From positions 5,060,327 through 5,124,326 of the forward strand of contig NZ_JNIM01000001.1 in NCBI RefSeq assembly GCF_000702505.1: DNA of 64,000 nucleotides, read 5' to 3'. Positions 1 to 64,000 of the stretch are shown one piece after another. This DNA is from Thermogemmatispora carboxidivorans. GTDB lineage: Bacteria > Chloroflexota > Ktedonobacteria > Ktedonobacterales > Ktedonobacteraceae. Position numbers and translations under genes: made by a program. How positions within the stretch are numbered: position 1 is the stretch's first letter; each line of letters opens with the position of its first letter. The notes beneath the pieces were generated by a model. That model saw only the letters and a program-made list of their open reading frames with translations. It did not search any database and was not told the origin of the DNA.

Positions 1-1743
1 CCCCAACCCGACGAGCTGCTACTCAAGCGCGATATTCTGGATAAGCAGATTGTCGATACGCAGGGCGTGCGCGTCGTGAAGGTCAACGATCTGAAGCTGG
101 CGCAAATTAAAGGAACGGCGCGCCTGATCGGCGTGGATATTAGCGCGAGCGGCCTGCTACGCCGACTTGGGCTGCTGGCTCCCATCGAGCTGCTGGGCCG
201 GGTCCTGCCGCTGCGCCTGCAGGACCGAACCATCACCTGGAACTATGTGGAGCCGATCCAGGTCGTTCAGACAAGCACCAGCGAACAGCTCGCGCCGGCC
301 CTGGCCGGGGCCGGCGTGGGCAGCGCTGGCACAGTCATGGCCGGCGGCGTCGTCCCCCAGGTCCAGCTGAGCGTCAGCCGCACAAAGCTGGCCGACCTGC
401 ACCCGGCAGATATTGCCGATATCCTGGAGCAGCTCGACGCTCAAGAGGCCGGCGCCATGCTGGAGCGCCTGGATACCGAAACGGCTGCCGACACCTTGAG
501 TGAGGTCGAGCTGCCGCTGCAGGCCGAGATTATCAGCGGCCTCGACTCTGAACGCGCTGCCCGCCTGTTGGCAGCTCTGGCCCCCGACGACGTGGCCGAT
601 GTCCTGGCCGAGCTGCCACGCGAGGAAGCCGAACGCCTGCTGAATCTGCTGCCCGCCGAGGCGGCCCGTCAGGTACGTGATCTGCTTCACTATGACAAAC
701 AGACTGCCGGCGGCCTGATGACAACTCGCGTCCTCGGGCTCCCCCAGCATCTGACGGTCGAAGAGGCCCTGACCTACCTGCGCCGCCACGCCGATCATTT
801 GGAGACAATCTACTACCTCTACGTGGTCGATGACGAGCAGCGCCTGATGGGCGTGGTCTCCTTGCGGAGTCTGGTGACCGCCGATCCACAGACACGCTTG
901 CAGGACCTGCTCAATCCGGATGTGATCCACGTCCACACCGATACCGACCAGGAAGAGGTGGCTCGCCTGATCTCGCACTACAATTTGTTGGCACTGCCAG
1001 TGCTTGATGAGGAGGGCCGCCTGGTCGGCCTGATCACGGTGGACGACGCGATCGACGTGATCCGTGAGGAGCAGGCCGAGGATCTCTCAGAGATTGCCGG
1101 CACGAGCGTCGAAGAGTTCACTACCGAAGAGGAAACGCCCTCCTGGCGCGCCGTGCTTGGACGTGTGACCTGGCTGGCTGTCAATGTAGCCGCCGGCCTC
1201 CTGCTGGCGCTGCTCTTGAATGGCCTCTTCGGCCCAGTCTTGCGCGCCAGTGCTCGCCTGGCTCAGGACCCGGCGACCTTCGGCGGCCTCTTGCGCGCTC
1301 TCCACTCACCTACCACGCTCAGCGGCATGGTCTCGCTGCTGCCCATGCTCTTGCTCACCAGCGGTAGTGTGGGTTCACAGGCCCTCGGCGTCACTGGCTG
1401 GCAGCTGCGTTCACAGCGCGGACGCGACTTCTGGCGCGGCTTCTTCCGCGAGCTGCAGCTGGGAACCGCCGGCGGCGTACTGGCGAGCGTCTGCGTGGCC
1501 GCCCTCAGTTGGGTCCTCTTCGGCTCGCCCTTGTTGGCGCTGGCGATGGGGTTCGGCCTGGGCCTGACGCTCCTGCTGGCCGCTATCCTGGGCCTGGTGC
1601 TGCCTACGCTCTTCTACCGCCTCCACCTGCGCGGTAGCTTGCTCAATGCACCGCTGCTGGACCCCCTGATTGCCGTCCTCAGCGTGTGCACTTTTCTGGG
1701 AATTACCCTGCCTTTGCTGACAGGCCCGCTCTATACGGGCTGA
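1..1743 (+). CDS. MgtE-type magnesium transporter with CBS domains, 5' partial
   Basis: The reading frame is open from the first base, so the N-terminus lies outside the window. About 580 residues are present. In order they show a PRC-barrel-like start (KRDILDKQIVD, VNDLKLAQI), an MgtE N-terminal superhelical region rich in LHPADIADIL-type repeats, two CBS domains (from GGLMTTRV to about DDAIDVI), and a hydrophobic C-terminal half with about five membrane segments. The usual MgtE pore motif GNAGNQ appears here as GSVGSQ in the segment PMLLLTSGSVGSQ. MgtE proteins are Mg2+ channels gated by cytoplasmic Mg2+ through the N and CBS domains. The altered pore motif leaves the ion selectivity open. 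A GTG at 67 exists but is probably internal. Confidence 0.88.
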   Translation, partial: PQPDELLLKRDILDKQIVDTQGVRVVKVNDLKLAQIKGTARLIGVDISASGLLRRLGLLAPIELLGRVLPLRLQDRTITWNYVEPIQVVQTSTSEQLAPALAGAGVGSAGTVMAGGVVPQVQLSVSRTKLADLHPADIADILEQLDAQEAGAMLERLDTETAADTLSEVELPLQAEIISGLDSERAARLLAALAPDDVADVLAELPREEAERLLNLLPAEAARQVRDLLHYDKQTAGGLMTTRVLGLPQHLTVEEALTYLRRHADHLETIYYLYVVDDEQRLMGVVSLRSLVTADPQTRLQDLLNPDVIHVHTDTDQEEVARLISHYNLLALPVLDEEGRLVGLITVDDAIDVIREEQAEDLSEIAGTSVEEFTTEEETPSWRAVLGRVTWLAVNVAAGLLLALLLNGLFGPVLRASARLAQDPATFGGLLRALHSPTTLSGMVSLLPMLLLTSGSVGSQALGVTGWQLRSQRGRDFWRGFFRELQLGTAGGVLASVCVAALSWVLFGSPLLALAMGFGLGLTLLLAAILGLVLPTLFYRLHLRGSLLNAPLLDPLIAVLSVCTFLGITLPLLTGPLYTG

Positions 1744-1870
1744 CCCCTGCTACAGGGATGGCGGGCCGCCGGGCACGAAGAGCACGAGTGCGGCCCGCCC
1801 CTGCCCGGATAGCCGACCTCCTCTCCTCTTCTCTCCGCCCCTCTCCGCTCCGCCCTCCTCCTTTCCTGGC

Positions 1871-1900
1871 TTGACATCTCGGCAATTCCTTCTCTATACT
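1871..1900 (+). promoter_or_regulatory. Promoter of modAB
   Basis: The -35 box is TTGACA (1871-1876) and the -10 box is TATACT (1895-1900), with an 18-bp spacer. It lies about 90 bp before modA. Confidence 0.75.
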
Positions 1901-1918
1901 CAATTTGTGAATACTCAA

Positions 1919-1941
1919 AAATAGAGTTTTCACCTCTATTT
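1919..1941. promoter_or_regulatory. Inverted repeat in modA leader, candidate operator
   Basis: Arms AAATAGAG (1919-1926) and CTCTATTT (1934-1941) are perfect complements separated by 7 bases. The repeat lies just downstream of the expected start of transcription, where a ModE-like or other repressor could bind. It could also be a leader hairpin. It does not match the E. coli ModE site. Confidence 0.45.
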
Positions 1942-1987
1942 CAAGCGCGCTCATAGCTAGAGAGTAGGGAGAAGAAGGAGGCCCACC

Positions 1988-2872
1988 ATGTCCACTGTCT
2001 CCGCACGAACAGCCTATTTCTCAACCTTGCCGCGCCGCCAGGCTCGCTGGCGGCACCTGCCCGGCGCCCTCACGCTTGTTCTGGTCCTGGCCCTGGGGCT
2101 GGCTGCCTGCGGCAGCAGCAGTGGAAGCAGCAGCAACACCGGTGGCGCCAGCGCCCCGGCGGTCACGCTGAATGTTTTCGCCGCCGCATCCCTCAAAAAT
2201 GCCTTTCAGGACATTGCCAACCAGTATCACAAGGCCCACTCCAACGTCAGTTTTAAGTTCAACTTTGCCGGCTCGCAGGTCCTCGAACAGCAGCTGGCCA
2301 ATGGCGCGCCGGCGGACGTCTTCGCCTCAGCCGATCTGGACAATATGAATAAAGCCAGCCAGGCCGGCCTGGTCAGCAATCCCCAGGTCTTCGCCAAGAA
2401 CCGGCTGGTCATCATCGTGCCCTCCTCCAATCCCGCCGGCGTCAACACGCTGCAAGATCTGTCCAAGAAGGGCCTGAAGTTTGACATCGCCGCCTCCACG
2501 GTGCCTGCGGGCAAATACTGCCGCCAGGCTTTCGACAAGATGGCGCAATCCTCGACCTACGGCCCCCAGTTTGAGAAGGCCCTGCTGAGCAACGTCATCT
2601 CTCAGGAGGACAATGTGACGGCGGTCCTGCAGAAGGTTGAGCTGGGCGAGGCCGATGCCGGCTGCGTCTATCAGACGGATGCCGCCAGCGCTCAGGGCAA
2701 AGTCAAGATCATCCCGATCCCGGACGAGTTCAACGTCATCGCTCAATACCCGATTGCGGTCGTCAAGACCTCGGCACACGCTTCCGAGGCCCAGGGCTTC
2801 GTCGACTATGTCCTCGGGCCGCAGGGACAGGCAACTCTGGAGAAGTATCAGTTCATTTCGAAGAATGGTTGA
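1988..2872 (+). CDS. modA: Molybdate ABC transporter substrate-binding lipoprotein ModA
   Basis: A 294-residue protein with a lipoprotein signal ending LGLAACGSS, then a Ser/Gly linker and a ModA fold. Recognisable blocks are VFAAASLKNAF near the start, NFAGSQVLEQQL, GAPADVFASAD and GEADAGCVYQTD. ModA binds molybdate or tungstate outside the membrane and delivers it to ModB. The start ATG follows a good ribosome site (GAAGGAGG). The stop overlaps the start of modB by 8 bases, so the two are translationally coupled. No ModC ATPase follows. Confidence 0.92.
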   Translation: MSTVSARTAYFSTLPRRQARWRHLPGALTLVLVLALGLAACGSSSGSSSNTGGASAPAVTLNVFAAASLKNAFQDIANQYHKAHSNVSFKFNFAGSQVLEQQLANGAPADVFASADLDNMNKASQAGLVSNPQVFAKNRLVIIVPSSNPAGVNTLQDLSKKGLKFDIAASTVPAGKYCRQAFDKMAQSSTYGPQFEKALLSNVISQEDNVTAVLQKVELGEADAGCVYQTDAASAQGKVKIIPIPDEFNVIAQYPIAVVKTSAHASEAQGFVDYVLGPQGQATLEKYQFISKNG

Positions 2873-3716
2873 TGTGCAACAGGCGCCGGCCCCCCACGCA
2901 ACCAGGCCGCGAGGCCGGCGTCCCTGGCTTTCACCCGCGCAGGGCCGCATTCTGATGGCGATCCTGGTCGGATTGCTGGCCGCCAGCTTTCTGCTCTTTT
3001 TGGGCATCCCCCTGGCGGCCCTGCTCGTGCATGAGCCACCACAGCAACTGTGGAGCGCCTTAACCCAGCCCGACACTTTTACGGCCCTGCAGTTGAGCCT
3101 GGTCACCACGACTGCCAGCACGGTGCTCAGCGTGCTCTTCGGTCTCCCAGTGGCCTGGGTCCTGGCACGCACGCGGCTGCCAGGCCGCCGGCTCTTGGAA
3201 ACCCTGGTGACGATGCCAACAGTGCTCCCGCCGGTGGTGGCCGGCGTGGCCCTGTTGTTGACCTTCGGTCGCTTTGGGCTGCTGGGCCGCTATCTGAGCG
3301 CCGTGGGGATCAGCCTGCCTTTTACAACAGTGGCCGTGGTCATGGCCCAGACCTTCGTCTCGGCCCCGTTCTTCGTCAACAGCGCCCGCGCCGGCCTGGA
3401 GCAACTCGATCCTCGCTACGAGCAGGCGGCCTACACGCTACGCGCCTCGCCCTTCTACACCTTTCTCCGCGTGGTCCTGCCCCTGATCCGCCCGGCCCTG
3501 CTGAGCGGCATGGGCCTGACCTGGGCCCGGGCCCTGGGCGAGTTTGGAGCCACCATCACCTTCGCCGGCAACTTCCCCGGCACAACCCAAACTATGCCCA
3601 TCGCCATCTACATCGCGGCAGAAACCAATCTCGATGCGGCGGTAGCGCTCTCGGTGCTGGTCTTAGCCGTCTCCTTCGCCTTGCTGCTGGCCCTGCGCCT
3701 GGGACGCGAGAGCTAA
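2865..3716 (+). CDS. modB: Molybdate ABC transporter permease ModB
   Basis: A 283-residue inner-membrane permease with about six membrane segments. The EAA-type loop that contacts the ATPase is readable as EQAAYTLRASPFYTF followed by GLTWARALGEFGA. The frame is open upstream to 2637, but the ATG at 2865, overlapping the modA stop, gives the normal family length and is preferred. The next gene is parA, so the ATPase subunit must be encoded elsewhere or supplied by another transporter. Confidence 0.92.
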   Translation: MVDVQQAPAPHATRPRGRRPWLSPAQGRILMAILVGLLAASFLLFLGIPLAALLVHEPPQQLWSALTQPDTFTALQLSLVTTTASTVLSVLFGLPVAWVLARTRLPGRRLLETLVTMPTVLPPVVAGVALLLTFGRFGLLGRYLSAVGISLPFTTVAVVMAQTFVSAPFFVNSARAGLEQLDPRYEQAAYTLRASPFYTFLRVVLPLIRPALLSGMGLTWARALGEFGATITFAGNFPGTTQTMPIAIYIAAETNLDAAVALSVLVLAVSFALLLALRLGRES

Positions 3717-3818
3717 CAGCCAAGAAGCGCGAGCGCAGCCCCCACCACACCCGGCCAGCCTTACAGAGAGGCTTCCCGTTCCCAGCAACAGAGCGAGCGC
3801 AAGAAAAGCTGTTCCCAG

Positions 3819-3847
3819 TTGCGTCAGCTCTTCCCATTTGTTACAAT
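3819..3847 (+). promoter_or_regulatory. Promoter of parAB
   Basis: The -35 box is TTGCGT (3819-3824) and the -10 box is TACAAT (3842-3847), with a 17-bp spacer, about 100 bp before parA. Confidence 0.55.
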
Positions 3848-3946
3848 GTAGGTGCCACTTGCAACACGCGCGGTCATGCTGTCAGTACATCCTTTACACC
3901 CGCCCGGCGACGGATCGGTTCGATCAGAAAGGTACGGAAGTAACCA

Positions 3947-4717
3947 GTGTCGAAAGTCTACGCAATCGCCAACCAGAAGGGCGGGGTGGGCAAAACCACC
4001 ACCGCTATCAACCTTGCAACCTATCTGGCAGCCGCGGGTCGCAAAGTGCTCCTGGTTGATATGGACCCGCAGGCCAATACGACCAGCGGCATTGGCGTTG
4101 CTCCGAAGGTGCGCGAACACACCGTCTATGACCTGCTGGTCAGGCAGGACGAAGGTGTCACCATTTTCGATGTCATCGTACCGACCAAGCGCCGTGAGCT
4201 AGTCGTCGCGCCCTGTACTGTTGATCTGGCCGCGGCGGAGATCGAGCTGGTTAGCGCCCTGGCCCGCGAGCAGCGCCTGCGCCAGGCCCTGGAGCCTATT
4301 CGGCGCCGCTGTGACTATATCTTGATCGATTGTCCCCCCTCGCTCGGCCTGCTGACCGTCAATGCGCTGGTGGCCGCCGATGGCGTCATTATTCCGATCC
4401 AGTGCGAATATTTGGCCCTGGAGGGCCTCACCAAGTTACTGAATACGATCCAGCTCGTGAAGAATAAATTGAACCCCGACCTCTACATCGCCGGCGTCCT
4501 GCTGACGATGTACGATCCCCGCACGCGCCTGGCCGGTGAGATCGTCCGTGAGGTTCGCGGGCATTTTCCGAACGAGGTCTTTAATACGATCGTGAATCGC
4601 AATGTGCGCCTCAGCGAGGCCCCCAGCTTCGGGCAGCCGATTCTGGACTACGATCCCGATTCGCCCGGCGCCCTCGCCTATCGCGCGCTGGCAGAGGAGG
4701 TAATGGCCCGTGGTTAA
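3947..4717 (+). CDS. parA: ParA/Soj chromosome-partitioning ATPase
   Basis: A 256-residue ParA-family ATPase. The deviant Walker A is KGGVGKTTT at residues 10-18, the A' motif is [10 protein letters not shown], and Walker B is [11 protein letters not shown]. These proteins bind ATP, coat the nucleoid and move ParB-parS complexes. The start is GTG, placed so that the protein begins just before AIANQKGG. Its stop overlaps the parB start by 8 bases. The length and ParB partner fit a chromosomal Soj protein. Confidence 0.93.
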
Positions 4718-5759
4718 TAAAAAGTCTCCAATCGGGCGCGGTCTCGATATTCTGTTCTCTGGCTCGGGCGCCTCTCCCACCCCCGCCGCGGAGGCCCCCG
4801 CCGCACACCAACCGCCGCCGCGGGCGGAGGCCGAGGGCGCGACTCAGCTGGTTCCTATCGATAGTATTTTGCCTAACCCACGCCAGCCGCGGCGCCTCTG
4901 TCGCGACGACGACCCCGCCCTGCTGGAGCTGAGCGCTTCCATTAAAGAGCATGGCCTGCTGCAGCCTCTGATCGTGACGCGCCTGGAGGAGGAGAGCGCC
5001 CCCCCTCCCGATCCCTGGGCTGGTGCTCCCGACGATGACCCCTGGGCCGCTCCCGCTCCTGCCTCGGAGGCGCGGGCGAGTACTGCCTCCTCTCCGCTTC
5101 GCTACCAGTTGATCGCCGGTGAGCGCCGCTGGCGAGCTGCCCGCCTGGCCGGCCTCTCCCAGGTACCGGTGATTGTCAAGGAGGCCAGCCCTCAGCAGAT
5201 GCTGGAACTGGCTTTGATCGAGAACGTCCAGCGGGCCGATCTGAACCCCATCGAGGAGGCCCTGGCCTACCAGACCCTGGCCCAGGAGTTCGGCCTGACT
5301 CACGAGCAGATTGCCGAGCGCGTCGGCAAGCAGCGGACGACAATCACCAACACGCTGCGCTTGCTGAATCTGGCCCCCGCTGTCCGCGAGAGGCTACTCA
5401 ACCCGGGCGAGCATTTTACGGAAGGCCATGCCCGCGCGATCGCCGGCCTCTCTAGCTACGAGGACCAGGAGGAGGCACTGCACCAGGTGCTCTCTCGCCG
5501 CCTGACGGTGCGCGAGACGGAGGAGCTGGTGCGCGGCTGGAAAAGTCTGGAGCAGCCTGCCCGCCCCGCTCCCAGTCGCACGGCCCCGGTGCGCTCCCCC
5601 GACCTGGAGGAGCTGGAGTCTCAGTTTCGTAATTCGCTGATGGTGAAGGTCGATCTGCGCTGCAACGCCAAGGGTAAGGGCACGCTGGTTCTGCATTTCA
5701 ATAATCAGGAGGAGCTGGAGCGACTCTACGCTCGCCTGGTCAAAAACGACGTGGAGTAG
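4710..5759 (+). CDS. parB: ParB/Spo0J partition protein
   Basis: A 349-residue ParB. The N-terminal CTPase/sulfiredoxin-like domain shows NPRQPRR (about residues 56-62), HGLLQPLIV and GERRWRAA (about 137-144). The helix-turn-helix region follows with [17 protein letters not shown] and [20 protein letters not shown], split here in two quotes. The C-terminus (about 290-349) should dimerise. An insertion rich in Pro, Asp and Trp (about residues 93-129) breaks the N-terminal domain before the [10 protein letters not shown] strand. Translation starts at GTG inside the parA stop region. No parS site was recognised in the window. Confidence 0.92.
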
Positions 5760-5774
5760 TTTCGGGAGGCTGCG

Positions 5775-6314
5775 ATGGCTACCCTGGAAGATCCTTTTGG
5801 AAAGGTGCGTCCGAAGTTAGTGACGGCACGCACCGAGTTTCTGGCTGAGTTAGCTCGCTTTCAGGCCGCCGAGCTGGAGCGCCGTCCCTCGCCCGAGGAC
5901 TGGTCAGCCCTGGAGGTGGCCTATCATCTCTACGTGGTCGACGGAATGACCCTGCAGGAAATGCGACGTGTGCAGGCGGAGGATAATCCCGAGCTGCCAG
6001 CACTGGAGACGGAGGGGCCGCGAGTGACGCGCGAGACGGCGCACGACCTCTCGCTGGATGCGGTGCTGGCTGGCATGGCGGCCCGCCGCGAGGAGATCCT
6101 CCAGTTCCTGGCTGAGCTGCCTCCTGCTGCCTGGGAACGCCCCTGCCACCACCACGCCTGGGGCGCGCTGCAGTTCTACCAGCTGGTGAATGTCCTGGCT
6201 CAGCATGATCGGCAGCATGCCCGCCAGTTGGTGGAGATCCGCGAGCGCCTCCGCAGCAGCGAGCGCGGGACCTCGCAGGCGGCATCGGCGAATTCCTCGC
6301 TTTCCCCCTCTTGA
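5775..6314 (+). CDS. DinB/YfiT-type four-helix protein
   Basis: A 179-residue protein that reads as a DinB-superfamily four-helix bundle. Candidate metal-ligand histidines are in WSALEVAYHLYVVDG and, near the C-terminus, in AQHDRQHARQL. Members are metal-dependent thiol transferases or proteins of unknown function. It starts 15 bases after parB behind a GGGAGG ribosome site, so it is probably the third gene of the par operon. A role in partition is not implied by the family. Confidence 0.75.
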   Translation: MATLEDPFGKVRPKLVTARTEFLAELARFQAAELERRPSPEDWSALEVAYHLYVVDGMTLQEMRRVQAEDNPELPALETEGPRVTRETAHDLSLDAVLAGMAARREEILQFLAELPPAAWERPCHHHAWGALQFYQLVNVLAQHDRQHARQLVEIRERLRSSERGTSQAASANSSLSPS

Positions 6315-6472
6315 ATCCCTCCCGCCGAACCAGTCCGCCCTTGCTTTTGTCTTTCGTACGAGATCAGCGGCGGCTAACTAACCTCATCAGGCTGGCTGGA
6401 GGCCTCCTTCGCCGCCTTGTCGGCAGCCAGCCCTCAGCTCAGTAGTTCGGCGTCAGAGCAAGAGCAAGAAAC

Positions 6473-6510
6473 GAAAAGAGCAGGCAGGAAACCCTACCTG
6501 CTCTTGTTTC
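6473..6510. terminator. Terminator after the parA-parB-dinB operon
   Basis: A strong hairpin has arms GAGCAGGCAGG and CCTACCTGCTC, extended by A-rich and T-rich flanks (gaaaa / tgtttc). It is followed by a T-rich run, and can act in both directions. Confidence 0.75.
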
Positions 6511-6676
6511 GTTTCTTTACTTCAGAACGTACAAACAAATAAGTAGGAAAAGAGAGCTCACCGCCAACCACCACCCACCCGCCCACTTCGACCGGACCGC
6601 CGGCCTTGAGGAGGGCCGGAGATGCAACCATCAGGGCGGACGGACAGCACCCTCGGCCCGGCTCAGGATAGCAGAG

Positions 6677-6710
6677 GGAGCCAGACTTTCCGTCGGTCGC
6701 GCCTGGCTCC
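6677..6710 (-). terminator. Possible terminator of the excisionase-type gene
   Basis: Perfect 8-bp arms GGAGCCAG (6677-6684) and CTGGCTCC (6703-6710) lie just past the stop of the minus-strand gene. There is no long T run, so this is tentative. Confidence 0.4.
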
Positions 6711-6742
6711 TTGCCCATGTCTACCTGCTCGCCGTCAGTCAG

Positions 6743-6958
6743 CTAGCTCTGCTGCTCTGAGACCGAGTCACGGGGCGACTCGCCCAGGAGCTTATCAAGC
6801 GTCGTGCGCTTGATCCGGTAGCCATGCCGCTTGCTCTCCTTCTCGTGATGGGGAAGCAGAATGGCCTCTAGCATGCCGTTCTTGATCCAGCGCCTCACGG
6901 TGGTGGTCTCGACGCGCAAGAGGCGGGCAACTTCGCTGACGGTTAACAATTCTTCCAT
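6743..6958 (-). CDS. Excisionase-type (HTH_17/MerR-like) DNA-binding protein
   Basis: A 71-residue protein that is almost entirely a winged helix-turn-helix: LTVSEVARLLRVETTTVRRW, followed by a wing containing a basic HGYRIKR segment. This is the excisionase/helix-turn-helix 17 family, which includes phage Xis proteins and small transcription factors. A clear AAGGAG ribosome site precedes the ATG. No integrase or transposase lies nearby, so it is more likely a free-standing regulator or the remnant of a mobile element. The flanking DNA is more AT-rich than the rest of the window. Confidence 0.75.
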   Translation of the reverse strand: MEELLTVSEVARLLRVETTTVRRWIKNGMLEAILLPHHEKESKRHGYRIKRTTLDKLLGESPRDSVSEQQS

Positions 6959-7575
6959 GTATGGTCACTCCTTTCCAGGTACAGAGGGATAGGAAACGGA
7001 AGACGGGCTTCACGCATCGTGACCGCCTCCCTCCTGAGCCATATAATTACTGATGACGGTATGAACGTATGTATGTATCTCATTGATATGTGCCTATCAT
7101 ATGCGATCAGGTTTTCTTTTTCAAGGGTTTGCGACAGAAATAGCCATGAAGGGGAGTCTTCGCGCTGACAGCGAAGCTAAAAGTGTCGCACAGAGTGAAC
7201 ATGAGCTGCCTCTCAAACATATCGCATGTTCGCAACAATGCAGAGCGCGATGTTAAGTAGATGAGAGCAGGGAGTACTGGGAGCGCCCAAAAGCAAACAA
7301 GCAGACAAGAAGATTGCCGACAGGGGAGAGAGCCAGTAGAGAAATCGTCAGGAAGAAAGAGAGCCTGGGGCCTCAATCCCGCGCCGCCTCAGCAGCAGCG
7401 TCTCTCTTGCTGTGGCTCCAGGCTGCCGACCAGCCAACAAGGGGCGCTGGCCCGACCCACCCCCGAGCGAAGGTGATCGCTCGCCCAATAGAGTGGGACC
7501 ACTGGCCTGTCAGGGCCATGTCAGGGCCATGTCAGGGCCATGTCAGGGCCATGTCAGGGCCATGTCAGGCCAGCG
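6959..7575. other. Gene-free AT-richer stretch with a tandem repeat
   Basis: No convincing gene is seen in these 617 bp. The part at 7030-7260 is clearly poorer in GC than its neighbours and may be decayed foreign DNA. An 89-residue minus-strand frame (7107-7376) has no recognisable family and no good ribosome site. The 11-bp tandem repeat at 7508-7570 is listed separately. Confidence 0.5.
7508..7570. repeat. Tandem 11-bp repeat, about 5.7 copies
   Basis: The unit TGTCAGGGCCA is repeated exactly five times (7508-7562), followed by a partial copy. It lies 6 bp beyond the stop codon of the HAMP-protein gene. Confidence 0.9.
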
Positions 7576-9594
7576 CTAGAGGCGCAGGGAACGTGAAAGC
7601 AGATCGGCAGGTGAAGTGGAGGTGTGCCCACTCATCGCTCCTCCTGGCGCTTGCAGCCGCCCCGATGGCTCGCTGCTGGCGCTCCCTGCCTCCACTGTTT
7701 CGAACTGGAACCCTACCAGGCTGCTGCGCATCTCTTGGATCACCGTCGTTAGCTGCTGGGCCAACGTATTGACTTCGCTGGCGAAGGCCAGCGCGAGACG
7801 TACCACCTCAGCACTCTCTCCCCCTCCCGCTGTTCCTCCCCCACTACCAGAGGCCGCGCCGCCGATGGCATTCAGCTTCATCCGCAGCCGGCTCATCTCT
7901 TGCCCTACGGTCAGTAACTCTCTATCGACATCCTTCAATGAAGACGCTAGCTGCTGCTGGAGAGCGCTTAGTCCCTGCTCCAGTTGGTGGAGCAGAGGAG
8001 TAGGAATGTGCAGCTCGCGGCGGATGCCCTGGGCGTTGGCTGTCCAGCGGGAAGGTCGGGCGGCTTCCTCCTCAATCTGGCGCAGCAGGGTGCTCAGGCG
8101 CTGCAGTTGCTCGACGGTGGTGCCATCGAGCACCCCCTGCAGACGCTCACGGCTGCGGCGCAGGCGGCCTTTCAGCTCACTCAGCTCGCGTTCCACCTTT
8201 TCCCCCAGGCTCCTGCCAGCCCCAGCCGCGCTCGGCGTCGTCAAGGTGCCAGAAGGCGTACGGCCTCTCTCGTTCAGCGCAAGCGAGCTGCTTCCCGGGC
8301 CCGGCCCCTGGCTCTCTGACCGCGCAGGGACTTGCAAGAGGTGCAGGCTCTGGCTGAGGGCCTCGGCATGCTCCTGTTGCCGGCGGGCGATGACCTCCAG
8401 CTGCTGAATCGCCACTTGCACCCGCAGGACAAAGCGCCGGAAGCGCCCGACGGTGAAATTGAAAGCGTTGGCGAGCAGGCCAATAGGATCATCGCTCACT
8501 GGGGCATTGATACGTAGATCGCCAGCGCTGACAACGCGCATGTCGCTGAAGAGATGTTCGGCAGCGTTGGTCAGGGCATCGCGCTGGCGTCGGGTCTCCT
8601 CTAGCAGGTTGAGCAGGGTCTCCAGCATGGCATTAAAGGCCGCCGAGACCTCCGCGATCTCGTCGCGCCCGATGACGGTGACGCGCGCCTCCAGCTGTCC
8701 GCTCTCAATGGCTCGCGTGACTTGCTGCAGGTGGCGCAGACGACGGACGAGCGTGCCAGAGATGAACCAGCCGACGAGAACGATGGCCAGTGAGGCGACG
8801 ATGGCACCGATGATGCTGGTAATGAGCTGGTTGCGCTCTTCGACGGCTGCCGCCTGCTGCACGGCAGCAGCCAGGCGCTGATTAAGTTGAATGAGTGCCC
8901 GCAGAGCGCTGAGGGCGTCGGCATTGGTCGGCTCGACCTGGAAGCGGAGCAGGTTCTGGGCCTCGCTGAGATTGCCCTGGGCAATGTCCTGCAAAACCTG
9001 GTCCTGGGCGGCGCGATAGAGATGCCAGGTCCGTAGGGCACTGGCCAGGAGGGTTTGTTGCTGCCCTTGCTGACCGCTCTGACCAGCCTCAGCAAGCAGT
9101 CCCATCTCATCAGGATGGTTGATCAATAGGTCCTGAGCGACGTAGGTCGACAGGATGGTGTCATAGCGCGTCGCCAGTCCTGTGATGGCCTGACGCTCCT
9201 GAGTGATCGTTTCGTGAGATGGTGCCGGGGCGCTGGCGGAGGCCATGAGATTGTGTACTTCGGTGTTCATGAGCTGGAGATAGTCGGCGCCAGTGGTGAG
9301 CGAGGTGTTGATACTCAGCAGTTTCTGATAAAAGCTGGACTGCCGACTGAGGGATTGAGAGCGCAAGACACCGATCAGGCCCGCCGCAATGGCCGCGATG
9401 AGGGCGGCTAGCAGGAAGCCGAGCGTGAGACGCTTGCCAATAGAGAGGTTGAGGAGCAGGTTGCCGCTGCGCCGCGAGCGGGGACGAATGCGAAGGCCGG
9501 GACCGTCGCCGAAGGCCGCTCCCCCTTGAGGAAGCGAGGGGGTCGCCAGCGAGGGGAGTTGCGCCTGGCCCTTTCTCTGGACTGGCTGCTGCAT
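7576..9594 (-). CDS. Membrane HAMP-domain receptor-like protein without output domain
   Basis: A 672-residue protein. After a Pro/Arg-rich cytoplasmic start, TM1 lies at about residues 50-75, then a helical extracytoplasmic region of about 190 residues like a four-helix-bundle sensor, then TM2 at about 265-290. A HAMP domain follows (RRLRHLQQVTRAIESGQL, then DEIAEVSAAFNAM), and a second HAMP-like segment (about 350-400, GDLRINAPVSDD, IGLLANAFNF). The last 270 residues are low-complexity coiled coil. No methyl-accepting signalling tip, histidine kinase or cyclase motif is present. It starts 2 bases after the stop of the binding-protein gene, which strongly suggests joint function. Confidence 0.8.
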   Translation of the reverse strand: MQQPVQRKGQAQLPSLATPSLPQGGAAFGDGPGLRIRPRSRRSGNLLLNLSIGKRLTLGFLLAALIAAIAAGLIGVLRSQSLSRQSSFYQKLLSINTSLTTGADYLQLMNTEVHNLMASASAPAPSHETITQERQAITGLATRYDTILSTYVAQDLLINHPDEMGLLAEAGQSGQQGQQQTLLASALRTWHLYRAAQDQVLQDIAQGNLSEAQNLLRFQVEPTNADALSALRALIQLNQRLAAAVQQAAAVEERNQLITSIIGAIVASLAIVLVGWFISGTLVRRLRHLQQVTRAIESGQLEARVTVIGRDEIAEVSAAFNAMLETLLNLLEETRRQRDALTNAAEHLFSDMRVVSAGDLRINAPVSDDPIGLLANAFNFTVGRFRRFVLRVQVAIQQLEVIARRQQEHAEALSQSLHLLQVPARSESQGPGPGSSSLALNERGRTPSGTLTTPSAAGAGRSLGEKVERELSELKGRLRRSRERLQGVLDGTTVEQLQRLSTLLRQIEEEAARPSRWTANAQGIRRELHIPTPLLHQLEQGLSALQQQLASSLKDVDRELLTVGQEMSRLRMKLNAIGGAASGSGGGTAGGGESAEVVRLALAFASEVNTLAQQLTTVIQEMRSSLVGFQFETVEAGSASSEPSGRLQAPGGAMSGHTSTSPADLLSRSLRL

Positions 9595-9596
9595 CC

Positions 9597-10565
9597 TTAC
9601 TCCTCCTTTCTGCGGCTGAAGGCGAAGGCGCGCTCTTGCGCTGGCCCGGTCACCACGGCCAGGGAGAGAGCGCTGGCACCTTTTCCGCTGCTCCCTTTAA
9701 GGTTCATAGCCGCAATGGGAATATAACCCATCTCCTGCGCCTTCTGCTGCACTGGCTCGCTGAGCATGAAGTCAAGGAAGGCGCTCAGCAAGGGATTATC
9801 GTCGCCCAGCGTATACATGTGTTCATAGCTCCAGAAAATATAGCGACCGGCCACAATATCGGCGAGCGTGGGCCTGGCTCCTTCGATGGCCAACACACGC
9901 ACCGCCGGGGTCAGCACAGAGAGCGCCAGGTAGCCAATGGCTCCCGGCGTGTGGGCCACGGTCTCGCGCACGGTCACGGAAGAGTCGGTCTGCAGGAGCT
10001 TGCCCTTCTCGTCGCGCCCTCCCAAAATGTATTTGCGGAAGGTGTCGCGCGTGCCGGAGGTCTGGGGACGTACAACTGGCACGATGGGCAGGTCAGGGCC
10101 GCCGACCTGGCTCCAGTTGCTGATGCGCCCCGTTGAGAAAATATCAATGATCTGTTGACGTGTCAGTGAGGTGACGGTGACATCGGGATTGGCCACCATT
10201 GCAAAGGGGATCACGCAGACGATATGGTCGGTCAGGTTGGGATCGGGATAAATGGCCGGGTCCGCGTAGATATCTGAGTCGCCGATGTCCGCCTGGTGGC
10301 TGGTGACAGCGGCCAGGCCGGCCCGGCTTCCTCCTCCGTCTACCTGAATATGTGCCTGGGGATGCTGGCGCTCAAAGAGGCCGGCAGCAGTACTGACCAG
10401 AGGCTGCAAGGCGGTCGACCCGGCAATGTGCAGCCTCCCACTGAGAGCACTTTGCGAGTCTGCTCCTTCCCCACACCCCGCCAGGAGGATGAGTACGATG
10501 AGGCCAAAACCGATGAGGACAGCGCTGATTCCTCTCCTTCTTTTTCTGTTTACCATTTTTGCCAA
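9597..10565 (-). CDS. PstS-like phosphate-binding lipoprotein
   Basis: A 322-residue periplasmic-binding protein of the PstS/PBP-like 2 type. It has a lipoprotein signal (LIVLILLAGCGEG), then AGSTALQPLV, a VDGGGSRAGL loop, ADIGDSD and a SGTRDTF anion-binding loop, all typical of phosphate-binding proteins. No pstC, pstA or pstB lies nearby, and the next gene in the operon encodes a HAMP membrane protein, so a sensing role is plausible. The start is uncertain. A TTG at 10565 gives the listed length, while an ATG at 10556 is equally possible. Neither has a strong ribosome site. Confidence 0.85.
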   Translation of the reverse strand: MAKMVNRKRRRGISAVLIGFGLIVLILLAGCGEGADSQSALSGRLHIAGSTALQPLVSTAAGLFERQHPQAHIQVDGGGSRAGLAAVTSHQADIGDSDIYADPAIYPDPNLTDHIVCVIPFAMVANPDVTVTSLTRQQIIDIFSTGRISNWSQVGGPDLPIVPVVRPQTSGTRDTFRKYILGGRDEKGKLLQTDSSVTVRETVAHTPGAIGYLALSVLTPAVRVLAIEGARPTLADIVAGRYIFWSYEHMYTLGDDNPLLSAFLDFMLSEPVQQKAQEMGYIPIAAMNLKGSSGKGASALSLAVVTGPAQERAFAFSRRKEE

Positions 10566-10900
10566 TTGCTGTCAGTCATTGAAAAAATCGATAATTAGAA
10601 AAGATCACCAGATCCGGCAGGCTTGCTGTGCGCTCTGCGCGCCCGAAGACCGCCTGGATCAGCTGGTCCGCAGGCCCGCAGAGCCTTGGGTGCCTCCTCC
10701 ACATCTTATGCAAGACTTTGTTTAAGCTGCCGTTAATCGCTGGTGAAAGAAAGTTGATCCCAATGTTAAATCTCGCTCACCGTCTCGCTACGAGGAGACC
10801 ACCTTGCTGGGAAGAGAAAATGGCGGCTGCTACCCTTCGGTCCGCTGCTACTCAGGGTAGGGCCTTCTCTTGGTTGCACTGGCTCCACTGCTTGACTGCC

Positions 10901-10909
10901 TGGTATAAT
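10901..10909 (+). promoter_or_regulatory. Extended -10 promoter of the response regulator
   Basis: TGGTATAAT (10901-10909) is a consensus extended -10 element without a good -35 at normal distance. It lies about 85 bp before the gene. Nothing else was recognised in 10566-10995. Confidence 0.55.
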
Positions 10910-10995
10910 CTAACCAGGAAGACACACTTTGAGAGGAGAGCAGCCTTTTATCTTGAAAAGCAATATGGAGTTGTCTGGCGAAAGGTAAGCGAGCT

Positions 10996-11877
10996 ATGCC
11001 CCATCAGCATAAAAAGCAGCATTCCTCTAGCTATAGTAGTCGTAGTCGGTCAGGTACGGTAACGCCCACCATGAGAATGGCCCCAGGTGCTGGAACAACC
11101 AGTGTGCTGCCGCCCACAGCCTCGGTTCCGGTCGCTACCGCAGAGACACCTGCCGTCTCGCCTTCCATCCGGCCAGCGGAGCAGGTAGCCTCGGAGAGGT
11201 CGGGGGAGGAGAGTGTGATCCGTGTTGTGCTGGCCGATGATCATACATTGATGCGCGAGGGTTTGCGTCATCTGCTCGAACTTGAGTCAGACCTCAAGGT
11301 GGTTGGCGAGGCCGCCGATGGCCCGGAAGCCCTACGTGTCATTCGCCAACTCTGTCCCGACGTGGTTCTGCTCGACATCAGCATGCCACAGCTGGACGGC
11401 CTGGCGCTGACGCGCCAGCTGGCCGAGGAGCTGCCCCAGGTCGCCATCATCATCCTGACCATGCACCGCCAGCATCCCCAAGTCTTGCGAGCCATCAAGA
11501 ATGGCGCCCGCGGCTACCTCCTCAAAAGCGCCTCGTCACAGGAACTGATCCGCGCTATTCGCACGGTGCACGCTGGCGGGGCTTTGATTGAGCCGGAATT
11601 GACCGGCCCCGTGCTCGCCGAGCTACGCCGTCTCTCTCAGCAACCAGGTGCGCCAGGCGCTCCAACGCTGAACGACCTGACGGAAAAAGAAATAGAGATT
11701 ATTCGCTACGTTGCGCAAGGCATGAGCAACCGCGAAATCGCCGCTCAGCTCTCCTACTCGGAGAAGACCGTCAAGAATTATCTTTCGGTCATCTTCCAGA
11801 AGCTCGGCATTCGCGACCGCACACAGGCGGCTATCTTTGGCCTGCGTCAGGGCCTGCTGGCCGACGAGGGGCCGTGA
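10996..11877 (+). CDS. NarL/FixJ-type response regulator
   Basis: A 293-residue response regulator. The receiver domain starts at about residue 75 (VIRVVLADDHTLMREGL), with phospho-acceptor Asp127 in VVLLDISMPQLDG and the conserved Lys in GYLLKSAS. The C-terminal LuxR helix-turn-helix is LTEKEIEIIRYVAQGMSNRE onwards. The first 74 residues are low-complexity Ser/Thr/Pro. A GTG at 11215, directly before the receiver and preceded by GGGGGAGGA, could be the true or a second start. No histidine kinase is adjacent. The 3' end overlaps the opposing glycosyltransferase gene by 47 bp. Confidence 0.9.
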   Translation: MPHQHKKQHSSSYSSRSRSGTVTPTMRMAPGAGTTSVLPPTASVPVATAETPAVSPSIRPAEQVASERSGEESVIRVVLADDHTLMREGLRHLLELESDLKVVGEAADGPEALRVIRQLCPDVVLLDISMPQLDGLALTRQLAEELPQVAIIILTMHRQHPQVLRAIKNGARGYLLKSASSQELIRAIRTVHAGGALIEPELTGPVLAELRRLSQQPGAPGAPTLNDLTEKEIEIIRYVAQGMSNREIAAQLSYSEKTVKNYLSVIFQKLGIRDRTQAAIFGLRQGLLADEGP

Positions 11878-13144
11878 GCTTGTGAGTCGCGGTACGCGGG
11901 GAAGCGCCGTAGAGCCTGCCACGCCATTCGACGCCGCGCCCTGTGAGTTTGCGCCAACAGGCCTGGGCCAGGATGCCCATGAACAGGAGGCCAGCCAGTG
12001 GATGGGCCAGGGCCTGGTACCAGGGTAAGCCAAGGGACTGATCGAGCGAACGCCGATAGGCGAGGAGGGGGAACAGAGTCAGGCAGCTAACGAGCAGCGC
12101 CTCCGCAGTGCCGACCCCTTGCCGGCGCCACCAGTTTCGTCCCAACCAGAGCAGCAGGGGCAACAGGAAAGGCCCCACTACGACGAGTGGCAGCCCCAGC
12201 AGGGCGGCCACCATAAAAGGGAGTCCTCCACTGCCGACAAAGATGGTCTTGCGCCAGCCACGCCAGAGAGCTGGCAGCCCTCGATACATCTGGACACGTA
12301 GCAGCCCTCGCCCATCGCAGAGGGCGAGGCGATAGCCGTGACGCTTCACGAGGGCAGCCAGGTCACGATCATCAAGCGGCGAGTGGCGCAGTGCGGGATG
12401 GGCATAGCCGCCGAGAGCTTCGTACACAGAACGACGCAGCAGGATATACTGACCATTGGCTGTGGCCAGCGGAGAGCACGGCTGATTGACAAGGGGTGGG
12501 GGGAACTGGAGGCTCATGCCCATGAGGGCCAGGGGGAGCGTGAGGCGGTTCCAACCATCGGCGATCACCTGCTCGGGCACCAGCGAGAGCAGATCAAGAC
12601 CCTGGGCCAGGGCCTCGCCCAGGGTCAGGCGCAGGGTCTGCGGCGACCAGAAGCTGTCAGCATCGGTAAAGACGAGCCAGGTGCCACGGGCCTGACTGGC
12701 TCCGCTGTGCAGAGCATGCGGCTTGCCTGCCCAGCCCGAAGGGAGTTCCTCGCCGAGCGAGATCAGGCGCAGACGGCCCACCGCGGCTGGCTCCATCGCC
12801 AGGTGTTCCAGAATGGCCCGCGTCTGGTCGGTCGAGCCGTCGTCGACGACAATCACCTCGTAGTCCGTGGGATAGTCCTGGAGGAGCAGCGAGCGCACAC
12901 AGCGCCAGATAGTGGCTGCTTCATTGCGTGCCGGCACGATGATCGAAACGACGGGCAGCCCTTCGACCCCTGCCTCCGGCTGTCGATGCCGCAGGGGGGC
13001 GCTCCGTCGATACGGGTGGGCAATCCAGTCTAGAAAGAGATAGAAGGCCGCAGTCACCAGGCCGTAGCAGTGAAGCAGAAGGCGCGCGGTCCGATGAGGT
13101 TGCTTCGACGCCAGGGCAACTCGCTTGGGCAACTTCCGGCTCAT
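11831..13144 (-). CDS. Membrane-bound family 2 glycosyltransferase
   Basis: A 437-residue GT2 enzyme. One N-terminal membrane segment precedes the GT-A domain (VVSIIVPARNEAATI, VIVVDDGSTDQT), with the metal-binding DxD-type motif in FTDADSFW and the acceptor-site motif SPLDDRDL. Three or four membrane helices follow, then a basic tail. The sequence GWAGKPHAL with FTDADSFW resembles CrtQ/HpnB-like enzymes that glycosylate carotenoids or hopanoids, but the acceptor cannot be read. The start is placed at the ATG at 13144, because the frame upstream runs through the promoter. Confidence 0.85.
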   Translation of the reverse strand: MSRKLPKRVALASKQPHRTARLLLHCYGLVTAAFYLFLDWIAHPYRRSAPLRHRQPEAGVEGLPVVSIIVPARNEAATIWRCVRSLLLQDYPTDYEVIVVDDGSTDQTRAILEHLAMEPAAVGRLRLISLGEELPSGWAGKPHALHSGASQARGTWLVFTDADSFWSPQTLRLTLGEALAQGLDLLSLVPEQVIADGWNRLTLPLALMGMSLQFPPPLVNQPCSPLATANGQYILLRRSVYEALGGYAHPALRHSPLDDRDLAALVKRHGYRLALCDGRGLLRVQMYRGLPALWRGWRKTIFVGSGGLPFMVAALLGLPLVVVGPFLLPLLLWLGRNWWRRQGVGTAEALLVSCLTLFPLLAYRRSLDQSLGLPWYQALAHPLAGLLFMGILAQACWRKLTGRGVEWRGRLYGASPRTATHKLTAPRRPAGPDAGQR

Positions 13145-13611
13145 AGTCTCATTATAGCAGCCCCAGGCCGAAGCTTGAAATATTGCGACCGCGTCCCCGC
13201 TGATGTACAATCACGAAGAGTGAAACATTCTTGCTTGTGACAGGCCGAGCTGGCATAGAGGCGTGTCGTCCCGCTGCGGCAGCGTAGGCTGACGCGACAG
13301 CGGTCTGGCGGGCGCCCCCACGATGGGGAGACCCGAGCGGAGCGCCTGGGGCTGCACCATTCAGCACAGGCAGCAAAAGAGAGGAGAACCTCCCTGCCAT
13401 CTTTTCGCCCGGCTGTGGAAAGGCTTCCCTGGCCGCCGCAGGGCCACAGGGGCTGGCATCATGACCGCATAGAAGCGGCTACTCGTGACCGCTTTTTCGG
13501 GATTATCGAACACCCTTGACCGACACCGCTCTAGATGCTACCACCCTAGAGGGGGACCGTCAGAACGCCGCTTGAGCCCGCTTAGGGATTGAAAGGAAAA
13601 AGAGGAATAGC
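13145..13611. other. Intergenic region between glycosyltransferase and copper protein
   Basis: The first bases carry the glycosyltransferase promoter. Further on are a small hairpin with a T run (AAGCGG 13473-13478 with CCGCTT 13489-13494, then TTT) and a perfect 6-bp inverted repeat CTCTAG/CTAGAG (13529-13534, 13546-13551) about 60 bp before copC-copD. Either could control the copper gene. No gene or known riboswitch was recognised. Confidence 0.4.
13150..13158 (-). promoter_or_regulatory. Extended -10 promoter close to the glycosyltransferase start
   Basis: On the minus strand TGCTATAAT ends 5 bases before the ATG at 13144. Transcription would begin at or next to the start codon, giving a leaderless mRNA. 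No ribosome site is present, which agrees. Confidence 0.55.
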
Positions 13612-15639
13612 ATGCGGTTTGGACGGTACAGACGATACCCCAGGCTAGCACTAAGCGCGCTTTTCATTGCGGGTATCATCTTGCTTCATGCCTGGTCCCC
13701 CCTGACGCCGGCTCCGGCAGCCCAGGCGCACGCTTTTGTGATTGGCTCCGAGCCGATTGACGGCTCAACGGTCACAATACCGCCAAGGGTGGTTCGCATC
13801 TTTTTTAATGGGCCCATCAGCCCGGCCAGCAGGGCCCTGGTCTTCGGTCCGAACGAGCGCGTTGTGAACGCCGCCGCCAGCTATATCCCCTCCGGTCATC
13901 CCCGGGAGCTGGATACTCCTTTGCAGCCAAATTTAAGCGAAGGGAGCTATCTGGTTCGCTGGACAGCCCTGGCCGCCAACGACGGGCGCACAACCCAGGG
14001 CGCCATTGGTTTCAATATCGGTCACTCCAGCACCGGCCTGCCCGGGCAGACCATCCTCGGCCCGAGCACCAGTAATTACTTGCCAACGCTCGATCTGCTT
14101 GGCATCCTCTCAGTAGCCTGGGAATGGCTGGTCTTGATGGCACTGACCTTCTGGGTCGGCTTGCTGGTCATGGAGCAACTGGTCATGGAGCGCCGGGCAC
14201 GTTCGCTAGACCTGCTCATGCGAGCGCGCGCCCGAGCCCGCCCCTTGCAATGGCTCTGCCTGGCTGCTTTGCTGGTCGGCGAAGTGATTACCTTGATTCT
14301 GCGCTCTGCCAGCCTCAGTCAGACTGAGGCTAGCGGCGGCATCGATTGGCAGGCTCTGCGCTCCGTACTGTTGACGACTTCCTATGGTCCGCTCTGGCTG
14401 GCACGCCTGGCCTTGATTGCTCTGGCCCTGCTCTGGCTGGCCGTAACTGGCCACCGGCGCACCCCCAAAGGAGCTACCGCCGGCGTGGCGCGCGTGCTCC
14501 AGCGCCGCCACGGCTCGCGCTTCGGACAGCTCCGGCGCCAGGTGACGCAGGAGTACCGGGTCACAAAGGAGCTGGTGACGACCGAGGAAATTCCCCCAGG
14601 CGGCAGTAGCCTCCCGCTTTCACCCTGGGATACCTTGCTCTGGCTGACCCTGGCCGCCCTCTATTTGCTCGCCTGGACGTTGACCAGCGATGAGGTGCAA
14701 CAGGCCTCCCTCCACATCAGCGCCATCGTGCTCTCCTGGCTGGCCCTGCTGGCTCAGGCCGTCTGGCTTGGGGGCCTGGCCTACCTGGGCTACGTCTTGC
14801 TGCCCTTGCTCGCAGTCGTTGAGCCGGACCATCACGCCGATCTACTGGTGACCCTGACTCGTCGCCTGACCCCGCTGCTACTGATGGCGATGGCTGTGCT
14901 GCTGGTCAGTCAGCTCTTCCTCGCGGAGAGCGTCTTCTCTGATCCCCAGGCCCTGCTCTCGACCGCCTATGGCCGCACTCTGCTGGTGCGCCAGGCACTG
15001 ATCGCTCTCCTCCTGGCTTTGACACTCTTCATGCTCTTCCGTATCACGCCTCGGCTGGCACGCCAGACGCTGCTCTTGCCAGTGGTCGACGCCGAGCTGC
15101 CAGCTCGCCGTACGCGCCGCGAGGCCCTCCTCCAGACAGAGCGCCACCTCGGGCGCCTGCTAAAGGTAGAGTCATGGGTGGGCATGGCGATCCTGCTCTG
15201 CGCCGCCCTGATGAGCTTCTTCGCTCCCCCCATTGTTTTCCCTCAGCTCAACTACGCGCAGGCAGTCCAGAACCAGAATCAGACAGGACAGACAACGTCT
15301 CCAAACGCACCGGTGACCGCGGCGCAACAGGTTGGCGACCTGACGGTCTCGCTCCTGGTGACACCAGGCCGTGTCAATAGCCCCAATACGGTCGTGATTG
15401 TCCTCACGGATAGCCACGGCCAGCCCGTGACCAATGCCCGCCTGAGCCTGGCTATCAATATGGTGCTGATGGATATGGGCACAGTCCAGCAGACGCTCAG
15501 TCCAGGACAGCCAGCTTATGTGGCAACCTTCCCTCCGCGCGCAACCTTCGATATGGCAGGTCTGTGGAAGCTTGAGCTGACCATCGAGCGCCCCGGTCAG
15601 ACACCGCTGCAAACGATCTTTGAATTCACCCTAAGCTGA
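13612..15639 (+). CDS. CopC-CopD fusion copper protein
   Basis: A 675-residue protein. A signal segment ends at AQAHAFVIGSEP. The CopC domain (about residues 40-140) keeps the N-terminal His expected to bind Cu(II) and the typical PIDGSTVTIPP and VRWTALAANDGR segments. Eight or so membrane helices with a CopD pattern follow, interrupted by a charged cytoplasmic loop at about 290-330. The last 110 residues form an exported beta-rich YtkA/FixH-like domain with Met-rich MVLMDMG. CopC/CopD fusions are thought to carry copper across the membrane. An AGGAA ribosome site precedes the ATG. Confidence 0.88.
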   Translation: MRFGRYRRYPRLALSALFIAGIILLHAWSPLTPAPAAQAHAFVIGSEPIDGSTVTIPPRVVRIFFNGPISPASRALVFGPNERVVNAAASYIPSGHPRELDTPLQPNLSEGSYLVRWTALAANDGRTTQGAIGFNIGHSSTGLPGQTILGPSTSNYLPTLDLLGILSVAWEWLVLMALTFWVGLLVMEQLVMERRARSLDLLMRARARARPLQWLCLAALLVGEVITLILRSASLSQTEASGGIDWQALRSVLLTTSYGPLWLARLALIALALLWLAVTGHRRTPKGATAGVARVLQRRHGSRFGQLRRQVTQEYRVTKELVTTEEIPPGGSSLPLSPWDTLLWLTLAALYLLAWTLTSDEVQQASLHISAIVLSWLALLAQAVWLGGLAYLGYVLLPLLAVVEPDHHADLLVTLTRRLTPLLLMAMAVLLVSQLFLAESVFSDPQALLSTAYGRTLLVRQALIALLLALTLFMLFRITPRLARQTLLLPVVDAELPARRTRREALLQTERHLGRLLKVESWVGMAILLCAALMSFFAPPIVFPQLNYAQAVQNQNQTGQTTSPNAPVTAAQQVGDLTVSLLVTPGRVNSPNTVVIVLTDSHGQPVTNARLSLAINMVLMDMGTVQQTLSPGQPAYVATFPPRATFDMAGLWKLELTIERPGQTPLQTIFEFTLS

Positions 15640-15670
15640 GTCAAGCGCGAGATCTCACCCTGCCCGCACT

Positions 15671-15732
15671 ACCTGGCTGGCTGGCAACGCAGGGCACTCT
15701 GTCTGCCAGACCAGCTAGCTAGCCAGCCAGGT
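15671..15732. terminator. Convergent hairpin between copC-copD and carbonic anhydrase genes
   Basis: Perfect 12-bp arms ACCTGGCTGGCT (15671-15682) and AGCCAGCCAGGT (15721-15732) lie between two converging genes. It probably terminates both. Confidence 0.6.
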
Positions 15733-15739
15733 CAATCCC

Positions 15740-16291
15740 CTAAAGGTCGGGACGCGGCTCCTCCCAATGGCTCGCTTCGCGTAGCGCCTCCCGATGACGG
15801 GCCGCCCGCTCCACATAGCGCTGAGCACTGCCACGGATGTGCTCGATCTCCTCCGGCGTCAGAGCGCGTACGACGCGCACTGGCAACCCAAAGGCGAGCA
15901 CCCCACCCGGAATCGTTTTGCCCTCGCTCACCAGAGCACAGGCCCCAATCATGGCCTCTTCCCCAATGCGCGCACGATTGAGCACAACCGCTTTCATGCC
16001 CAGCAGGACACGGTCGCCCAGAGTCGCACCGTGGATCACACAGCCATGACCAATGGTGCATTCCTCGCCGATGGTCAGGGGAGCGTCGGCATCAAGATGC
16101 AAGACACAGTTGTCTTGAATGTTGGTACGCTTCCCGATGACGATCGGACCCGTGTCTCCGCGAATCACGCTGTTGTACCAGATGCTCGCTCCTTCACCGA
16201 TGGTCACATCGCCTATGATGTAGGCGCCAGGAGCAATAAATACATTTTTTGCAATACGCGGCCAGATTCCATTAAAAGGCAAGACAGGCAT
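15740..16291 (-). CDS. Gamma-class carbonic anhydrase-like hexapeptide protein
   Basis: A 183-residue left-handed beta-helix protein with hexapeptide repeats (IGDVTI, IGEGASI, IGEECTI). The three metal-ligand histidines of the family fall at His65 (VLHLD), His82 (IGHG) and His87 (VIHG). The C-terminus is a long helix, as in YrdA/PaaY/CaiE-type gamma carbonic anhydrases. These homologues form trimers binding Zn or Fe. Some hydrate CO2, while others have other or unknown roles. A GAGGGG ribosome site precedes the ATG. Confidence 0.9.
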   Translation of the reverse strand: MPVLPFNGIWPRIAKNVFIAPGAYIIGDVTIGEGASIWYNSVIRGDTGPIVIGKRTNIQDNCVLHLDADAPLTIGEECTIGHGCVIHGATLGDRVLLGMKAVVLNRARIGEEAMIGACALVSEGKTIPGGVLAFGLPVRVVRALTPEEIEHIRGSAQRYVERAARHREALREASHWEEPRPDL

Positions 16292-16380
16292 TTCGTTCCC
16301 CTCACAGGAAAGTCTCCAACGGCTGCGGGCCTCCAGGACAACGGCCAGTTCCCTGACCGACGCTCACCCGCTCTCTCATC

Positions 16381-16410
16381 ATAGTACTCGCCACCCCGCC
16401 CACCAGACAA
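16381..16410 (-). promoter_or_regulatory. Promoter of the carbonic anhydrase gene
   Basis: On the minus strand the -35 is TTGTCT (16405-16410) and the -10 is TACTAT (16381-16386), with an 18-bp spacer, giving a leader of about 80 bases. Confidence 0.45.
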
Positions 16411-16495
16411 CGCTCTTCCCGCTCTCCCCAGCTCCTGCCCGCCTTCTTCTATTGATATATATCACTATATTAGATGCAAAAGACGTTTTTCCTTC

Positions 16496-16524
16496 TTGAC
16501 GTGGTGGCTATCCTCGTTTAGTAT
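16496..16524 (+). promoter_or_regulatory. Promoter of the pseudokinase gene
   Basis: The -35 is TTGACG (16496-16501) and the -10 is TAGTAT (16519-16524), with a 17-bp spacer. Confidence 0.5.
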
Positions 16525-16584
16525 AGAAGCGTTCTATTGACACACTGTCTGTCAGGCGGTAGCAGTGCAAGAAGGGTAGAAACG

Positions 16585-17958
16585 ATGTCAGGTCTATCGA
16601 CCGGTTGGAAGAGTGAGAGACCATCGTTACACGGAACAGGCCGCACCTTGCGTCATGGCGAATACCGCATTGAAGGAGCCTTGAGCTATGGAGGAGCTGG
16701 GCGCCTTTTCCTGGCGTCACACGTGACGCTGGACACGCCGCTGGCCCTCAAGCAGCTGCCAGGCGACCGGCCATTGCCGGAGAGCGTTGCCGAGGAGCTG
16801 GATCTTGCCCTGACTCATCGGCAGAAGAGGGCGCCGTTGACTCGGGGGCAGGAGGACTTCCCCCTCAGCGGTGGCACACACACCGATCGCTTTGTGCGTG
16901 AAGCGCTCCTGTTGGTGCGCCTGCGTCACTCGGCCATACCGGTGCTCTATGATTACTTCTTCGAAGATGGCTACTGGTACCTTGTCCTGGAATACTGTGC
17001 AGGGCCAACGCTGGCCAGTTATCTGCGTCAGCAAGGGGCGCTGCCACCCCTGGAGGCGCTCAGCTATGCCATGCAGATCTGCGATCTCCTCGACTATCTG
17101 CACTCCCAGACGCCTCCAGTGATCTACCGCGGCCTGCGCCCTGCCAGTGTAATTCTGACCTCGGGCGGGCGACTGGTCTTTTTTGACCTTGGGTGTGCCT
17201 GCTATCTGCGCAACGGCCAGCTCTACGCCGACTTCGAGCCGGGCATTCCTGGCTACGCTGCACCCGAGCAGTCTCAACGCGGTGGTCAGTGCGACGAGCG
17301 ATCAGATCTCTTTAGCCTGGGCGTCCTGCTCCACGAGATGGTCACCGGCCAGAACCCGCTTGGCAAAAACGGGCGCCTGGAGCCGGTGGCACGTCTCAAC
17401 CCTGGCCTCTCGCCGGCGCTGAGCGCCCTGATTACCATCGCCACGCGGGCGGACCCGCTCTATCGCTTCCAGTCAGCACGAGCCTTCTTTCACGCGCTCG
17501 AACGGATCGTCTCCCTGGAAGAGCGTCGGGCCTATCAGCGGCTGATGCGCCTGCACCTCAGCCGCAGCTCCAGCGCTGCCGGCTCCAGTCCGGCCTCGAC
17601 CGCGGGGGTCGCTGCCGCGGCCATCACGCTGAAAGCGCTGGCCCCCGCTGATACCCAGTCAACTCTCCCAACCTGCTCGCCCGAAGAGTTCGCCGCCGAG
17701 CCAACGATGGCGATCCCCGCCGAGCAGTTCAAAGCCGCTGCCTCCCCGTCCGAGCAGACTGCCCAGATGCCAGCCGTTCTTCCCCAGACCCAGGAGCGTT
17801 CTCTTCGTCCTTCGCAGCAGTTCAAGCGCCGCCATCGGCGGCTTGTTTTTTTCCTCGTCTTACTCGTGCTCCTGCTGCTGGGTATCTTCGGCCTGAGCCT
17901 CTATCTGCTCAGCCAGCTTCAGGATGCTCCTTTCTGGCTGGGGGTCAGGATCTCGTAG
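16585..17958 (+). CDS. Membrane-anchored Ser/Thr pseudokinase
   Basis: A 457-residue protein with a bacterial Pkn2-type kinase fold. The Gly-rich loop is ALSYGGAGRLFLA, the ATP-binding Lys is Lys56 (LALKQL), the Mg-binding Asp is Asp201 (FFDLG), and the activation segment ends GYAAPEQ. The catalytic loop HRDLKPxN is changed to YRGLRPAS at residues 181-188, so the catalytic Asp is Gly183 and the Mg-binding Asn is Ser188. Phosphotransfer is therefore unlikely, while ATP binding may persist. A Pro/Ala linker leads to one C-terminal membrane helix with almost nothing outside. The start at 16585 has an AGAAGGG site and gives the expected N-terminus. Confidence 0.85.
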   Translation: MSGLSTGWKSERPSLHGTGRTLRHGEYRIEGALSYGGAGRLFLASHVTLDTPLALKQLPGDRPLPESVAEELDLALTHRQKRAPLTRGQEDFPLSGGTHTDRFVREALLLVRLRHSAIPVLYDYFFEDGYWYLVLEYCAGPTLASYLRQQGALPPLEALSYAMQICDLLDYLHSQTPPVIYRGLRPASVILTSGGRLVFFDLGCACYLRNGQLYADFEPGIPGYAAPEQSQRGGQCDERSDLFSLGVLLHEMVTGQNPLGKNGRLEPVARLNPGLSPALSALITIATRADPLYRFQSARAFFHALERIVSLEERRAYQRLMRLHLSRSSSAAGSSPASTAGVAAAAITLKALAPADTQSTLPTCSPEEFAAEPTMAIPAEQFKAAASPSEQTAQMPAVLPQTQERSLRPSQQFKRRHRRLVFFLVLLVLLLLGIFGLSLYLLSQLQDAPFWLGVRIS

Positions 17959-19244
17959 ATCAGCGGGCCGCTGCTGACCGGGGCCTCGCTCCAGCGATAA
18001 CAGGCAAGCAGCTCGTGACGAATGGCGGCGCACTCCTCCTCACTGCGTGCGTGAATCTCGACGAGTGGATCGCCTGTTTGGAGATAGTCGCCGACCTTGG
18101 CCTGGAGCAGCAGCCCGGTCCGGTGATCGATGGGATCGCCTTTCTTGAAGCGGCCCGCACCCAGGCGCATGGCCGTCAAACCCAGGCGCTCAGCGTGGAT
18201 GCCAGCAATATAGCCGCTGCGTGGGGCAGTGAGCATGCTCATCACCGGCGCTCGCGGCAGACGCTCTGGCTGCTCTATCTGCCGCGGGTCGCCCCCCTGA
18301 GCCTGGCAGACCTCAGCGAGCTTGGCCAGAGCGCGCCCGCTCTTGATCGCCTCCTGCACCTGTCGCCCGGCCTCCTCGCGTGTGGATGCGGCACCGGTCA
18401 TAACGAGCAGCTCGGCGGCCTCGTGATGGCAGAGCTGGCTGACATCCTCCGGCCCCTCACCACGCAGAATGGCAATGGCCTCGGCCACTTCCAGGGCATT
18501 GCCAACGGCTCGCCCCAGCGGCTGCTCCATCGCTGTGACTGCGGCCTCTGTATAGAGACCAGCACGCTGCCCAATCTCTACCATGATACGCGCCAGCTCG
18601 TGGGCCTCCTCGCGTGTCTTCATGAAGGCGCCCGCCCCGACTTTGACATCCAGCAGCAGATGGGAGGCTCCCACGGCCAGTTTCTTGCTCATAATGCTGG
18701 CCGCGATCAGAGGAATGCTATCGACTGTCGCCGTGACATCGCGCAGCGCATACATCTTGCCGTCAGCTGGCGCCAGCTCTGCCGATTGGCCCGCGAGGAC
18801 CAGGCCATGCTCCTGCAAGATGCTCAGAAATTCTTCGCGGGTCAGGGCTGCGCGCAGTCCACGAATGGACTCCAGTTTGTCAACGGTGCCCCCTGTATGA
18901 CCCAGGCCACGCCCGGTCATTTTGGCTACTGCCACGCCACAGGCGGCTACCAGGGGCGCCACCGCCAGGGTGACCTTGTCTCCCACTCCGCCCGTGCTAT
19001 GCTTGTCTACAACCGGCCTCAGCCGCTCGCGCACACGCAGCTGTTCGCCTGAGCGGGCCATTGCCAGCGTCAGATCGCTCGTCTCGCGGTCATCCATCCC
19101 CCGCCAGCAAACCGCCATCAACCAGGCCGCCATCTGGTAGTCCGGGACCTGCTCGTGCGTGTACTGCTCGACTAACCAGTCGATCTCTTCGGTGGTGAGC
19201 GCCTCCCCGTTTCGCTTCTTCCTGATAATTTCAACGGCTTGCAT
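17919..19244 (-). CDS. pdp: Pyrimidine-nucleoside (thymidine) phosphorylase
   Basis: A 441-residue protein matching the thymidine/pyrimidine-nucleoside phosphorylase family throughout. It has the phosphate-binding VVDKHSTGGVGDKVTL, the signature GRGLGHTGGTVDKLES, the KMYALRDVTATVDSI block and SKKLAVGASHLLLDVK. The enzyme splits pyrimidine nucleosides with phosphate to give the base and (deoxy)ribose-1-phosphate for salvage. The frame continues upstream to 19325, but the ATG at 19244 (MQAVEIIRKK) matches the family N-terminus. It follows the zinc-ribbon gene by 37 bases. Its 3' end overlaps the converging pseudokinase gene by 40 bp. Confidence 0.94.
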   Translation of the reverse strand: MQAVEIIRKKRNGEALTTEEIDWLVEQYTHEQVPDYQMAAWLMAVCWRGMDDRETSDLTLAMARSGEQLRVRERLRPVVDKHSTGGVGDKVTLAVAPLVAACGVAVAKMTGRGLGHTGGTVDKLESIRGLRAALTREEFLSILQEHGLVLAGQSAELAPADGKMYALRDVTATVDSIPLIAASIMSKKLAVGASHLLLDVKVGAGAFMKTREEAHELARIMVEIGQRAGLYTEAAVTAMEQPLGRAVGNALEVAEAIAILRGEGPEDVSQLCHHEAAELLVMTGAASTREEAGRQVQEAIKSGRALAKLAEVCQAQGGDPRQIEQPERLPRAPVMSMLTAPRSGYIAGIHAERLGLTAMRLGAGRFKKGDPIDHRTGLLLQAKVGDYLQTGDPLVEIHARSEEECAAIRHELLACYRWSEAPVSSGPLIYEILTPSQKGAS

Positions 19245-19281
19245 GCTGCTTTGCTCTTCCTTCACCCTGTAATGTGTCCGC

Positions 19282-19938
19282 CTAAGAGCGTAGCTGCTCC
19301 GCGGGCCATTCCTCAGTGAGCACAATGCGCACCGAGTTCACCTCGAAACCCCGATGGGTCTCGATCAGATAGCGTCTGATGAGCTGCCCCCCCAGGCGGA
19401 CCCGCCGGTCAAAGGTGAGTCGCCCATTGTTGAAAGCAAAGCGCAGATCGCTCTCTTCGCAGAAGCCGCGGATAATCATGCTATCGTAGCGCTCGTCATC
19501 ATGCTCAGAGAGGGCCTTGTAGAGCGTGGCAACCTGCTGCCAGGCGGGACAAGGGGGATAAATGATCTCGACAACCTTTTTGTTGCCGGCCTCTAGCCTG
19601 TTGCTTCCCACGGTGTAAGTAAGCGCCGTTGCTGTTGCCAGCTCTTGCAGCTGCGCCAGTGTCCTGGGTGGAAAGCCCTCCGGCGGACCAGGAGAGGCCA
19701 CCGCCTCCCCCAGCGGGGCCGCGGCTGCGGCTACGGGCTGAGCTGTGGCTTCAACAACGCCAGGACCTGGCAGGCGACCCCGCTGACCCCGCACCGCTGG
19801 CGATGGCGGAACGGCTGGCGGCACTACTGGGGGGCGCGTCGACAGGAGTGGCTGCTGCACCGCGCCGATGGCTCTCCCACAGCGCGGGCAATAGCGTGTT
19901 GCATCCGTGTTGACCTGACCACAATAGGGGCAACGCAT
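19282..19938 (-). CDS. Zinc-ribbon protein of unknown function
   Basis: A 218-residue soluble protein. The N-terminus is a two-Cys-pair zinc ribbon (Cys3, Cys6, Cys17, Cys20: CPYCG and CPRCG). A Pro/Ala-rich linker of about 60 residues follows. The C-terminal 115 residues form a mixed alpha/beta domain with FRDLRFAFNN-like and RVRLGGQLIRRYLIETHRG segments that was not recognised. It precedes the nucleoside phosphorylase gene and probably shares its transcript. A GGGAGGGAG ribosome site precedes the ATG. Confidence 0.75.
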   Translation of the reverse strand: MRCPYCGQVNTDATRYCPRCGRAIGAVQQPLLSTRPPVVPPAVPPSPAVRGQRGRLPGPGVVEATAQPVAAAAAPLGEAVASPGPPEGFPPRTLAQLQELATATALTYTVGSNRLEAGNKKVVEIIYPPCPAWQQVATLYKALSEHDDERYDSMIIRGFCEESDLRFAFNNGRLTFDRRVRLGGQLIRRYLIETHRGFEVNSVRIVLTEEWPAEQLRS

Positions 19939-20000
19939 AGTTTTCTCCCTCCCTCTGCTCCTTCAGAGTGGTCGGCTCTTGACCAGCAATCAGCCAGTTC

Positions 20001-20009
20001 AGTATATCA
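20001..20009 (-). promoter_or_regulatory. Extended -10 promoter of the zinc-ribbon/pdp operon
   Basis: The minus strand reads TGATATACT, an extended -10 element, about 60 bp before the zinc-ribbon ATG. The rest of the 370-bp divergent region (19939-20308) holds a weak plus-strand candidate, TATACT at 20160-20165, with no well-spaced -35. Confidence 0.45.
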
Positions 20010-20308
20010 CGCACGGCGGGATCGCTCCGCTCGCCCGGCCAGACCCCCTATCTTCGCCTCTGCGTTCCCAGCCGTGACTTTCGTCATAGGCATAAACGCA
20101 TGTATTGATGCCTTCTAAAATAGGTCGTTCGATCCTTCTTGGCCGGCCTGGCTGTCCTTTATACTACCTTTGCAATCAAGACCAGGCAAGAGCAACAGAG
20201 TGCGGGGGCGAATGCCAGCGGCAGCAACGCCGGAGAGAGATCCCAGTACTCAGACTTGCCACAAAGAGCTATCGTTGCCCTCATAGAGAGGAGAGGAGGG
20301 ATCAGGGA

Positions 20309-21142
20309 GTGACAGCAGAGCAAGAGCCACGTTCCAGCACTGAGAGCCAGAGCACATCTGTGGCGGCAACCAGGTCCGAGATCAGGAGCCTTGTCGAGGT
20401 GCGCAACCTCGTCAAGCGCTTCGGTAAGCTGGAGGCCGTCAAGGGCGTCTCCTTTAGTATCAAGGAAGGCGAGATCTTTGGTCTGCTCGGACCGAACGGG
20501 GCTGGCAAGAGCACGATCATTAATATCCTATGTGGTTACCTGCCACCAGACGAGGGCGAGGTCCTGGTCTGTGGCTACTCTATCAGACGAGAGACTCAGG
20601 CCGTCAAGCGCCTGCTAGGGGTGGTACCCCAGGAGATCGCTCTCTACCGCGATCTCAATGCCTTGGAGAACCTCGATTTCTTCGCCTCGCTCTACGGCGT
20701 GCCAGCCCACGAGCATCAGGCCCGAGCCGAGGAAGTGCTTCAATTTGTCGGCCTCTACGAGCGCCGTCAGGAGCCACTGAAGAACTTTTCTGGTGGGATG
20801 CTGCGTCGACTCAATTTCGCTGTGGCTCTGATGCATCGCCCGCGGGTCTTGCTGCTGGATGAGCCAACCGTCGGCGTTGATCCTCAGTCGCGCGAGCACA
20901 TCTTCGAGAACATTGAAAAGCTGGCCGCCAGCGGCACTACTGTCCTCTATACTACCCACTATATGGAGGAGGCCGAGCGACTCTGTCAGCGCATCGCCAT
21001 CATGGATGAGGGGCGCATCATCGCATCGGGGACGCTGGAGCAGCTTCTGGCTATGCGCGATCAGACACGCACCGTCTATCGTCCCCACGGACTACAGGAA
21101 CTGTTCATCCAGTTGACCGGCAAAACCTTGCGCGATCTCTAG
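20309..21142 (+). CDS. ABC-2 exporter ATP-binding protein
   Basis: A 277-residue ABC ATPase with Walker [11 protein letters not shown]-loop VVPQE, signature FSGGMLRRL, Walker [12 protein letters not shown] and the switch His in TTHYMEEAE. It resembles ATPases of drug or lipid ABC-2 exporters (CcmA/DrrA group). The frame is open much further upstream, but the GTG at 20309 behind GGAGGG places the N-terminus just before the first beta strand and is preferred. It is followed after 92 bases by its permease. Confidence 0.9.
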
Positions 21143-21234
21143 CCCGGTCGACCCGGCCTTGCCCAGGACGGCGCTCTCCTGAGTGAGAGGCGCCTTCCTC
21201 AGACATGCGACCAGATTAGGAGGATGGAGCGGCT

Positions 21235-22506
21235 ATGCGAGCCATGTTCTCAATTATGAAAAAAGACTGCTTACAAATGATGAAAGACCGATGGTCCTTC
21301 ATCTGGATGCTGCTGGTTCCACTGGTACTCGTTGCGACGGTCGGCTTCGCCCTCAGCGGTGTCTACGGAGCCGGCCAGAACACTATCACGATCCAGGTGG
21401 CAGTCAGCGACCAGGACCACGGTCTGGTTGGTCAGACGGTTTTGAAGGCCCTGGACCAGCATAGTCAGCAGCTCACAATCCAATTGACACGCTATGACGA
21501 CGCCGCTGGCGTCAAAAAAGCTGTCGCCGACGGACAGGGCGCCGTGACCGGCGTGGTCGTTCCAGCGGGCACGACGGCCAAACTGCAACAGGCAGCCGCA
21601 CGCGCTGAGCCAACGCAGAACCTGGTCCAGATCTATACCATTCCGAGCAGCAACGACCCAAGCAGCGCTATCGTGCAGAACCTGGTCACGAGCGCCGTCG
21701 GGCAGCTCGCCACAGCTACCTTTGCTGGTAGCGCCGCCATCCAGGAGGTTGAACGCATCTGTCAGCAGCCCGGCAATCATTGCGCGCCGGGCAGCGTTAA
21801 CCCGCAGAGCATCGCCAGCAACGTGGGCGCAGCCAGCTTCCAGGAGTTGCCCGCTGCCCAGGTGACCAGCCTCCACGCCGGCAATGTGCCGCCCCAGGTC
21901 AACGTTTTCGACGTGGCCTTGCCCGGTTACGCCATTCTTTTCGCCCTCTTCGGCCTGCAGTCGGTAGCGGGCAGCATTCTGGAGGAGCGCGAGAGCGGGA
22001 CCTTGCGCCGCCTGCTGATCGCACCGGTGCAGCGCTATGCTCTGCTCGGCGGCAAGCTGCTCACACAGTTCCTGGTGACCATGTTACAGCTTCTTATTCT
22101 CTTCGCGATCGGTAGCTTCGCCTTCAAGCTGCACGTCAGTAACTGGCCTGGGGTGATCATCCTGCTGGTGGTTTCCAGCTTCGCCATGACCGGCTTCGGC
22201 ATCCTGCTGGTCTCGCTGGTGCGAACGCGCCGCCAGCTCGCCCCGGTGCTGACTATCGTCACCCTGACAACCTCGGCCATCGGCGGGGCCTGGTGGCCAC
22301 TCTGGCTAGAGCCACAATGGCTGCAGGCCGTGGCTCACGTGGGTATTGTGGCCTGGGCAATGGAGGCGCTCAACGGCCTGATGATCAGCGGGCGCACGCT
22401 GGCCGAGGTGCTGCCGAATATCATCGCTTTGATCATCTACGGTCTTCTCTGCTTCGCTCTCGGCCTGGTCCTCTTCCGCTTCCAACCAAGAACAGCCAGC
22501 GCCTGA
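21235..22506 (+). CDS. ABC-2 type exporter permease
   Basis: A 423-residue permease. One membrane segment near the N-terminus (about residues 20-42) is followed by about 180 residues outside the membrane, then five or six helices. This is the ABC2_membrane_3 (YhfN/DrrB-like) layout. The export-type coupling helix is in LEERESGTLRRLLIAP. It works with the preceding ATPase; the substrate is not evident. A GGAGGATGGAG ribosome region precedes the ATG. Confidence 0.88.
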   Translation: MRAMFSIMKKDCLQMMKDRWSFIWMLLVPLVLVATVGFALSGVYGAGQNTITIQVAVSDQDHGLVGQTVLKALDQHSQQLTIQLTRYDDAAGVKKAVADGQGAVTGVVVPAGTTAKLQQAAARAEPTQNLVQIYTIPSSNDPSSAIVQNLVTSAVGQLATATFAGSAAIQEVERICQQPGNHCAPGSVNPQSIASNVGAASFQELPAAQVTSLHAGNVPPQVNVFDVALPGYAILFALFGLQSVAGSILEERESGTLRRLLIAPVQRYALLGGKLLTQFLVTMLQLLILFAIGSFAFKLHVSNWPGVIILLVVSSFAMTGFGILLVSLVRTRRQLAPVLTIVTLTTSAIGGAWWPLWLEPQWLQAVAHVGIVAWAMEALNGLMISGRTLAEVLPNIIALIIYGLLCFALGLVLFRFQPRTASA

Positions 22507-22519
22507 CCTTCCGCCAGCA

Positions 22520-22548
22520 GGAGGCAAGCAGCCCATTGCCTTGCCTCC
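22520..22548 (+). terminator. Hairpin after the ABC exporter pair
   Basis: Perfect 9-bp arms GGAGGCAAG (22520-22528) and CTTGCCTCC (22540-22548) lie 14 bp past the permease stop. There is no T tract. Confidence 0.5.
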
Positions 22549-22699
22549 CTTCCAGGCAACAGTAGCAGGCCCAGGAACGATCTGGCATGGTGAGCTGCCC
22601 CAGTCCCTCCCTGGACCTGCCACTTTCGACTTCAGCCAATGCAACCGACTCGCTCTATAGAGCGTACCAGCGCTGCCGCCAGGAGCATGAGCGTGCGCT

Positions 22700-23353
22700 T
22701 CAACAGGTCAGTTTGGCTCGGGCCTCTTGCTTCAAGAGCAGCTCAAAGAAGCGATCCAGGCGTTGTAAAAAGAGCTGTAACGTCTCATTATTGTCACAGA
22801 TTTCTATAGTCTGATGCAAAGGAAAATCCTTTTTCATCAGGGGGAGCTGCTCGACGAAGCCATCATCGTGGTAATAGTTGCGGAGAATCTGCTCTGAGAC
22901 GAGCTGGCAACCAGTCTGGCAGTAGCGTTGGCGCACGCGCTGAATGGCAGTCTCTACATCGATGCGAAAGTAGAGCAGCCGGGCATTGCGCAGAAATTTG
23001 GGGCTGAACAGGCGGAGGGCATGGAGATAATCGTCACGTGCAAATTCAAGCATGGCCAGGCCGTTGTCAGGATAGCGGGAGAGATGCCGCTCGACGCGAG
23101 CTTCAGCCTCAAGGAGGACCTCATCCATGACGCTGAAGTCCAGCACATCGAAGCCACAGTAGCGACCATTCACGATCAATGGCCGAAAACGACGCTGTTC
23201 TGCATCGGCCTGACATTTCTCCTCTAACAGGTCGTAGTCGTCGACATGCGTGGCCCGCAGGCCAGCCACAGCAGCACGCCGAAGGAAATGGTGAGCTGCC
23301 GTCGTCTTGCCACTTCCCGGCCTCCCGAGGAGTAATACAGTGAGCGCCATCAT
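22700..23353 (-). CDS. P-loop nucleotide/zeta-like kinase of unknown substrate
   Basis: A 217-residue P-loop protein. Walker A is LLLGRPGSGKTTAAHHF at the N-terminus, followed by a ThrHisValAspAspTyrAsp segment that resembles the substrate-binding part of small-molecule and zeta-type kinases. A lid-like region rich in Arg and His (about residues 130-160) follows. No antitoxin gene is adjacent. It could phosphorylate a nucleotide, a sugar or another small molecule. The start has an AAGGAG site. Confidence 0.7.
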   Translation of the reverse strand: MMALTVLLLGRPGSGKTTAAHHFLRRAAVAGLRATHVDDYDLLEEKCQADAEQRRFRPLIVNGRYCGFDVLDFSVMDEVLLEAEARVERHLSRYPDNGLAMLEFARDDYLHALRLFSPKFLRNARLLYFRIDVETAIQRVRQRYCQTGCQLVSEQILRNYYHDDGFVEQLPLMKKDFPLHQTIEICDNNETLQLFLQRLDRFFELLLKQEARAKLTC

Positions 23354-23718
23354 ACCAACTCCTTTCCAACCTCACGGGTTCCCGCGCCCCCTTCAGCAGT
23401 CGTCTTGTATAACGAAGTGGAGGATCAAGCACGGGCTTCTTGTGTTACAGCCTCTGCCTTTAAATAACACTTTCACATGAATATAACGTCTCAGGGAGAG
23501 AACTTTTCGCCGTCAGGCCCCGCAGGAAGCGATTGCGGTACCGTTGTCAGAGCGGAAGGCCAAAAAATTCGTTCGGGAAGAGGGAGAGAGAGGGGCTGGT
23601 GGCGACGCAGGGCTGCAGAGGGAGAGGAAGAGGGGCAAAGGAGAAGGCGGGCAAGCTTGGATGAGGCAGCCTGGCCCGCCCGTTGCGTCGTCGGGGACAG
23701 GTAGAGGAGATGGCCAGC
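23354..23718. other. Gene-free stretch between P-loop kinase and MerR-GGDEF genes
   Basis: No gene is supported in this 365 bp. A GA-rich run (23570-23660) is purine-biased. No clear promoter with normal spacing was found for the P-loop kinase gene. Confidence 0.4.
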
Positions 23719-25956
23719 TCACGAGTCGCTGGGGGATTCAAGTCGAATAAAGCGCCGGACGTGGGGGCCACGGTCCTCGGCCTGGGGGTCCCAGCTGATC
23801 ACGCAATTGCCGCCTTCCTCCTGTCCCAGGCTGAGCGCTTGATCAAGGTCGCCGACAATCAGGCTGCGCACCTCAGCCAGGGTCGAGGTGGGGGCTGAAG
23901 CATAGCGCAGCAGCAGTTCGATCAGTTTCGTCCGTAGATAGAGCGTCACCCCGAGGCGCACGCTCACATCCGACAGCTCCACGCTGGTCTCGGGTGGCTC
24001 CAACTGCCAGACCGACTGCTGCAGAAGCTCTACGCGATAAGGGCGCCGCAGAGCCTGGCGCAGCGTTTGAGCAATCTGCCGCGCCCGTTCTAGCGAAAGA
24101 TTCTTGAGGAGCAGATAGAAGCGTCCACCATAGATATGGTAGAGACGGCAATCGACGAGCTGACGCTGAATGCGCTGGCCAATGGCCTGAGTCAGATTGC
24201 GTAGTGCCAGCTCGCCATAGCGACGGACTATCTGGGTCTGATTGTCAATATCAAGGGCAATAATCGACAGGGTCTCCAGTTCGCCCACCTCGCGCAGCGG
24301 AAAGAGATAGAGCAGCTCCGTGGGTCCAGCGTCCGCCACAGTCGGCGTTCTCATTGAGGCATGAGCGGACGAGTGCTCTTCCTGCCGCTCCTGACCCACA
24401 TCCGACCCAGTCCTTACGGCCTCATTGCCAGCCAGAGTAGTTTGTTGCTGTAAATGAGCGAGTAATGCTTCGAGATCACGAATAAACTCGTTCTCCGAGA
24501 GGAAATTGATGAAGGAGCTATTGACGACCTCGGGCGCCTTCACCAGCTGCTCCAGGCCCTGCATGGCATCGAGCCTGGCCCGATAGAGCAAGAGCAGGTC
24601 CTCCACGATCAGGCCCATAAGGCGTAGCAAGCGGAGATCGTCTTCGGAAAAAGCTTCCTGGGTAAGGGCGAAGACATAGAGGACGCCGAGCGCCGCCCCA
24701 GACTGACAGCCAATGGGAATGGCCACAGCCGAGCCACCGCCCCCAAAGTGCTCGGGCCAGTGCGAGAGGCCCGCGCTGTCGCGGATAGCCAGGCGAGGAC
24801 GATAGAGGAGGTAGGGGCTGCGCAGAGCACGGAAATAGAGATAGCTCTCATTAGGGAAAATGCGCGATTGACCTGCACGATGCGGCGAATGACGACTGCA
24901 GGCCATGACTAACAAGACCTGCTGCCCCGGCGGGGCCGCTGGATCTTCAGGCATCATCAGGCAACAACAATGCCAGCGGTCAACACCCGCTGGCGTCTGT
25001 CCCCCCAAGGCAATAATCAGATCCATCAGGCCATTGAGCACGCTATCTGAGGGATCTATGCCCCTGGGAAAGGCGCGCGCAGGATAGAGCCAGTTGCGGA
25101 GATCGGGAGCGAAATACAGAGCCCACTGGCCGGCACAGGCATAAAGAGGAGCGAGCAGGCGGCGCACGGTCTGGACAACCGGGCGCTGCAGATTGAGAGA
25201 ATACATCTGGCGTGGAACGATCAGCAAGGTGGGATCGGCGGGCTGGGCCTCTCCCTCGGCCAGAAGGGGCTGAATGCGGAAATCGCTGGGGTATTCGAAA
25301 GCGGGAGCCGCTTCAAGAAAGAGGTGAAGGGTACGACCGTGGCTGAACCAGCCAATCAGGGACTCACCAAGCCGTGCCAGCTCCTCGGGCAGGCGCGGCT
25401 GCCAGAGCTGGCCACCGCCGGAAGCCTGACGCGGCAAAAGAATCGCCGCATGGCTGCGCGAGAGATCCTCACAGAGCAACAGCAAGGCGTGATGAAGAGC
25501 CTGGCTGGCAAAATAGCGCCAGAAGATCGCTCCCTCCACCTGGGCTACGCGCCGATCAAGCGGCAAAGGAGCGCTGGTCAGATGGCCGCCAGTCATACCA
25601 TGCCCCTCGCCATTGAAGCTGGCCGGCCCAAGCGAATGCCAGAGATCCGCAATGTTGAGAGGAATGGCTCCCGGCGGGTAACCAGCATTGATCAGATCAC
25701 GGATCACCGCCAGCTTCTCCAGCTCAGCGGGCGGATAGCGCCGCTGGCCGGTATTCGGGCGCGAGCGCAAAGGGCGCAGCAGACCACGCTCCTCCCAGTC
25801 GCGTAGCTGATTCTCCGTAAAATCGAAGAGCTGGGCGGCCTCTCCAATCGTCACCGTCAACTTCTCGCTGACGAGCTGGAGATAGCCGCGAATCCGCTCC
25901 CAGGTCTCCGGCTGCTGCAGATGCTTGCGAATGCTCTGGAGCACGCGATCATCCAT
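23719..25956 (-). CDS. MerR-type HTH, GAF and degenerate GGDEF regulator
   Basis: A 745-residue single-chain regulator. A MerR-like helix-turn-helix (about residues 30-105: TIGEAAQLFDFTENQLRDWE, then GQRRYPPAELEKL) is followed by a long middle region that includes a GAF-like domain ending SAVAIPIGCQSGAALGVLYV. A C-terminal domain has the GGDEF fold (LSIIALDIDNQTQIVRRYG). Its active-site loop reads YGGRF instead of GGDEF, so cyclase activity is doubtful. It may bind DNA in response to a small ligand. The start at 25956 has a GAGGAGG site. It is divergent from the sigma-like gene and has a perfect consensus promoter. Confidence 0.78.
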   Translation of the reverse strand: MDDRVLQSIRKHLQQPETWERIRGYLQLVSEKLTVTIGEAAQLFDFTENQLRDWEERGLLRPLRSRPNTGQRRYPPAELEKLAVIRDLINAGYPPGAIPLNIADLWHSLGPASFNGEGHGMTGGHLTSAPLPLDRRVAQVEGAIFWRYFASQALHHALLLLCEDLSRSHAAILLPRQASGGGQLWQPRLPEELARLGESLIGWFSHGRTLHLFLEAAPAFEYPSDFRIQPLLAEGEAQPADPTLLIVPRQMYSLNLQRPVVQTVRRLLAPLYACAGQWALYFAPDLRNWLYPARAFPRGIDPSDSVLNGLMDLIIALGGQTPAGVDRWHCCCLMMPEDPAAPPGQQVLLVMACSRHSPHRAGQSRIFPNESYLYFRALRSPYLLYRPRLAIRDSAGLSHWPEHFGGGGSAVAIPIGCQSGAALGVLYVFALTQEAFSEDDLRLLRLMGLIVEDLLLLYRARLDAMQGLEQLVKAPEVVNSSFINFLSENEFIRDLEALLAHLQQQTTLAGNEAVRTGSDVGQERQEEHSSAHASMRTPTVADAGPTELLYLFPLREVGELETLSIIALDIDNQTQIVRRYGELALRNLTQAIGQRIQRQLVDCRLYHIYGGRFYLLLKNLSLERARQIAQTLRQALRRPYRVELLQQSVWQLEPPETSVELSDVSVRLGVTLYLRTKLIELLLRYASAPTSTLAEVRSLIVGDLDQALSLGQEEGGNCVISWDPQAEDRGPHVRRFIRLESPSDS

Positions 25957-26219
25957 CCTGTCCTCCTCTTCTGTTTCACCAGGCAAAGCGTCCTTCCTTC
26001 TCCAACGACAACAAGCGAGTGAGCGAGCTTGCTGACTGGTTGGCCGGCTGGCTGACAGAAAAGTAGACCCGCCCGCTCACAAACGCTCACACTGACAACG
26101 GGATACGCGCGAGAGCAACCGCCCAGCACCCCCCTCCACTTACGACAATGCGCCGTGCAAGTGCTGCAAACGTTGTAACAATGACAAACATTCTACCGGC
26201 CCTATGCTCCCATGTCTCT

Positions 26220-26248
26220 ATTATAACGAAACCATAGCTCTATGTCAA
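26220..26248 (-). promoter_or_regulatory. Perfect consensus promoter for the MerR-GGDEF gene
   Basis: On the minus strand the -35 is TTGACA (26243-26248) and the -10 is TATAAT (26220-26225), with a 17-bp spacer. This exactly matches the sigma-70 consensus. The leader would be about 255 bases long. Confidence 0.8.
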
Positions 26249-26276
26249 CTTTTATGACCTTTCAGGAAGACTCCCC

Positions 26277-26306
26277 TTGACAGAGAGAAGTTTCCTGCTG
26301 TATACT
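26277..26306 (+). promoter_or_regulatory. Promoter of the sigma-like factor
   Basis: The -35 is TTGACA (26277-26282) and the -10 is TATACT (26301-26306), with an 18-bp spacer. It is back-to-back with the promoter of the MerR-GGDEF gene, the two -35 boxes being 28 bp apart. The leader would be about 230 bases. Confidence 0.75.
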
Positions 26307-26542
26307 ACTGATGCATACTAAGATTATCTTCAGGCTTTCCCAGATTTCTTTATATTTAGCTCCTTCTCCTGGTTCAGGGAGCGCTTGCTCGCTTGTGTGG
26401 CAGGGATCAAGAGGGGAAGGCACTGGCCTGGTTGGGCATCTCTGGGTCACTGCGACTCACGTGCTCGCTCTGCCCAGAGGTCCCCTTCGCAATTCTTGTG
26501 CGTAGACCAACCTCTGCTGGTCAGAGGCGAAAGGAAGCGCTT

Positions 26543-27226
26543 ATGACTTTGCGTTCTGGCTTTTCCTGCCGCAGCTCTCCCGATGTCCCTGGCAGCGATA
26601 TGCCCTGGGAACAGCTCTACTGCATCCTGCGCCCCAGAGTGGCTCACTGGGTCCACTCTTCTTCTCTCTCTTCCTGGTCTAGACAGCGCGATGAGATCGT
26701 CACCGATATCGTCCAGGAGACGATGATGCGCCTGCTCAACTACGCACGACGAGCTGAACGAGGAGAGGTGGCACCGATCGATTCGCTAGAGCACCTGAGC
26801 CTGATCGTGGCCTATAATTGTTTCCGCGATCTCTGGCGCCGCGATCATTGCCTCATCTATATTATACAGCAGGATTATGCCGCTCAGCGCGCCAGCTCAC
26901 TCTCCTCTTCCCTTGACCAGTTCGAGGCCGTCCTTGATCATGTCTTCGAGGAATGGCTCTTCTCTTTCCTGGCCCGCGAGATTGTCAACTTTCCTGAGAA
27001 GCAGCGCACTGCCCTCCTGATGGATCTGGCCAACCGCATGCATTTTGGTCCGCAGCCGACGGTCCTCCAACGTGCCTTTCTGGAGGTCGGCATCGACCTG
27101 CAGCAGTATCAGCGCGAGTTGCCTGCCGATCCTGCGGAGCGCGGACGCCACGCTTCTCTGTTGAGTCTGGCCTATAAGCGCCTCGCCAGAATCGTTCAGG
27201 GCCAGCTGCGCGCTCAGGCCGCCTGA
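26543..27226 (+). CDS. Atypical RNA polymerase sigma-70-like factor
   Basis: A 227-residue protein. Residues about 25-120 read as sigma region 2 (EIVTDIVQETMMRLLNYARR, LIVAYNCFRDLWRRD). The C-terminal part begins NFPEKQRTALLMDLANRMHF and ends RHASLLSLAYKRLARI, a form seen in sigma factors of Ktedonobacteria rather than a standard region 4 helix-turn-helix. It could direct a small stress or envelope regulon. The ATG at 26543 behind AAAGGAAG is chosen over the longer frame because upstream sequence looks like leader. No anti-sigma gene is adjacent. Confidence 0.72.
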   Translation: MTLRSGFSCRSSPDVPGSDMPWEQLYCILRPRVAHWVHSSSLSSWSRQRDEIVTDIVQETMMRLLNYARRAERGEVAPIDSLEHLSLIVAYNCFRDLWRRDHCLIYIIQQDYAAQRASSLSSSLDQFEAVLDHVFEEWLFSFLAREIVNFPEKQRTALLMDLANRMHFGPQPTVLQRAFLEVGIDLQQYQRELPADPAERGRHASLLSLAYKRLARIVQGQLRAQAA

Positions 27227-27527
27227 GCTGACGGCCTCGCTCCCTGGCCTCCCCCGGTAGCTGACTGCTCTGGCTTCCGGCGCTCTGCGGCCTCGCTCCT
27301 CTTTCTCCTTACTTACAGGAATGGGTCAGCCTGAACCCGGCTCTGGTCAGGTTTCCTCTCCTCTCCTCTCTCTTCCTTCGCCCGTTCCCCCTGTCATCTA
27401 CGGCTTGCAGCCGCTCGGCTGCGAACGGTACAATAAGAGCAACTGCGCGGCGCTTCTCGCGCTATGTTCGCTCGCTACGGCCAGCTCGCTTCCCGGTGCT
27501 GGCCCTGGTTCCCTTGAAACAGGTGCA
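27227..27527. other. Region before the M20 peptidase gene
   Basis: The frame of the peptidase is open across most of this 301-bp stretch but reads as leader. A TACAAT (27429-27434) could be a -10 box. The closest -35 (TTGCAG, 27403-27408) is 20 bp away, so the promoter is uncertain. Confidence 0.35.
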
Positions 27528-28742
27528 ATGTCAGCCACATTCTCGCAAGCCTACCTCTCGGCCCTGCAGCCCTATGAGGAGGAGATGCTGCAGCGGCTGG
27601 CCCTGTTGGTCAATATCGATTCGGGTACTGGCCAGGTCGAGGGGATCACGCGCATTATGGGCTACCTCCGCTCCTGGTTGGAGGCGCTCGGTTGCTCGGT
27701 GACTCTTCACGACGGCGGCCAGTATGGCCCCCACCTGGTGGCCCGCCTGAGCGGAAGCCGCCTCGCTGGTGGCAGGCGCTTCTTGCTGGTGGGGCACGTC
27801 GATACTGTCTATGCTCCAGGCTCCGCGTCAGCCTGCCCTTTCCGCCGCGATGGCGAGCTGGCTTTCGGCCCCGGCGTGATCGATATGAAGTCGGGTGTCA
27901 TTATGGCGCTCTATAGCCTGCGTGCCCTGCTGGAGTCGCACTTCTCAGACTTCTCGGAGATCTGCCTGGTCCTCAATGGCGATGAGGAGATGGGATCTCC
28001 TTCGAGCACTCCTCTCCTTTGGGAGCTGGCTCGTCAGGCCGATGTCGGCCTGGTGCTGGAGCCAACCCGCTCACCAGAGATTATTACGGAGGCCCGCAAG
28101 GGAGCCGATCGCTATCTGCTGGAGATCAGTGGCCGGGCAGCTCATTCGGGAGCTGAGCCGCACCGGGGCCGCTCGGCAGTCATTGAGCTGGCCCATAAGA
28201 TTGTGGCGATCGATCACTTGCATGCACTTCTGCCAGGAGTGACCTTCAATGTGACCAGGCTCGGCAGTAGTGAGCTGTTGAATGTGGTGCCCGAGATGGC
28301 CCGTTGCTGGATTTCGGTGCGGGCTTATACTCAAGAGGGACTGGAGGCCGCCGCCGAGGCTCTGGAGCAGATCGCAGCCTGCTCCAGCGTGCCCGGTACC
28401 CGGGCCCGCCTGACGCGCACCCGGGGCCGCGTGCCTTACCAGGCGACACCCCAGGTCCGGGCTTTGGTGGAGGTGGCCCGTCTGGAGGCGCAGGCGCTTG
28501 GCCTGGAGCTGGTGGCAGAGGCGAAGGGGGGTGTCTCAGACGCCAATCTTTTGATGCAGGCTGGCCTCCCAACCCTGGATAGCCTCGGACCAGTCGGGGG
28601 CAAGATGCACGTCTTGCGCGAGGAGTTTCTGCGCATTCCTTCGCTGGCGCTGCGTGGGGCCTTGCTGGCGGGCGTGATCCGTCAGCTGGCGCTCCAGGCT
28701 GCACCCGCGGCAGAGGGCGCAGACGCGCCCGCCCGGTCTTGA
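27528..28742 (+). CDS. M20 family metallopeptidase, carboxypeptidase G2-like
   Basis: A 404-residue M20 hydrolase. Metal and catalytic positions are readable: His-x-Asp in VGHVDTVY, Asp in GVIDMKSGV, the Glu pair in NGDEEMGS, and the late His in GGKMHVLREE. A dimerisation domain lies between about residues 190 and 300. Relatives cleave C-terminal glutamate from folates or peptides, or hydrolyse other N-acyl amino acids. The cytoplasmic location follows from the lack of a signal peptide. The start at ATG 27528 gives a family-like N-terminus. Confidence 0.88.
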   Translation: MSATFSQAYLSALQPYEEEMLQRLALLVNIDSGTGQVEGITRIMGYLRSWLEALGCSVTLHDGGQYGPHLVARLSGSRLAGGRRFLLVGHVDTVYAPGSASACPFRRDGELAFGPGVIDMKSGVIMALYSLRALLESHFSDFSEICLVLNGDEEMGSPSSTPLLWELARQADVGLVLEPTRSPEIITEARKGADRYLLEISGRAAHSGAEPHRGRSAVIELAHKIVAIDHLHALLPGVTFNVTRLGSSELLNVVPEMARCWISVRAYTQEGLEAAAEALEQIAACSSVPGTRARLTRTRGRVPYQATPQVRALVEVARLEAQALGLELVAEAKGGVSDANLLMQAGLPTLDSLGPVGGKMHVLREEFLRIPSLALRGALLAGVIRQLALQAAPAAEGADAPARS

Positions 28743-28874
28743 GCGAGCCATTGCCGTTTGCTCTAGCGGGCAGATGGATGCAGATATACGACGATACGCA
28801 AGGAGGGAGCAGCGCCTCCTCCCCAGGCGTAAACGCCGGGGCTGGCGGCGCCGCGTAGTTCGGTGAGGGTGAGC

Positions 28875-29819
28875 ATGCCTTTCTCTGCAGCAGCTGCTGC
28901 TGATCGCTATTTATTGCTGGCGCCCACGGTACGCGATGCTTTGACCGAGGGCCGCCCTCTGGTGGCTCTGGAGTCAACGGTGATCGCTCACGGGCTGCCT
29001 TATCCAACCAATGTAGAGACGGCTCTGGCAATGGAGGAGGCCATTCGGGAGGAAGGGGCTGTGCCGGCAACCATCGCCATCGGCGGCGGGCGGATTATGG
29101 TCGGGCTGGAAGCAAGGGCCCTTGAGGAGCTGGCCACGGCTGAGCAGGTCTTGAAGGTGAGCCGGCGCGATCTGGCGGTCGCCCTGGCGAGTCAGCGGCT
29201 GGGAGCCACGACGGTCTCCGGAACAATGCTGTGCGCCCATCTGGCCGGTATCCGCTTCTTTGCTACCGGCGGCATCGGGGGCGTGCATCGGGGGGGCGAA
29301 AGTACCCTGGATATCTCCGCCGATCTGATGGAGCTGAGTCGAACGCCGGTCCTGGTGGTCTGCGCGGGAGCCAAGGCAATTCTGGACCTGCCCCGGACCC
29401 TGGAATATCTGGAGACACAGGGGGTGCCGGTCCTCGGTTGGCAAACAGATGAGTTTCCGGCCTTCTATACGCCGCGCAGCGGCCTGCGCTTGCAGCAGCG
29501 CGTAGATGATGAGGCACAGGTGGCCGCTATCGCCCGCACACATTGGGACTGCGGCCTGGCCGGCTTGCTGGTCTGCTCGCCAGTACCGGCGGAGGCAGCC
29601 CTGCCCGCCGAACAGATGGAGGCGGCGATCGCCTCAGCGCTGTCCGAAGCCGAGGCCAGGGGAATCCACGGCTCCTCTCTGACACCTTTCTTGCTACGCC
29701 AGGTCGCTGAGACTACTGGAGGCAGCAGCATTGAGGCCAATCGCGCCTTGTTGATCAATAATGCCCGCGTGGCTGCTCGCATTGCGCGCGCTTATTATGC
29801 CTCCGCTGGTCAGCTCTGA
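28875..29819 (+). CDS. psuG: Pseudouridine-5'-phosphate glycosidase
   Basis: A 314-residue protein with the PsuG/IndA hallmarks: VALESTVIAHGLPYP, IGGGRIMVGL, ATTVSGTM, ATGGIGGVHRGGE, the catalytic Lys in VCAGAKAILD, and a C-terminal NRALLINNARVAARIA. The enzyme interconverts pseudouridine-5'-phosphate with uracil and ribose-5-phosphate. No pseudouridine kinase gene (psuK) is adjacent, though one often is. A GTG at 28863 is an alternative start; the ATG at 28875 has the better-spaced GAGGGTGAGC site. Confidence 0.92.
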   Translation: MPFSAAAAADRYLLLAPTVRDALTEGRPLVALESTVIAHGLPYPTNVETALAMEEAIREEGAVPATIAIGGGRIMVGLEARALEELATAEQVLKVSRRDLAVALASQRLGATTVSGTMLCAHLAGIRFFATGGIGGVHRGGESTLDISADLMELSRTPVLVVCAGAKAILDLPRTLEYLETQGVPVLGWQTDEFPAFYTPRSGLRLQQRVDDEAQVAAIARTHWDCGLAGLLVCSPVPAEAALPAEQMEAAIASALSEAEARGIHGSSLTPFLLRQVAETTGGSSIEANRALLINNARVAARIARAYYASAGQL

Positions 29820-29922
29820 ATCCGCCTGGCGCCCTGCTTTCCGTTGCCAGCCCCTTCCCAACCAAGGAATCAACTGTCTGGCCAGAATGACAGGTTGCCT
29901 GCCAGGGGTCGGCTCCTTCCTG

Positions 29923-29951
29923 TTGATTTCTGGCCGGCTAAGGACTACAAT
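29923..29951 (+). promoter_or_regulatory. Promoter of the small membrane protein
   Basis: The -35 is TTGATT (29923-29928) and the -10 is TACAAT (29946-29951), with a 17-bp spacer, about 140 bp before the gene. Confidence 0.55.
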
Positions 29952-30091
29952 AGGAAACTGGAAAGCACGTGCCAGAAAGGAGACGTGCCTTGAGATCCCG
30001 GGCGACGACGCTGTTCGCTTGGCAGGTCGGGGCCTGGTTACTTGACCTCGCCGCGGACCCCCTGGGTACTCCGCGAAAGGAGCTTTGTCAC

Positions 30092-30469
30092 GTGATTTCT
30101 GTTGCACCAAAGGGCAAAGTCATCGGCAGCATTCTTCTGACGATTCTCTGGATCTGCTGCTTTCTTTTCATAAAGCCGACGCTGGTCTTCGACTTCGGCG
30201 GTGGGGTGATGATTAACCTGCTCCTGCTGGCCGCAATCATCGGCCTGCTGGTGCTGGTGCTCTATCATATTTTCTACCCGTCCCCGCCGATTATTACGAA
30301 GCTGAGCCTGACAGTTGCCCTGACATTGGTCTGGCTTGCCCTGATCATTTTCTATCCCTTTAAGGACCCCAATAATACGGCGGCGGGCGCCGTCGGCTTC
30401 TTTACTCTGATCGGTGGACTCGGTGTTGCGATCCTTTGGGTCTACTTCTTCTGCGATGAGCTTATTTGA
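30092..30469 (+). CDS. Small four-helix membrane protein, unknown
   Basis: A 125-residue protein with four membrane helices and short loops. Conserved-looking features are a Phe-Lys-Asp-Pro-Asn-Asn loop between helices three and four, and an acidic C-terminus. The frame is open further upstream, but the GTG at 30092 sits 9 bases after a full AAAGGAG site and starts the protein just before the first helix. It was not assigned to a family. A clear terminator follows, so it is expressed alone. Confidence 0.7.
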   Translation: MISVAPKGKVIGSILLTILWICCFLFIKPTLVFDFGGGVMINLLLLAAIIGLLVLVLYHIFYPSPPIITKLSLTVALTLVWLALIIFYPFKDPNNTAAGAVGFFTLIGGLGVAILWVYFFCDELI

Positions 30470-30515
30470 GGGTCCCGCTTCTGTTGGGACCGTCATTCGC
30501 ACGGCAGACACCTGG

Positions 30516-30555
30516 CAGCCGCTCCCCAATTTCGAGGAGCGGCTGCTCTTGTTTT
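30516..30555 (+). terminator. Intrinsic terminator of the small membrane protein gene
   Basis: Perfect 10-bp arms CAGCCGCTCC (30516-30525) and GGAGCGGCTG (30536-30545) are followed by CTCTTGTTTT. Confidence 0.85.
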
Positions 30556-30618
30556 GCTCGGAGAGTTGCCCTCGGGAAAGGAGCAGAGCCACAAGCGGCA
30601 GAGCTGGTCAGTGCTCGC

Positions 30619-32190
30619 TTAATGACGGAAGTGTCGCCTCCCGGTGAAGATCATGGCAATGGCATGCTGGTTGGCAACACGGATAGAGTCCTCGTCCCGA
30701 ATGGAGCCGCCAGGTTGAATGATGGCTGTCACTCCGGCTTTGGCGGCAGCCTCGACGCCATCGGCAAAGGGGAAGAAGGCATCTGAGGCCAGGACAGCCC
30801 CCCGGGCACGCTCGCCGGCTTTCTCGACGGCCAGTTGTACACTGGTGACGCGGTTCATCTGGCCAGCTCCAACGCCCACGACCGCCAGCTTATGCGCCAG
30901 AACGATGGCGTTCGATTTGACATGGCGTACGACCTTCCAGGCGAACATGAGGTCGGTCATTTCTTCCAGCGTTGGTTTGCGCTCGGTGACAACGCGATAT
31001 TCTAGCTCGTGCTCGCCAATGAAGTCGGCTGTCTGCAGGAGGAGGCCGCCGCTGACGCTGCGGATGTCAAAGCGCCCCGATTTGAAGATCTGAGCGTTGA
31101 GGGTCGAAGGATCGATAGGGGCATGCGTGGCCAGCAAACGAATGTTCTTTTTCTGGCGCAGGATGGCCAGGGCCTCGGGCGCAAATTCGGGGGCGATGAC
31201 GGCCTCGTAGAAGAGCTGGTGAATTTCTTGCGCCACGTCGACCTCTATAGGCCGGTTGCAGCCGATGATACCGCCATAAGCCGAGACCGGGTCACCGGCA
31301 TGAGCTTTGCGATAGGCTTCGAGCAGGGTATCCCCACAGGCCAGACCACAGGGGTTGGTGTGCTTGATGATGGCAACCGTAGGAGCAGCAAAGCTGCCAG
31401 CAGCAGCCAGGGCCGCATCCAGGTCAAGCAGGTTGTTGAAAGAAAGCTCCTTGCCGTGCAGTACTTCAGCTGTGGCAACCGCCGGTCGACATTCTTTGAT
31501 GGTTGAGAGGCCTCCCCAGCGGTAGAAGGCCGCCCGCTGATGGGGGTTCTCTCCGTAGCGAAGGGTCTGAATACGCTGCAGAGGTAGGGTGAGTTCCTCG
31601 GGGAAGTAGTCGGTGTCCTGGCTGCGTAGATATTCGGCTATGGCTGTGTCGTAGCTGGCCGTATACTGGAAGGCAACGACAGCTAGCCGGCGCCGGGTCT
31701 CCTGGCTGACTTCACCGCGCTCCTGCCACTCCTGCAGGACCGGCTCGTAATCCTGGGGACGCACCAGGACAATGACATCCTGGAAGTTCTTGGCAGCGGC
31801 GCGAATGAGCGCGACGCCCCCAATGTCGATTTGCTCTTGGGCTTCTTCCAGGCTCACACCTTCACGGGCCACGGTCTCGATGAATGGATAAAGATTGACG
31901 GCCACCAGGTCAATAGGGGCAATGCCATGCGCTTCTAGTTCGCGCATGTGGGCTGGATCAGAGCGCCGCGCCAGGATGCCACCATAAATATGAGGGTGGA
32001 GCGTCTTGACACGCCCCCCGAGGATTTCTGGAAATTGAATGAGGTTGCTGACTGGTTGAACCGCTACACCGGAGCTCTGAAGGGCCGCCGCGGTTCCTCC
32101 AGTGGCAAAGATGGTCACCTGGCGCTCTGCCAGGGCACGCCCTAGCTTGTCTAGATGTTCGTGATTGGCTACGCTGATGATTGCTCGCAT
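30619..32190 (-). CDS. purH: Bifunctional purine biosynthesis protein PurH
   Basis: A 523-residue PurH. The N-terminal IMP cyclohydrolase domain shows [10 protein letters not shown] and [16 protein letters not shown]. The C-terminal AICAR formyltransferase domain shows KHTNPCGLA (catalytic Lys-His), [17 protein letters not shown] and [10 protein letters not shown]. It carries out the last two steps of IMP synthesis. The frame extends to 32241, but the ATG at 32190 ([13 protein letters not shown]) with an AAAGGAA site is the likely start. No other pur genes are adjacent. Confidence 0.95.
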
Positions 32191-32908
32191 GCTGGTTCGT
32201 TCCTTTCGCTTGGCTGGGCTGCCAGTAGAGCCACTTTCCACGTCGATTACTAAGCTATGCGCTCGCCTTCATACCCGCCTGCCCCGCCCACGCTCACATG
32301 GCTTCATAAGCTGAGTGGCCGCCACGACACCCGCTCCCGACGGGGCCAGCGCTCTACTCCGACCGGCGCCTGCCACCAGGTGGAAGGTGTTCTCTTTCTC
32401 TCTGCCCGCCTCTCTATCCTCTTCTATAGCTAAAATTTTTGAAGATCGCTATATCTCTCCAGTAGACAATACGCTCTCTACTCCTCTAGATACGCCTCGC
32501 GACCGTTGAGGCAGCTAGATGAGATGGAGAAGACAGGGCAGCCCGTTACCTGGCTGGTTTGCTGGCCGGAGGAGCAGAGATTTCCATGCATAGTATAACA
32601 AAAAGGGGAGGGCCCTCGACTAGCGCTGCGTTGTTTGCCAAAGATCGGGCCTGGTTCTCTCTTTTTCGCTGCTCTGCCCCTGCTCCTCAGCCTGCGCGCG
32701 CTATCTTAACCGCCCGATGGTACTTTCCTGCCAGCTTCTAGCTGAAGTCTCACAATCGGCAGAGGTTCAGAGTATTATCTCATCCAGATTGCATTGATCA
32801 AGATGCATTATTCGATGCAGGAGCCTTTCACCGCATTTCAGCAGGATTCAAGAGGGCGCCGGTTAGCATGCCAGTGGTCTGGCGCTCTCAAGGGGGGTCT
32901 GAACTTCA
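32191..32908. other. Long intergenic region before purH and the secreted protein
   Basis: These 718 bp hold no supported gene. A TATACT on the minus strand (32592-32597) could be the -10 of purH, but no good -35 is spaced for it. An inverted repeat TGCAT/ATGCA lies near 32793-32810, upstream of the secreted-protein gene. I looked for a purine riboswitch on the purH side and did not see its conserved core. Confidence 0.4.
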
Positions 32909-34390
32909 ATGAAGCCACTGCTCAAAGAGGCAGTCAGGCCAGCCCTGACTGGTCTGGAGTCCGAACGCCGACGAAGGCGTCGACGTTTCTCCCCGCTCAT
33001 GTTGGTGGGGATTGCGGTGCCGCTGGTCCTGGCGCTGGCGAGCGGCGCCCTCTATCTGCTCCCACGACTCACCGGCTCACAGGCAGCCGCGCCCGCCAAT
33101 ACCGATTGTACGCTGATTGTACCGCCCCATCCGCTCACGGCGCAGGGTCTGGCCACGCCCTATCAGCTTGTGGCAACGAATGCGGCCCGTGGTCCTTGCC
33201 ACGAGGCCAATCCTGATCAAGCGGCCTTTGTCCAGGCGGCAGTCATCGACCCGGCGACGGGGCGACTTGCTATTTGTAATCCTCTGGTGGTCGACCGCGG
33301 TCAGAAGCCGGCGCTGGCCCCGGTGGTGCCGCACCTGCCCGCAGGGGGGGTGGTGGCGCTCTGGTTCGGTTTCAACGGCGAGAATTTGACGCTGCGCAGC
33401 AGCGGCAATAGCCTGGCCGAAGGCCACTGTGTGAATGGCATTCGCGGCTCGCTTTTCGGCCAGTTCGCCTATTGCAACGCGCCCGCTTTCTTTGCCGCCG
33501 CCAATCAGGCCATGCGAGCCGGCAAGTTGAAGCCCCCGCCGCTAGGACGGGCTCGCGATGGTCTTCCCTGCCCCAGCGTGCGCGATTTTTCGCTGGTCGA
33601 CCAAGACCAGAGCGATAATGTCACAACGGCCTATCTGGTCACCAGAGATGGGCGCATAGCTCAGATGACACGCCACGCCATCGCCGTGCTCCAGCATGCT
33701 CAGCCCCAGGTGAATGGCAGCGATAACCGTCTGCTGGCGCTCGGGCTGGACGGTGCCCTGGGCTGCACCCCCTGGATGGCTCCCGATCTGGCCGATCCAG
33801 GCCAGATGACAACAGCCCTGCCCCTCAACGAGCTGCAGGCCGCCGTTTGGCAGCGGGCCCCGGTCGCCCTGGTTCCTAATGGCGACCCGATGGCGACCGT
33901 TGATGGCCATCCCAACCTGGCGAAGCTCAACGCCTACCGCGCCGGTGTCGATCAGCCCCAGGTGCGCGATCAGGTCTACGCCAGCACAACCCTCTATTGC
34001 GCCAACCTGCTGGCTGTCGCTCCGCTGCGCCTGCTCGTCGACGCTTCGCTGACGAAAACTCGTCCCTCTCCCGATCCAGCGGTGGCTAACTCACTCTTTA
34101 CCTTCCTGGCCCAGCGCTTCATTACGACCTTTGAAGCCGATGGTCTCAACTGCACCAGGCTGTTGCATGTCCCCGACCCGGTGCAGGTTCAGCGCACGCC
34201 ACAGGGCGTCGCTATCGCGGCCACGATCAATGGCGAGGTCATTAACACCCCGCTCGACTGTAACGTCAATGGCACGCTGGTGGTAGGCTGCAATGGCACG
34301 GCCACCCTCAACGGTCAGACCTGTAGCCTGATGAGCGATCGGCGCACCCATCAGATTGTGGTCACCTGCCCGGCCACTCAGCGCCAGTGA
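32909..34390 (+). CDS. Membrane-anchored or secreted Cys-rich protein, unknown
   Basis: A 493-residue protein. A short basic cytoplasmic start (Arg-rich, about residues 18-27) is followed by one membrane helix (about 28-53). The remaining 430 residues would lie outside. They contain about 13 cysteines, many in short NxC or GxC settings that suggest disulfides, and blocks such as CNPLVVDRG, LWFGFNGENLTL and NGIRGSLFGQF. I could not assign a domain. The codon use is like that of its neighbours. The ribosome site (AAGGGGGG) is strong but rather far from the ATG. Confidence 0.7.
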   Translation: MKPLLKEAVRPALTGLESERRRRRRRFSPLMLVGIAVPLVLALASGALYLLPRLTGSQAAAPANTDCTLIVPPHPLTAQGLATPYQLVATNAARGPCHEANPDQAAFVQAAVIDPATGRLAICNPLVVDRGQKPALAPVVPHLPAGGVVALWFGFNGENLTLRSSGNSLAEGHCVNGIRGSLFGQFAYCNAPAFFAAANQAMRAGKLKPPPLGRARDGLPCPSVRDFSLVDQDQSDNVTTAYLVTRDGRIAQMTRHAIAVLQHAQPQVNGSDNRLLALGLDGALGCTPWMAPDLADPGQMTTALPLNELQAAVWQRAPVALVPNGDPMATVDGHPNLAKLNAYRAGVDQPQVRDQVYASTTLYCANLLAVAPLRLLVDASLTKTRPSPDPAVANSLFTFLAQRFITTFEADGLNCTRLLHVPDPVQVQRTPQGVAIAATINGEVINTPLDCNVNGTLVVGCNGTATLNGQTCSLMSDRRTHQIVVTCPATQRQ

Positions 34391-34435
34391 GCGAGGAGAA
34401 GGGGGATCTCGACACGGCCTGACTCCCAAAAAGAG

Positions 34436-34477
34436 GAGAGCAGGCAGGAAGAAGGTGCGTCTAACCTGCTTGCTCTC
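34436..34477. terminator. Convergent terminator between secreted-protein gene and rpmA
   Basis: The 13-bp arms GAGAGCAGGCAGG and CCTGCTTGCTCTC pair with one G-T. The stem core is the same as in the terminator near 6480. Confidence 0.6.
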
Positions 34478-34594
34478 TCTGCTGCTGCCGGGGAGCCTGT
34501 CACTGCCCCCCCTGGCAGCGGCTCGCGCGCTGCTATTCTACGCTATCATACATGCTTATGCTGCCGGACAGACCGTGATGAGGAAGGAAGCCGG

Positions 34595-34915
34595 CTAGCT
34601 TCCAGCCTCAAGCTGAGCCTGGGCCTGAGCTACCAACTCCTCAACGGAAGGCCGCCCTGGGAAGGTTGGGTAGACACTCACCTTGCGCTGCGTGCGCGAG
34701 GCATGGCCAAACTTCACATACCCGTCGATGAGCGCAAATAGCGTGTAATCGCGCCCAACTCCTACATTATCGCCAGGCTTGATCTTCGTACCGCGCTGGC
34801 GTACGATAATGGTCCCAGCGGTCACAAGCTGGCCATCGTAGCGCTTCACACCCAGGCGCTTCGCCTTGCTATCGCGACCATTGCGCGAGCTACCAACACC
34901 TTTTTTATGCGCCAT
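34595..34915 (-). CDS. rpmA: 50S ribosomal protein L27
   Basis: A 106-residue L27 with the classic start [27 protein letters not shown] and a Gly/Arg-rich [19 protein letters not shown] core. L27 contacts the peptidyl-transferase centre. Its start directly gives the mature-type N-terminus and no Firmicutes-like leader cleavage motif is present. About 20 extra residues at the C-terminus ([13 protein letters not shown]) extend past the usual end. It lies 26 bases behind rplU in one operon. Confidence 0.97.
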
Positions 34916-34941
34916 AGCTGGTAAACCTCACGATCTCTACT

Positions 34942-35466
34942 CTACTCTTCGCTTGAGGCTTGAGAAGCTTCACCCTCCTGGGACCGCACGCGGCGACGGC
35001 GACGAGTCCGGGCCTGCCCCTCTTCCTCGGCGGGACTGGCAGCAGTCTCGGCGGCAGCTCCCTGCTCTTCAGCCGCGGGCCGCAGAGCCGCCCCCGACAC
35101 CGGCCTGCCCTGCTCAGCCGCAGCGGGGGCCTGGCCGGTCACAAGGCTCACTCCGTCGAGCAGGATGTCATCGATCGTCACGATGCTAATCTCCTGGCGA
35201 TGACCCCGGCGACGGCGATAGCGCTTCTTCGACTTATACTTGAAAACAACAATTTTATCGCCCCGTGCATGCTGCTTGACAGTAGCCAACACGGTGGCGT
35301 TCTCCACGAGTGGACGCCCAATCAGGGTGCGATCAGCGTCCGAGAGCAGCAGGACATCGCCAATGCGGATCTGGGCGCCCTCCTGCACGGGGAGGCGATT
35401 GACCTCCAGGGTCTCGCCTACCTCAACTTTGAATTGTCTCCCACCACTTTGAATAACTGCGAACAT
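34942..35466 (-). CDS. rplU: 50S ribosomal protein L21 with C-terminal extension
   Basis: A 174-residue L21. The core (residues 1 to about 108) is standard: FAVIQSGGRQFKVEVGE at the start and FKYKSKKRYRRRRGHRQ later. The last 65 residues are an extra Ala/Glu-rich tail with a basic patch (RTRRRRRVRS), not found in ordinary L21 of about 103 residues. The tail may bind rRNA at the ribosome surface or be disordered. rpmA follows. The promoter I can read lies more than 600 bp upstream. Confidence 0.96.
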   Translation of the reverse strand: MFAVIQSGGRQFKVEVGETLEVNRLPVQEGAQIRIGDVLLLSDADRTLIGRPLVENATVLATVKQHARGDKIVVFKYKSKKRYRRRRGHRQEISIVTIDDILLDGVSLVTGQAPAAAEQGRPVSGAALRPAAEEQGAAAETAASPAEEEGQARTRRRRRVRSQEGEASQASSEE

Positions 35467-36086
35467 TGCTTCTGTTCGGCTCCTTTACCTCTACCTCCGC
35501 TCATTCACGCTGTGCGGCAATCACTTCTGCCAGGCGTCAATCGCCACTCACCTTGCTGTCCGCGTTAAGTCAACAGCCGGAATGAGTGACGGCCTACAGA
35601 CAACAGGTAGGCGGCGGGATACGTCGAAGGCGTGGGTGGAGGCCTTCGGCACAGTTCCCAGGCCGTGCGCACGACAATGTTCGCTTATCCCCATTGGTCG
35701 AGCAGCGGACAGAACGGCGCTTGGGAAGGTGCGACCTCATTCGGTCTCTTCTGCCTGTCTGTCCATCTGCTCACCAGAACAGAGCGCACACGGCCAGCTA
35801 CTACGATCTGGATACGATCTCGGTTAGGGCCTGGAGAGGAGCGCGTCTTTTGCCCTGCCCGTTTCTAGCAGGCCAGGAGCGCTGATCTCAGCCGCCATCT
35901 CGGGCGAGACTGTCTGGCGCGAGGCAAACCCTGGCCTGATGGACCTGACTGACACGCTCTGCCGTCACGGACGGTCTTGCCGCCTATGTCTGGGCGGGAG
36001 CGGATGCTTGTTTACAGTGCGCAGCCAGCGCTGCAGCGACAGGGCTGGACTGCGACACCCGAGAGCGATACTTTGGATGCTTTGTC

Positions 36087-36116
36087 ATGATAGCAAGCCC
36101 ACAAGCGCTTTGTCAA
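36087..36116 (-). promoter_or_regulatory. Promoter reading toward rplU-rpmA
   Basis: On the minus strand the -35 is TTGACA (36111-36116) and the -10 is TATCAT (36087-36092), with an 18-bp spacer. Confidence 0.6.
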
Positions 36117-36238
36117 GCACGGGTCCGCTCGCCCACCTCGCCCGGCCAGCCGGGACGAGGCGCTGCTCTCTGTCCCGGCAGGATTCTATAGGCCATATGG
36201 TAGGCAGGGCCAGGGTAGCCAAACATGTGGTCAGCCCG

Positions 36239-36247
36239 TGCTATGAT
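36239..36247 (+). promoter_or_regulatory. Extended -10 promoter of the B12-binding regulator
   Basis: TGCTATGAT (36239-36247) is an extended -10 element about 75 bp before the gene. The -35 region is poor. Confidence 0.45.
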
Positions 36248-36326
36248 ATGCTATAGTTGTGGTAGTCAGCGGTGTCGACCGCCCGGTCAAGCCGCTTGCC
36301 AGGCCAGATCGGAGCGCGTTGCAGTG

Positions 36327-37574
36327 ATGGAAAGAAAAAGCGGGCAGATCGAACGGCCCGAGCTGGAGCGCTATTCGGACAGCCCCCTTTTCAATACGAA
36401 AGCGGTCGTTCAGCAGACTGGTGTACCGGCACCTACACTGCGAGCCTGGGAGAGTCGCTACGCCATTCTCTCACCAGAGCGAGCCACTAACGCCTATCGT
36501 CTCTATTCCGAGCGCGATATCGTCCTCATTCGCTGGCTCAAAGAGCGCATTGACAGTGGCATGGCCATCAGCCAGGCGGTGGCTCTCTGGCGTCATCTGG
36601 AGGAGGAATATCAGAAAGCGCGCCAACTCCAGCAGATGGCCGCTGAGTGGCCAGATGAGCGCCGCCCGGCCTTCCATATTGCCCTGCCGCTTGCAGCAAC
36701 ACCAGCCCGTCCAGAAGGAGGCGGCAGCCCCCAAACGACAGCAGAGCCACAGCTCCCGAGCAGCGTCAGCCCGTCTGCTTCCAGCAGCACACTGCCGGCA
36801 AACGCCACTCCTGCCTTGCACAACATTCGCAGAGTACAGGAGGAGCTGATTGATGCCTTTAAGTACCTGGATGACATCCGTGCTCAGCGTCTCCTGGCCT
36901 CGTTGCTGGCCATCTACCCGGTCGAGCAGGTCTGCGCTGAGGTGGTGACGCCAGTGCTCTGGCAGGTCGGTCACCTCTGGGAGACAGGCCGTCTCAGTGT
37001 GGCCATCGAGCATTTCGCCAGCAATTTCTTCCGCGGCTTCCTCACAAACCTGCTCTATATTTCCGTGAACGAGAATCACGGGCCGCTCATCATCTGCGGC
37101 TGCGCGCCGGGCGAGCCTCACGAGCTGGCCTCGCTGATGCTTGCCTTGCTCCTGCGTCGCGCCGGGATGCGCACGATCTACCTCGGCCAGAGCATCGAGA
37201 TCAGTAGCTTGCTGGAAGTGGTGCGCGAGATGCAGCCGGTCATGCTCTGCATCTCGGTCACGATGCCGGCCTACGTGGCGACCCTGATCGACCTGGCACG
37301 CCGCTTACAGGAACAGCCTGAGCCGCGTCCCCTGCTGGTTTTCGGCGGACAGGCTTTTCTCTACCATAGCGAGCTAGCCCACCACGTACCTGGTGGCCTC
37401 TACCTGAGCGGTCCCATCCAGCAGGTCGTTCACGAGCTGCGCCAGGTTCTGCAAGATTACCTGGCCACTGGCCCAACGCGCTCACAGGAGTCGCAGAGCA
37501 ATATCGATCCTGATGCCAACAGCCCCCCGGGCGGGGCCCTGCCCTCCTTCTCACCGATACGCCCCGCGCCCTAG
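36327..37574 (+). CDS. CarH/LitR-like B12-dependent photoreceptor regulator
   Basis: A 415-residue MerR-family regulator with a cobalamin-binding half. The helix-turn-helix is at about residues 20-95 (FNTKAVVQQTGVPAPTLRAW, then SERDIVLIRWLKER). A Pro/Ser linker (115-165) leads to the four-helix cap. There Trp218 and the pair Glu228-His229 (LWETGRLSVAIEHF) match the W-x9-EH motif of CarH. The Rossmann part has the lower-ligand His265 in GEPHELASLM. CarH-type proteins bind adenosylcobalamin, repress DNA in the dark and release it in light. The start may be the GTG at 36324. Confidence 0.9.
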   Translation: MERKSGQIERPELERYSDSPLFNTKAVVQQTGVPAPTLRAWESRYAILSPERATNAYRLYSERDIVLIRWLKERIDSGMAISQAVALWRHLEEEYQKARQLQQMAAEWPDERRPAFHIALPLAATPARPEGGGSPQTTAEPQLPSSVSPSASSSTLPANATPALHNIRRVQEELIDAFKYLDDIRAQRLLASLLAIYPVEQVCAEVVTPVLWQVGHLWETGRLSVAIEHFASNFFRGFLTNLLYISVNENHGPLIICGCAPGEPHELASLMLALLLRRAGMRTIYLGQSIEISSLLEVVREMQPVMLCISVTMPAYVATLIDLARRLQEQPEPRPLLVFGGQAFLYHSELAHHVPGGLYLSGPIQQVVHELRQVLQDYLATGPTRSQESQSNIDPDANSPPGGALPSFSPIRPAP

Positions 37575-37803
37575 CACCATGACTTGACAGGTCCCTGCCC
37601 CTTCCGCTTAACTGTCTGTATGGCGACGGCGCGGGCCGGGCGCCCTGGCTTGCGCTCCCCCCAGCGGATGGCAAGCAGCCAGCATGGCAAGGGCCTTGGT
37701 CCGCGGCATCAGCGCCCTCCTATCCTGCTACAAGCTAGACAGGGAACAGGCAACAGGTAACGGGACAGCTTAGACAGGCTTGAAGCGAAAGGGAAGAACA
37801 ATA

Positions 37804-38931
37804 ATGGATGCAGCTCTCTCCGATGTCCTCGTCGTCGATCTCTCGCGCGTGTTGGCGGGTCCCTATTGCACAATGATTCTCGGCGATCTCGGGGCCACAG
37901 TGATCAAGGTCGAGCAGCCAGGCAAAGGCGACGACACGCGCCAGTTCGGTCCGCCCTACATCGCCGGCGAGAGCGCCTACTATTTGGGACTCAACCGCAA
38001 CAAGCTGAGCATCACCCTGGATTTCACGCGCGAAGACGATCGTCAACGCCTCCTAGAGCTGATTAAGAAGGCGACCGTTCTGGTGGAGAACTTCCGCCCC
38101 GGGACGCTGGCCCGCTATGGCCTGGGATATGAGGATGTGCGCGAGATCAATCCCGGTTTGATCTATTGCTCGATCAGCGGCTATGGCCAGACCGGCCCTT
38201 ATGCCCAGCGCGCCGGCTACGACTTCGTCGCCCAGGCCGAGTCGGGCATCATGGCAGTGACCGGCGAGGTCGATGGGGAGCCGATGCGCGTGGGCACACC
38301 TGTCGGTGACCTGACCGCCGGCACGTTCGCCTGTATCGCTATTCTGACAGCCCTGCGCGTGCGCGATCGCACGGGCCGCGGCCAGCATATCGATATCTCA
38401 CTGCTGGAAGCCACGATTACGCTGCTGGGCAATGTGGCCTCTAACCACCTGATCTCGGGCGAGGAGGCTCAGCGCTATGGCAATGGTCACCCCAATATCG
38501 TGCCCTATCAGGCCTTCCGCACGCGCGATGGCTATATTGTGATCACCTGCGGCAACGATCGCCTCTTCCGTTCACTGTGCCGCCTGCTCGGTCACGAGGA
38601 GCTGGCTGACGATCCGCGTTTCGCGACGAATCCCCAGCGCGTGCGCAACCGCGAGGCCCTGATTCCGATCTTGCAGGAGGTATTGCTCACGAAGGAGAGC
38701 GAGAGCTGGCTGCAAGAGCTGCGCGAGGCCGGCATCCCTTGCGGAGCGATCAACAAGGTCAGCGAGGTCTTCCGCGATCCGCATATCGAGGCCCGCGGCT
38801 TCGTCTGGGAGTGCGAGCACCCAACGGCGGGGCCCATCAAGCTGGTTGGCTCACCACTGCGCCTGTCTGAGACCCCGGCCCGACTCTATAAGGCACCTCC
38901 CTTGCTCGGCGAGGATAATGAGAAGGTCTGA
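37804..38931 (+). CDS. CaiB/BaiF family CoA-transferase
   Basis: A 375-residue class III CoA-transferase. It starts with VVDLSRVLAGPYCTMILGDL and IKVEQPGKGDDTR, has the ENFRPGTLARYGLGY block and GYGQTGPYAQRAGYD, and carries the catalytic Asp in VGDLTAG. These enzymes move CoA between organic acids such as succinate, formate/oxalate, carnitine or bile-acid derivatives; the substrate cannot be read here. No dehydrogenase or hydratase is adjacent. The ATG at 37804 behind AAAGGGAAG is the likely start. Confidence 0.93.
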   Translation: MDAALSDVLVVDLSRVLAGPYCTMILGDLGATVIKVEQPGKGDDTRQFGPPYIAGESAYYLGLNRNKLSITLDFTREDDRQRLLELIKKATVLVENFRPGTLARYGLGYEDVREINPGLIYCSISGYGQTGPYAQRAGYDFVAQAESGIMAVTGEVDGEPMRVGTPVGDLTAGTFACIAILTALRVRDRTGRGQHIDISLLEATITLLGNVASNHLISGEEAQRYGNGHPNIVPYQAFRTRDGYIVITCGNDRLFRSLCRLLGHEELADDPRFATNPQRVRNREALIPILQEVLLTKESESWLQELREAGIPCGAINKVSEVFRDPHIEARGFVWECEHPTAGPIKLVGSPLRLSETPARLYKAPPLLGEDNEKV

Positions 38932-39047
38932 CCCGGTCCGTCTATCCGTTCCCTCGCTTGCCCCAGAGAATGATCAACTAGAACCCATTGCAATGGAAGG
39001 TCCACCAGGAGGGAGCAGGCAGGATTCTCTCCACCGGCCCCTCACAA

Positions 39048-39078
39048 GGGCGGCCTGGCTCGCGAGCCAGGCCCGCCC
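39048..39078 (+). terminator. Terminator of the CoA-transferase gene
   Basis: A perfect 20-bp palindrome (arms GCCTGGCTCG and CGAGCCAGGC, 39053-39072) is flanked by further pairing G-rich and C-rich bases. Confidence 0.6.
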
Positions 39079-39128
39079 GCGAGCGAAACACGCCGGGTCA
39101 CCAGCGTAGCGACAAATGGGTCTGACTG

Positions 39129-39157
39129 TTGTCCCCCTCGACCCCATAGGATATACT
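39129..39157 (+). promoter_or_regulatory. Promoter of dnaN
   Basis: The -35 is TTGTCC (39129-39134) and the -10 is TATACT (39152-39157), with a 17-bp spacer, 36 bp before the gene. Confidence 0.65.
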
Positions 39158-39192
39158 AATCGAGGACATAATGGTGTATCTGGAGGAAGAAC

Positions 39193-40341
39193 GTGAAATT
39201 CACTTGTAAGCAGCAGGATTTGAGCCGTGGTCTCTCAGTAGTAAGCCACGCTGTCTCAAGCCGCAGCACTCTGCCGATCCTGGCCAATGTGCTGCTGAGC
39301 GCGGAGCAGGGGCGGCTGAAGTTGGCGGCGACCAATTTGGAGATCGGTATCAATTGCTGGGTTGAGGCCCAGATCGAGGAGGAGGGCACAACGACAGTCC
39401 CGGCCCGCCTCTTCACGGAGCTGGTCAATAGCCTTCCCCAGGGAGCGGTCCAGGTCACGGCCCAGGCCGATACCCACGTGGTCAATCTGCAGTGCCTGGG
39501 TCTGGGCATCAATACGAATGTCAAGGGCATGGACCCCTCCGAGTTCCCGCTGATTCCGACCGCCGAGGGAGGCGAGCCGCCGATTTTGTTGGAGGCTCCT
39601 CTGCTCAAGGAGATGATCAGTCAGGTGGCCTTTGCCGCAGCCAAGGACGAGTCGCGCCCTGTTTTCACAGGCGTGCTGGTGCAGGTCCGCGACGAGCAGG
39701 TGACCTTTGTGGCCGCCGATGCTTTCCGCCTGGCCACGCGGACGGCGCCGCTGCCGGGAGCCGCCGAGCCACGCGAGGATATCTTGATCCCAGCGCGCAC
39801 CCTGACTGAGCTGGCGCGCATCCTGCCCAATGAGGGCCCGGTTGAGATGATCGTCACCCCCAACCATCGTCAGGTGCTCTTCCATACGGAGCAGATCGAC
39901 CTCGTCTCTCGCCTGCTCGATGGCACCTTCCCCAACTACCGCGCCATCATTCCGGCGGAGTATAAGACGCGCGCGGTGCTCGAGACAAAGGCACTGACCG
40001 AGCGTGTCAAGGCCGCCGCCCTCTTCGCGCGCAATAGCTCGAATATTACGCGCCTGAAGATCTCGCCACAGGGCTCCAACGGCTCGGAGACCGGTTCGGT
40101 GACGATAGAGGCGACCGCTGAGGATCTGGGCGATACGACCAGTACGCTGAATGCCGCCGTCGACGGCGAGGAGATTCAGATTATTTTCAATGTGGATTAC
40201 CTGGTCGATGTGCTCAATGTCTTGGATGCACCGGAGGTGGCTCTGGAAGTGACGTCGCCCATGCGCCCCGGCGTCTTACGCCCGGTGGATGCCACAGACT
40301 ATACGTACGTCATTATGCCCATGCATACGAATCGCAGCTGA
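39193..40341 (+). CDS. dnaN: DNA polymerase III beta sliding clamp
   Basis: A 382-residue clamp with the three-fold repeated fold and the C-terminal VIMPMHTNR, close to the typical VMPMRL ending. Readable blocks are SRSTLPILANVLL, DESRPVFTGVLV, GTFPNYRAIIP and VDYLVDVLNVL. The dimer ring holds polymerase III on DNA. The start is a GTG preceded by GGAGGAAG. recF follows after 335 bp with a terminator between, so the two may be separately transcribed. dnaA and gyrB are not in the window. Confidence 0.97.
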   Translation: MKFTCKQQDLSRGLSVVSHAVSSRSTLPILANVLLSAEQGRLKLAATNLEIGINCWVEAQIEEEGTTTVPARLFTELVNSLPQGAVQVTAQADTHVVNLQCLGLGINTNVKGMDPSEFPLIPTAEGGEPPILLEAPLLKEMISQVAFAAAKDESRPVFTGVLVQVRDEQVTFVAADAFRLATRTAPLPGAAEPREDILIPARTLTELARILPNEGPVEMIVTPNHRQVLFHTEQIDLVSRLLDGTFPNYRAIIPAEYKTRAVLETKALTERVKAAALFARNSSNITRLKISPQGSNGSETGSVTIEATAEDLGDTTSTLNAAVDGEEIQIIFNVDYLVDVLNVLDAPEVALEVTSPMRPGVLRPVDATDYTYVIMPMHTNRS

Positions 40342-40396
40342 TTGGCGGGCCTGCTCGCCCCGCTCTTTTGTCCTGTCAGGAAGGGATCGGCGAGGG

Positions 40397-40433
<37 letters not shown>

Positions 40434-40512
40434 CCAGCTCTCGCCCTGCAGGCCAGACCTGGGCCGTTGCTACGCCAGTGCTCCGACGACGCTCGCTCCG
40501 TTAGAGGCTGGA

Positions 40513-40556
40513 CCTCCCTCGTTGGTCGACTGCCAGCAGTGAAGGGAGGCTTTTTT
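40513..40556 (+). terminator. Intrinsic terminator between dnaN and recF
   Basis: The arms CCTCCCT (40513-40519) and AGGGAGG (40543-40549) are followed by C and a run of six T. Confidence 0.75.
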
Positions 40557-40676
40557 AGCGTGGCCTCTCGTTCCCGCCACTGCTCGTGTGGCAAGGCAGG
40601 CGGTTCATTACCAGGTGAGCCGGAATTGCCTGTCACGGCTGTTTTTATTGGAGACAGGTAGGTAGATGGAGCCTCG

Positions 40677-41858
40677 ATGCACCTCGTACATCTCGCGCTG
40701 ACCGACTTTCGCAACTACAGACAGCTTGATCTGCCGCTGGGGCCGGGCCTTTTTCTCTTCTGCGGAGACAACGCTCAGGGCAAGACAAACCTGCTGGAAG
40801 CCGTCTCGATGATCGCGACGAGTACTTCGTTTCACGCTACGGCAGATCGCGAGGTGGTGAACTGGTATGCGCCCGACCATCTGGCTCGCCTCGATGCCCG
40901 CGTCCGGCGACGCGATGGCGAGTTGCATGTGGAGATCATTATCTTCGATCCAACGCCTCCGCTCCTGGGCAGTGGCGAGCAGGCGCTTCGCCCGCCTCAC
41001 TGGCCCGGCGGTACGCAGCGCAAACGCATCAAGATCAACGAGGTGCCCCGCCGGGCGCTCGATCTGATCGGCAGCATGACTAATGTGCTCTTCGCCCCCG
41101 CCGATCTCCATCTGGTCGATGGCTCGCCCGACGAGCGCCGACGTTTTATCGATCGCAGTCTATGCCAGGTGCGGCCCCGCTATTGCCAGGCGCTGCAGCA
41201 GTATCGGAAGATCATTATGCAGCGCGCCGCTCTGCTGAAGCGTATCCGCGACTACCACGAAGATCCTCGCCTGCTGGACTACCTCGACGAGCGCTTGACG
41301 CTGCTGGCTACGATGATCATGTTCGAGCGCGAGCGCATGCTCTCGGCCCTCAATGAGCTGGCGGCGCCGTTCCAGGAGCAACTGAGTGAAGGACGCGAGC
41401 AGCTGCAGGTTGTCTATCGCCCCTCCTTCCGCCCCCATCCGCAGCGCTCGCTTACGGAGGCTCAGGAGCATTACCTGCGACAGCTCCACGCTGTGCGGCA
41501 AAAGGAGATCCACCAGGGAGTCTGCTTGCTGGGGCCGCACCGAGACGATCTGGAGTTTTTGGTCAATGGGATGAGTGTGATCACCTACGGCTCGCGCGGA
41601 CAGCAACGCACGGTAGCCCTGGCGACAAAGTTCGCCGAGCTGGCCTATATGCGGGCCGCGACCGGAGAAGAGCCGGTGCTGCTGCTGGACGATGTTTTCA
41701 GCGAGCTGGATCAGCGGCGACGGGAGCAGCTCTTGCAGGCCATCCTCAATCATGAGCAGGTGCTGCTGACCACGACTGACGCCGCCCATTTTCCCCCAGA
41801 GGTGCTAGAGCGGGCTTCCAGGTTCCAGGTCGTCAACGGCCAGCTTCACCCCTGGTAA
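40677..41858 (+). CDS. recF: DNA replication and repair protein RecF
   Basis: A 393-residue RecF with the SMC-like ATPase plan. The start LTDFRNYRQLDL leads to Walker A GDNAQGKTN. The ABC-type signature is in ITYGSRGQQRTVALATKFAE, and Walker B is PVLLLDDVFSELD. RecF loads RecA at gaps. It follows dnaN, a common arrangement near replication origins, though no dnaA or DnaA-box cluster was seen. The ATG has a GGAG site. Confidence 0.96.
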   Translation: MHLVHLALTDFRNYRQLDLPLGPGLFLFCGDNAQGKTNLLEAVSMIATSTSFHATADREVVNWYAPDHLARLDARVRRRDGELHVEIIIFDPTPPLLGSGEQALRPPHWPGGTQRKRIKINEVPRRALDLIGSMTNVLFAPADLHLVDGSPDERRRFIDRSLCQVRPRYCQALQQYRKIIMQRAALLKRIRDYHEDPRLLDYLDERLTLLATMIMFERERMLSALNELAAPFQEQLSEGREQLQVVYRPSFRPHPQRSLTEAQEHYLRQLHAVRQKEIHQGVCLLGPHRDDLEFLVNGMSVITYGSRGQQRTVALATKFAELAYMRAATGEEPVLLLDDVFSELDQRRREQLLQAILNHEQVLLTTTDAAHFPPEVLERASRFQVVNGQLHPW

Positions 41859-41948
41859 AGCAGCCCCCTGACCTGGGTAGGCCTGGCCAGCCCCAGGGCC
41901 TGGTCAGGCCAAGACCTTTGTCCCTTGTACCTTGTGCGCGCCTTCTCC

Positions 41949-43070
41949 TCAGTGCTCTGCCTCGCTATCGGAGGAGGCCGCCGAGCGCTCGCGAGCCTCT
42001 CCGGCGGTCCATAGCTCGGGAGTGGCGCCAGCGGCTGGACCCTGGGCAGCGGGGGAACGCCCAGCCAGGCCAGGCGCGGGCGGATTGACGCCGAGATGCT
42101 CATAGGCCAGGCGCGTGGCCACTCGCCCACGCGGGGTGCGGGCAAGAAAGCCGAGCTGGAGCAGGTATGGCTCGTAGACATCCTCGATCGTCTCCGGGTC
42201 CTCACTCGTGCTGGCCGCCAGCGTCTCGAGGCCGACCGGCCCTCCATCAAACTTATGGATAATAGTCAGCAAGAGATGGCGGTCAGTCTGGTCCAGACCA
42301 ATGTGATCGATCTCCAGGGCATCGAGGGCGGCACGGGCGATCTCGCGCGTAATCACGCCGTCAGCCTTGACCTGAGCATAATCGCGCACGCGCCGCAGGA
42401 GACGGTTGACGATGCGCGGTGTGCCTCGGGCCCGGGTTGCGATTTCTTCAATGCCCTCCTCCTCGGCAGGGACACGCAGGATGCGCGCCGAGCGGCGCAG
42501 AATCTGCTTGAGGGCTTCAACATTGTAATATTCCAGGCGATAGATGGCCCCGAAGCGGTCGCGTAACGGGGCAGAAAGGGCGCCAACGCGCGTTGTGGCC
42601 CCGACCACGGTGAAGGGCGGCAAAGAGATCCGCAGTGAGCGAGCCCCCGGCCCCTTGCCAATCACCACATCGATGGCGAAGTCCTCCATCGCCGAATAGA
42701 GACGCTCCTCCACGGCACGCGCGAGCCGATGGATCTCATCAATAAAGAGCACCTCGCCCTCTTGTAGCGAGGTCAGGATAGAGGCGAGATCGCCGGCGTG
42801 CTCGATGGCTGGACCCGAGGTCGTTTTCAGACTGACCCCCATCTCGGCGGCAATAATGTTACAGAGCGTGGTCTTGCCCAGGCCGGGCGGCCCATAGAGC
42901 AGGACATGATCTACAGGCTCATTCCTGCGCCGGGCCGCCTCCAGCAAAATAGCCAGATTCTCCTTAATGCGCTCTTGGCCAATATATTCAGACAAGCGGC
43001 GGGGGCGCAGACTGCTCTCGATAATCTCCTCTTCCTGGCTCACGCGCGGCGAGACGAGCCGGTCGCTCAT
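41949..43070 (-). CDS. ruvB: Holliday junction branch-migration ATPase RuvB
   Basis: A 373-residue RuvB. The start has [12 protein letters not shown]; Walker A is [10 protein letters not shown], Walker B is LFIDEIHRL, sensor 1 is VVGATTR and the arginine finger lies in [10 protein letters not shown]. The winged-helix C-terminal domain follows and includes the conserved TPRGRVAT. The last 40 residues are a low-complexity Ala/Pro/Glu tail beyond the normal end. ruvA and ruvC are not adjacent. Confidence 0.97.
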
Positions 43071-43288
43071 AGTTCTCTCCTAGTGATCTCTCTCCTGTAT
43101 CTGATTCGGCCAGCGTCGGGGACTGCTCCATCGGCTGTCATCCAGGAGGCACGGTATGGTGTTGCCCACCTTCCTCCGCTCTCAGCTGAGAAGCCTCTTT
43201 CCACCCAACCCAGGGTTTCCCTACCTTTCCTATCTCTTCGGAGAAGGAGCATTCAGTATCATCCCTCTCCCTCTCTTTCTTTCCCTAC

Positions 43289-43297
43289 ATTATAGCA
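43289..43297 (-). promoter_or_regulatory. Extended -10 promoter of ruvB
   Basis: The minus strand reads TGCTATAAT, the same extended -10 as at the glycosyltransferase gene. The -35 is poor, and the leader is about 210 bases. Confidence 0.45.
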
Positions 43298-43467
43298 GCG
43301 GAAGCCCGGGGGAGAAAGCGCCTGGCTGGCCTTAATTGGGCTGCCGCGGCGGATCGATGGGCGCCTGGCTGCGCGGGGTCAGCAGGCCAGCTGAGCAGAG
43401 AGAAGGGCAGGAAGCAAGAGAGCGCAGAGCATCTGGCCATGCAAAAGTACCATTCCAGCGAGGCTCC

Positions 43468-43496
43468 TTGACACTGGTACGTTGCTCTCCTACAAT
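43468..43496 (+). promoter_or_regulatory. Promoter of the WD40 protein
   Basis: The -35 is TTGACA (43468-43473) and the -10 is TACAAT (43491-43496), with a 17-bp spacer. Confidence 0.75.
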
Positions 43497-43553
43497 CGAT
43501 CCACGAAAGACCTAGCGAGAGGATAAGGTAAGGAAGGAAGAAGAGGATCGAGG

Positions 43554-44609
43554 ATGATCAACCGCTCCAGCCGCTACGCCGTCGCTCAGCCTTCCCGTCC
43601 ACCTTCACGAGTCTGGCTTTCCGCTCGAGCCACTGCCACTGCCACAGCCGGTGGTCATCGCAGCAATGGTGTAGCGACAGCGACAGCAGCAAAAGCAGCG
43701 ACGGGGGTCCTGGCCGTGTCCACACCTGGAACGACGCTTTATGTTTACCGCGACCATCGCAACTGGGTGCGTACGCTGGACTGGTCGCCCGATGGGACCT
43801 GTATCGCTTCTGCCAGCATGGACGGCACAGTGCAAGTCTGGGAGGCCGCCACGGGCAGCGAGCGCTTTACCTATACTGGTCACCGGGGCCAGGTCTTGAC
43901 GCTGGCCTGGTCGCCTAACGGGGCCTATGTAGCAACAGGCGGCAACGATCGGACCATGCAGATATGGAATGCCGCCGATGGCGAGCGACTGCTCTCGCGC
44001 CGTGACCACGCGCGCTACATTCTGGCCCTGGCCTGGTCTCCAGTAGGGGCCAGGCTGGCTTCTGGCAGCGAAGATGGCCTGGTGGAGATTTGGAGCCTGA
44101 AGGACGGCGATATTATCTTTACCTACGGCGGCCACAGTCATAAGGTGCTGGCCCTGGCCTGGTCGCCAGAGGGACAGTGTGTCGCCTCGGCCTCCTGGGA
44201 TGGCACCCTCCAGGTCTGGGAGGCGAGCAATGGCCAGCAGCGCTTCGCTCCTTTGCAGCATGGTACTCCACTAGGGGCCTTAGCCTGGTCGCCTGACGGC
44301 CAGTATCTGGCCTGCGGCGGCTTCGGAGGCCAGGTCTATCTTTGGAATGCTGCCACGGGCGAGGCTCTCTGCAGCTACGTGGCTCATCCCGGCTGGGTTA
44401 ATGCCCTGGCCTGGTCCCCTGACGGGCGCTACCTGGCCTCTGGCGGGGATGACGGGAAAGTCCACCTCTGGGAGCTGGCCGCACGCGAGATTACCTTTAC
44501 TTACGCCGGTCACAGCGATCAAGTCAATGCCTTGGCCTGGTCCCCTGATGGAAGCTACATCGCCTCCGCCGGCGATGATCAGACCGTGCAAGTCTGGTTC
44601 ACTCCTTGA
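43554..44609 (+). CDS. Seven-bladed WD40 propeller protein
   Basis: A 351-residue protein. After about 60 low-complexity residues, seven WD40 repeats of about 42 residues fill the rest. Most carry an LAWSPDG-like strand and end in VxxW (VQVWEA, MQIWNA, VEIWSL, LQVWEA, VYLWNA, VHLWEL, VQVWFT). Seven repeats make one closed propeller, usually a docking platform. There is no kinase domain and no membrane segment here, but the blades closely resemble those of the kinase-WD40 gene 800 bp downstream. The two may act on the same partners. Confidence 0.92.
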   Translation: MINRSSRYAVAQPSRPPSRVWLSARATATATAGGHRSNGVATATAAKAATGVLAVSTPGTTLYVYRDHRNWVRTLDWSPDGTCIASASMDGTVQVWEAATGSERFTYTGHRGQVLTLAWSPNGAYVATGGNDRTMQIWNAADGERLLSRRDHARYILALAWSPVGARLASGSEDGLVEIWSLKDGDIIFTYGGHSHKVLALAWSPEGQCVASASWDGTLQVWEASNGQQRFAPLQHGTPLGALAWSPDGQYLACGGFGGQVYLWNAATGEALCSYVAHPGWVNALAWSPDGRYLASGGDDGKVHLWELAAREITFTYAGHSDQVNALAWSPDGSYIASAGDDQTVQVWFTP

Positions 44610-45210
44610 CTGCCCGGACGATGACCAGCGGCATTAAGCCGCCCCCTTCATGGCGCCTGGAAACGACGCGCAGCCCGGCCTCGGTGAGCGTGGTAAGTGT
44701 GGCCCGATTCCAGTGACAGTTGCCTGCACAGCGCCTCATCAGAGGCGTCAGCAGGTCTTGTAGCCGCGCCGTCACAGGGCTGGCTGCGCGTACGTGCTCT
44801 GCCAGGAGCAAGAGGCCACCTGGCTTGAGCACACGCCGAATCTCGGCGAAGCCCCGCGCCGGCTCCTCAACCGAACAAAAGACCAGCGTGGCAACCACGC
44901 TATCGAACGTTTCGTCAGCAAAGGGCAGATCCTCTACCCGGGCCTGGTGCAGCTGTAGAGGCACAAGGGCCTCCCCCTGGCGCCGTCGCGCATAGCGCAG
45001 CATAGCCGGGTCTGGTTCGACGGCCTCGATCCTCTCCACACGACGAGGGTCGTAATAGGCGAAGTTTAGCCCCGTGCCAGCCCCCACCTCCAGTACATGG
45101 CCCTGGGCTGCCCCTACGATTTCCCTTCTGAGGGCCTTCTCCCACGCTCCTCCCGCCCGGCTCAGTCGCTCGTAAACGGCGGCAAAAAGCGGATGATGAA
45201 TACTCTGCAT
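44599..45210 (-). CDS. Class I SAM-dependent methyltransferase
   Basis: A 203-residue UbiE-like methyltransferase. The SAM-binding motif is VLEVGAGTGLNF, the acidic second strand is IEAVEPDPAML, and motif III lies in LKPGGLLLLAEHV. The sequence with Cys-Ala-Gly-Asn-Cys-His-Trp-Asn resembles phospholipid or small-molecule methyltransferases such as human METTL7-like proteins, but the substrate is unknown. Its 3' end overlaps the converging WD40 gene by 11 bp. Confidence 0.85.
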   Translation of the reverse strand: MQSIHHPLFAAVYERLSRAGGAWEKALRREIVGAAQGHVLEVGAGTGLNFAYYDPRRVERIEAVEPDPAMLRYARRRQGEALVPLQLHQARVEDLPFADETFDSVVATLVFCSVEEPARGFAEIRRVLKPGGLLLLAEHVRAASPVTARLQDLLTPLMRRCAGNCHWNRATLTTLTEAGLRVVSRRHEGGGLMPLVIVRAVKE

Positions 45211-45215
45211 GGCGT

Positions 45216-45245
45216 TTGACAGCTTTCTTGAGAGAATGTTACTAT
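45216..45245 (+). promoter_or_regulatory. Promoter of the kinase-WD40 gene
   Basis: The -35 is TTGACA (45216-45221) and the -10 is TACTAT (45240-45245), with an 18-bp spacer, giving a leader of about 155 bases. Confidence 0.65.
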
Positions 45246-45408
45246 AGCTGAGAGCGCGAGCCGACTCTCCTACACCGGCAACCTGCGCGCCTCAGCTAAC
45301 GTGCACTATACAGAAGCACGCAACGCAACGACGACCGGAGACCGTGGCCCCAGTCTCTGTCTGCGTCCTGGTCGGCCCGGCTCCTCTCTCAACGGAGTAA
45401 CGTAACGG

Positions 45409-47493
45409 ATGAACAACGACGATGCTACTCCCATCTATTGCGACCGCTGCGGCCAGGCCAATCGCTCACAGGCTCGCTTCTGCTTCCACTGCGGGCAGCC
45501 CTTGCCAGAGCACCCCCTCTCGACGATGCCCGGGATCGAGAGGGAAACCGCGTCTGATGTGAGTGCCAGCACCGGCAAGCTCCCGCTCAATCATCTGCTG
45601 CGGCAGCGCTACCGCATCGTGGCTCTGCTCGGCAAGGGCGGCATGGGAGCCGTCTATCGCGCTCAGGATACGCAGTTTGGCGACCGCCCGGTGGCAATCA
45701 AGGAGATGAGCCAGAGCGGTCTAACCCCGGAAGAGATCGCTGAAGCAGCGGCGGCCTTCAAGCAGGAGGCTCTGCTCCTGGCGAACCTGATGCATCCTAA
45801 TCTGCCGCGCATCTACGATCATTTCTCGGAAGAGGGACAGTGGTACCTGGTGATGGATTTCATCGAGGGCGAGTCTCTGGAGCAGCATTTGCTGCGCTGG
45901 CAGCGGGAGCATCCACATGGCCCGCCCGGCCTGCCGATTGCCGAGGTGCTGGATATCGGCATTCAGCTCAGCTCGGTGCTCGGCTATCTCCATAGCCGCC
46001 AGCCACCGATCATTTTCCGCGATCTGAAGCCGAGCAACGTGATGCGCACCGCCGAGGGCCATCTCTACCTGATCGATTTTGGCATCGCTCGCCACTTTAA
46101 GCCAGGGCAGGTGCGCGATACCCGCGCTTTCGCCTCTTGGGGCTACGCCGCCCCCGAACAGTATGGCAAGGCGCAGACGACGCCGCGCTCCGATGTCTAT
46201 AGCCTGGGCGCCACGTTGCACCACCTGCTGACCGGCCAGAATCCTACGCAGTCCCCTTTCCGCTTTACGGCAATGCACTCCTATACCCAGCCGCTGGAGT
46301 ACGAGCTGGAGAAGCTGATTATGCTGATGGTCAGCCTCGATGAGCAGCAGCGCCCAGCTTCGATGGCCGCTATTAAGCAGGAGCTGCAGCGCATCGCTGC
46401 GCTTCAGACAAGCGGCCAGCTTATCAATCAGTCGCAGACGCTGCCCTCGCTGACGGCGGCCTCGTCGGAGACGCCCGCCCCTGCTTCGCCGGCAGCTCCT
46501 GCCGGTGCAGGCCCGACGCCCGAGGTGATCTCGACGCCGGTACCAACGCCAGCGCCTGGCGCCTCCTCTATTACCCCACGCCTGGAGGTGTCGCCATCAA
46601 CCCCAATGCCTGGCCGGCGCCTCTATACCTACAGTGGCCACAGCGAGCGCGTCTTTGCCCTGGCCTGGTCCCCTGACGGGCGCCGCCTGGTCTCTGGTGG
46701 CTACGATCACACCCTTCAGGTCTGGGACGCCACGACGGGACGGGAGATCTTCGCTTACCGCGGCCATCAAGAGCCGGTACGCACCGCCGCCTGGTCACCC
46801 GATGGGAACCATATCGCCTCGGGAAGCAACGATCATACGGCCCACGTCTGGGAGGCCGCCAGCGGACGCCGCGTGACAGCCTTCCGCGGCCACCAGGATT
46901 CGGTGATCTCGCTGAGCTGGTCCCCCAGCGGACACCTGATCGTCTCCGCCAGCCTGAGCAAGCAGGCCCTTGTGTGGGAAGCCATGACGGGGAAGCGCGT
47001 GGCGACATTGCGCGGCCATACGAGCCTGGTGAGCGCTGTGGCCTGGTCACCCGATGGAACGCGCATCGCCTCTGGCAGCCTGGATAAGACAGTGCGCATC
47101 TACGACGCCAGTTCCTGGGAGGTCATTTTCGTCTATCAGGGCCACTCCGACAGTGTCTCTACCCTGGTCTGGTCACCCGACAGCACACGCCTGGCCTCCG
47201 CCGGCGAAGATAAGACCGTCCAGGTCTGGGACGCCACCAACGGGCATCATATTTTAACATATACCAATCATAGCGATGAGGTGACAGCCCTGGCCTGGTC
47301 GCCCGACGGGACGCGCCTGGCCTCCGCCAGCGAAGATAAGACCGTCCAGGTCTGGGATGCCACGAGCGGCGATCACCTCCTGACTTATAGCGAGCACCCC
47401 GAGGACGTCAACGCCGTTGCCTGGTCACCCGATAGCACACGCCTGGCCTCCGCCGGCGACGACGGCCAGATCCACGTCTGGCAGGTAGCCTGA
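45409..47493 (+). CDS. Zinc-ribbon / Ser-Thr kinase / WD40 protein
   Basis: A 694-residue signalling protein. A zinc ribbon (Cys11, Cys14, Cys25, Cys28) is followed by a kinase domain (about 66-335). It has GKGGMGAVY, Lys98 in PVAIKEM, a catalytic loop FRDLKPSN with Asp205 and Asn210, DFG at Asp223, and GYAAPEQ. HRD is FRD, but the catalytic Asp is kept, so it should be active. A Pro/Ala linker leads to seven WD40 repeats (about 405-694). No membrane helix is seen, so it is a cytoplasmic kinase with a propeller docking site. Confidence 0.94.
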   Translation: MNNDDATPIYCDRCGQANRSQARFCFHCGQPLPEHPLSTMPGIERETASDVSASTGKLPLNHLLRQRYRIVALLGKGGMGAVYRAQDTQFGDRPVAIKEMSQSGLTPEEIAEAAAAFKQEALLLANLMHPNLPRIYDHFSEEGQWYLVMDFIEGESLEQHLLRWQREHPHGPPGLPIAEVLDIGIQLSSVLGYLHSRQPPIIFRDLKPSNVMRTAEGHLYLIDFGIARHFKPGQVRDTRAFASWGYAAPEQYGKAQTTPRSDVYSLGATLHHLLTGQNPTQSPFRFTAMHSYTQPLEYELEKLIMLMVSLDEQQRPASMAAIKQELQRIAALQTSGQLINQSQTLPSLTAASSETPAPASPAAPAGAGPTPEVISTPVPTPAPGASSITPRLEVSPSTPMPGRRLYTYSGHSERVFALAWSPDGRRLVSGGYDHTLQVWDATTGREIFAYRGHQEPVRTAAWSPDGNHIASGSNDHTAHVWEAASGRRVTAFRGHQDSVISLSWSPSGHLIVSASLSKQALVWEAMTGKRVATLRGHTSLVSAVAWSPDGTRIASGSLDKTVRIYDASSWEVIFVYQGHSDSVSTLVWSPDSTRLASAGEDKTVQVWDATNGHHILTYTNHSDEVTALAWSPDGTRLASASEDKTVQVWDATSGDHLLTYSEHPEDVNAVAWSPDSTRLASAGDDGQIHVWQVA
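47192..47362 (+). repeat. Nearly identical duplicated WD40 blades
   Basis: Two stretches 126 bp (42 codons) apart, around 47192-47236 and 47318-47362, are almost identical in DNA. Both encode the LASA-EDKTVQVWDAT blade. This points to a recent blade duplication. Confidence 0.75.
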
Positions 47494-47554
47494 TGAGCCA
47501 GGGACCCGGCCCACTCCCCCACCCAAGAAGGTGGGCTGCTGGCTCCCAGTTCCG

Positions 47555-47605
47555 CCCCTGTCCTTCCCGCCAAGGCCAGGCTTGGGAAAGACAGGGGTCC
47601 TTTCT
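47555..47605 (+). terminator. Terminator of the kinase-WD40 gene
   Basis: Arms CCCCTGTC (47555-47562) and GACAGGGG (47590-47597) precede TCCTTTCT. A second small hairpin CCCACC/GGTGGG lies at 47518-47535. Confidence 0.6.
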
Positions 47606-47621
47606 GCTCGCCGACCAGCGC

Positions 47622-48512
47622 TCACTCGGGCTTCCAGAAGTCGAGGAGATACTCGAAGGTGGTGCCCATAGTGATATAATTGCTGGGCCAGCCGAAGATC
47701 CCCACACGATTGACAATATTGGTACGGTCCCAGATGATGATGTTACGTAGCTCATAGCCGGCCAGGCGCAGGGCCTCGATCACGGCCAGGTGGATGGTGA
47801 TACGCTGGTTCTCCCACCACATGTCGGTAACATTGACCACACAATGAGCGCGCTTCCTGAGCAAGGGCCGTAGCCCGGCGAAGATTTCGCGCATGGCCTG
47901 AGCATAGGCCTCTAGCTCGAGCGTCCCCAGGTCTTCAGGCAGCTGGCTGTACTGCTCAACACGGTGGTATTGATCATTCTTCCGCGCCTGACCACGCCGG
48001 CTTTTGTTGAGGCGCACTCGATTGAGCAGGTTAGCGTAGGGGGGCGAGGTGACAATACAGGCAACACTTTCGGGGTCCAGGTACAAGGGAATGTTGCGCG
48101 CGTCGTCCTGAAGGGCCAACTGACGAGGCTGAATCGCCAGGGGCTCGCCAGGCAGCGACTCGCGGCTGAGCCGCTCCTCCGCCAGGGCAACGTAGTCAGG
48201 ATGGATGTCGAAGCCAACGGCGTTGCGCCCAACATCACGGGCCGCAATGAGGGTGGTGCCACTGCCCATAAAGGGATCAAGCACGAGCTCGCCACGATGC
48301 GTGAAGAGTTCAATGCAGCGCCGCGCCAGGGCAATGGGGAAGGCCGCCGGATGCTTCTGCTTGTCGCGAATATCGCGTTTCTCGTAGGAGAACTGCCAGA
48401 CGCCCAACTGGCATTTGATCCATTCTTTGGGCGTCAGGCAGTTGAGATGGGAGGGATCACAGTGGCAGGTACGTTGGCCACTAATCATGAGCTTCTTCGG
48501 TTGGGCTTTCAT
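47622..48512 (-). CDS. Orphan DNA (cytosine-N4 or adenine-N6) methyltransferase
   Basis: A 296-residue DNA amino-methylase. Motif X-like KHPAAFPIALARRCI comes first (about residues 53-67), then the SAM motif DPFMGSGTT (79-87), then the catalytic TSPPY (155-159). This order is motif I before motif IV with a long C-terminal part, as in gamma-type enzymes. TSPPY favours N4-cytosine. An N-terminal Cys/His patch (CHCDPSHLNC) could bind metal. No restriction endonuclease gene is adjacent. It may mark the genome for regulation or come from a phage. Confidence 0.88.
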   Translation of the reverse strand: MKAQPKKLMISGQRTCHCDPSHLNCLTPKEWIKCQLGVWQFSYEKRDIRDKQKHPAAFPIALARRCIELFTHRGELVLDPFMGSGTTLIAARDVGRNAVGFDIHPDYVALAEERLSRESLPGEPLAIQPRQLALQDDARNIPLYLDPESVACIVTSPPYANLLNRVRLNKSRRGQARKNDQYHRVEQYSQLPEDLGTLELEAYAQAMREIFAGLRPLLRKRAHCVVNVTDMWWENQRITIHLAVIEALRLAGYELRNIIIWDRTNIVNRVGIFGWPSNYITMGTTFEYLLDFWKPE

Positions 48513-48681
48513 GAGGATGTTTGTCCCTCCCTTCCCGCTCCCCCGCTCGCTCGGAGACAGGCAGGGTAGAGTCTGGCAATCGCATCAGGGACGTGGACCA
48601 AGGCTCACAACCCGTCAGCCTGCTTGCCCTCGGCTGACTGGATCGATCTATCTACCTACTCTATTATTCTACCTCCTCATA

Positions 48682-49488
48682 CTACGTTCTTTTGCGCCCA
48701 ACAATAATCTGCCTGGTACCATTACCAAAAAGCCGCCGCTCGTAATCACCATAGATGGCCTCGACCGCGAAACCACTGGCAAGAAAGAGCAGCTGTAGCT
48801 CACGCGGAAAGTACATGTGGAGATCGAGCTGCGTCAGATAGCGCTCGTTCTCCCCCTGCTCGGAGAAACGTTCGTGAATCCAGACCATGTGCTCAAGCTG
48901 CTCACAGGGATCGTAGCGACGGCTACTGTAGATGAGCAGGGTGCTCTCATCAGCGGGATCGCTGATTTCGTCTTCCAGATAGAGCTGGGTGGGACGATTA
49001 AGAGCAGCGCTGAGATAGTCAAGGTTGGGAAGCAGGACATCGACAACAAAGCGCCCGCCGGGCGCCAGGTGATCATAGGTGCAGCGAAAGGCGGCCAGCT
49101 GCTCTTCAATGGTGTAGAGATGGCCAGCCGAGTTGAACGGCAGAAAGATCAGGTCAAAGTCGCCGCAGGAGGGCAAGTGATAGTTGCGCATGTCACCCTC
49201 ATGGAGGATGACGCGGCGCTGCACCTCCAGCGGCTCGCCTCCGAGCTTGCGCCGGTAGGCAGCGAGCATCTGGGGCGAGCTATCCAGGCCCTCAACGAGC
49301 AGCTCGGGGAAGCTGCGCGCCAGGGGCAGGCCCAGACGCCCACTGCCACAGGCCAGCTCTAGCACATGTCTGGATCGATATTCCTTGATAAGCTCATGCC
49401 AGAAGGGTACATCCTGTTCGCTCTGGCTTTGATATTCCAGATCGTAATCCTCAGCTCGCTCGTAATACTCACCGACACAATAGGTCAT
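48682..49488 (-). CDS. Class I SAM-dependent methyltransferase
   Basis: A 268-residue methyltransferase. The SAM site is HVLELACGSGRLGLPLA, the acidic strand is VEGLDSSPQML, and motif IV lies in FDLIFLPFNSAGHLY. It resembles small-molecule methyltransferases with a SnoaL-like or fold-extending C-terminus, but the substrate is unknown. The frame reaches to 49500, but the ATG at 49488 with a GAGGA site is preferred. An imperfect long hairpin lies 36 bp upstream. Confidence 0.82.
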   Translation of the reverse strand: MTYCVGEYYERAEDYDLEYQSQSEQDVPFWHELIKEYRSRHVLELACGSGRLGLPLARSFPELLVEGLDSSPQMLAAYRRKLGGEPLEVQRRVILHEGDMRNYHLPSCGDFDLIFLPFNSAGHLYTIEEQLAAFRCTYDHLAPGGRFVVDVLLPNLDYLSAALNRPTQLYLEDEISDPADESTLLIYSSRRYDPCEQLEHMVWIHERFSEQGENERYLTQLDLHMYFPRELQLLFLASGFAVEAIYGDYERRLFGNGTRQIIVGRKRT

Positions 49489-49985
49489 ACTGGTCCTCAC
49501 CAGCCAGGCATCAACACAAGACGGTGCGTAAAGAGCAGGTCCAGTACAGGTCAGAGTACGGGCTTGCTACGCACAAATGCCCCTTTTGCAGGGGCAGTAG
49601 CAGAGACAGGGGAAACGGTTAGAGAAGGAAAACGATGGAGGAGAACGGCAGAGGAACCGCTCTCACCATCTACAGTAGAGTTTAACATATGGCGGGTCTG
49701 CAAGGCAAGGGGTCTTGAGCCTTCTCTTGATGGTGCCTTTCTCCTCTTTGGCAGATCCCGCTCTCCCGCTCCTTCGGCCCACGTGATATATTACGGTTGA
49801 CCCACGTCCGCGCCCGCCTGACAACAGGGCACCTGACGACGTGGGCGGCGCCGGCAGCAAACAGCTATCGCCAGGAGAGCGGTCGGGCCTGCGCTGACTG
49901 TTCCCGGTGGATAGCCGCCATCCATTCGCAAACAAAACAATACTGATACTTTTCTCGGCAGCAGAGGAACATAAGGAGCATCTTT
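49489..49985. other. Gene-free region with two hairpins
   Basis: No gene is supported in this 497 bp. A 51-base imperfect hairpin lies at 49524-49574 and a second one with 8-bp arms CCCACGTC/GACGTGGG at 49801-49845. No standard promoter for the following hydrolase gene was found. Confidence 0.45.
49524..49574 (+). other. Long structured hairpin
   Basis: Arms GTGCGTA (49524-49530) and TACGCAC (49568-49574) enclose an 8-bp stem (49535-49542 with 49560-49567, two G-U pairs) and a GTAC/GTAC stem with an 8-base loop. The G-U pairs mean the plus-strand RNA folds better than the minus-strand one. It is not a tRNA: it is only 51 bases long and lacks the T and anticodon arms. Confidence 0.5.
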
Positions 49986-50939
49986 ATGAAAATCAGAGGG
50001 AAAATTGTGGCGACCGGCCTCATTGCCAGTGGCGTTCTGGGGACGGTAGCAGTGGTCAATAAGATTACTGAAGCGCTGGCCGGCGAACTCAGTCCCGGCC
50101 TTGCCGGCGAGGGGCGCCGCTATCCCTGGAAATACGGTGACGTCTTCTATACCATACAGGGACCGCGCGAGGCGAAGCCTGTAGTGCTCGTCCACGGCCT
50201 CGGGCCTGGTGCCTCGTCCTACGAGTGGCGGCGTAACATCGAAGTCCTGGCTCAAGATTTTCGTGTCTATGCTCTCGACCTGCTCGGCTTTGGCCTCTCG
50301 GATCGCCCGGCCATTGCCTACGAGCCGCAGATTTTCAGCGACCTGCTCAGCGATTTCCTGCGCGAGGCGGTGCGTGCACCGGCCCTCGTTGCGGCGCGTG
50401 GACTGAGCGGAGCCTATGCTATCGCCGATGCCTACCGCCACCCGAGCAGCTACGAGCGGCTGGTCTTGGTTTCGCCCCCGGCGACCATGCTTGAAGAGCC
50501 TTCCCAGAGTCCGCTTCGGGCGGTCTTGCGCCTCGGCTTGCGTCTGCCCCTCGTTGGTCAGTTCGCCTACAATGTATTGACCACCCGGCGCGCCATCCGC
50601 AACTACTATGAAGAGCGTGCCTACTACGATCCCTCCCTCATCAGCGATGAGCTGATCGAATACGCCTATATCAGCGCTCATCAGCCCGAGGCGCGCTTCC
50701 CTGTAGCCGACCTCCTGGCCGGCAACCTGCATGGCGATGTCAGCGAGCCGCTCGCGCGTCTGACCGTGCCTGTGATGGCGCTCTGGGGCCAGAACGGCGC
50801 GGGCACCAGCGCGGCCTTCAAGCGAGTCAATCCCCAGATTGAAACGCACGTCCTTGAACGCTGCGGCGAGCATCTGCAGGAGGAGCAGCCGGGGACTTTC
50901 TCTTCGCTCCTGCATTCCTTTGTTGGCAGCGCCGTCTAG
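49986..50939 (+). CDS. Alpha/beta hydrolase-fold protein with degenerate active site
   Basis: A 317-residue protein. A short hydrophobic N-terminus (about residues 5-28) could be a signal anchor. The fold is clear: VLVHGLGPGASSYEW is the oxyanion strand and YALDLLGFGLSDRP follows. The nucleophile elbow, normally GxSxG, reads LVAARGLSGAYAI, so a Gly or Arg sits where Ser is expected. The acid position reads LWGQNGAG with no Asp. Only the late His (CGEHLQEEQP) is kept. It may be non-catalytic or use a shifted Ser. An AAGGAG site precedes the ATG. Confidence 0.82.
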   Translation: MKIRGKIVATGLIASGVLGTVAVVNKITEALAGELSPGLAGEGRRYPWKYGDVFYTIQGPREAKPVVLVHGLGPGASSYEWRRNIEVLAQDFRVYALDLLGFGLSDRPAIAYEPQIFSDLLSDFLREAVRAPALVAARGLSGAYAIADAYRHPSSYERLVLVSPPATMLEEPSQSPLRAVLRLGLRLPLVGQFAYNVLTTRRAIRNYYEERAYYDPSLISDELIEYAYISAHQPEARFPVADLLAGNLHGDVSEPLARLTVPVMALWGQNGAGTSAAFKRVNPQIETHVLERCGEHLQEEQPGTFSSLLHSFVGSAV

Positions 50940-51009
50940 GTGACCTTGCCAGATTCTCAGCCCAGGCAGCGCCCGCGGGCGCCCGGGCTGAAGGGTCAAG
51001 ACCCAGAGG

Positions 51010-51042
51010 AAGCCGCAGCCTCGCTGAACGGAGCTGCGGCTT
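51010..51042. terminator. Convergent terminator between hydrolase and TPR genes
   Basis: Perfect 10-bp arms AAGCCGCAGC (51010-51019) and GCTGCGGCTT (51033-51042) lie between two converging genes. Confidence 0.7.
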
Positions 51043-51089
51043 CTTGCGTTAGCTCTGGCCCGCGCCCTCTTCCTTCCCTGCTCTCCGGC

Positions 51090-52616
51090 TCACGAGCGAC
51101 GATGTGGCGGATGGGGCCGGAACTGCAGGGCCTGAGCTTGCTGGAGGCGACTGAGAGCCAGGTCCACTGCCGCGGCCTGACGATCCATCTGCAGACGGTA
51201 GAAGACCCGCAGAGCGGCCCGGTAGCAGTTACGGGCCTGCTCCAGGTAGCCGCTTCTGCTGCGAGGATCACGCCCCAGCTGGCTGTAGGCTTTGCCACGC
51301 TCAAATTGCAGCTGGGCCCACTCACAGGGGAAGACTGCGCGCCTGTAGACCTGCAGGGCCTGATCGTAGCAGGCCAGTGCCTGGCGCAGCGCCTCCTGAC
51401 GCCGCCGGCCTCGGGTTGGCAGACGGCGGTAGGCTCGACCCAACGCCTGCAGGGTAGCCGCCCAGAGGGTCGGTGCGCTTTCAGGCCGGTAGACCTCCAG
51501 GGCCGCCGCATAGCAGGTCATAGCCTGCCGCAGATGACGGTAGCGATTGCCCTCACGCAGGCCGCTCCAGGCATCGCCCAGGGCGCGCTGGAGCTGGGCC
51601 CATTCTTCGGGATGGCTGTCGCGCCTGTAGACCTGCAGCGCCGCCTGATAACAGCGCATCGCCTGGCGGAGCAGGCCCTCCCGCTGGCCCGCCAGCTGCT
51701 GCAGAGCTACGCCTAGATTGTGCTGCACTCTGGCCCATTCGTACGGGAAAGCCTCCCGTCTGTAGACCTGCAGCGCCGCTCGATAGGCCGCAATGGCCTT
51801 GTGTAAGAAGGTGCAGCGGACCGGCCCCATACAATCGGCATAGGCATTGCCGAGATTGCTCTGCACCAGTGCCCACTCGACGGGATGGCTGCCCCGGCTA
51901 TAGATACGCAGGGCAGCCCGGTAGCAGTCGATGGCCCGCGCCAGATATTCCTGACGCTTGCGCCCGGGCAGACTGCGGTAGACATTGCCCAGATTGAGCT
52001 GTGTCGCCGCCCAGTCAAGCGGCACTGCCTCGGGCGTGCGCATCTCCAGCGCTGCCTGCAGGCAAATCAAGGCCCGCTCCAGAAAGGGAGGCCGCTCCCC
52101 TTCCTGGCTGACACCGGCCAGTTCAGCATAGGCAATGCCAAGATTGTTCTGGAGCCGCGCCCACTCCCACGGATAAGCCTCGCGAGTAAAGACTCTCCTG
52201 GCTGCCTGGTAGCACATGATGGCGCGTTCAATATTGAGGCGACGTGGCTGACCAGGCAGCTGGAGATAGGCGTTGCCGCGCTTCTGTTGCACGGTCGCCC
52301 ATTCGAAGGGATGGGTGACATGGGTATATATTTGCAGCGCCGCCTCATAGCAGGCAATGGCCCGCCGCAAATTCACTGCACGCCCACCAGCAGCGGCCAG
52401 CTGGGCCAGAGCATCCCCCAGCCCCTGCTGAGCAGAGGCCCACCCGATCGGATGCTCCTCCCGCGTGTAGACCTGCAGCGCCGCCTCATAGCAGGCAATG
52501 GCTTCTCTCAGTTGTTGTTGCCGATCACCAGCGGACAGCTTCGCAAGGATATGACCACGCTCAAGCTGCGCCGCTGCCCATTCGGCATCTTGTCGCATAT
52601 CATGATGGTTGATCAT
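51090..52616 (-). CDS. TPR-like repeat protein with ten 46-residue repeats
   Basis: A 508-residue all-helical protein. From about residue 38, ten repeats of 45-50 residues follow one after another, each with the pattern AI-x-CYxAALxVYxRxxxPxEWAxxQxxLGxAY. The repeats are long TPR-type units (helix A CYxAAL, helix B WAxxQxxLG). There is no signal peptide or catalytic domain. Such arrays are docking or regulatory scaffolds and in Chloroflexota and cyanobacteria often adjoin kinases or CHAT proteases. Here the neighbours are a hydrolase-like gene and a histidine kinase. Confidence 0.85.
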   Translation of the reverse strand: MINHHDMRQDAEWAAAQLERGHILAKLSAGDRQQQLREAIACYEAALQVYTREEHPIGWASAQQGLGDALAQLAAAGGRAVNLRRAIACYEAALQIYTHVTHPFEWATVQQKRGNAYLQLPGQPRRLNIERAIMCYQAARRVFTREAYPWEWARLQNNLGIAYAELAGVSQEGERPPFLERALICLQAALEMRTPEAVPLDWAATQLNLGNVYRSLPGRKRQEYLARAIDCYRAALRIYSRGSHPVEWALVQSNLGNAYADCMGPVRCTFLHKAIAAYRAALQVYRREAFPYEWARVQHNLGVALQQLAGQREGLLRQAMRCYQAALQVYRRDSHPEEWAQLQRALGDAWSGLREGNRYRHLRQAMTCYAAALEVYRPESAPTLWAATLQALGRAYRRLPTRGRRRQEALRQALACYDQALQVYRRAVFPCEWAQLQFERGKAYSQLGRDPRSRSGYLEQARNCYRAALRVFYRLQMDRQAAAVDLALSRLQQAQALQFRPHPPHRRS

Positions 52617-52968
52617 ACCAGAACTCAGCCCCCTGCTGGATTACTTCGTCCCTACTGGAACAATCGACTGTTCCAGCCCTCGCTTGAGATACTCGTCCAC
52701 CAGCGCCGCTGGACCTCTCCCTCCAAGCTGACGGCCCTCGCTCGTTGCAGAGCAGAGCAAGACAACAAGCTATAGACAAGCCAGCGGCAGACGATAGGGG
52801 CAGATTGGTCGATGAGCTACGGCGAGAGACGATGAGCGATGGGTTGATCTGGCTGATACCTTTAGCTTAGAAAATGGAAGCCACATCTGTCAAGCATTCA
52901 AGCAGACAGGCAAGATCGACAGGCAGACGGGTAAGGGTCCGCGGCTGGCCAGGTAGCCAGAGCGCGCT
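52617..52968. other. Gene-free stretch between TPR and histidine kinase genes
   Basis: No gene or clear promoter was recognised in this 352 bp. It would contain the leader of the TPR gene and the tail of the histidine kinase transcript. Confidence 0.35.
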
Positions 52969-55266
52969 TCACAGGCCTGTACCCTCGCCCGCCTCCATGA
53001 GCAGGGGAAGAGTAAACCAGAAGGTCGAGCCAGCTCCAGGCTGACTGGAGACCCCAACGCTCCCCTGGTGGCGCTCAATAATGGTCTTGCAGATGTGCAG
53101 ACCCAGACCAAGGCCGGGGCTGGCGCTCCCCTGGGCCTGGATGCCAGGAACGCGATAGAAGCGCTCCCAGATGCGTCGCTGCTCGGCAGGGGGCAAACCC
53201 GGCCCCTGATCACGGACAGAGACCCGAGCCTGGCACCCTTCACACTCAACAGAGACCTCAATCGGGCTTTCGCGCGGCGAGTATTTAATGGCGTTGGTGA
53301 GATAATTGGTGACAACGAGGCCTACGCTCTCAGCGTCAACCAGCACCATGATGGGCGCCGGCTCGCTCTCCGGCTCCAGCTCCTGGCCAGCAACCAGCAG
53401 ACGAATACACCGCTGAGCCGCCGTCGACTGCAAATCGCTCACCGTCTGGCGGACGATGGCCAGCAGATTCTCAGGCCGACGCTGTACCACAAGGCGATCA
53501 GCCTGGGCCCGCGAGGACTCTAATAAGTCGCGCACCAGGCGCGTCAGAAGCCCGGTCTGACGATCCGCCCGCTCCAGCAGCTCCTGGACAATGGCCAGTT
53601 TCTCACGCTGCTCAGCGGTCAGAGGCAGGCGCTGCAGATGGCGCCGGGCCAGCTGCACATTCCCCTTGATGGTGGTTAGTGGGGTCCTGAGTTCGTGGCT
53701 GGCAATACTAAGGAACTCGTCCATGCGGCGGTTGCTCTCGCGCAAGGCCAGCTCATTGGCGCGCGCTTCCGCCCGCTCGTGCAAAAGACGCTCGTGCTCG
53801 GTAACCAGGGCCGCCAGACGAGCCACCGCCCGGATGAGCGCCACCTCTTCAGCACTATACTCGTGCTCACGCTCGATATGCTGAATACGGATCAGCCCAA
53901 TCAGCTGCTGGTCAATGAGCATCGGGGCAATCACTGCCGCATAACGCTCACCGGCCTCAACAGGGACCACGCTGCTGCCACCATCGTTCTGACCAAGCAA
54001 GCGATCCGCTCGTAAGGCGGCCACGGCCTCGGGAGGAAAGGAGAGACTGAGCTGCGGCTCAGCGGGACAATGCAGCGGCAGCCAACCCTGCCAGCCCTCA
54101 CCATCGTATTCATCACCAGCATACGCCAGCAATTGTAGCACATCGCTCTCCGCTGCCAGATGCAGGATAGCGACCTGATGACAGTTCAAAACCTGACAGA
54201 TCAGCCGCGCAAGTCGATGCGTAATCTCGTGTCTCTGGTGCAGGCCAGGCGCGCCCGTTTCGGCAGATGAGGAACCAACGTGCTCGGGCTGAGGACTGGC
54301 CAGGTCGCGCGGGATCTCCACCAAAGCCTCAGCCAGGGCCAGCAGGGCCTCTAGAGCCTCGTGAGTACGCCGTTCGAGGAGATAGCGCTCGGTGACATCG
54401 CGCCCAATGGCTACAGCCCCAATCACAGAGCCACGGTCATCGCGCACAGGCGAGCCACTCACACTAATGCGCCGCTCACAACCGTTGGGCAGGCGCAAGA
54501 GAAGATCACTGAATGGAGCATCGGCAAGCACCTCGCCGCGGAGCAGACGCTGCGAGGGCCATTGCTCACGCGCCAGCGCTTGCCCGGTGGCATCGCGCAA
54601 GTCAAGCCGGGCCAGATAGTCATCAACGGTCATCTCTTTTTCAGAGAGCGGCGCCACCCGACTCAAGAAGCGCCGAGCCGCGGCATTGACACTGAGAATC
54701 CACCCTTCGCTGTCAAAGATAAAGACAGCATCGGTCATCGCCTCAAAGGTCGCCTCTAGCTGGTTAGCACGCAGCGTCGCCTCATAGGCCGTCTGAATAA
54801 GCTCGTCTTCGAGCCGCTTGCGGTCTGTGATGTCGGTACAGGTGCCAACCCATTCGCGAATGCTGCCGTCAGCCTCGCGGACCGGAACGCCACGCACCCA
54901 GAAGGTACGATAGACCCCATCGTAGCGCCGAATGCGATACTCAATCTCGTAAAAACCGCCGCTGGCCAGCGCCTGCGACCAGACGTGCAGCGTTCCAGGC
55001 CGGTCATCAGGATGGACAGCATCGAGCCAGCCTAACCCCAGGACTTCTTCAGCACTCTGCCCGGTATAGGCTCGCCAAGAGGGCGAGTCCTCCTCAACCA
55101 GCCCCTGAGCATTGGCAACCCAGACAATCTGAGCAGTGGCCGCTACCAGCGAGCGGTAGCGCTCTTCACTACGCCGAAGGCGCTCCTCCATGCCGGCAGC
55201 TTCGCCCGCCGGCAGAGAAAGGCCCTCCCCAGAGGGAGCCGGCGGCAGTTCCGGGAATGTGCTCAT
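52969..55266 (-). CDS. PAS-PAS-GAF sensor histidine kinase
   Basis: A 765-residue soluble sensor kinase. PAS1 (about 30-155) ends with a PAC motif (REWVGTCTDITDRK), PAS2 (about 160-300) ends IGAVAIGRDVTERY, and a GAF domain lies at about 340-490. The HisKA domain carries the phospho-acceptor His524 in SIASHELRTPLTTIKGN. The ATPase has the N box NYLTNAIKYSP, G1 VRDQGPGLPP and G2 GLGLGLHICK. No membrane helix is seen, so it senses a cytoplasmic signal. No response regulator is adjacent. Confidence 0.95.
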   Translation of the reverse strand: MSTFPELPPAPSGEGLSLPAGEAAGMEERLRRSEERYRSLVAATAQIVWVANAQGLVEEDSPSWRAYTGQSAEEVLGLGWLDAVHPDDRPGTLHVWSQALASGGFYEIEYRIRRYDGVYRTFWVRGVPVREADGSIREWVGTCTDITDRKRLEDELIQTAYEATLRANQLEATFEAMTDAVFIFDSEGWILSVNAAARRFLSRVAPLSEKEMTVDDYLARLDLRDATGQALAREQWPSQRLLRGEVLADAPFSDLLLRLPNGCERRISVSGSPVRDDRGSVIGAVAIGRDVTERYLLERRTHEALEALLALAEALVEIPRDLASPQPEHVGSSSAETGAPGLHQRHEITHRLARLICQVLNCHQVAILHLAAESDVLQLLAYAGDEYDGEGWQGWLPLHCPAEPQLSLSFPPEAVAALRADRLLGQNDGGSSVVPVEAGERYAAVIAPMLIDQQLIGLIRIQHIEREHEYSAEEVALIRAVARLAALVTEHERLLHERAEARANELALRESNRRMDEFLSIASHELRTPLTTIKGNVQLARRHLQRLPLTAEQREKLAIVQELLERADRQTGLLTRLVRDLLESSRAQADRLVVQRRPENLLAIVRQTVSDLQSTAAQRCIRLLVAGQELEPESEPAPIMVLVDAESVGLVVTNYLTNAIKYSPRESPIEVSVECEGCQARVSVRDQGPGLPPAEQRRIWERFYRVPGIQAQGSASPGLGLGLHICKTIIERHQGSVGVSSQPGAGSTFWFTLPLLMEAGEGTGL

Positions 55267-55356
55267 GGCGTTCCTGCTCTTTTCTTCACCGCTATTCCAG
55301 TTTCGGCTCAGAGACGCTTTTGAGGCAGTTCAATCAATAAGGACATTTACCTTGTA

Positions 55357-55370
55357 ATTGATATATCAAT
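55357..55370. promoter_or_regulatory. Perfect 14-bp palindrome in the histidine-kinase leader
   Basis: ATTGATATATCAAT lies about 15-30 bp downstream of the predicted start of transcription. It is a candidate operator. Confidence 0.45.
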
Positions 55371-55391
55371 ATGTTTTGTGGCAGCAGTCTA

Positions 55392-55421
55392 AGTGTAGCA
55401 GGGAGAGCGGGAGTGCGTCAA
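55392..55421 (-). promoter_or_regulatory. Promoter of the histidine kinase
   Basis: On the minus strand the -35 is TTGACG (55416-55421) and the -10 is TACACT (55392-55397), with an 18-bp spacer. Confidence 0.6.
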
Positions 55422-55615
55422 GTTTTTGCAGGCTCGCTCACATGCTCCTCTACAGGGAGTCTGATGGGGAGCGCCTGCGTTGCAGGAGGTCAAATAACGA
55501 CGGCCCGCCGCCTGTCGAACTGCGGGGAGGGCTCCAGTTCGGCAGGCAGCAGACCGTTCCAATCTCGGAAGGGTGGGTCTCTTGCTTATCCTGAGCAGCA
55601 GGGGCCAGCCGCTGC

Positions 55616-56479
55616 CTAGCTGACCACCGCGCGGCGGAAGGTATAGATGCCCAGAAAGAGGAAGGCAACAAAGGTCACACCCAAACCCAGCAGCACCCAG
55701 CCAATGCCCAGAGTCGGCAGGGTATAGCCGTGGACTGGAGGCACCATTGCATAGCGCAGGCCCTCGCAGGCATAGGTCAAGGGATTGAAAAGGGTGATCA
55801 CCTGAAACCAGCGGATACCATCCAGCTGACTCCAGGGATAGTAGGTGCAGCCAGTGAAGATGAGCGGCGTAAAGATCAGAGCGAACATCAGGCCAATCTG
55901 TTCAGGCTTCACCAGCGTCCCAATCGTCAGACCAAGAGTGGCCCCTGCCAGAGCGGTGAGTACCATGATGCCGATGATGACCCCGATGGCATCGGCGCGC
56001 ACGCTGTAGCTGCTACCGAGCACCCAATAGGCCAGAGGGAAGATGATCGCGCCGGCCACCAACCCACGTAAGGCCGCAAAGAGAATTTTTTCGAGGGCCA
56101 CCAGGCTCACCGGCAGCGGGGCCAACAGGCGATCATCGATCTCGCGCCCAAAGCCCAAATCGAGCACCAGAGGCAAGGTCACGCCCTGCAGGGCCGTTGT
56201 GACCACCGTCAGCCCGACGATGCCAGGTAGCAGGAGCGAGGCATAGCTCTGCTGAGCAGCGCCAATCGAGGGCAGCACCTTGCCAAAGATGAAGAGAAAG
56301 AAGAGCGGCTGAAGGAGCACCTGAATCAGGAAGGGAATGAACTCCCGTCCCGTCACCACCAGGTCGCGGCGCAAGATGGCCAGAAAGGCCACCAGGATCA
56401 TCAGTAGCCGGCTGCGGGGCCGCCTCTCCTTCGTCTTCTTCTCAAGAAAAATTGCATCTATCGATGTTTCAACACTCAT
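55616..56479 (-). CDS. DrrB-like ABC-2 exporter permease
   Basis: A 287-residue integral membrane protein with six predicted helices, of the ABC2_membrane (DrrB/NodJ) type. The conserved loop GREIDDRLLAPLPVSLVALEK follows helix three, and the Gly/Pro-rich MFALIFTPLIFTGCTYYPW near helix five is typical. It works with the upstream ATPase; the start codon overlaps the ATPase stop by 4 bases. The ATPase genes of this group often export drugs or lipids. The EXLDI gene upstream belongs to the same locus. Confidence 0.9.
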   Translation of the reverse strand: MSVETSIDAIFLEKKTKERRPRSRLLMILVAFLAILRRDLVVTGREFIPFLIQVLLQPLFFLFIFGKVLPSIGAAQQSYASLLLPGIVGLTVVTTALQGVTLPLVLDLGFGREIDDRLLAPLPVSLVALEKILFAALRGLVAGAIIFPLAYWVLGSSYSVRADAIGVIIGIMVLTALAGATLGLTIGTLVKPEQIGLMFALIFTPLIFTGCTYYPWSQLDGIRWFQVITLFNPLTYACEGLRYAMVPPVHGYTLPTLGIGWVLLGLGVTFVAFLFLGIYTFRRAVVS

Positions 56480-57543
56480 GAACGGAGATTCCTCCCTGTC
56501 AGGTAGATGAAGACGTCTTCAAGGCTTGGGCGGGCCACATGGAGATCGCGCAGCTCAGCGCCGCTGGTGCTGACGACGCGCATGGCCTCGACTGCCAGCT
56601 CCCCCGCCTCCTCGCCATAGAGGCGGAAGGAGCGGGTCCCGTGATTCTCTTGTCCATCCTCAGCGGGCAGTTCTTCGATGCGCGGTGACCCTGGTAACTG
56701 CTCTAGCAAAGCGCGCAGACCATCAGGAGAGGGAGCGCCATCCCCGTTATGGGAAGCCATAGCCGTCTGAGGAAGGCGCAGGCGCAGCTCCAGGCGCGTT
56801 CCGCCTGGCACCAACTTCTTGAGATTATCGGGCGTATCAAGCACCAGGATATGGCCATGATCCATAATGGCAATGCGCTCGCAGAGCTGCTCGGCCTCCT
56901 CCATATCGTGTGTCGTCAAGAGGATCGTCACCCCGCGCTCGTGCATGGCGCGAATGCGGTCCCACAAGAAGAGGCGCGACTGCGGATCAAGGCTATTAGT
57001 CGGCTCGTCGAGAAAGAGCACGTCCGGCGAGTGCATCAGGGCGCGGGCCAGCATCAGCCGCTGCGCCATTCCACCCGAGTAGCGCCTGATCTTTTCACGC
57101 CCCCGTCCCTCCAGGCCCAGCTCCTTAAGCAAGGCCTCGGCGCGCGCCTCGCGCTCCGCTCGTGGCACGCCATGATAGGCAGCGTGGAAGGTCAGAATCT
57201 CACGCGCACGCAGACTCTGGTCCAGATTACTGCGCTGAGGCACCACCGAGATGCGCTGCTTGACGCCGATGGGATCACGCACCACATCAACGCCCATGAT
57301 CTGCACCGTGCCGCTGGTGGGCAAGACACTGGTCGTCAGAATACCGATGGTCGTGGTCTTCCCTGCCCCATTGGGGCCGAGCAGACCGAAGATCTCACCG
57401 CGACGCACGCTGAAGGAAATGCCATCGACAGCATTCACCTTGCTGTGCGGATAACACTTGACGAGATCGCGCACCTCAATGGCCAGCTCTTCTGTCTCCT
57501 CTGTCCGCATCGGTACTTTTCTCTCCATATCTGTTTGAGACAT
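56476..57543 (-). CDS. DrrA-like ABC exporter ATP-binding protein
   Basis: A 355-residue ABC ATPase with Walker A GPNGAGKTT, Q-loop VVPQRSN, signature YSGGMAQRL, Walker B LFLDEPTNSLD and the switch His in TTHDMEEAE. The last 110 residues form a regulatory C-terminal domain common to drug and antibiotic exporters of the DrrA group. The listed ATG at 57543 has a weak ribosome site. Starts at 57528 and 57510 are also possible, the latter with GGAGAG upstream. The transcript probably begins near 57890. Confidence 0.92.
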   Translation of the reverse strand: MSQTDMERKVPMRTEETEELAIEVRDLVKCYPHSKVNAVDGISFSVRRGEIFGLLGPNGAGKTTTIGILTTSVLPTSGTVQIMGVDVVRDPIGVKQRISVVPQRSNLDQSLRAREILTFHAAYHGVPRAEREARAEALLKELGLEGRGREKIRRYSGGMAQRLMLARALMHSPDVLFLDEPTNSLDPQSRLFLWDRIRAMHERGVTILLTTHDMEEAEQLCERIAIMDHGHILVLDTPDNLKKLVPGGTRLELRLRLPQTAMASHNGDGAPSPDGLRALLEQLPGSPRIEELPAEDGQENHGTRSFRLYGEEAGELAVEAMRVVSTSGAELRDLHVARPSLEDVFIYLTGRNLRS

Positions 57544-57894
57544 TTTTACTATCTTTACTCACTTTCTACAGCTTCACCAGCTGCGGCAGATCTGCAGGCA
57601 GATCATGCACAGCAGCAACGGGAGGACCTCCTTACACTCTCATGGTCATTGAGACCCCTCTCCATAGAGACAGTCGCCCCCCCCGAGACACTCTACGCTG
57701 CCCGCTAGCTGAGCTGTTGTCTGGTCGAGGAGAAGCCGCCGCTGACAGCTCTCCTTCTGGTGGTCCTGGCAGGCTACGAGCAATGCGCACAGCGTGGTTG
57801 CCACGGCCCAGGCTGGCGCGTGTCCTTTCCTGGATGGGCCTCTTGCTCAGCATAATTCACCAACTCTATGGCTATATATGCCATACCTATTGGA

Positions 57895-57923
57895 ATTTTA
57901 TCACGAGACCATGAAAATATCAA
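57895..57923 (-). promoter_or_regulatory. Promoter of the DrrAB-like exporter operon
   Basis: On the minus strand the -35 is TTGATA (57918-57923) and the -10 is TAAAAT (57895-57900), with a 17-bp spacer. The -35 lies inside the palindrome. Confidence 0.6.
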
Positions 57924-57934
57924 TATTTTCATGG
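57909..57934. promoter_or_regulatory. 26-bp palindrome overlapping the exporter -35, candidate operator
   Basis: Arms CCATGAAAATAT (57909-57920) and ATATTTTCATGG (57923-57934) are perfect complements around a CA. It covers the -35 box of the exporter promoter, so a repressor bound here would block it. It could also be the terminator of the EXLDI gene. Confidence 0.6.
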
Positions 57935-57985
57935 CGGATAATACTAGAGTGGTGAAGAGAGACGCTGCTGCCCCTCATCGGCCCG

Positions 57986-58507
57986 CTAGATATCCAGGAA
58001 CTCCACGCCGTCCTCTTCCTGATCAGCTTTCATGACTTGACAGACCGCCTCATACAGCTCTACCGGCAGATGAGCGCCTAGCTCCTCCAGAGAGTCGTAG
58101 ACCTCCAGCCGATAGCCATAGTCTTGGGGCCAGCAGGCCCACTCGCGGCCCTGACAGCTTTGTCGCGACCAATATCGCGAGTCGTTCCAGTCTGGTCCTT
58201 CTCGAACATAGACAGCAAACTTGCCTTTGCGCGTCAGATAGACGCGATAGAGCATTTCGCGGCCTTGCTCTGGCTGGCGACTCAGACCACGGGCCAGCAG
58301 GCGCCCGAAAAAGCGCTTATAGACACGGGCCATGCTGCCCACCCTGACCGTGATTTCCTCAAAACCGGTCCGTCGCGCTTCCTCGCGCTCCACAAAGCGA
58401 CGGAGGGCCGCGGCAATGGTAGCCGAAAGGTTACCACCCGCCAGCCGCTGAGCCTTCTCAAAGATCGGGAGATCAGCATCTGCTACATAGATGGTGCGAT
58501 TTGGCAA
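57986..58507 (-). CDS. EXLDI family protein with RHH-like N-terminus
   Basis: A 173-residue protein. The last residues are EFLDI, the EXLDI hallmark that names the family (TIGR04342, recalled from memory). The first 45 residues (MPNRTIYVADADLPIFEKA, LSATIAAALRRFVEREE) read as a beta strand and two helices like a CopG/Arc ribbon-helix-helix. The middle is alpha/beta with WNDSRYWSRQSCQGREW, Cys-containing. The start is TTG with a strong AGGAGGT site. In other bacteria these genes neighbour ABC exporter genes, as here. A role as regulator of the exporter is inferred. Confidence 0.8.
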   Translation of the reverse strand: MPNRTIYVADADLPIFEKAQRLAGGNLSATIAAALRRFVEREEARRTGFEEITVRVGSMARVYKRFFGRLLARGLSRQPEQGREMLYRVYLTRKGKFAVYVREGPDWNDSRYWSRQSCQGREWACWPQDYGYRLEVYDSLEELGAHLPVELYEAVCQVMKADQEEDGVEFLDI

Positions 58508-58646
58508 TGTCGGTACCTCCTACCGGGGCTTCTCTGCGAGTTCTGACCAGACCCCGCACAGGGTTCAGCCTTATTGAGCCTTCTCACACAGTTCCGCCAC
58601 GCTTCTCCTCCAGCTATCTCAGCGCGACAGAAAGATCTGTATACTT

Positions 58647-58660
58647 CTACGTATATGTAG
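58647..58660. promoter_or_regulatory. Near-palindrome in the EXLDI leader
   Basis: CTACGTATATGTAG shares the TACGTATA core with the spacer palindrome, and lies just downstream of the expected start of transcription. It is a candidate second operator. Confidence 0.4.
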
Positions 58661-58671
58661 CACTGCATGAC

Positions 58672-58701
58672 AGTATAATATACGTATACGTATATTTTCA
58701 A
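58672..58701 (-). promoter_or_regulatory. EXLDI promoter with palindrome filling the spacer
   Basis: On the minus strand the -35 is TTGAAA (58696-58701) and the -10 is TATACT (58672-58677). The 18-bp spacer (58678-58695) is exactly the palindrome ATATACGTATACGTATAT, and the symmetry extends one base each side. This layout is typical of a repressor operator. Confidence 0.75.
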
Positions 58702-58875
58702 GGAGGGTACAAGGGAGCAGTTGAGGACAGTTCAACCTGGCCTAGCCGGGTCTTGTGCGTCCTGGCCAGGGAGGGGCCAGTGAGGCCCGCCCCCTGGAGG
58801 TGCGGCGTAGCCTCGCTCAGCCCAGGCGCTGAAAGCCAGAGAGACGACCGGCGCCTGAGTGGGCTGGCTTCTCTG

Positions 58876-59910
58876 CTAGGAGCAGCCCCAAAGTACATCG
58901 ACGTAGTTCGCTGGCCCGCTGAAGCGCAAGAGGTAGCTGCTGGGGCAGCCTGTCCCTTGAGAGAAATCGCGCACAATGATACGGACTTGCTGCATGCCCT
59001 GGGGGCGGATCTGCCCGCTGGCCGGGAGCAGATAGATGTCACTGCGCCCGCCTTCGTTTGAAGGAACCGGCCAGAGGCTGCTGTTGCCGCCAGGGCCGGC
59101 GATGCTGGTGGACCAGGCCAGGTTTTGCTGAGTGGCGCCGCGGCTGCTCAGGATGAGGGTACAGGACCAGCCCGGGTAGCCGCTGTTATCTACCGCCGGC
59201 AAGGTGTAGACGCAGTCGCTGCTGCTGGCGCCGGGGTGAGCTTGCAGGCTGGCTTTATCAGCCAACAGCAGGGGTTGAGCAGCCTGGGCAGTGGCGGTAG
59301 CGGCGAGCTGGGCCCGGGCCCGGGCCTGGGCGACGGCAGTCGCCTGGACCTGGGCCCGTTGTTGAGTCTGGACGGTAGCGGTGGCCTCTTGTTGAGCACG
59401 TGCCGTGGCACTGGCCTCCTGCAGAGCGCTCGTCGGCACAGTTGCACTGGCCCGCGTCTCGGTCTGGCTCTCCTGGCCGGGTCCCTGGGCCGCCCTGGCT
59501 GTGGTCACACTCTGCCCAGATCTGCCACTCTGACCTCCTCCTCGGAGGGCAGCAGGCTGGCTGGCTACCAGGAAATAGGCCAGCAGGCCGCTGCTGGCAA
59601 AGAGCAGGGCTAGAACCAGGAGTACGGTCAGGACCTGGGCGGCACCGCGTCGCGCCGGGCGCGCGAGCTGGCGTAGTTCGGTCGTGCTCTGGCTCCTGGT
59701 AGGGGACGCCGCCATTGAACTCGTTGCAGCTGGTGTCGTTGATGCTTCAAAAGACGCCCGGTACTCGCCTGTTGTCCCCGCCCAGCCCGAGAGAGAACGC
59801 GGTAGCGTGCCACTGAACCTCGGGGTAGGAACCGGGCCAGTCACTGCGGGAAAGGTCCCGCTCAGAGCTGTTTCCTGTCCTGGCTCGCTGCGGCCCGGCC
59901 AGGCCCCCAA
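58876..59910 (-). CDS. Membrane protein with Ala/Thr/Gln coil and exported Cys domain
   Basis: A 344-residue protein. After 90 residues of low-complexity Ser/Thr/Pro comes one membrane helix (about 92-115), then an Ala/Gln/Thr-rich coiled stretch (about 135-215), then a C-terminal domain of about 125 residues with four cysteines (SSDCVYT, GWSCTLI, GTGCPSS, LWGCS). The nominal start is a TTG with no ribosome site, 49 bases inside the end of the kinase-like gene and in another frame. This looks like the missing membrane and sensor half of that protein. A frameshift or coupling is likely. Confidence 0.7.
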   Translation of the reverse strand: MGAWPGRSEPGQETALSGTFPAVTGPVPTPRFSGTLPRSLSGWAGTTGEYRASFEASTTPAATSSMAASPTRSQSTTELRQLARPARRGAAQVLTVLLVLALLFASSGLLAYFLVASQPAALRGGGQSGRSGQSVTTARAAQGPGQESQTETRASATVPTSALQEASATARAQQEATATVQTQQRAQVQATAVAQARARAQLAATATAQAAQPLLLADKASLQAHPGASSSDCVYTLPAVDNSGYPGWSCTLILSSRGATQQNLAWSTSIAGPGGNSSLWPVPSNEGGRSDIYLLPASGQIRPQGMQQVRIIVRDFSQGTGCPSSYLLRFSGPANYVDVLWGCS

Positions 59911-61223
59911 GGCCCGCTGTGGAGTAGCGGCGAAGGCGGTGGGAAAGGCAACTGTGGGACCTCGCAGGTCCCGGACGACAGAGGGGCACTCGCAGCCACC
60001 GTGACTGGCGTGGGCGCCGGTCCCGTGCCGCTGCTGCCAGCAGCGGCGCCGGCCAGCAGCTCGTCCGGCACCACGTCAAGCTTGAGTAAGAGGTCTGGTA
60101 AGGCTTCCTCAGCCGACAGCGGCGAATGCGCTCCTTGACGTTGCCAGCCGGCGACCCGCAGTGTCTGCCCATCGACCACACCGGGCCCGATCTCAACCTC
60201 GACCTCTTCGCCCGCCACATTCAAGCGCCGGCGGGTGCCATCTCGCGCTTCGCTCCGGCTGATGGCCAGCCGCACTTCGATCAATCCGCTCTCCTCCGAC
60301 CAGCCAGCCGTGTTCGCTGCCTCCTCTGAGTCCGGCAGCAGCAAAGCCCTGCCGGTAGCGGCCCGCTCCAGGGCTTTGGCAAAAGCGGCCACCGAGCTAA
60401 AGCGCTCCTCGGGACGTTTGGCGAGAGCCTGCAGTAGCACCCGATCAATCGCTGGCGACAGAGCCGGATTCTGGCCGCTGGGCAGCGGCGGCACCTTTTG
60501 CAGATGCTGGAACATCAACGGCCCCGGCCCACCTTGAAAAGGAGGTTGACCGACAAGCATTTCGTAGGCCATGATGGCCAGAGCGTATTGGTCGGTGGCA
60601 CAGGTTGGCTGGCCCTCCCACTGCTCAGGCGCCATGTAGGTCGGAGTCCCGCGGATAATCTGACCGGTGGTCAGGCTGGCTTCCGCAATGCGAGCGATGC
60701 TGAAGTCGCTCAGAAGGAGATGCAGGCGCCGCGGCTGCCTCGGATGGAGCTGTATTAGCAGATTGGAGGGCTTGACATTGCGATGGATGATCTGATGATC
60801 GTGGGCATGTTGCAGAGCGTCGGCAGCCTGACTGATGAGGTCGCAGACTTCCTGCGGGCTTAACGGCCCAAACTGCGAGCGCAGGCGTAGCCAGCCCGCC
60901 AGTGATCCCTCGGGCCGATAGGGCATGACCATGTAGAGGAGCAGCAGGCGCTGCCAGGGCTCCTCGCCGTAGTCGTAGAGGTCCAGGATGTGAGGATGAT
61001 CAAGCCGGGCAATGGCCTTCAGTTCGCGCTCAATATATCGTCTCGCCTGCGAGGCCGCACTGGCTTCAAGGCAGGTCGTGGCTTCGGCAGTGATGATCTT
61101 GATGGCTACCCGGCGCCGCATGTGCAGGTCGTCAGCCAGGTAGACCTCGCCCAGGCTCCCCCTGCCTAGTGAGCGCACTAGACGATAGCGACCCTGAGCT
61201 AGCTGTGTACCCTCACGTAGCAT
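59862..61223 (-). CDS. Kinase-fold protein (HRN) fused to DnaJ C-terminal-like domain
   Basis: A 453-residue protein. The kinase fold (about 12-290) has GRGSLGEVY, Lys42 in VAIKII, a catalytic loop IIHRNVKPSN in which the catalytic Asp is Asn149, DFS at Asp173, and TPTYMAPEQ. From about 313 to 388 it matches the DnaJ C-terminal substrate-binding domain: LAISRSEARDGTRRRLNV, then EVEIGPGVVDGQTLRVAG. The tail is Pro-rich. The start is the ATG at 61223 behind GGGGAAGG. The missing Asp suggests weak or no kinase activity. The fusion of a kinase fold with a chaperone peptide-binding domain is unusual. Confidence 0.82.
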   Translation of the reverse strand: MLREGTQLAQGRYRLVRSLGRGSLGEVYLADDLHMRRRVAIKIITAEATTCLEASAASQARRYIERELKAIARLDHPHILDLYDYGEEPWQRLLLLYMVMPYRPEGSLAGWLRLRSQFGPLSPQEVCDLISQAADALQHAHDHQIIHRNVKPSNLLIQLHPRQPRRLHLLLSDFSIARIAEASLTTGQIIRGTPTYMAPEQWEGQPTCATDQYALAIMAYEMLVGQPPFQGGPGPLMFQHLQKVPPLPSGQNPALSPAIDRVLLQALAKRPEERFSSVAAFAKALERAATGRALLLPDSEEAANTAGWSEESGLIEVRLAISRSEARDGTRRRLNVAGEEVEVEIGPGVVDGQTLRVAGWQRQGAHSPLSAEEALPDLLLKLDVVPDELLAGAAAGSSGTGPAPTPVTVAASAPLSSGTCEVPQLPFPPPSPLLHSGPWGPGRAAASQDRKQL

Positions 61224-61317
61224 TACCTTCCCCGCTTTCTCCAGCCCAGTATTTCTTCTGCTATTGCAAATATATATGGACATACACTACAAAAATGTAC
61301 TATGTCAGCTATGCTTA

Positions 61318-61326
61318 ACTATAGCA
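61318..61326 (-). promoter_or_regulatory. Extended -10 promoter of the kinase-DnaJ gene
   Basis: The minus strand reads TGCTATAGT, an extended -10 form, about 95 bp before the ATG at 61223. Confidence 0.4.
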
Positions 61327-61461
61327 TATTCTTGCAGCAAGAAGAAACAGCTGGGATATTGCTCCCGGGGGGGGACAGAAGAGAAGAAGATCAGCGGGCT
61401 GGTTCTGTCTCTGTCCCCCAGCAGGCAGGCAGAAAGAAAGCAGGAGGGGAGGGCGAACCTA

Positions 61462-61911
61462 CTAGAAATGCTGCTCTTGATGCAGCCAGCGCCAGAAACT
61501 CAAGCTCGCCGAGAAGAAGGTCATCGTGTAGCTGAAGAGCAGCTCCTGATGAATGCCAGCCTCCAGGTCGATATGTTCCTCCAGACAGATTTCTGCGTAG
61601 GCTGCACTTTCTGCTTCATAGCTGCGCAGATAGCTTTTCGGCCAGCGTCGCTCTCGATTCCAGGTATTGCAGAGCACGAGGGCCCGCTCCCAGCTCTCCG
61701 GTTGAAAACGCCGACTGGTACGGCAGAGCAGCGCGTAGATCTCGCGCTGCTCTCCCTGGGCCATCAGATAGAAGGTCACTTCACAGTTATACTGCGGATC
61801 ATATTGGAACTGGACGACAAAATCGTTGTCCTCGTCACGGAGGAAGCGCAAATTCAGGCTGCGAAGGCAAGCTTCGATCATGGTATGGGAAAACGGTTCA
61901 ATAGTGGCCAT
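61462..61911 (-). CDS. YbjN-domain protein
   Basis: A 149-residue soluble protein. The core reads ALVLCNTWNRERRWPKSYL and a central FVVQFQYDPQYNCEVTFYL strand pair. This is the YbjN fold (bacterial sensory transduction regulator family), related to type III chaperones. Members probably bind a partner protein. An AGGAGGT site precedes the ATG. It lies upstream of the kinase-DnaJ gene on the same strand, separated by about 240 bp. Confidence 0.75.
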   Translation of the reverse strand: MATIEPFSHTMIEACLRSLNLRFLRDEDNDFVVQFQYDPQYNCEVTFYLMAQGEQREIYALLCRTSRRFQPESWERALVLCNTWNRERRWPKSYLRSYEAESAAYAEICLEEHIDLEAGIHQELLFSYTMTFFSASLSFWRWLHQEQHF

Positions 61912-62549
61912 CTACTATTACCTCCTGTGAGAGATGACTACACGGACAATAACGATCTGCTAGCTTGCCGACTGTACCAGGGCAGGCGATGCTGAGCCTG
62001 CCAACGGCTGAAACCAGAAAACTGCCTCTCCTTGGGGCTCTTTCTGTTGGAAACCCCGAGGCTTGCAGCGAGCTTCTCTGGTCAAGTGAGAAAGAGACGC
62101 CCGTTAGATCGCCGCTGCCTCAAGACAACTGGAGAAAACCATACTTGCGGCGTAGTGGAGAGTGAATGCAAAGCAGGCGCAGTTCAGGCGCTCCCTCTAA
62201 TAAGGAACGCTCACCACTCCGACTTCCAAGGCATCTCTTTGCCCTTGTAAGAGAAAAGTACAGCGCAAGATGACCCCACTACTAGCATGTGCCTGGCCTG
62301 CTCTTCGGGCGGGCTTGCAAAGTTGTGCTCCAGGAGCGCCTTTCATACTGATGATCGCCTCAGCATCGATAGAATATGCTATGATAGCAATAGTCAAGCA
62401 GAGAGCCAGGCCAGCCGGTTCAACTTTCGACCTCGCCGTCGAGGCCGCCAGGCTGAGATTGACCATCAAAGCGCCCGGTCGCTACAATAGGGCTGGACGC
62501 CAGGAGCAGGCAGACCGGAGCGCTTTCTTGCCAAAATCAAGGAGGGTTA
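61912..62549. other. Gene-free region before galU
   Basis: No gene is supported in this 638 bp. An extended -10 (TGCTATGAT, 62377-62385) and a full promoter at 62459-62488 could both drive galU. Confidence 0.4.
62459..62488 (+). promoter_or_regulatory. Promoter of galU
   Basis: The -35 is TTGACC (62459-62464) and the -10 is TACAAT (62483-62488), with an 18-bp spacer. The leader is about 55 bases. Confidence 0.6.
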
Positions 62550-63425
62550 ATGCGTATTCGCAAAGCCGTATTGCCAGTGGCGGGACTGGGCACGCGCATC
62601 CTGCCCGCAACGAAAGTTATCCCGAAAGAGATGCTGCCGCTGGTCGATAAGCCAACCTTACAATATATCGTCGAAGAGGCTGTGGCTTGCGGTATCGAGG
62701 AGATCATTTTCGTGACCAGTAGGAGCAAGCGCAGCATCGAGGATCATTTCGATGCCTTTCCCGAGCTGGAGCAGCTGCTGGAGCAGCGTGGCAAGTTGCA
62801 GGAATTGGAAGAGCTGCGGCGTGTGCAACAGATGGCGTATTACAGTGCCGTGCGCCAGCCCGAGCCACTGGGGCTAGGGCACGCCATTCTCTGTGCACGG
62901 CCCCTGGTAGGCGATGAGCCGTTCGTGGTCATGTTGGGCGATGTGCTGGTCGCTGAGGAGACGCCTTGCTTACCCCAACTGATGGCGATCCATGAGCGCT
63001 ACGGCGGCTCGGTGGTCGCGCTCGCTCCCGTGCCAGATGAGCTGATTCCTAGCTACGGCATTGCTGCTGTAGAGGAGCTTGGCGAGCAAGCCTTGCGGAT
63101 CACTCATCTGGTAGAGAAACCGCCACGGGAGCAAGCTCCCTCTAATCTGGCTGTGATGGGGCGCTATCTGTTGACGCCCGATATCTTTCCGCTGTTGGAA
63201 GAGACCCCACCTGGTTCCGGTGGAGAAATCCAGGTCACCGACGCCATTGAGCGCCAGGCACGCGAGGGGCGCTGCTATGGCTTACGCTTTACCGGCACCT
63301 ACTACGACACCGGCACACGCCTGGGTTTGCTGACCACGACGATCACCTATGCGCTCAAGCGCCCCGATCTGGCGCCTGATTTGCGAGCTTTTCTGCGTCA
63401 GGCCCTGCAGGAGGCGGAGGGCTAG
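62550..63425 (+). CDS. galU: UTP-glucose-1-phosphate uridylyltransferase
   Basis: A 291-residue nucleotidyltransferase. The N-terminal AVLPVAGLGTRILPATKVIP carries the nucleotide-binding loop. KEMLPLVDKPTLQYIVEEA, then the metal-binding VMLGDVL, VEKP and a GGEIQVTDAIE block follow. It makes UDP-glucose for cell-wall and capsular polymers. An AAGGAGG site precedes the ATG. No glycan genes are adjacent. Confidence 0.95.
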   Translation: MRIRKAVLPVAGLGTRILPATKVIPKEMLPLVDKPTLQYIVEEAVACGIEEIIFVTSRSKRSIEDHFDAFPELEQLLEQRGKLQELEELRRVQQMAYYSAVRQPEPLGLGHAILCARPLVGDEPFVVMLGDVLVAEETPCLPQLMAIHERYGGSVVALAPVPDELIPSYGIAAVEELGEQALRITHLVEKPPREQAPSNLAVMGRYLLTPDIFPLLEETPPGSGGEIQVTDAIERQAREGRCYGLRFTGTYYDTGTRLGLLTTTITYALKRPDLAPDLRAFLRQALQEAEG

Positions 63426-63437
63426 CCCGCCTCGCTT

Positions 63438-63499
63438 GTTCGTTCGTTCGTTCGTTCGTTCGTTCGTTCGTTCGTTCGTTCGCTCGCTCGCTCGCTCGC
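63438..63499. repeat. Tetranucleotide microsatellite after galU
   Basis: Eleven exact GTTC units (63438-63481) are followed by four GCTC units. The repeat begins 13 bp past the galU stop. Confidence 0.95.
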
Positions 63500-63521
63500 A
63501 GCGGCTGTCAGCGAGCAGACA

Positions 63522-63594
63522 AGGGGCCGGGCAAGAGGGAGAGTGAGGCAGTCCATCCGACGCTGTCCTTGTCTCTCTCCTCTTCCCGGCCCCT
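63522..63594. terminator. Long convergent hairpin after galU
   Basis: Perfect 10-bp arms AGGGGCCGGG (63522-63531) and CCCGGCCCCT (63585-63594), with further pairing of GAGGGAGAG-like and CTCTCTCCTC runs, lie between two converging genes. Confidence 0.6.
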
Positions 63595-63656
63595 CATTGA
63601 TCACAACAGCGCTGCCTTGTGCCAGAAGAGCAGCTTTACGCCATGATGAGATCGAA

Positions 63657-63968
63657 TTATTCCTGTGCCTCCGCTTTCTTCCGACGCCTGGCGGCCCCAC
63701 CCAACTTCCCGATCCGGCTGTAAAAGTCGGGGTCTTGTCGCGCCTTGGTTGCATTGCCACCCTTCTTCCCCATCTCAGAAAAGTGGGCCGGACCATACTT
63801 TGTGACGTTGGCCTGGCCACCTTTCTGGGCAATCTGGCGGTAGTACTCGCTCCCACGCTTCTCTTTGAGAGCCGTACCCCCCTTCTTGCCTATCTGGCGG
63901 TAGTACTCCCCTCCATATTTGTCGCGGACAACACTCCCCCCTTTACGACCGGCCTCGACAGTTGACAT
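63657..63968 (-). CDS. KGG-repeat general stress protein (LEA group 1-like)
   Basis: A 103-residue very hydrophilic protein built of five repeats of about 20 residues ending in GRKGG, GKKGG, QKGG, GKKGG or GKLGG, each with a Tyr-Gly or Tyr-Arg segment (GGEYYRQI, GSEYYRQI). This is the stress-induced bacterial acidophilic (KGG) repeat, similar to plant Em/LEA group 1 proteins that protect against drying. It probably protects cells or spores during desiccation. It is close to the right edge; its promoter is outside the window. Confidence 0.9.
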   Translation of the reverse strand: MSTVEAGRKGGSVVRDKYGGEYYRQIGKKGGTALKEKRGSEYYRQIAQKGGQANVTKYGPAHFSEMGKKGGNATKARQDPDFYSRIGKLGGAARRRKKAEAQE

Positions 63969-64000
63969 CGGCGCCGGCTTCTCCTCTTCTCTGGTAGCCA

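Follow-up and report, generated by a model that had tools for sequence, protein, structure and literature searches.

RHH repressors such as AmrZ and ParD, as well as the antitoxins CcdA and VapB, regulate their own expression through palindromic operators located in their promoters. An RHH domain is a strand followed by two helices, about 45-50 residues in all, and forms an intertwined dimer with its beta-ribbon in the major groove. In NikR, an RHH domain is combined with a C-terminal sensor domain, and the protein controls a nickel ABC transporter. Exporters of the DrrAB type are in many cases controlled by PadR or TetR proteins, the gene of the local repressor being adjacent to the ABC exporter genes. 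The EXLDI family (TIGR04342) was compared here with these systems. No function of the family was found in the open-access literature searched, and TIGR04342 was used in no paper of that literature; one paper (PMC11076991) lists, for Parvimonas micra, an EXLDI protein next to an ABC transporter.

The window, which is the whole analyzed stretch of 64,000 nucleotides from Thermogemmatispora carboxidivorans, contained an EXLDI gene with the following features (positions are those of the window; no strand is given for palindromes).

57986..58507, minus strand: EXLDI gene (TIGR04342), 173 aa; NCBIfam match, AlphaFold2 models and alignment A1
58516..58520, minus strand: EXLDI ribosome-binding site GGAGG, read from the sequence and kept across the genus
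58696..58701, minus strand: EXLDI promoter -35 box TTGAAA (TTGACA in five congeners)
58672..58677, minus strand: EXLDI promoter -10 box TATACT
58678..58695: putative operator 1, a perfect 18-bp palindrome ATATACGTATACGTATAT that forms the entire -35/-10 spacer, with the core TATACGTATACGTATA at 58679-58694; sequence and motif scan
58640..58655: putative operator 2, TATACTTCTACGTATA, at about +10 to +25 from the inferred transcription start

The EXLDI promoter on the minus strand, TTGAAA-18-TATACT, agreed with the consensus at 10 of 12 positions, and its whole spacer was palindromic, as the sequence-only reading had described. The second near-palindrome reported in that reading, with the same core, was likewise present 39 bp downstream as a copy of ATATACGTATACGTATAT with two mismatches, and it had the GTATACTTCTACGTATA form seen in Actinomycetota. 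The start codon was TTG at 58507, preceded by GGAGG, with a leader of about 150 nt. An Rfam search for an RNA element gave no match.

The two sites were the sole matches in the 64 kb when up to three mismatches were allowed; 0.01 matches were expected in the shuffled 64-kb sequence, and none of 100 shuffles gave two. The search for copies elsewhere in the genome, which the sequence-only reading had proposed, was performed over the 5.6-Mb genome. The palindrome 16-mer occurred there in a single exact copy, and with two mismatches at operator 2 and at one other site (L002), which was apparently coding, a reading inferred from the similar L121. A further EXLDI regulon in its own genome was rejected on these grounds.

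Both operator sites were retained in all six Thermogemmatispora species. The six-species alignment showed divergent flanks upstream of EXLDI around a retained TTGACA, palindromic spacer and second site. In the sister species L028 two bases were altered symmetrically in both arms, so that the palindrome was still perfect. The comparison of the spacer in related genomes, also proposed earlier, therefore found the palindrome kept together with EXLDI throughout the genus. A palindromic spacer might be a mere AT-rich promoter feature or a low-complexity repeat with no dedicated binding protein, since alternating TA/CG steps favor the repeat expansion of such words and some Ktedonobacteria contain many copies. 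However, the word was single-copy in the Thermogemmatispora genome, was kept amid divergent flanks and had the same placement in high-GC Actinomycetota, which makes such an explanation scarcely credible.

The protein matched TIGR04342 with 85.4 bits against a cut-off of 32, over profile positions 1-124 of 124, and ended with EFLDI, that is, E-x-L-D-I at the extreme C-terminus. The tail x-L-D-I/V was present in 34 of 35 aligned members, L013 having DWDI instead, and the protein was 80 to 84% identical to EXLDI of the named Thermogemmatispora genomes. It consisted of an N-terminal RHH domain, as modeled for residues 1-48, and a 125-residue C-terminal beta-rich domain. The single-chain AlphaFold2 model of the N-terminal 48 residues (pLDDT 90.6) showed an extended N-terminus and helices at 10-22 and 27-47. 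Its 15 PDB matches were mostly RHH proteins (AmrZ with DNA, ParD, NikR, VapB, AtaR), the others being plant TCP domains and two chains named merely as transcription factor with DNA; TM-scores were 0.40-0.65, and the E-values of 3 to 10 were weak, for which the short length of the domain accounts. The Pfam RHH profiles of CcdA (17.1 bits, E-value 0.0073, cut-off 22.4) and VapB (14.6 bits, cut-off 23.4) both scored below their cut-offs, so that the assignment to RHH, proposed earlier from an RHH-like segment, is based on the fold model. A strand PN[KR]TIYV was nearly invariant across the aligned members. A sequence search of the PDB with the full alignment found no relative, and one with the N-terminal profile gave repeat-protein artefacts and a weak CopG match only. 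The C-terminal domain and the full protein gave no confident PDB match; the full-protein fold search returned one viral model at an E-value of 1.5e-3, and a search for phage or viral EXLDI proteins found none.

EXLDI loci were gathered from other Chloroflexota and from Actinomycetota, and 36 loci were counted. In 27 of the 36, the 200 bp upstream of EXLDI contained the word TACGTATA or its complement, and the remaining flanking DNA of the same loci had it once in 168,025 bp. A de novo motif trained on 30 upstream regions, all from outside the genus, was TATACGTATACATATA. When its matrix was run over the 64-kb window, operators 1 and 2 took the top two ranks, with 27.7 and 22.0 bits respectively, and the next unrelated site scored 8.5, which together with the conservation supports both TACGTATA sites as candidate operators. 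The word, whole or partial, lay inside a TTG...-16 to 19-TA...T spacer at 24 of the 36 loci, and in several actinomycetes the -10 box was a few bases ahead of the EXLDI start codon. The sign of the regulation was read from operator position alone: a fixed place in the promoter spacer argues for repression by promoter occlusion.

Three relatives had an altered beta-strand (TFYI in L032, TRNIYV in L033, TRNVYV in L077), and these lacked the TACGTATA word and had other promoter palindromes. The association between the strand change and the operator change gave a Fisher p of 0.0006, as a post hoc comparison of three cases judged by eye. L012 was an exception, with the usual beta-strand and yet a palindrome GTATCC-N8-GGATAC. 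The L032 palindrome upstream of the EXLDI gene was about 43 bp long (AAATCCCTATG...CATAGGGATTT). In a Ktedonobacter MAG (L014:3001-3081) a promoter-operator of the EXLDI type preceded a gene that was EXLDI-like in its first 27 residues only, apparently a truncated or decayed EXLDI copy.

Based on these data, it was concluded that EXLDI is very probably an autoregulating RHH repressor of an export locus, acting via TACGTATA-type operators and carrying a putative sensing C-terminal domain. The suggestion of the sequence-only reading that EXLDI may repress its own promoter was strongly supported by comparative evidence, namely the six congeners, the two phyla, the blind motif, the RHH fold and the co-change of strand and operator.

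Copies of the operator word were also recorded apart from EXLDI loci. In genomes that carry EXLDI, unlinked sites with the operator-in-spacer promoter form preceded DUF4097 genes (G764, G509) and a DrrAB exporter (G188). A further unlinked site lay ahead of a PadR-ABC locus in each of the sister species G071 and G111. With the reversed control pattern, no match was obtained in G188, G071, G111 or G764, and G509 had one on each strand. The core TATACGTATACGTATA was also found in Ktedonobacteria without EXLDI, hence the word is not exclusive to EXLDI.

PadR or TetR proteins often control exporter loci. A protein of this kind, or some other regulator, might bind the TACGTATA operator and control EXLDI, which would then not be the DNA-binding partner; the site ahead of the PadR gene in G071 and G111 and the word in EXLDI-lacking genomes are in line with this. 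We considered it quite unlikely, since EXLDI was the sole gene of a DNA-binding type common to all loci, including the exporter-less L011 and L035, where the word or its form was kept. Moreover, the EXLDI N-terminus models as RHH, the operator differs where its beta-strand differs, and the EXLDI-free occurrences examined were mostly long hexamer arrays or hairpins, several of them around parA-RHH loci.

Dense arrays of ACGTATAC/GTATACGT were observed on secondary replicons of other Ktedonobacteria, with 74, 20, 18 and 51 copies in L099 (5259-13403), L100, L101 and L106, respectively. They surrounded parA, followed by a gene for a protein with an RHH-like C-terminus (ERITLWMDKQLKQ...), and these loci are candidates for a ParA/RHH partition locus that shares the DNA word of the EXLDI operator. 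In L101:9948-10400, perfect ACGTATACGTATACGT hairpins with longer inverted flanking arms were located a few hundred bases from an IS605-type OrfB-like gene, and possibly represent mobile palindromic repeats.

The exporter genes lay beyond EXLDI on the same strand, with the following features.

56476..57543, minus strand: ABC exporter ATPase, 355 aa, PF00005, called DrrA-like only, as its TIGR01188 score of 308.6 bits is under the cut-off of 312.45
55616..56479, minus strand: ABC-2 type permease, 287 aa, PF01061 78.4 bits; its start overlaps the ATPase stop
57895..57923, minus strand: exporter promoter TTGATA-17-TAAAAT (TTGAT[AT]-17-TAAAAT in five of six congeners)
57909..57934: nearly perfect 26-bp palindrome CCATGAAAATAT-TG-ATATTTTCATGG, covering the exporter -35 box; sequence

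The family and the gene context given in the sequence-only reading were confirmed, and EXLDI and the exporter were adjacent in all six Thermogemmatispora species. Outside the genus, the distance from the EXLDI stop to the start of the ABC ATPase gene was mostly no more than a few tens of bases, or the two overlapped. Among the EXLDI genes without an exporter, one was followed by a nitroreductase gene and two, from two genera, adjoined galU (L049, L059). In the window galU was located at 62550-63425, 4 kb from EXLDI, which suggests that EXLDI-galU is an old synteny and that the exporter was lost from it or inserted into it. Just past the end of galU a short tandem repeat was present at 63422-63500, one frame of which reads RSFVRSFVRSFVRS.

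A possible control of the exporter by EXLDI was supported by the operon-like structure in most other genera, where a single promoter-operator may serve all the genes. Such control is uncertain in Thermogemmatispora, where the exporter begins about 440 bp beyond EXLDI and is preceded by a separate promoter that lacks a TACGTATA site. There EXLDI might merely autoregulate while the exporter is expressed independently and constitutively; the conservation of TTGAT[AT]-17-TAAAAT and the gap both agree with this option, to which we gave slightly less than an even chance. Against it, a search for terminator-like sequences between the two genes was negative, so that read-through may occur, and the pair stays adjacent in all six species of the genus.

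The 26-bp palindrome, which the sequence-only reading had presented as separate and operator-like, was real and covered the -35 box. Its occurrence by chance in 64 kb was unlikely, and it was single-copy in the genome. It was found in two of the six Thermogemmatispora genomes, those of the window species and of its closest relative, the latter with two mismatches. In three other congeners the promoter core was kept with 7 to 9 of the 13 palindrome pairs broken; the exporter promoter region of the sixth species (L009) did not align. Apart from the flank CCWTGAAAATAT, which it had in common with the EXLDI -35 region, the palindrome was unlike the TACGTATA word. The sequence-only reading had named loss of the palindrome in relatives that keep the gene pair as refuting evidence, and such absence was found in four of the six species. 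A conserved operator at this position was rejected by the congener alignment and the genus-wide search, and the comparison suggests that the palindrome is probably a local oddity and not an operator of general importance. It could still be a separate second operator, bound by EXLDI or another protein, that controls the exporter in this species, as its near-perfect form on the -35 box and its presence in the sister species would allow, but its absence elsewhere and the lack of another genome copy make this unlikely.

For the preferred reading of EXLDI as an autoregulating repressor, the following mechanism was proposed. From the observed sequence, conservation, architecture and fold model we infer that EXLDI dimers, probably joined as a tetramer, would bind operator DNA, the N-terminal beta-ribbon reading TACGTATA-type words in the spacer operator. 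In Thermogemmatispora the second operator, just past the transcription start, would also be bound. RNA polymerase would be excluded from the occupied promoter, and EXLDI would thus be kept at a low level. As EXLDI precedes the ABC ATPase and permease as the first gene in most genera, one operator would govern the exporter as well; the same promoter-operator was seen at a few unlinked operons for exporters and DUF4097 proteins. In Thermogemmatispora read-through would be the only route for such control, if there is any. A signal that relieves the repression is probably taken up by the C-terminal beta-rich domain, which bears the conserved EXLDI tail.

A wider proposal is offered tentatively, as we put it well short of an even chance: EXLDI may represent a hitherto unassigned sensor-repressor family of Chloroflexota and Actinomycetota, in which one conserved DNA word controls exporter operons both nearby and elsewhere in the genome, and the unmatched C-terminal domain and conserved tail sense either the exporter's state or the compound that it exports. 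The family had been known by the letters of its C-terminus alone; it now has a defined operator, an initial regulon and a function that can be tested, and this in two phyla with many secondary metabolites. The operator allows the export systems under each EXLDI to be identified, and the palindrome changes paired with beta-strand changes make an RHH recognition code directly testable.

The functional assignment obtained for this uncharacterised family is well supported, and its general kind is already known. Within TIGR04342 the window protein was a clear member by score and C-terminal EFLDI, and the operator, the regulon and the RHH assignment are additions of this analysis. EXLDI resembles AmrZ, ParD and the CcdA/VapB antitoxins in its predicted short N-terminal strand and two helices, for which the best structural matches were RHH proteins, and in its proposed autoregulation by a promoter palindrome, but it differs from them by the 125-residue beta-rich domain and by preceding ABC exporter genes rather than a toxin gene. 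The predicted plan of an RHH domain with a putative sensing domain, in a protein that would regulate a neighboring ABC transporter, is shared with NikR, as is the RHH fold match; however, the C-terminal domain was unmatched to that of NikR, and transport by the DrrAB-like systems is export rather than import. As in the PadR/TetR-controlled systems, a putative local repressor gene adjoins an ABC exporter, whereas the DNA-binding domain of EXLDI is modeled as RHH and not as a winged helix or HTH.
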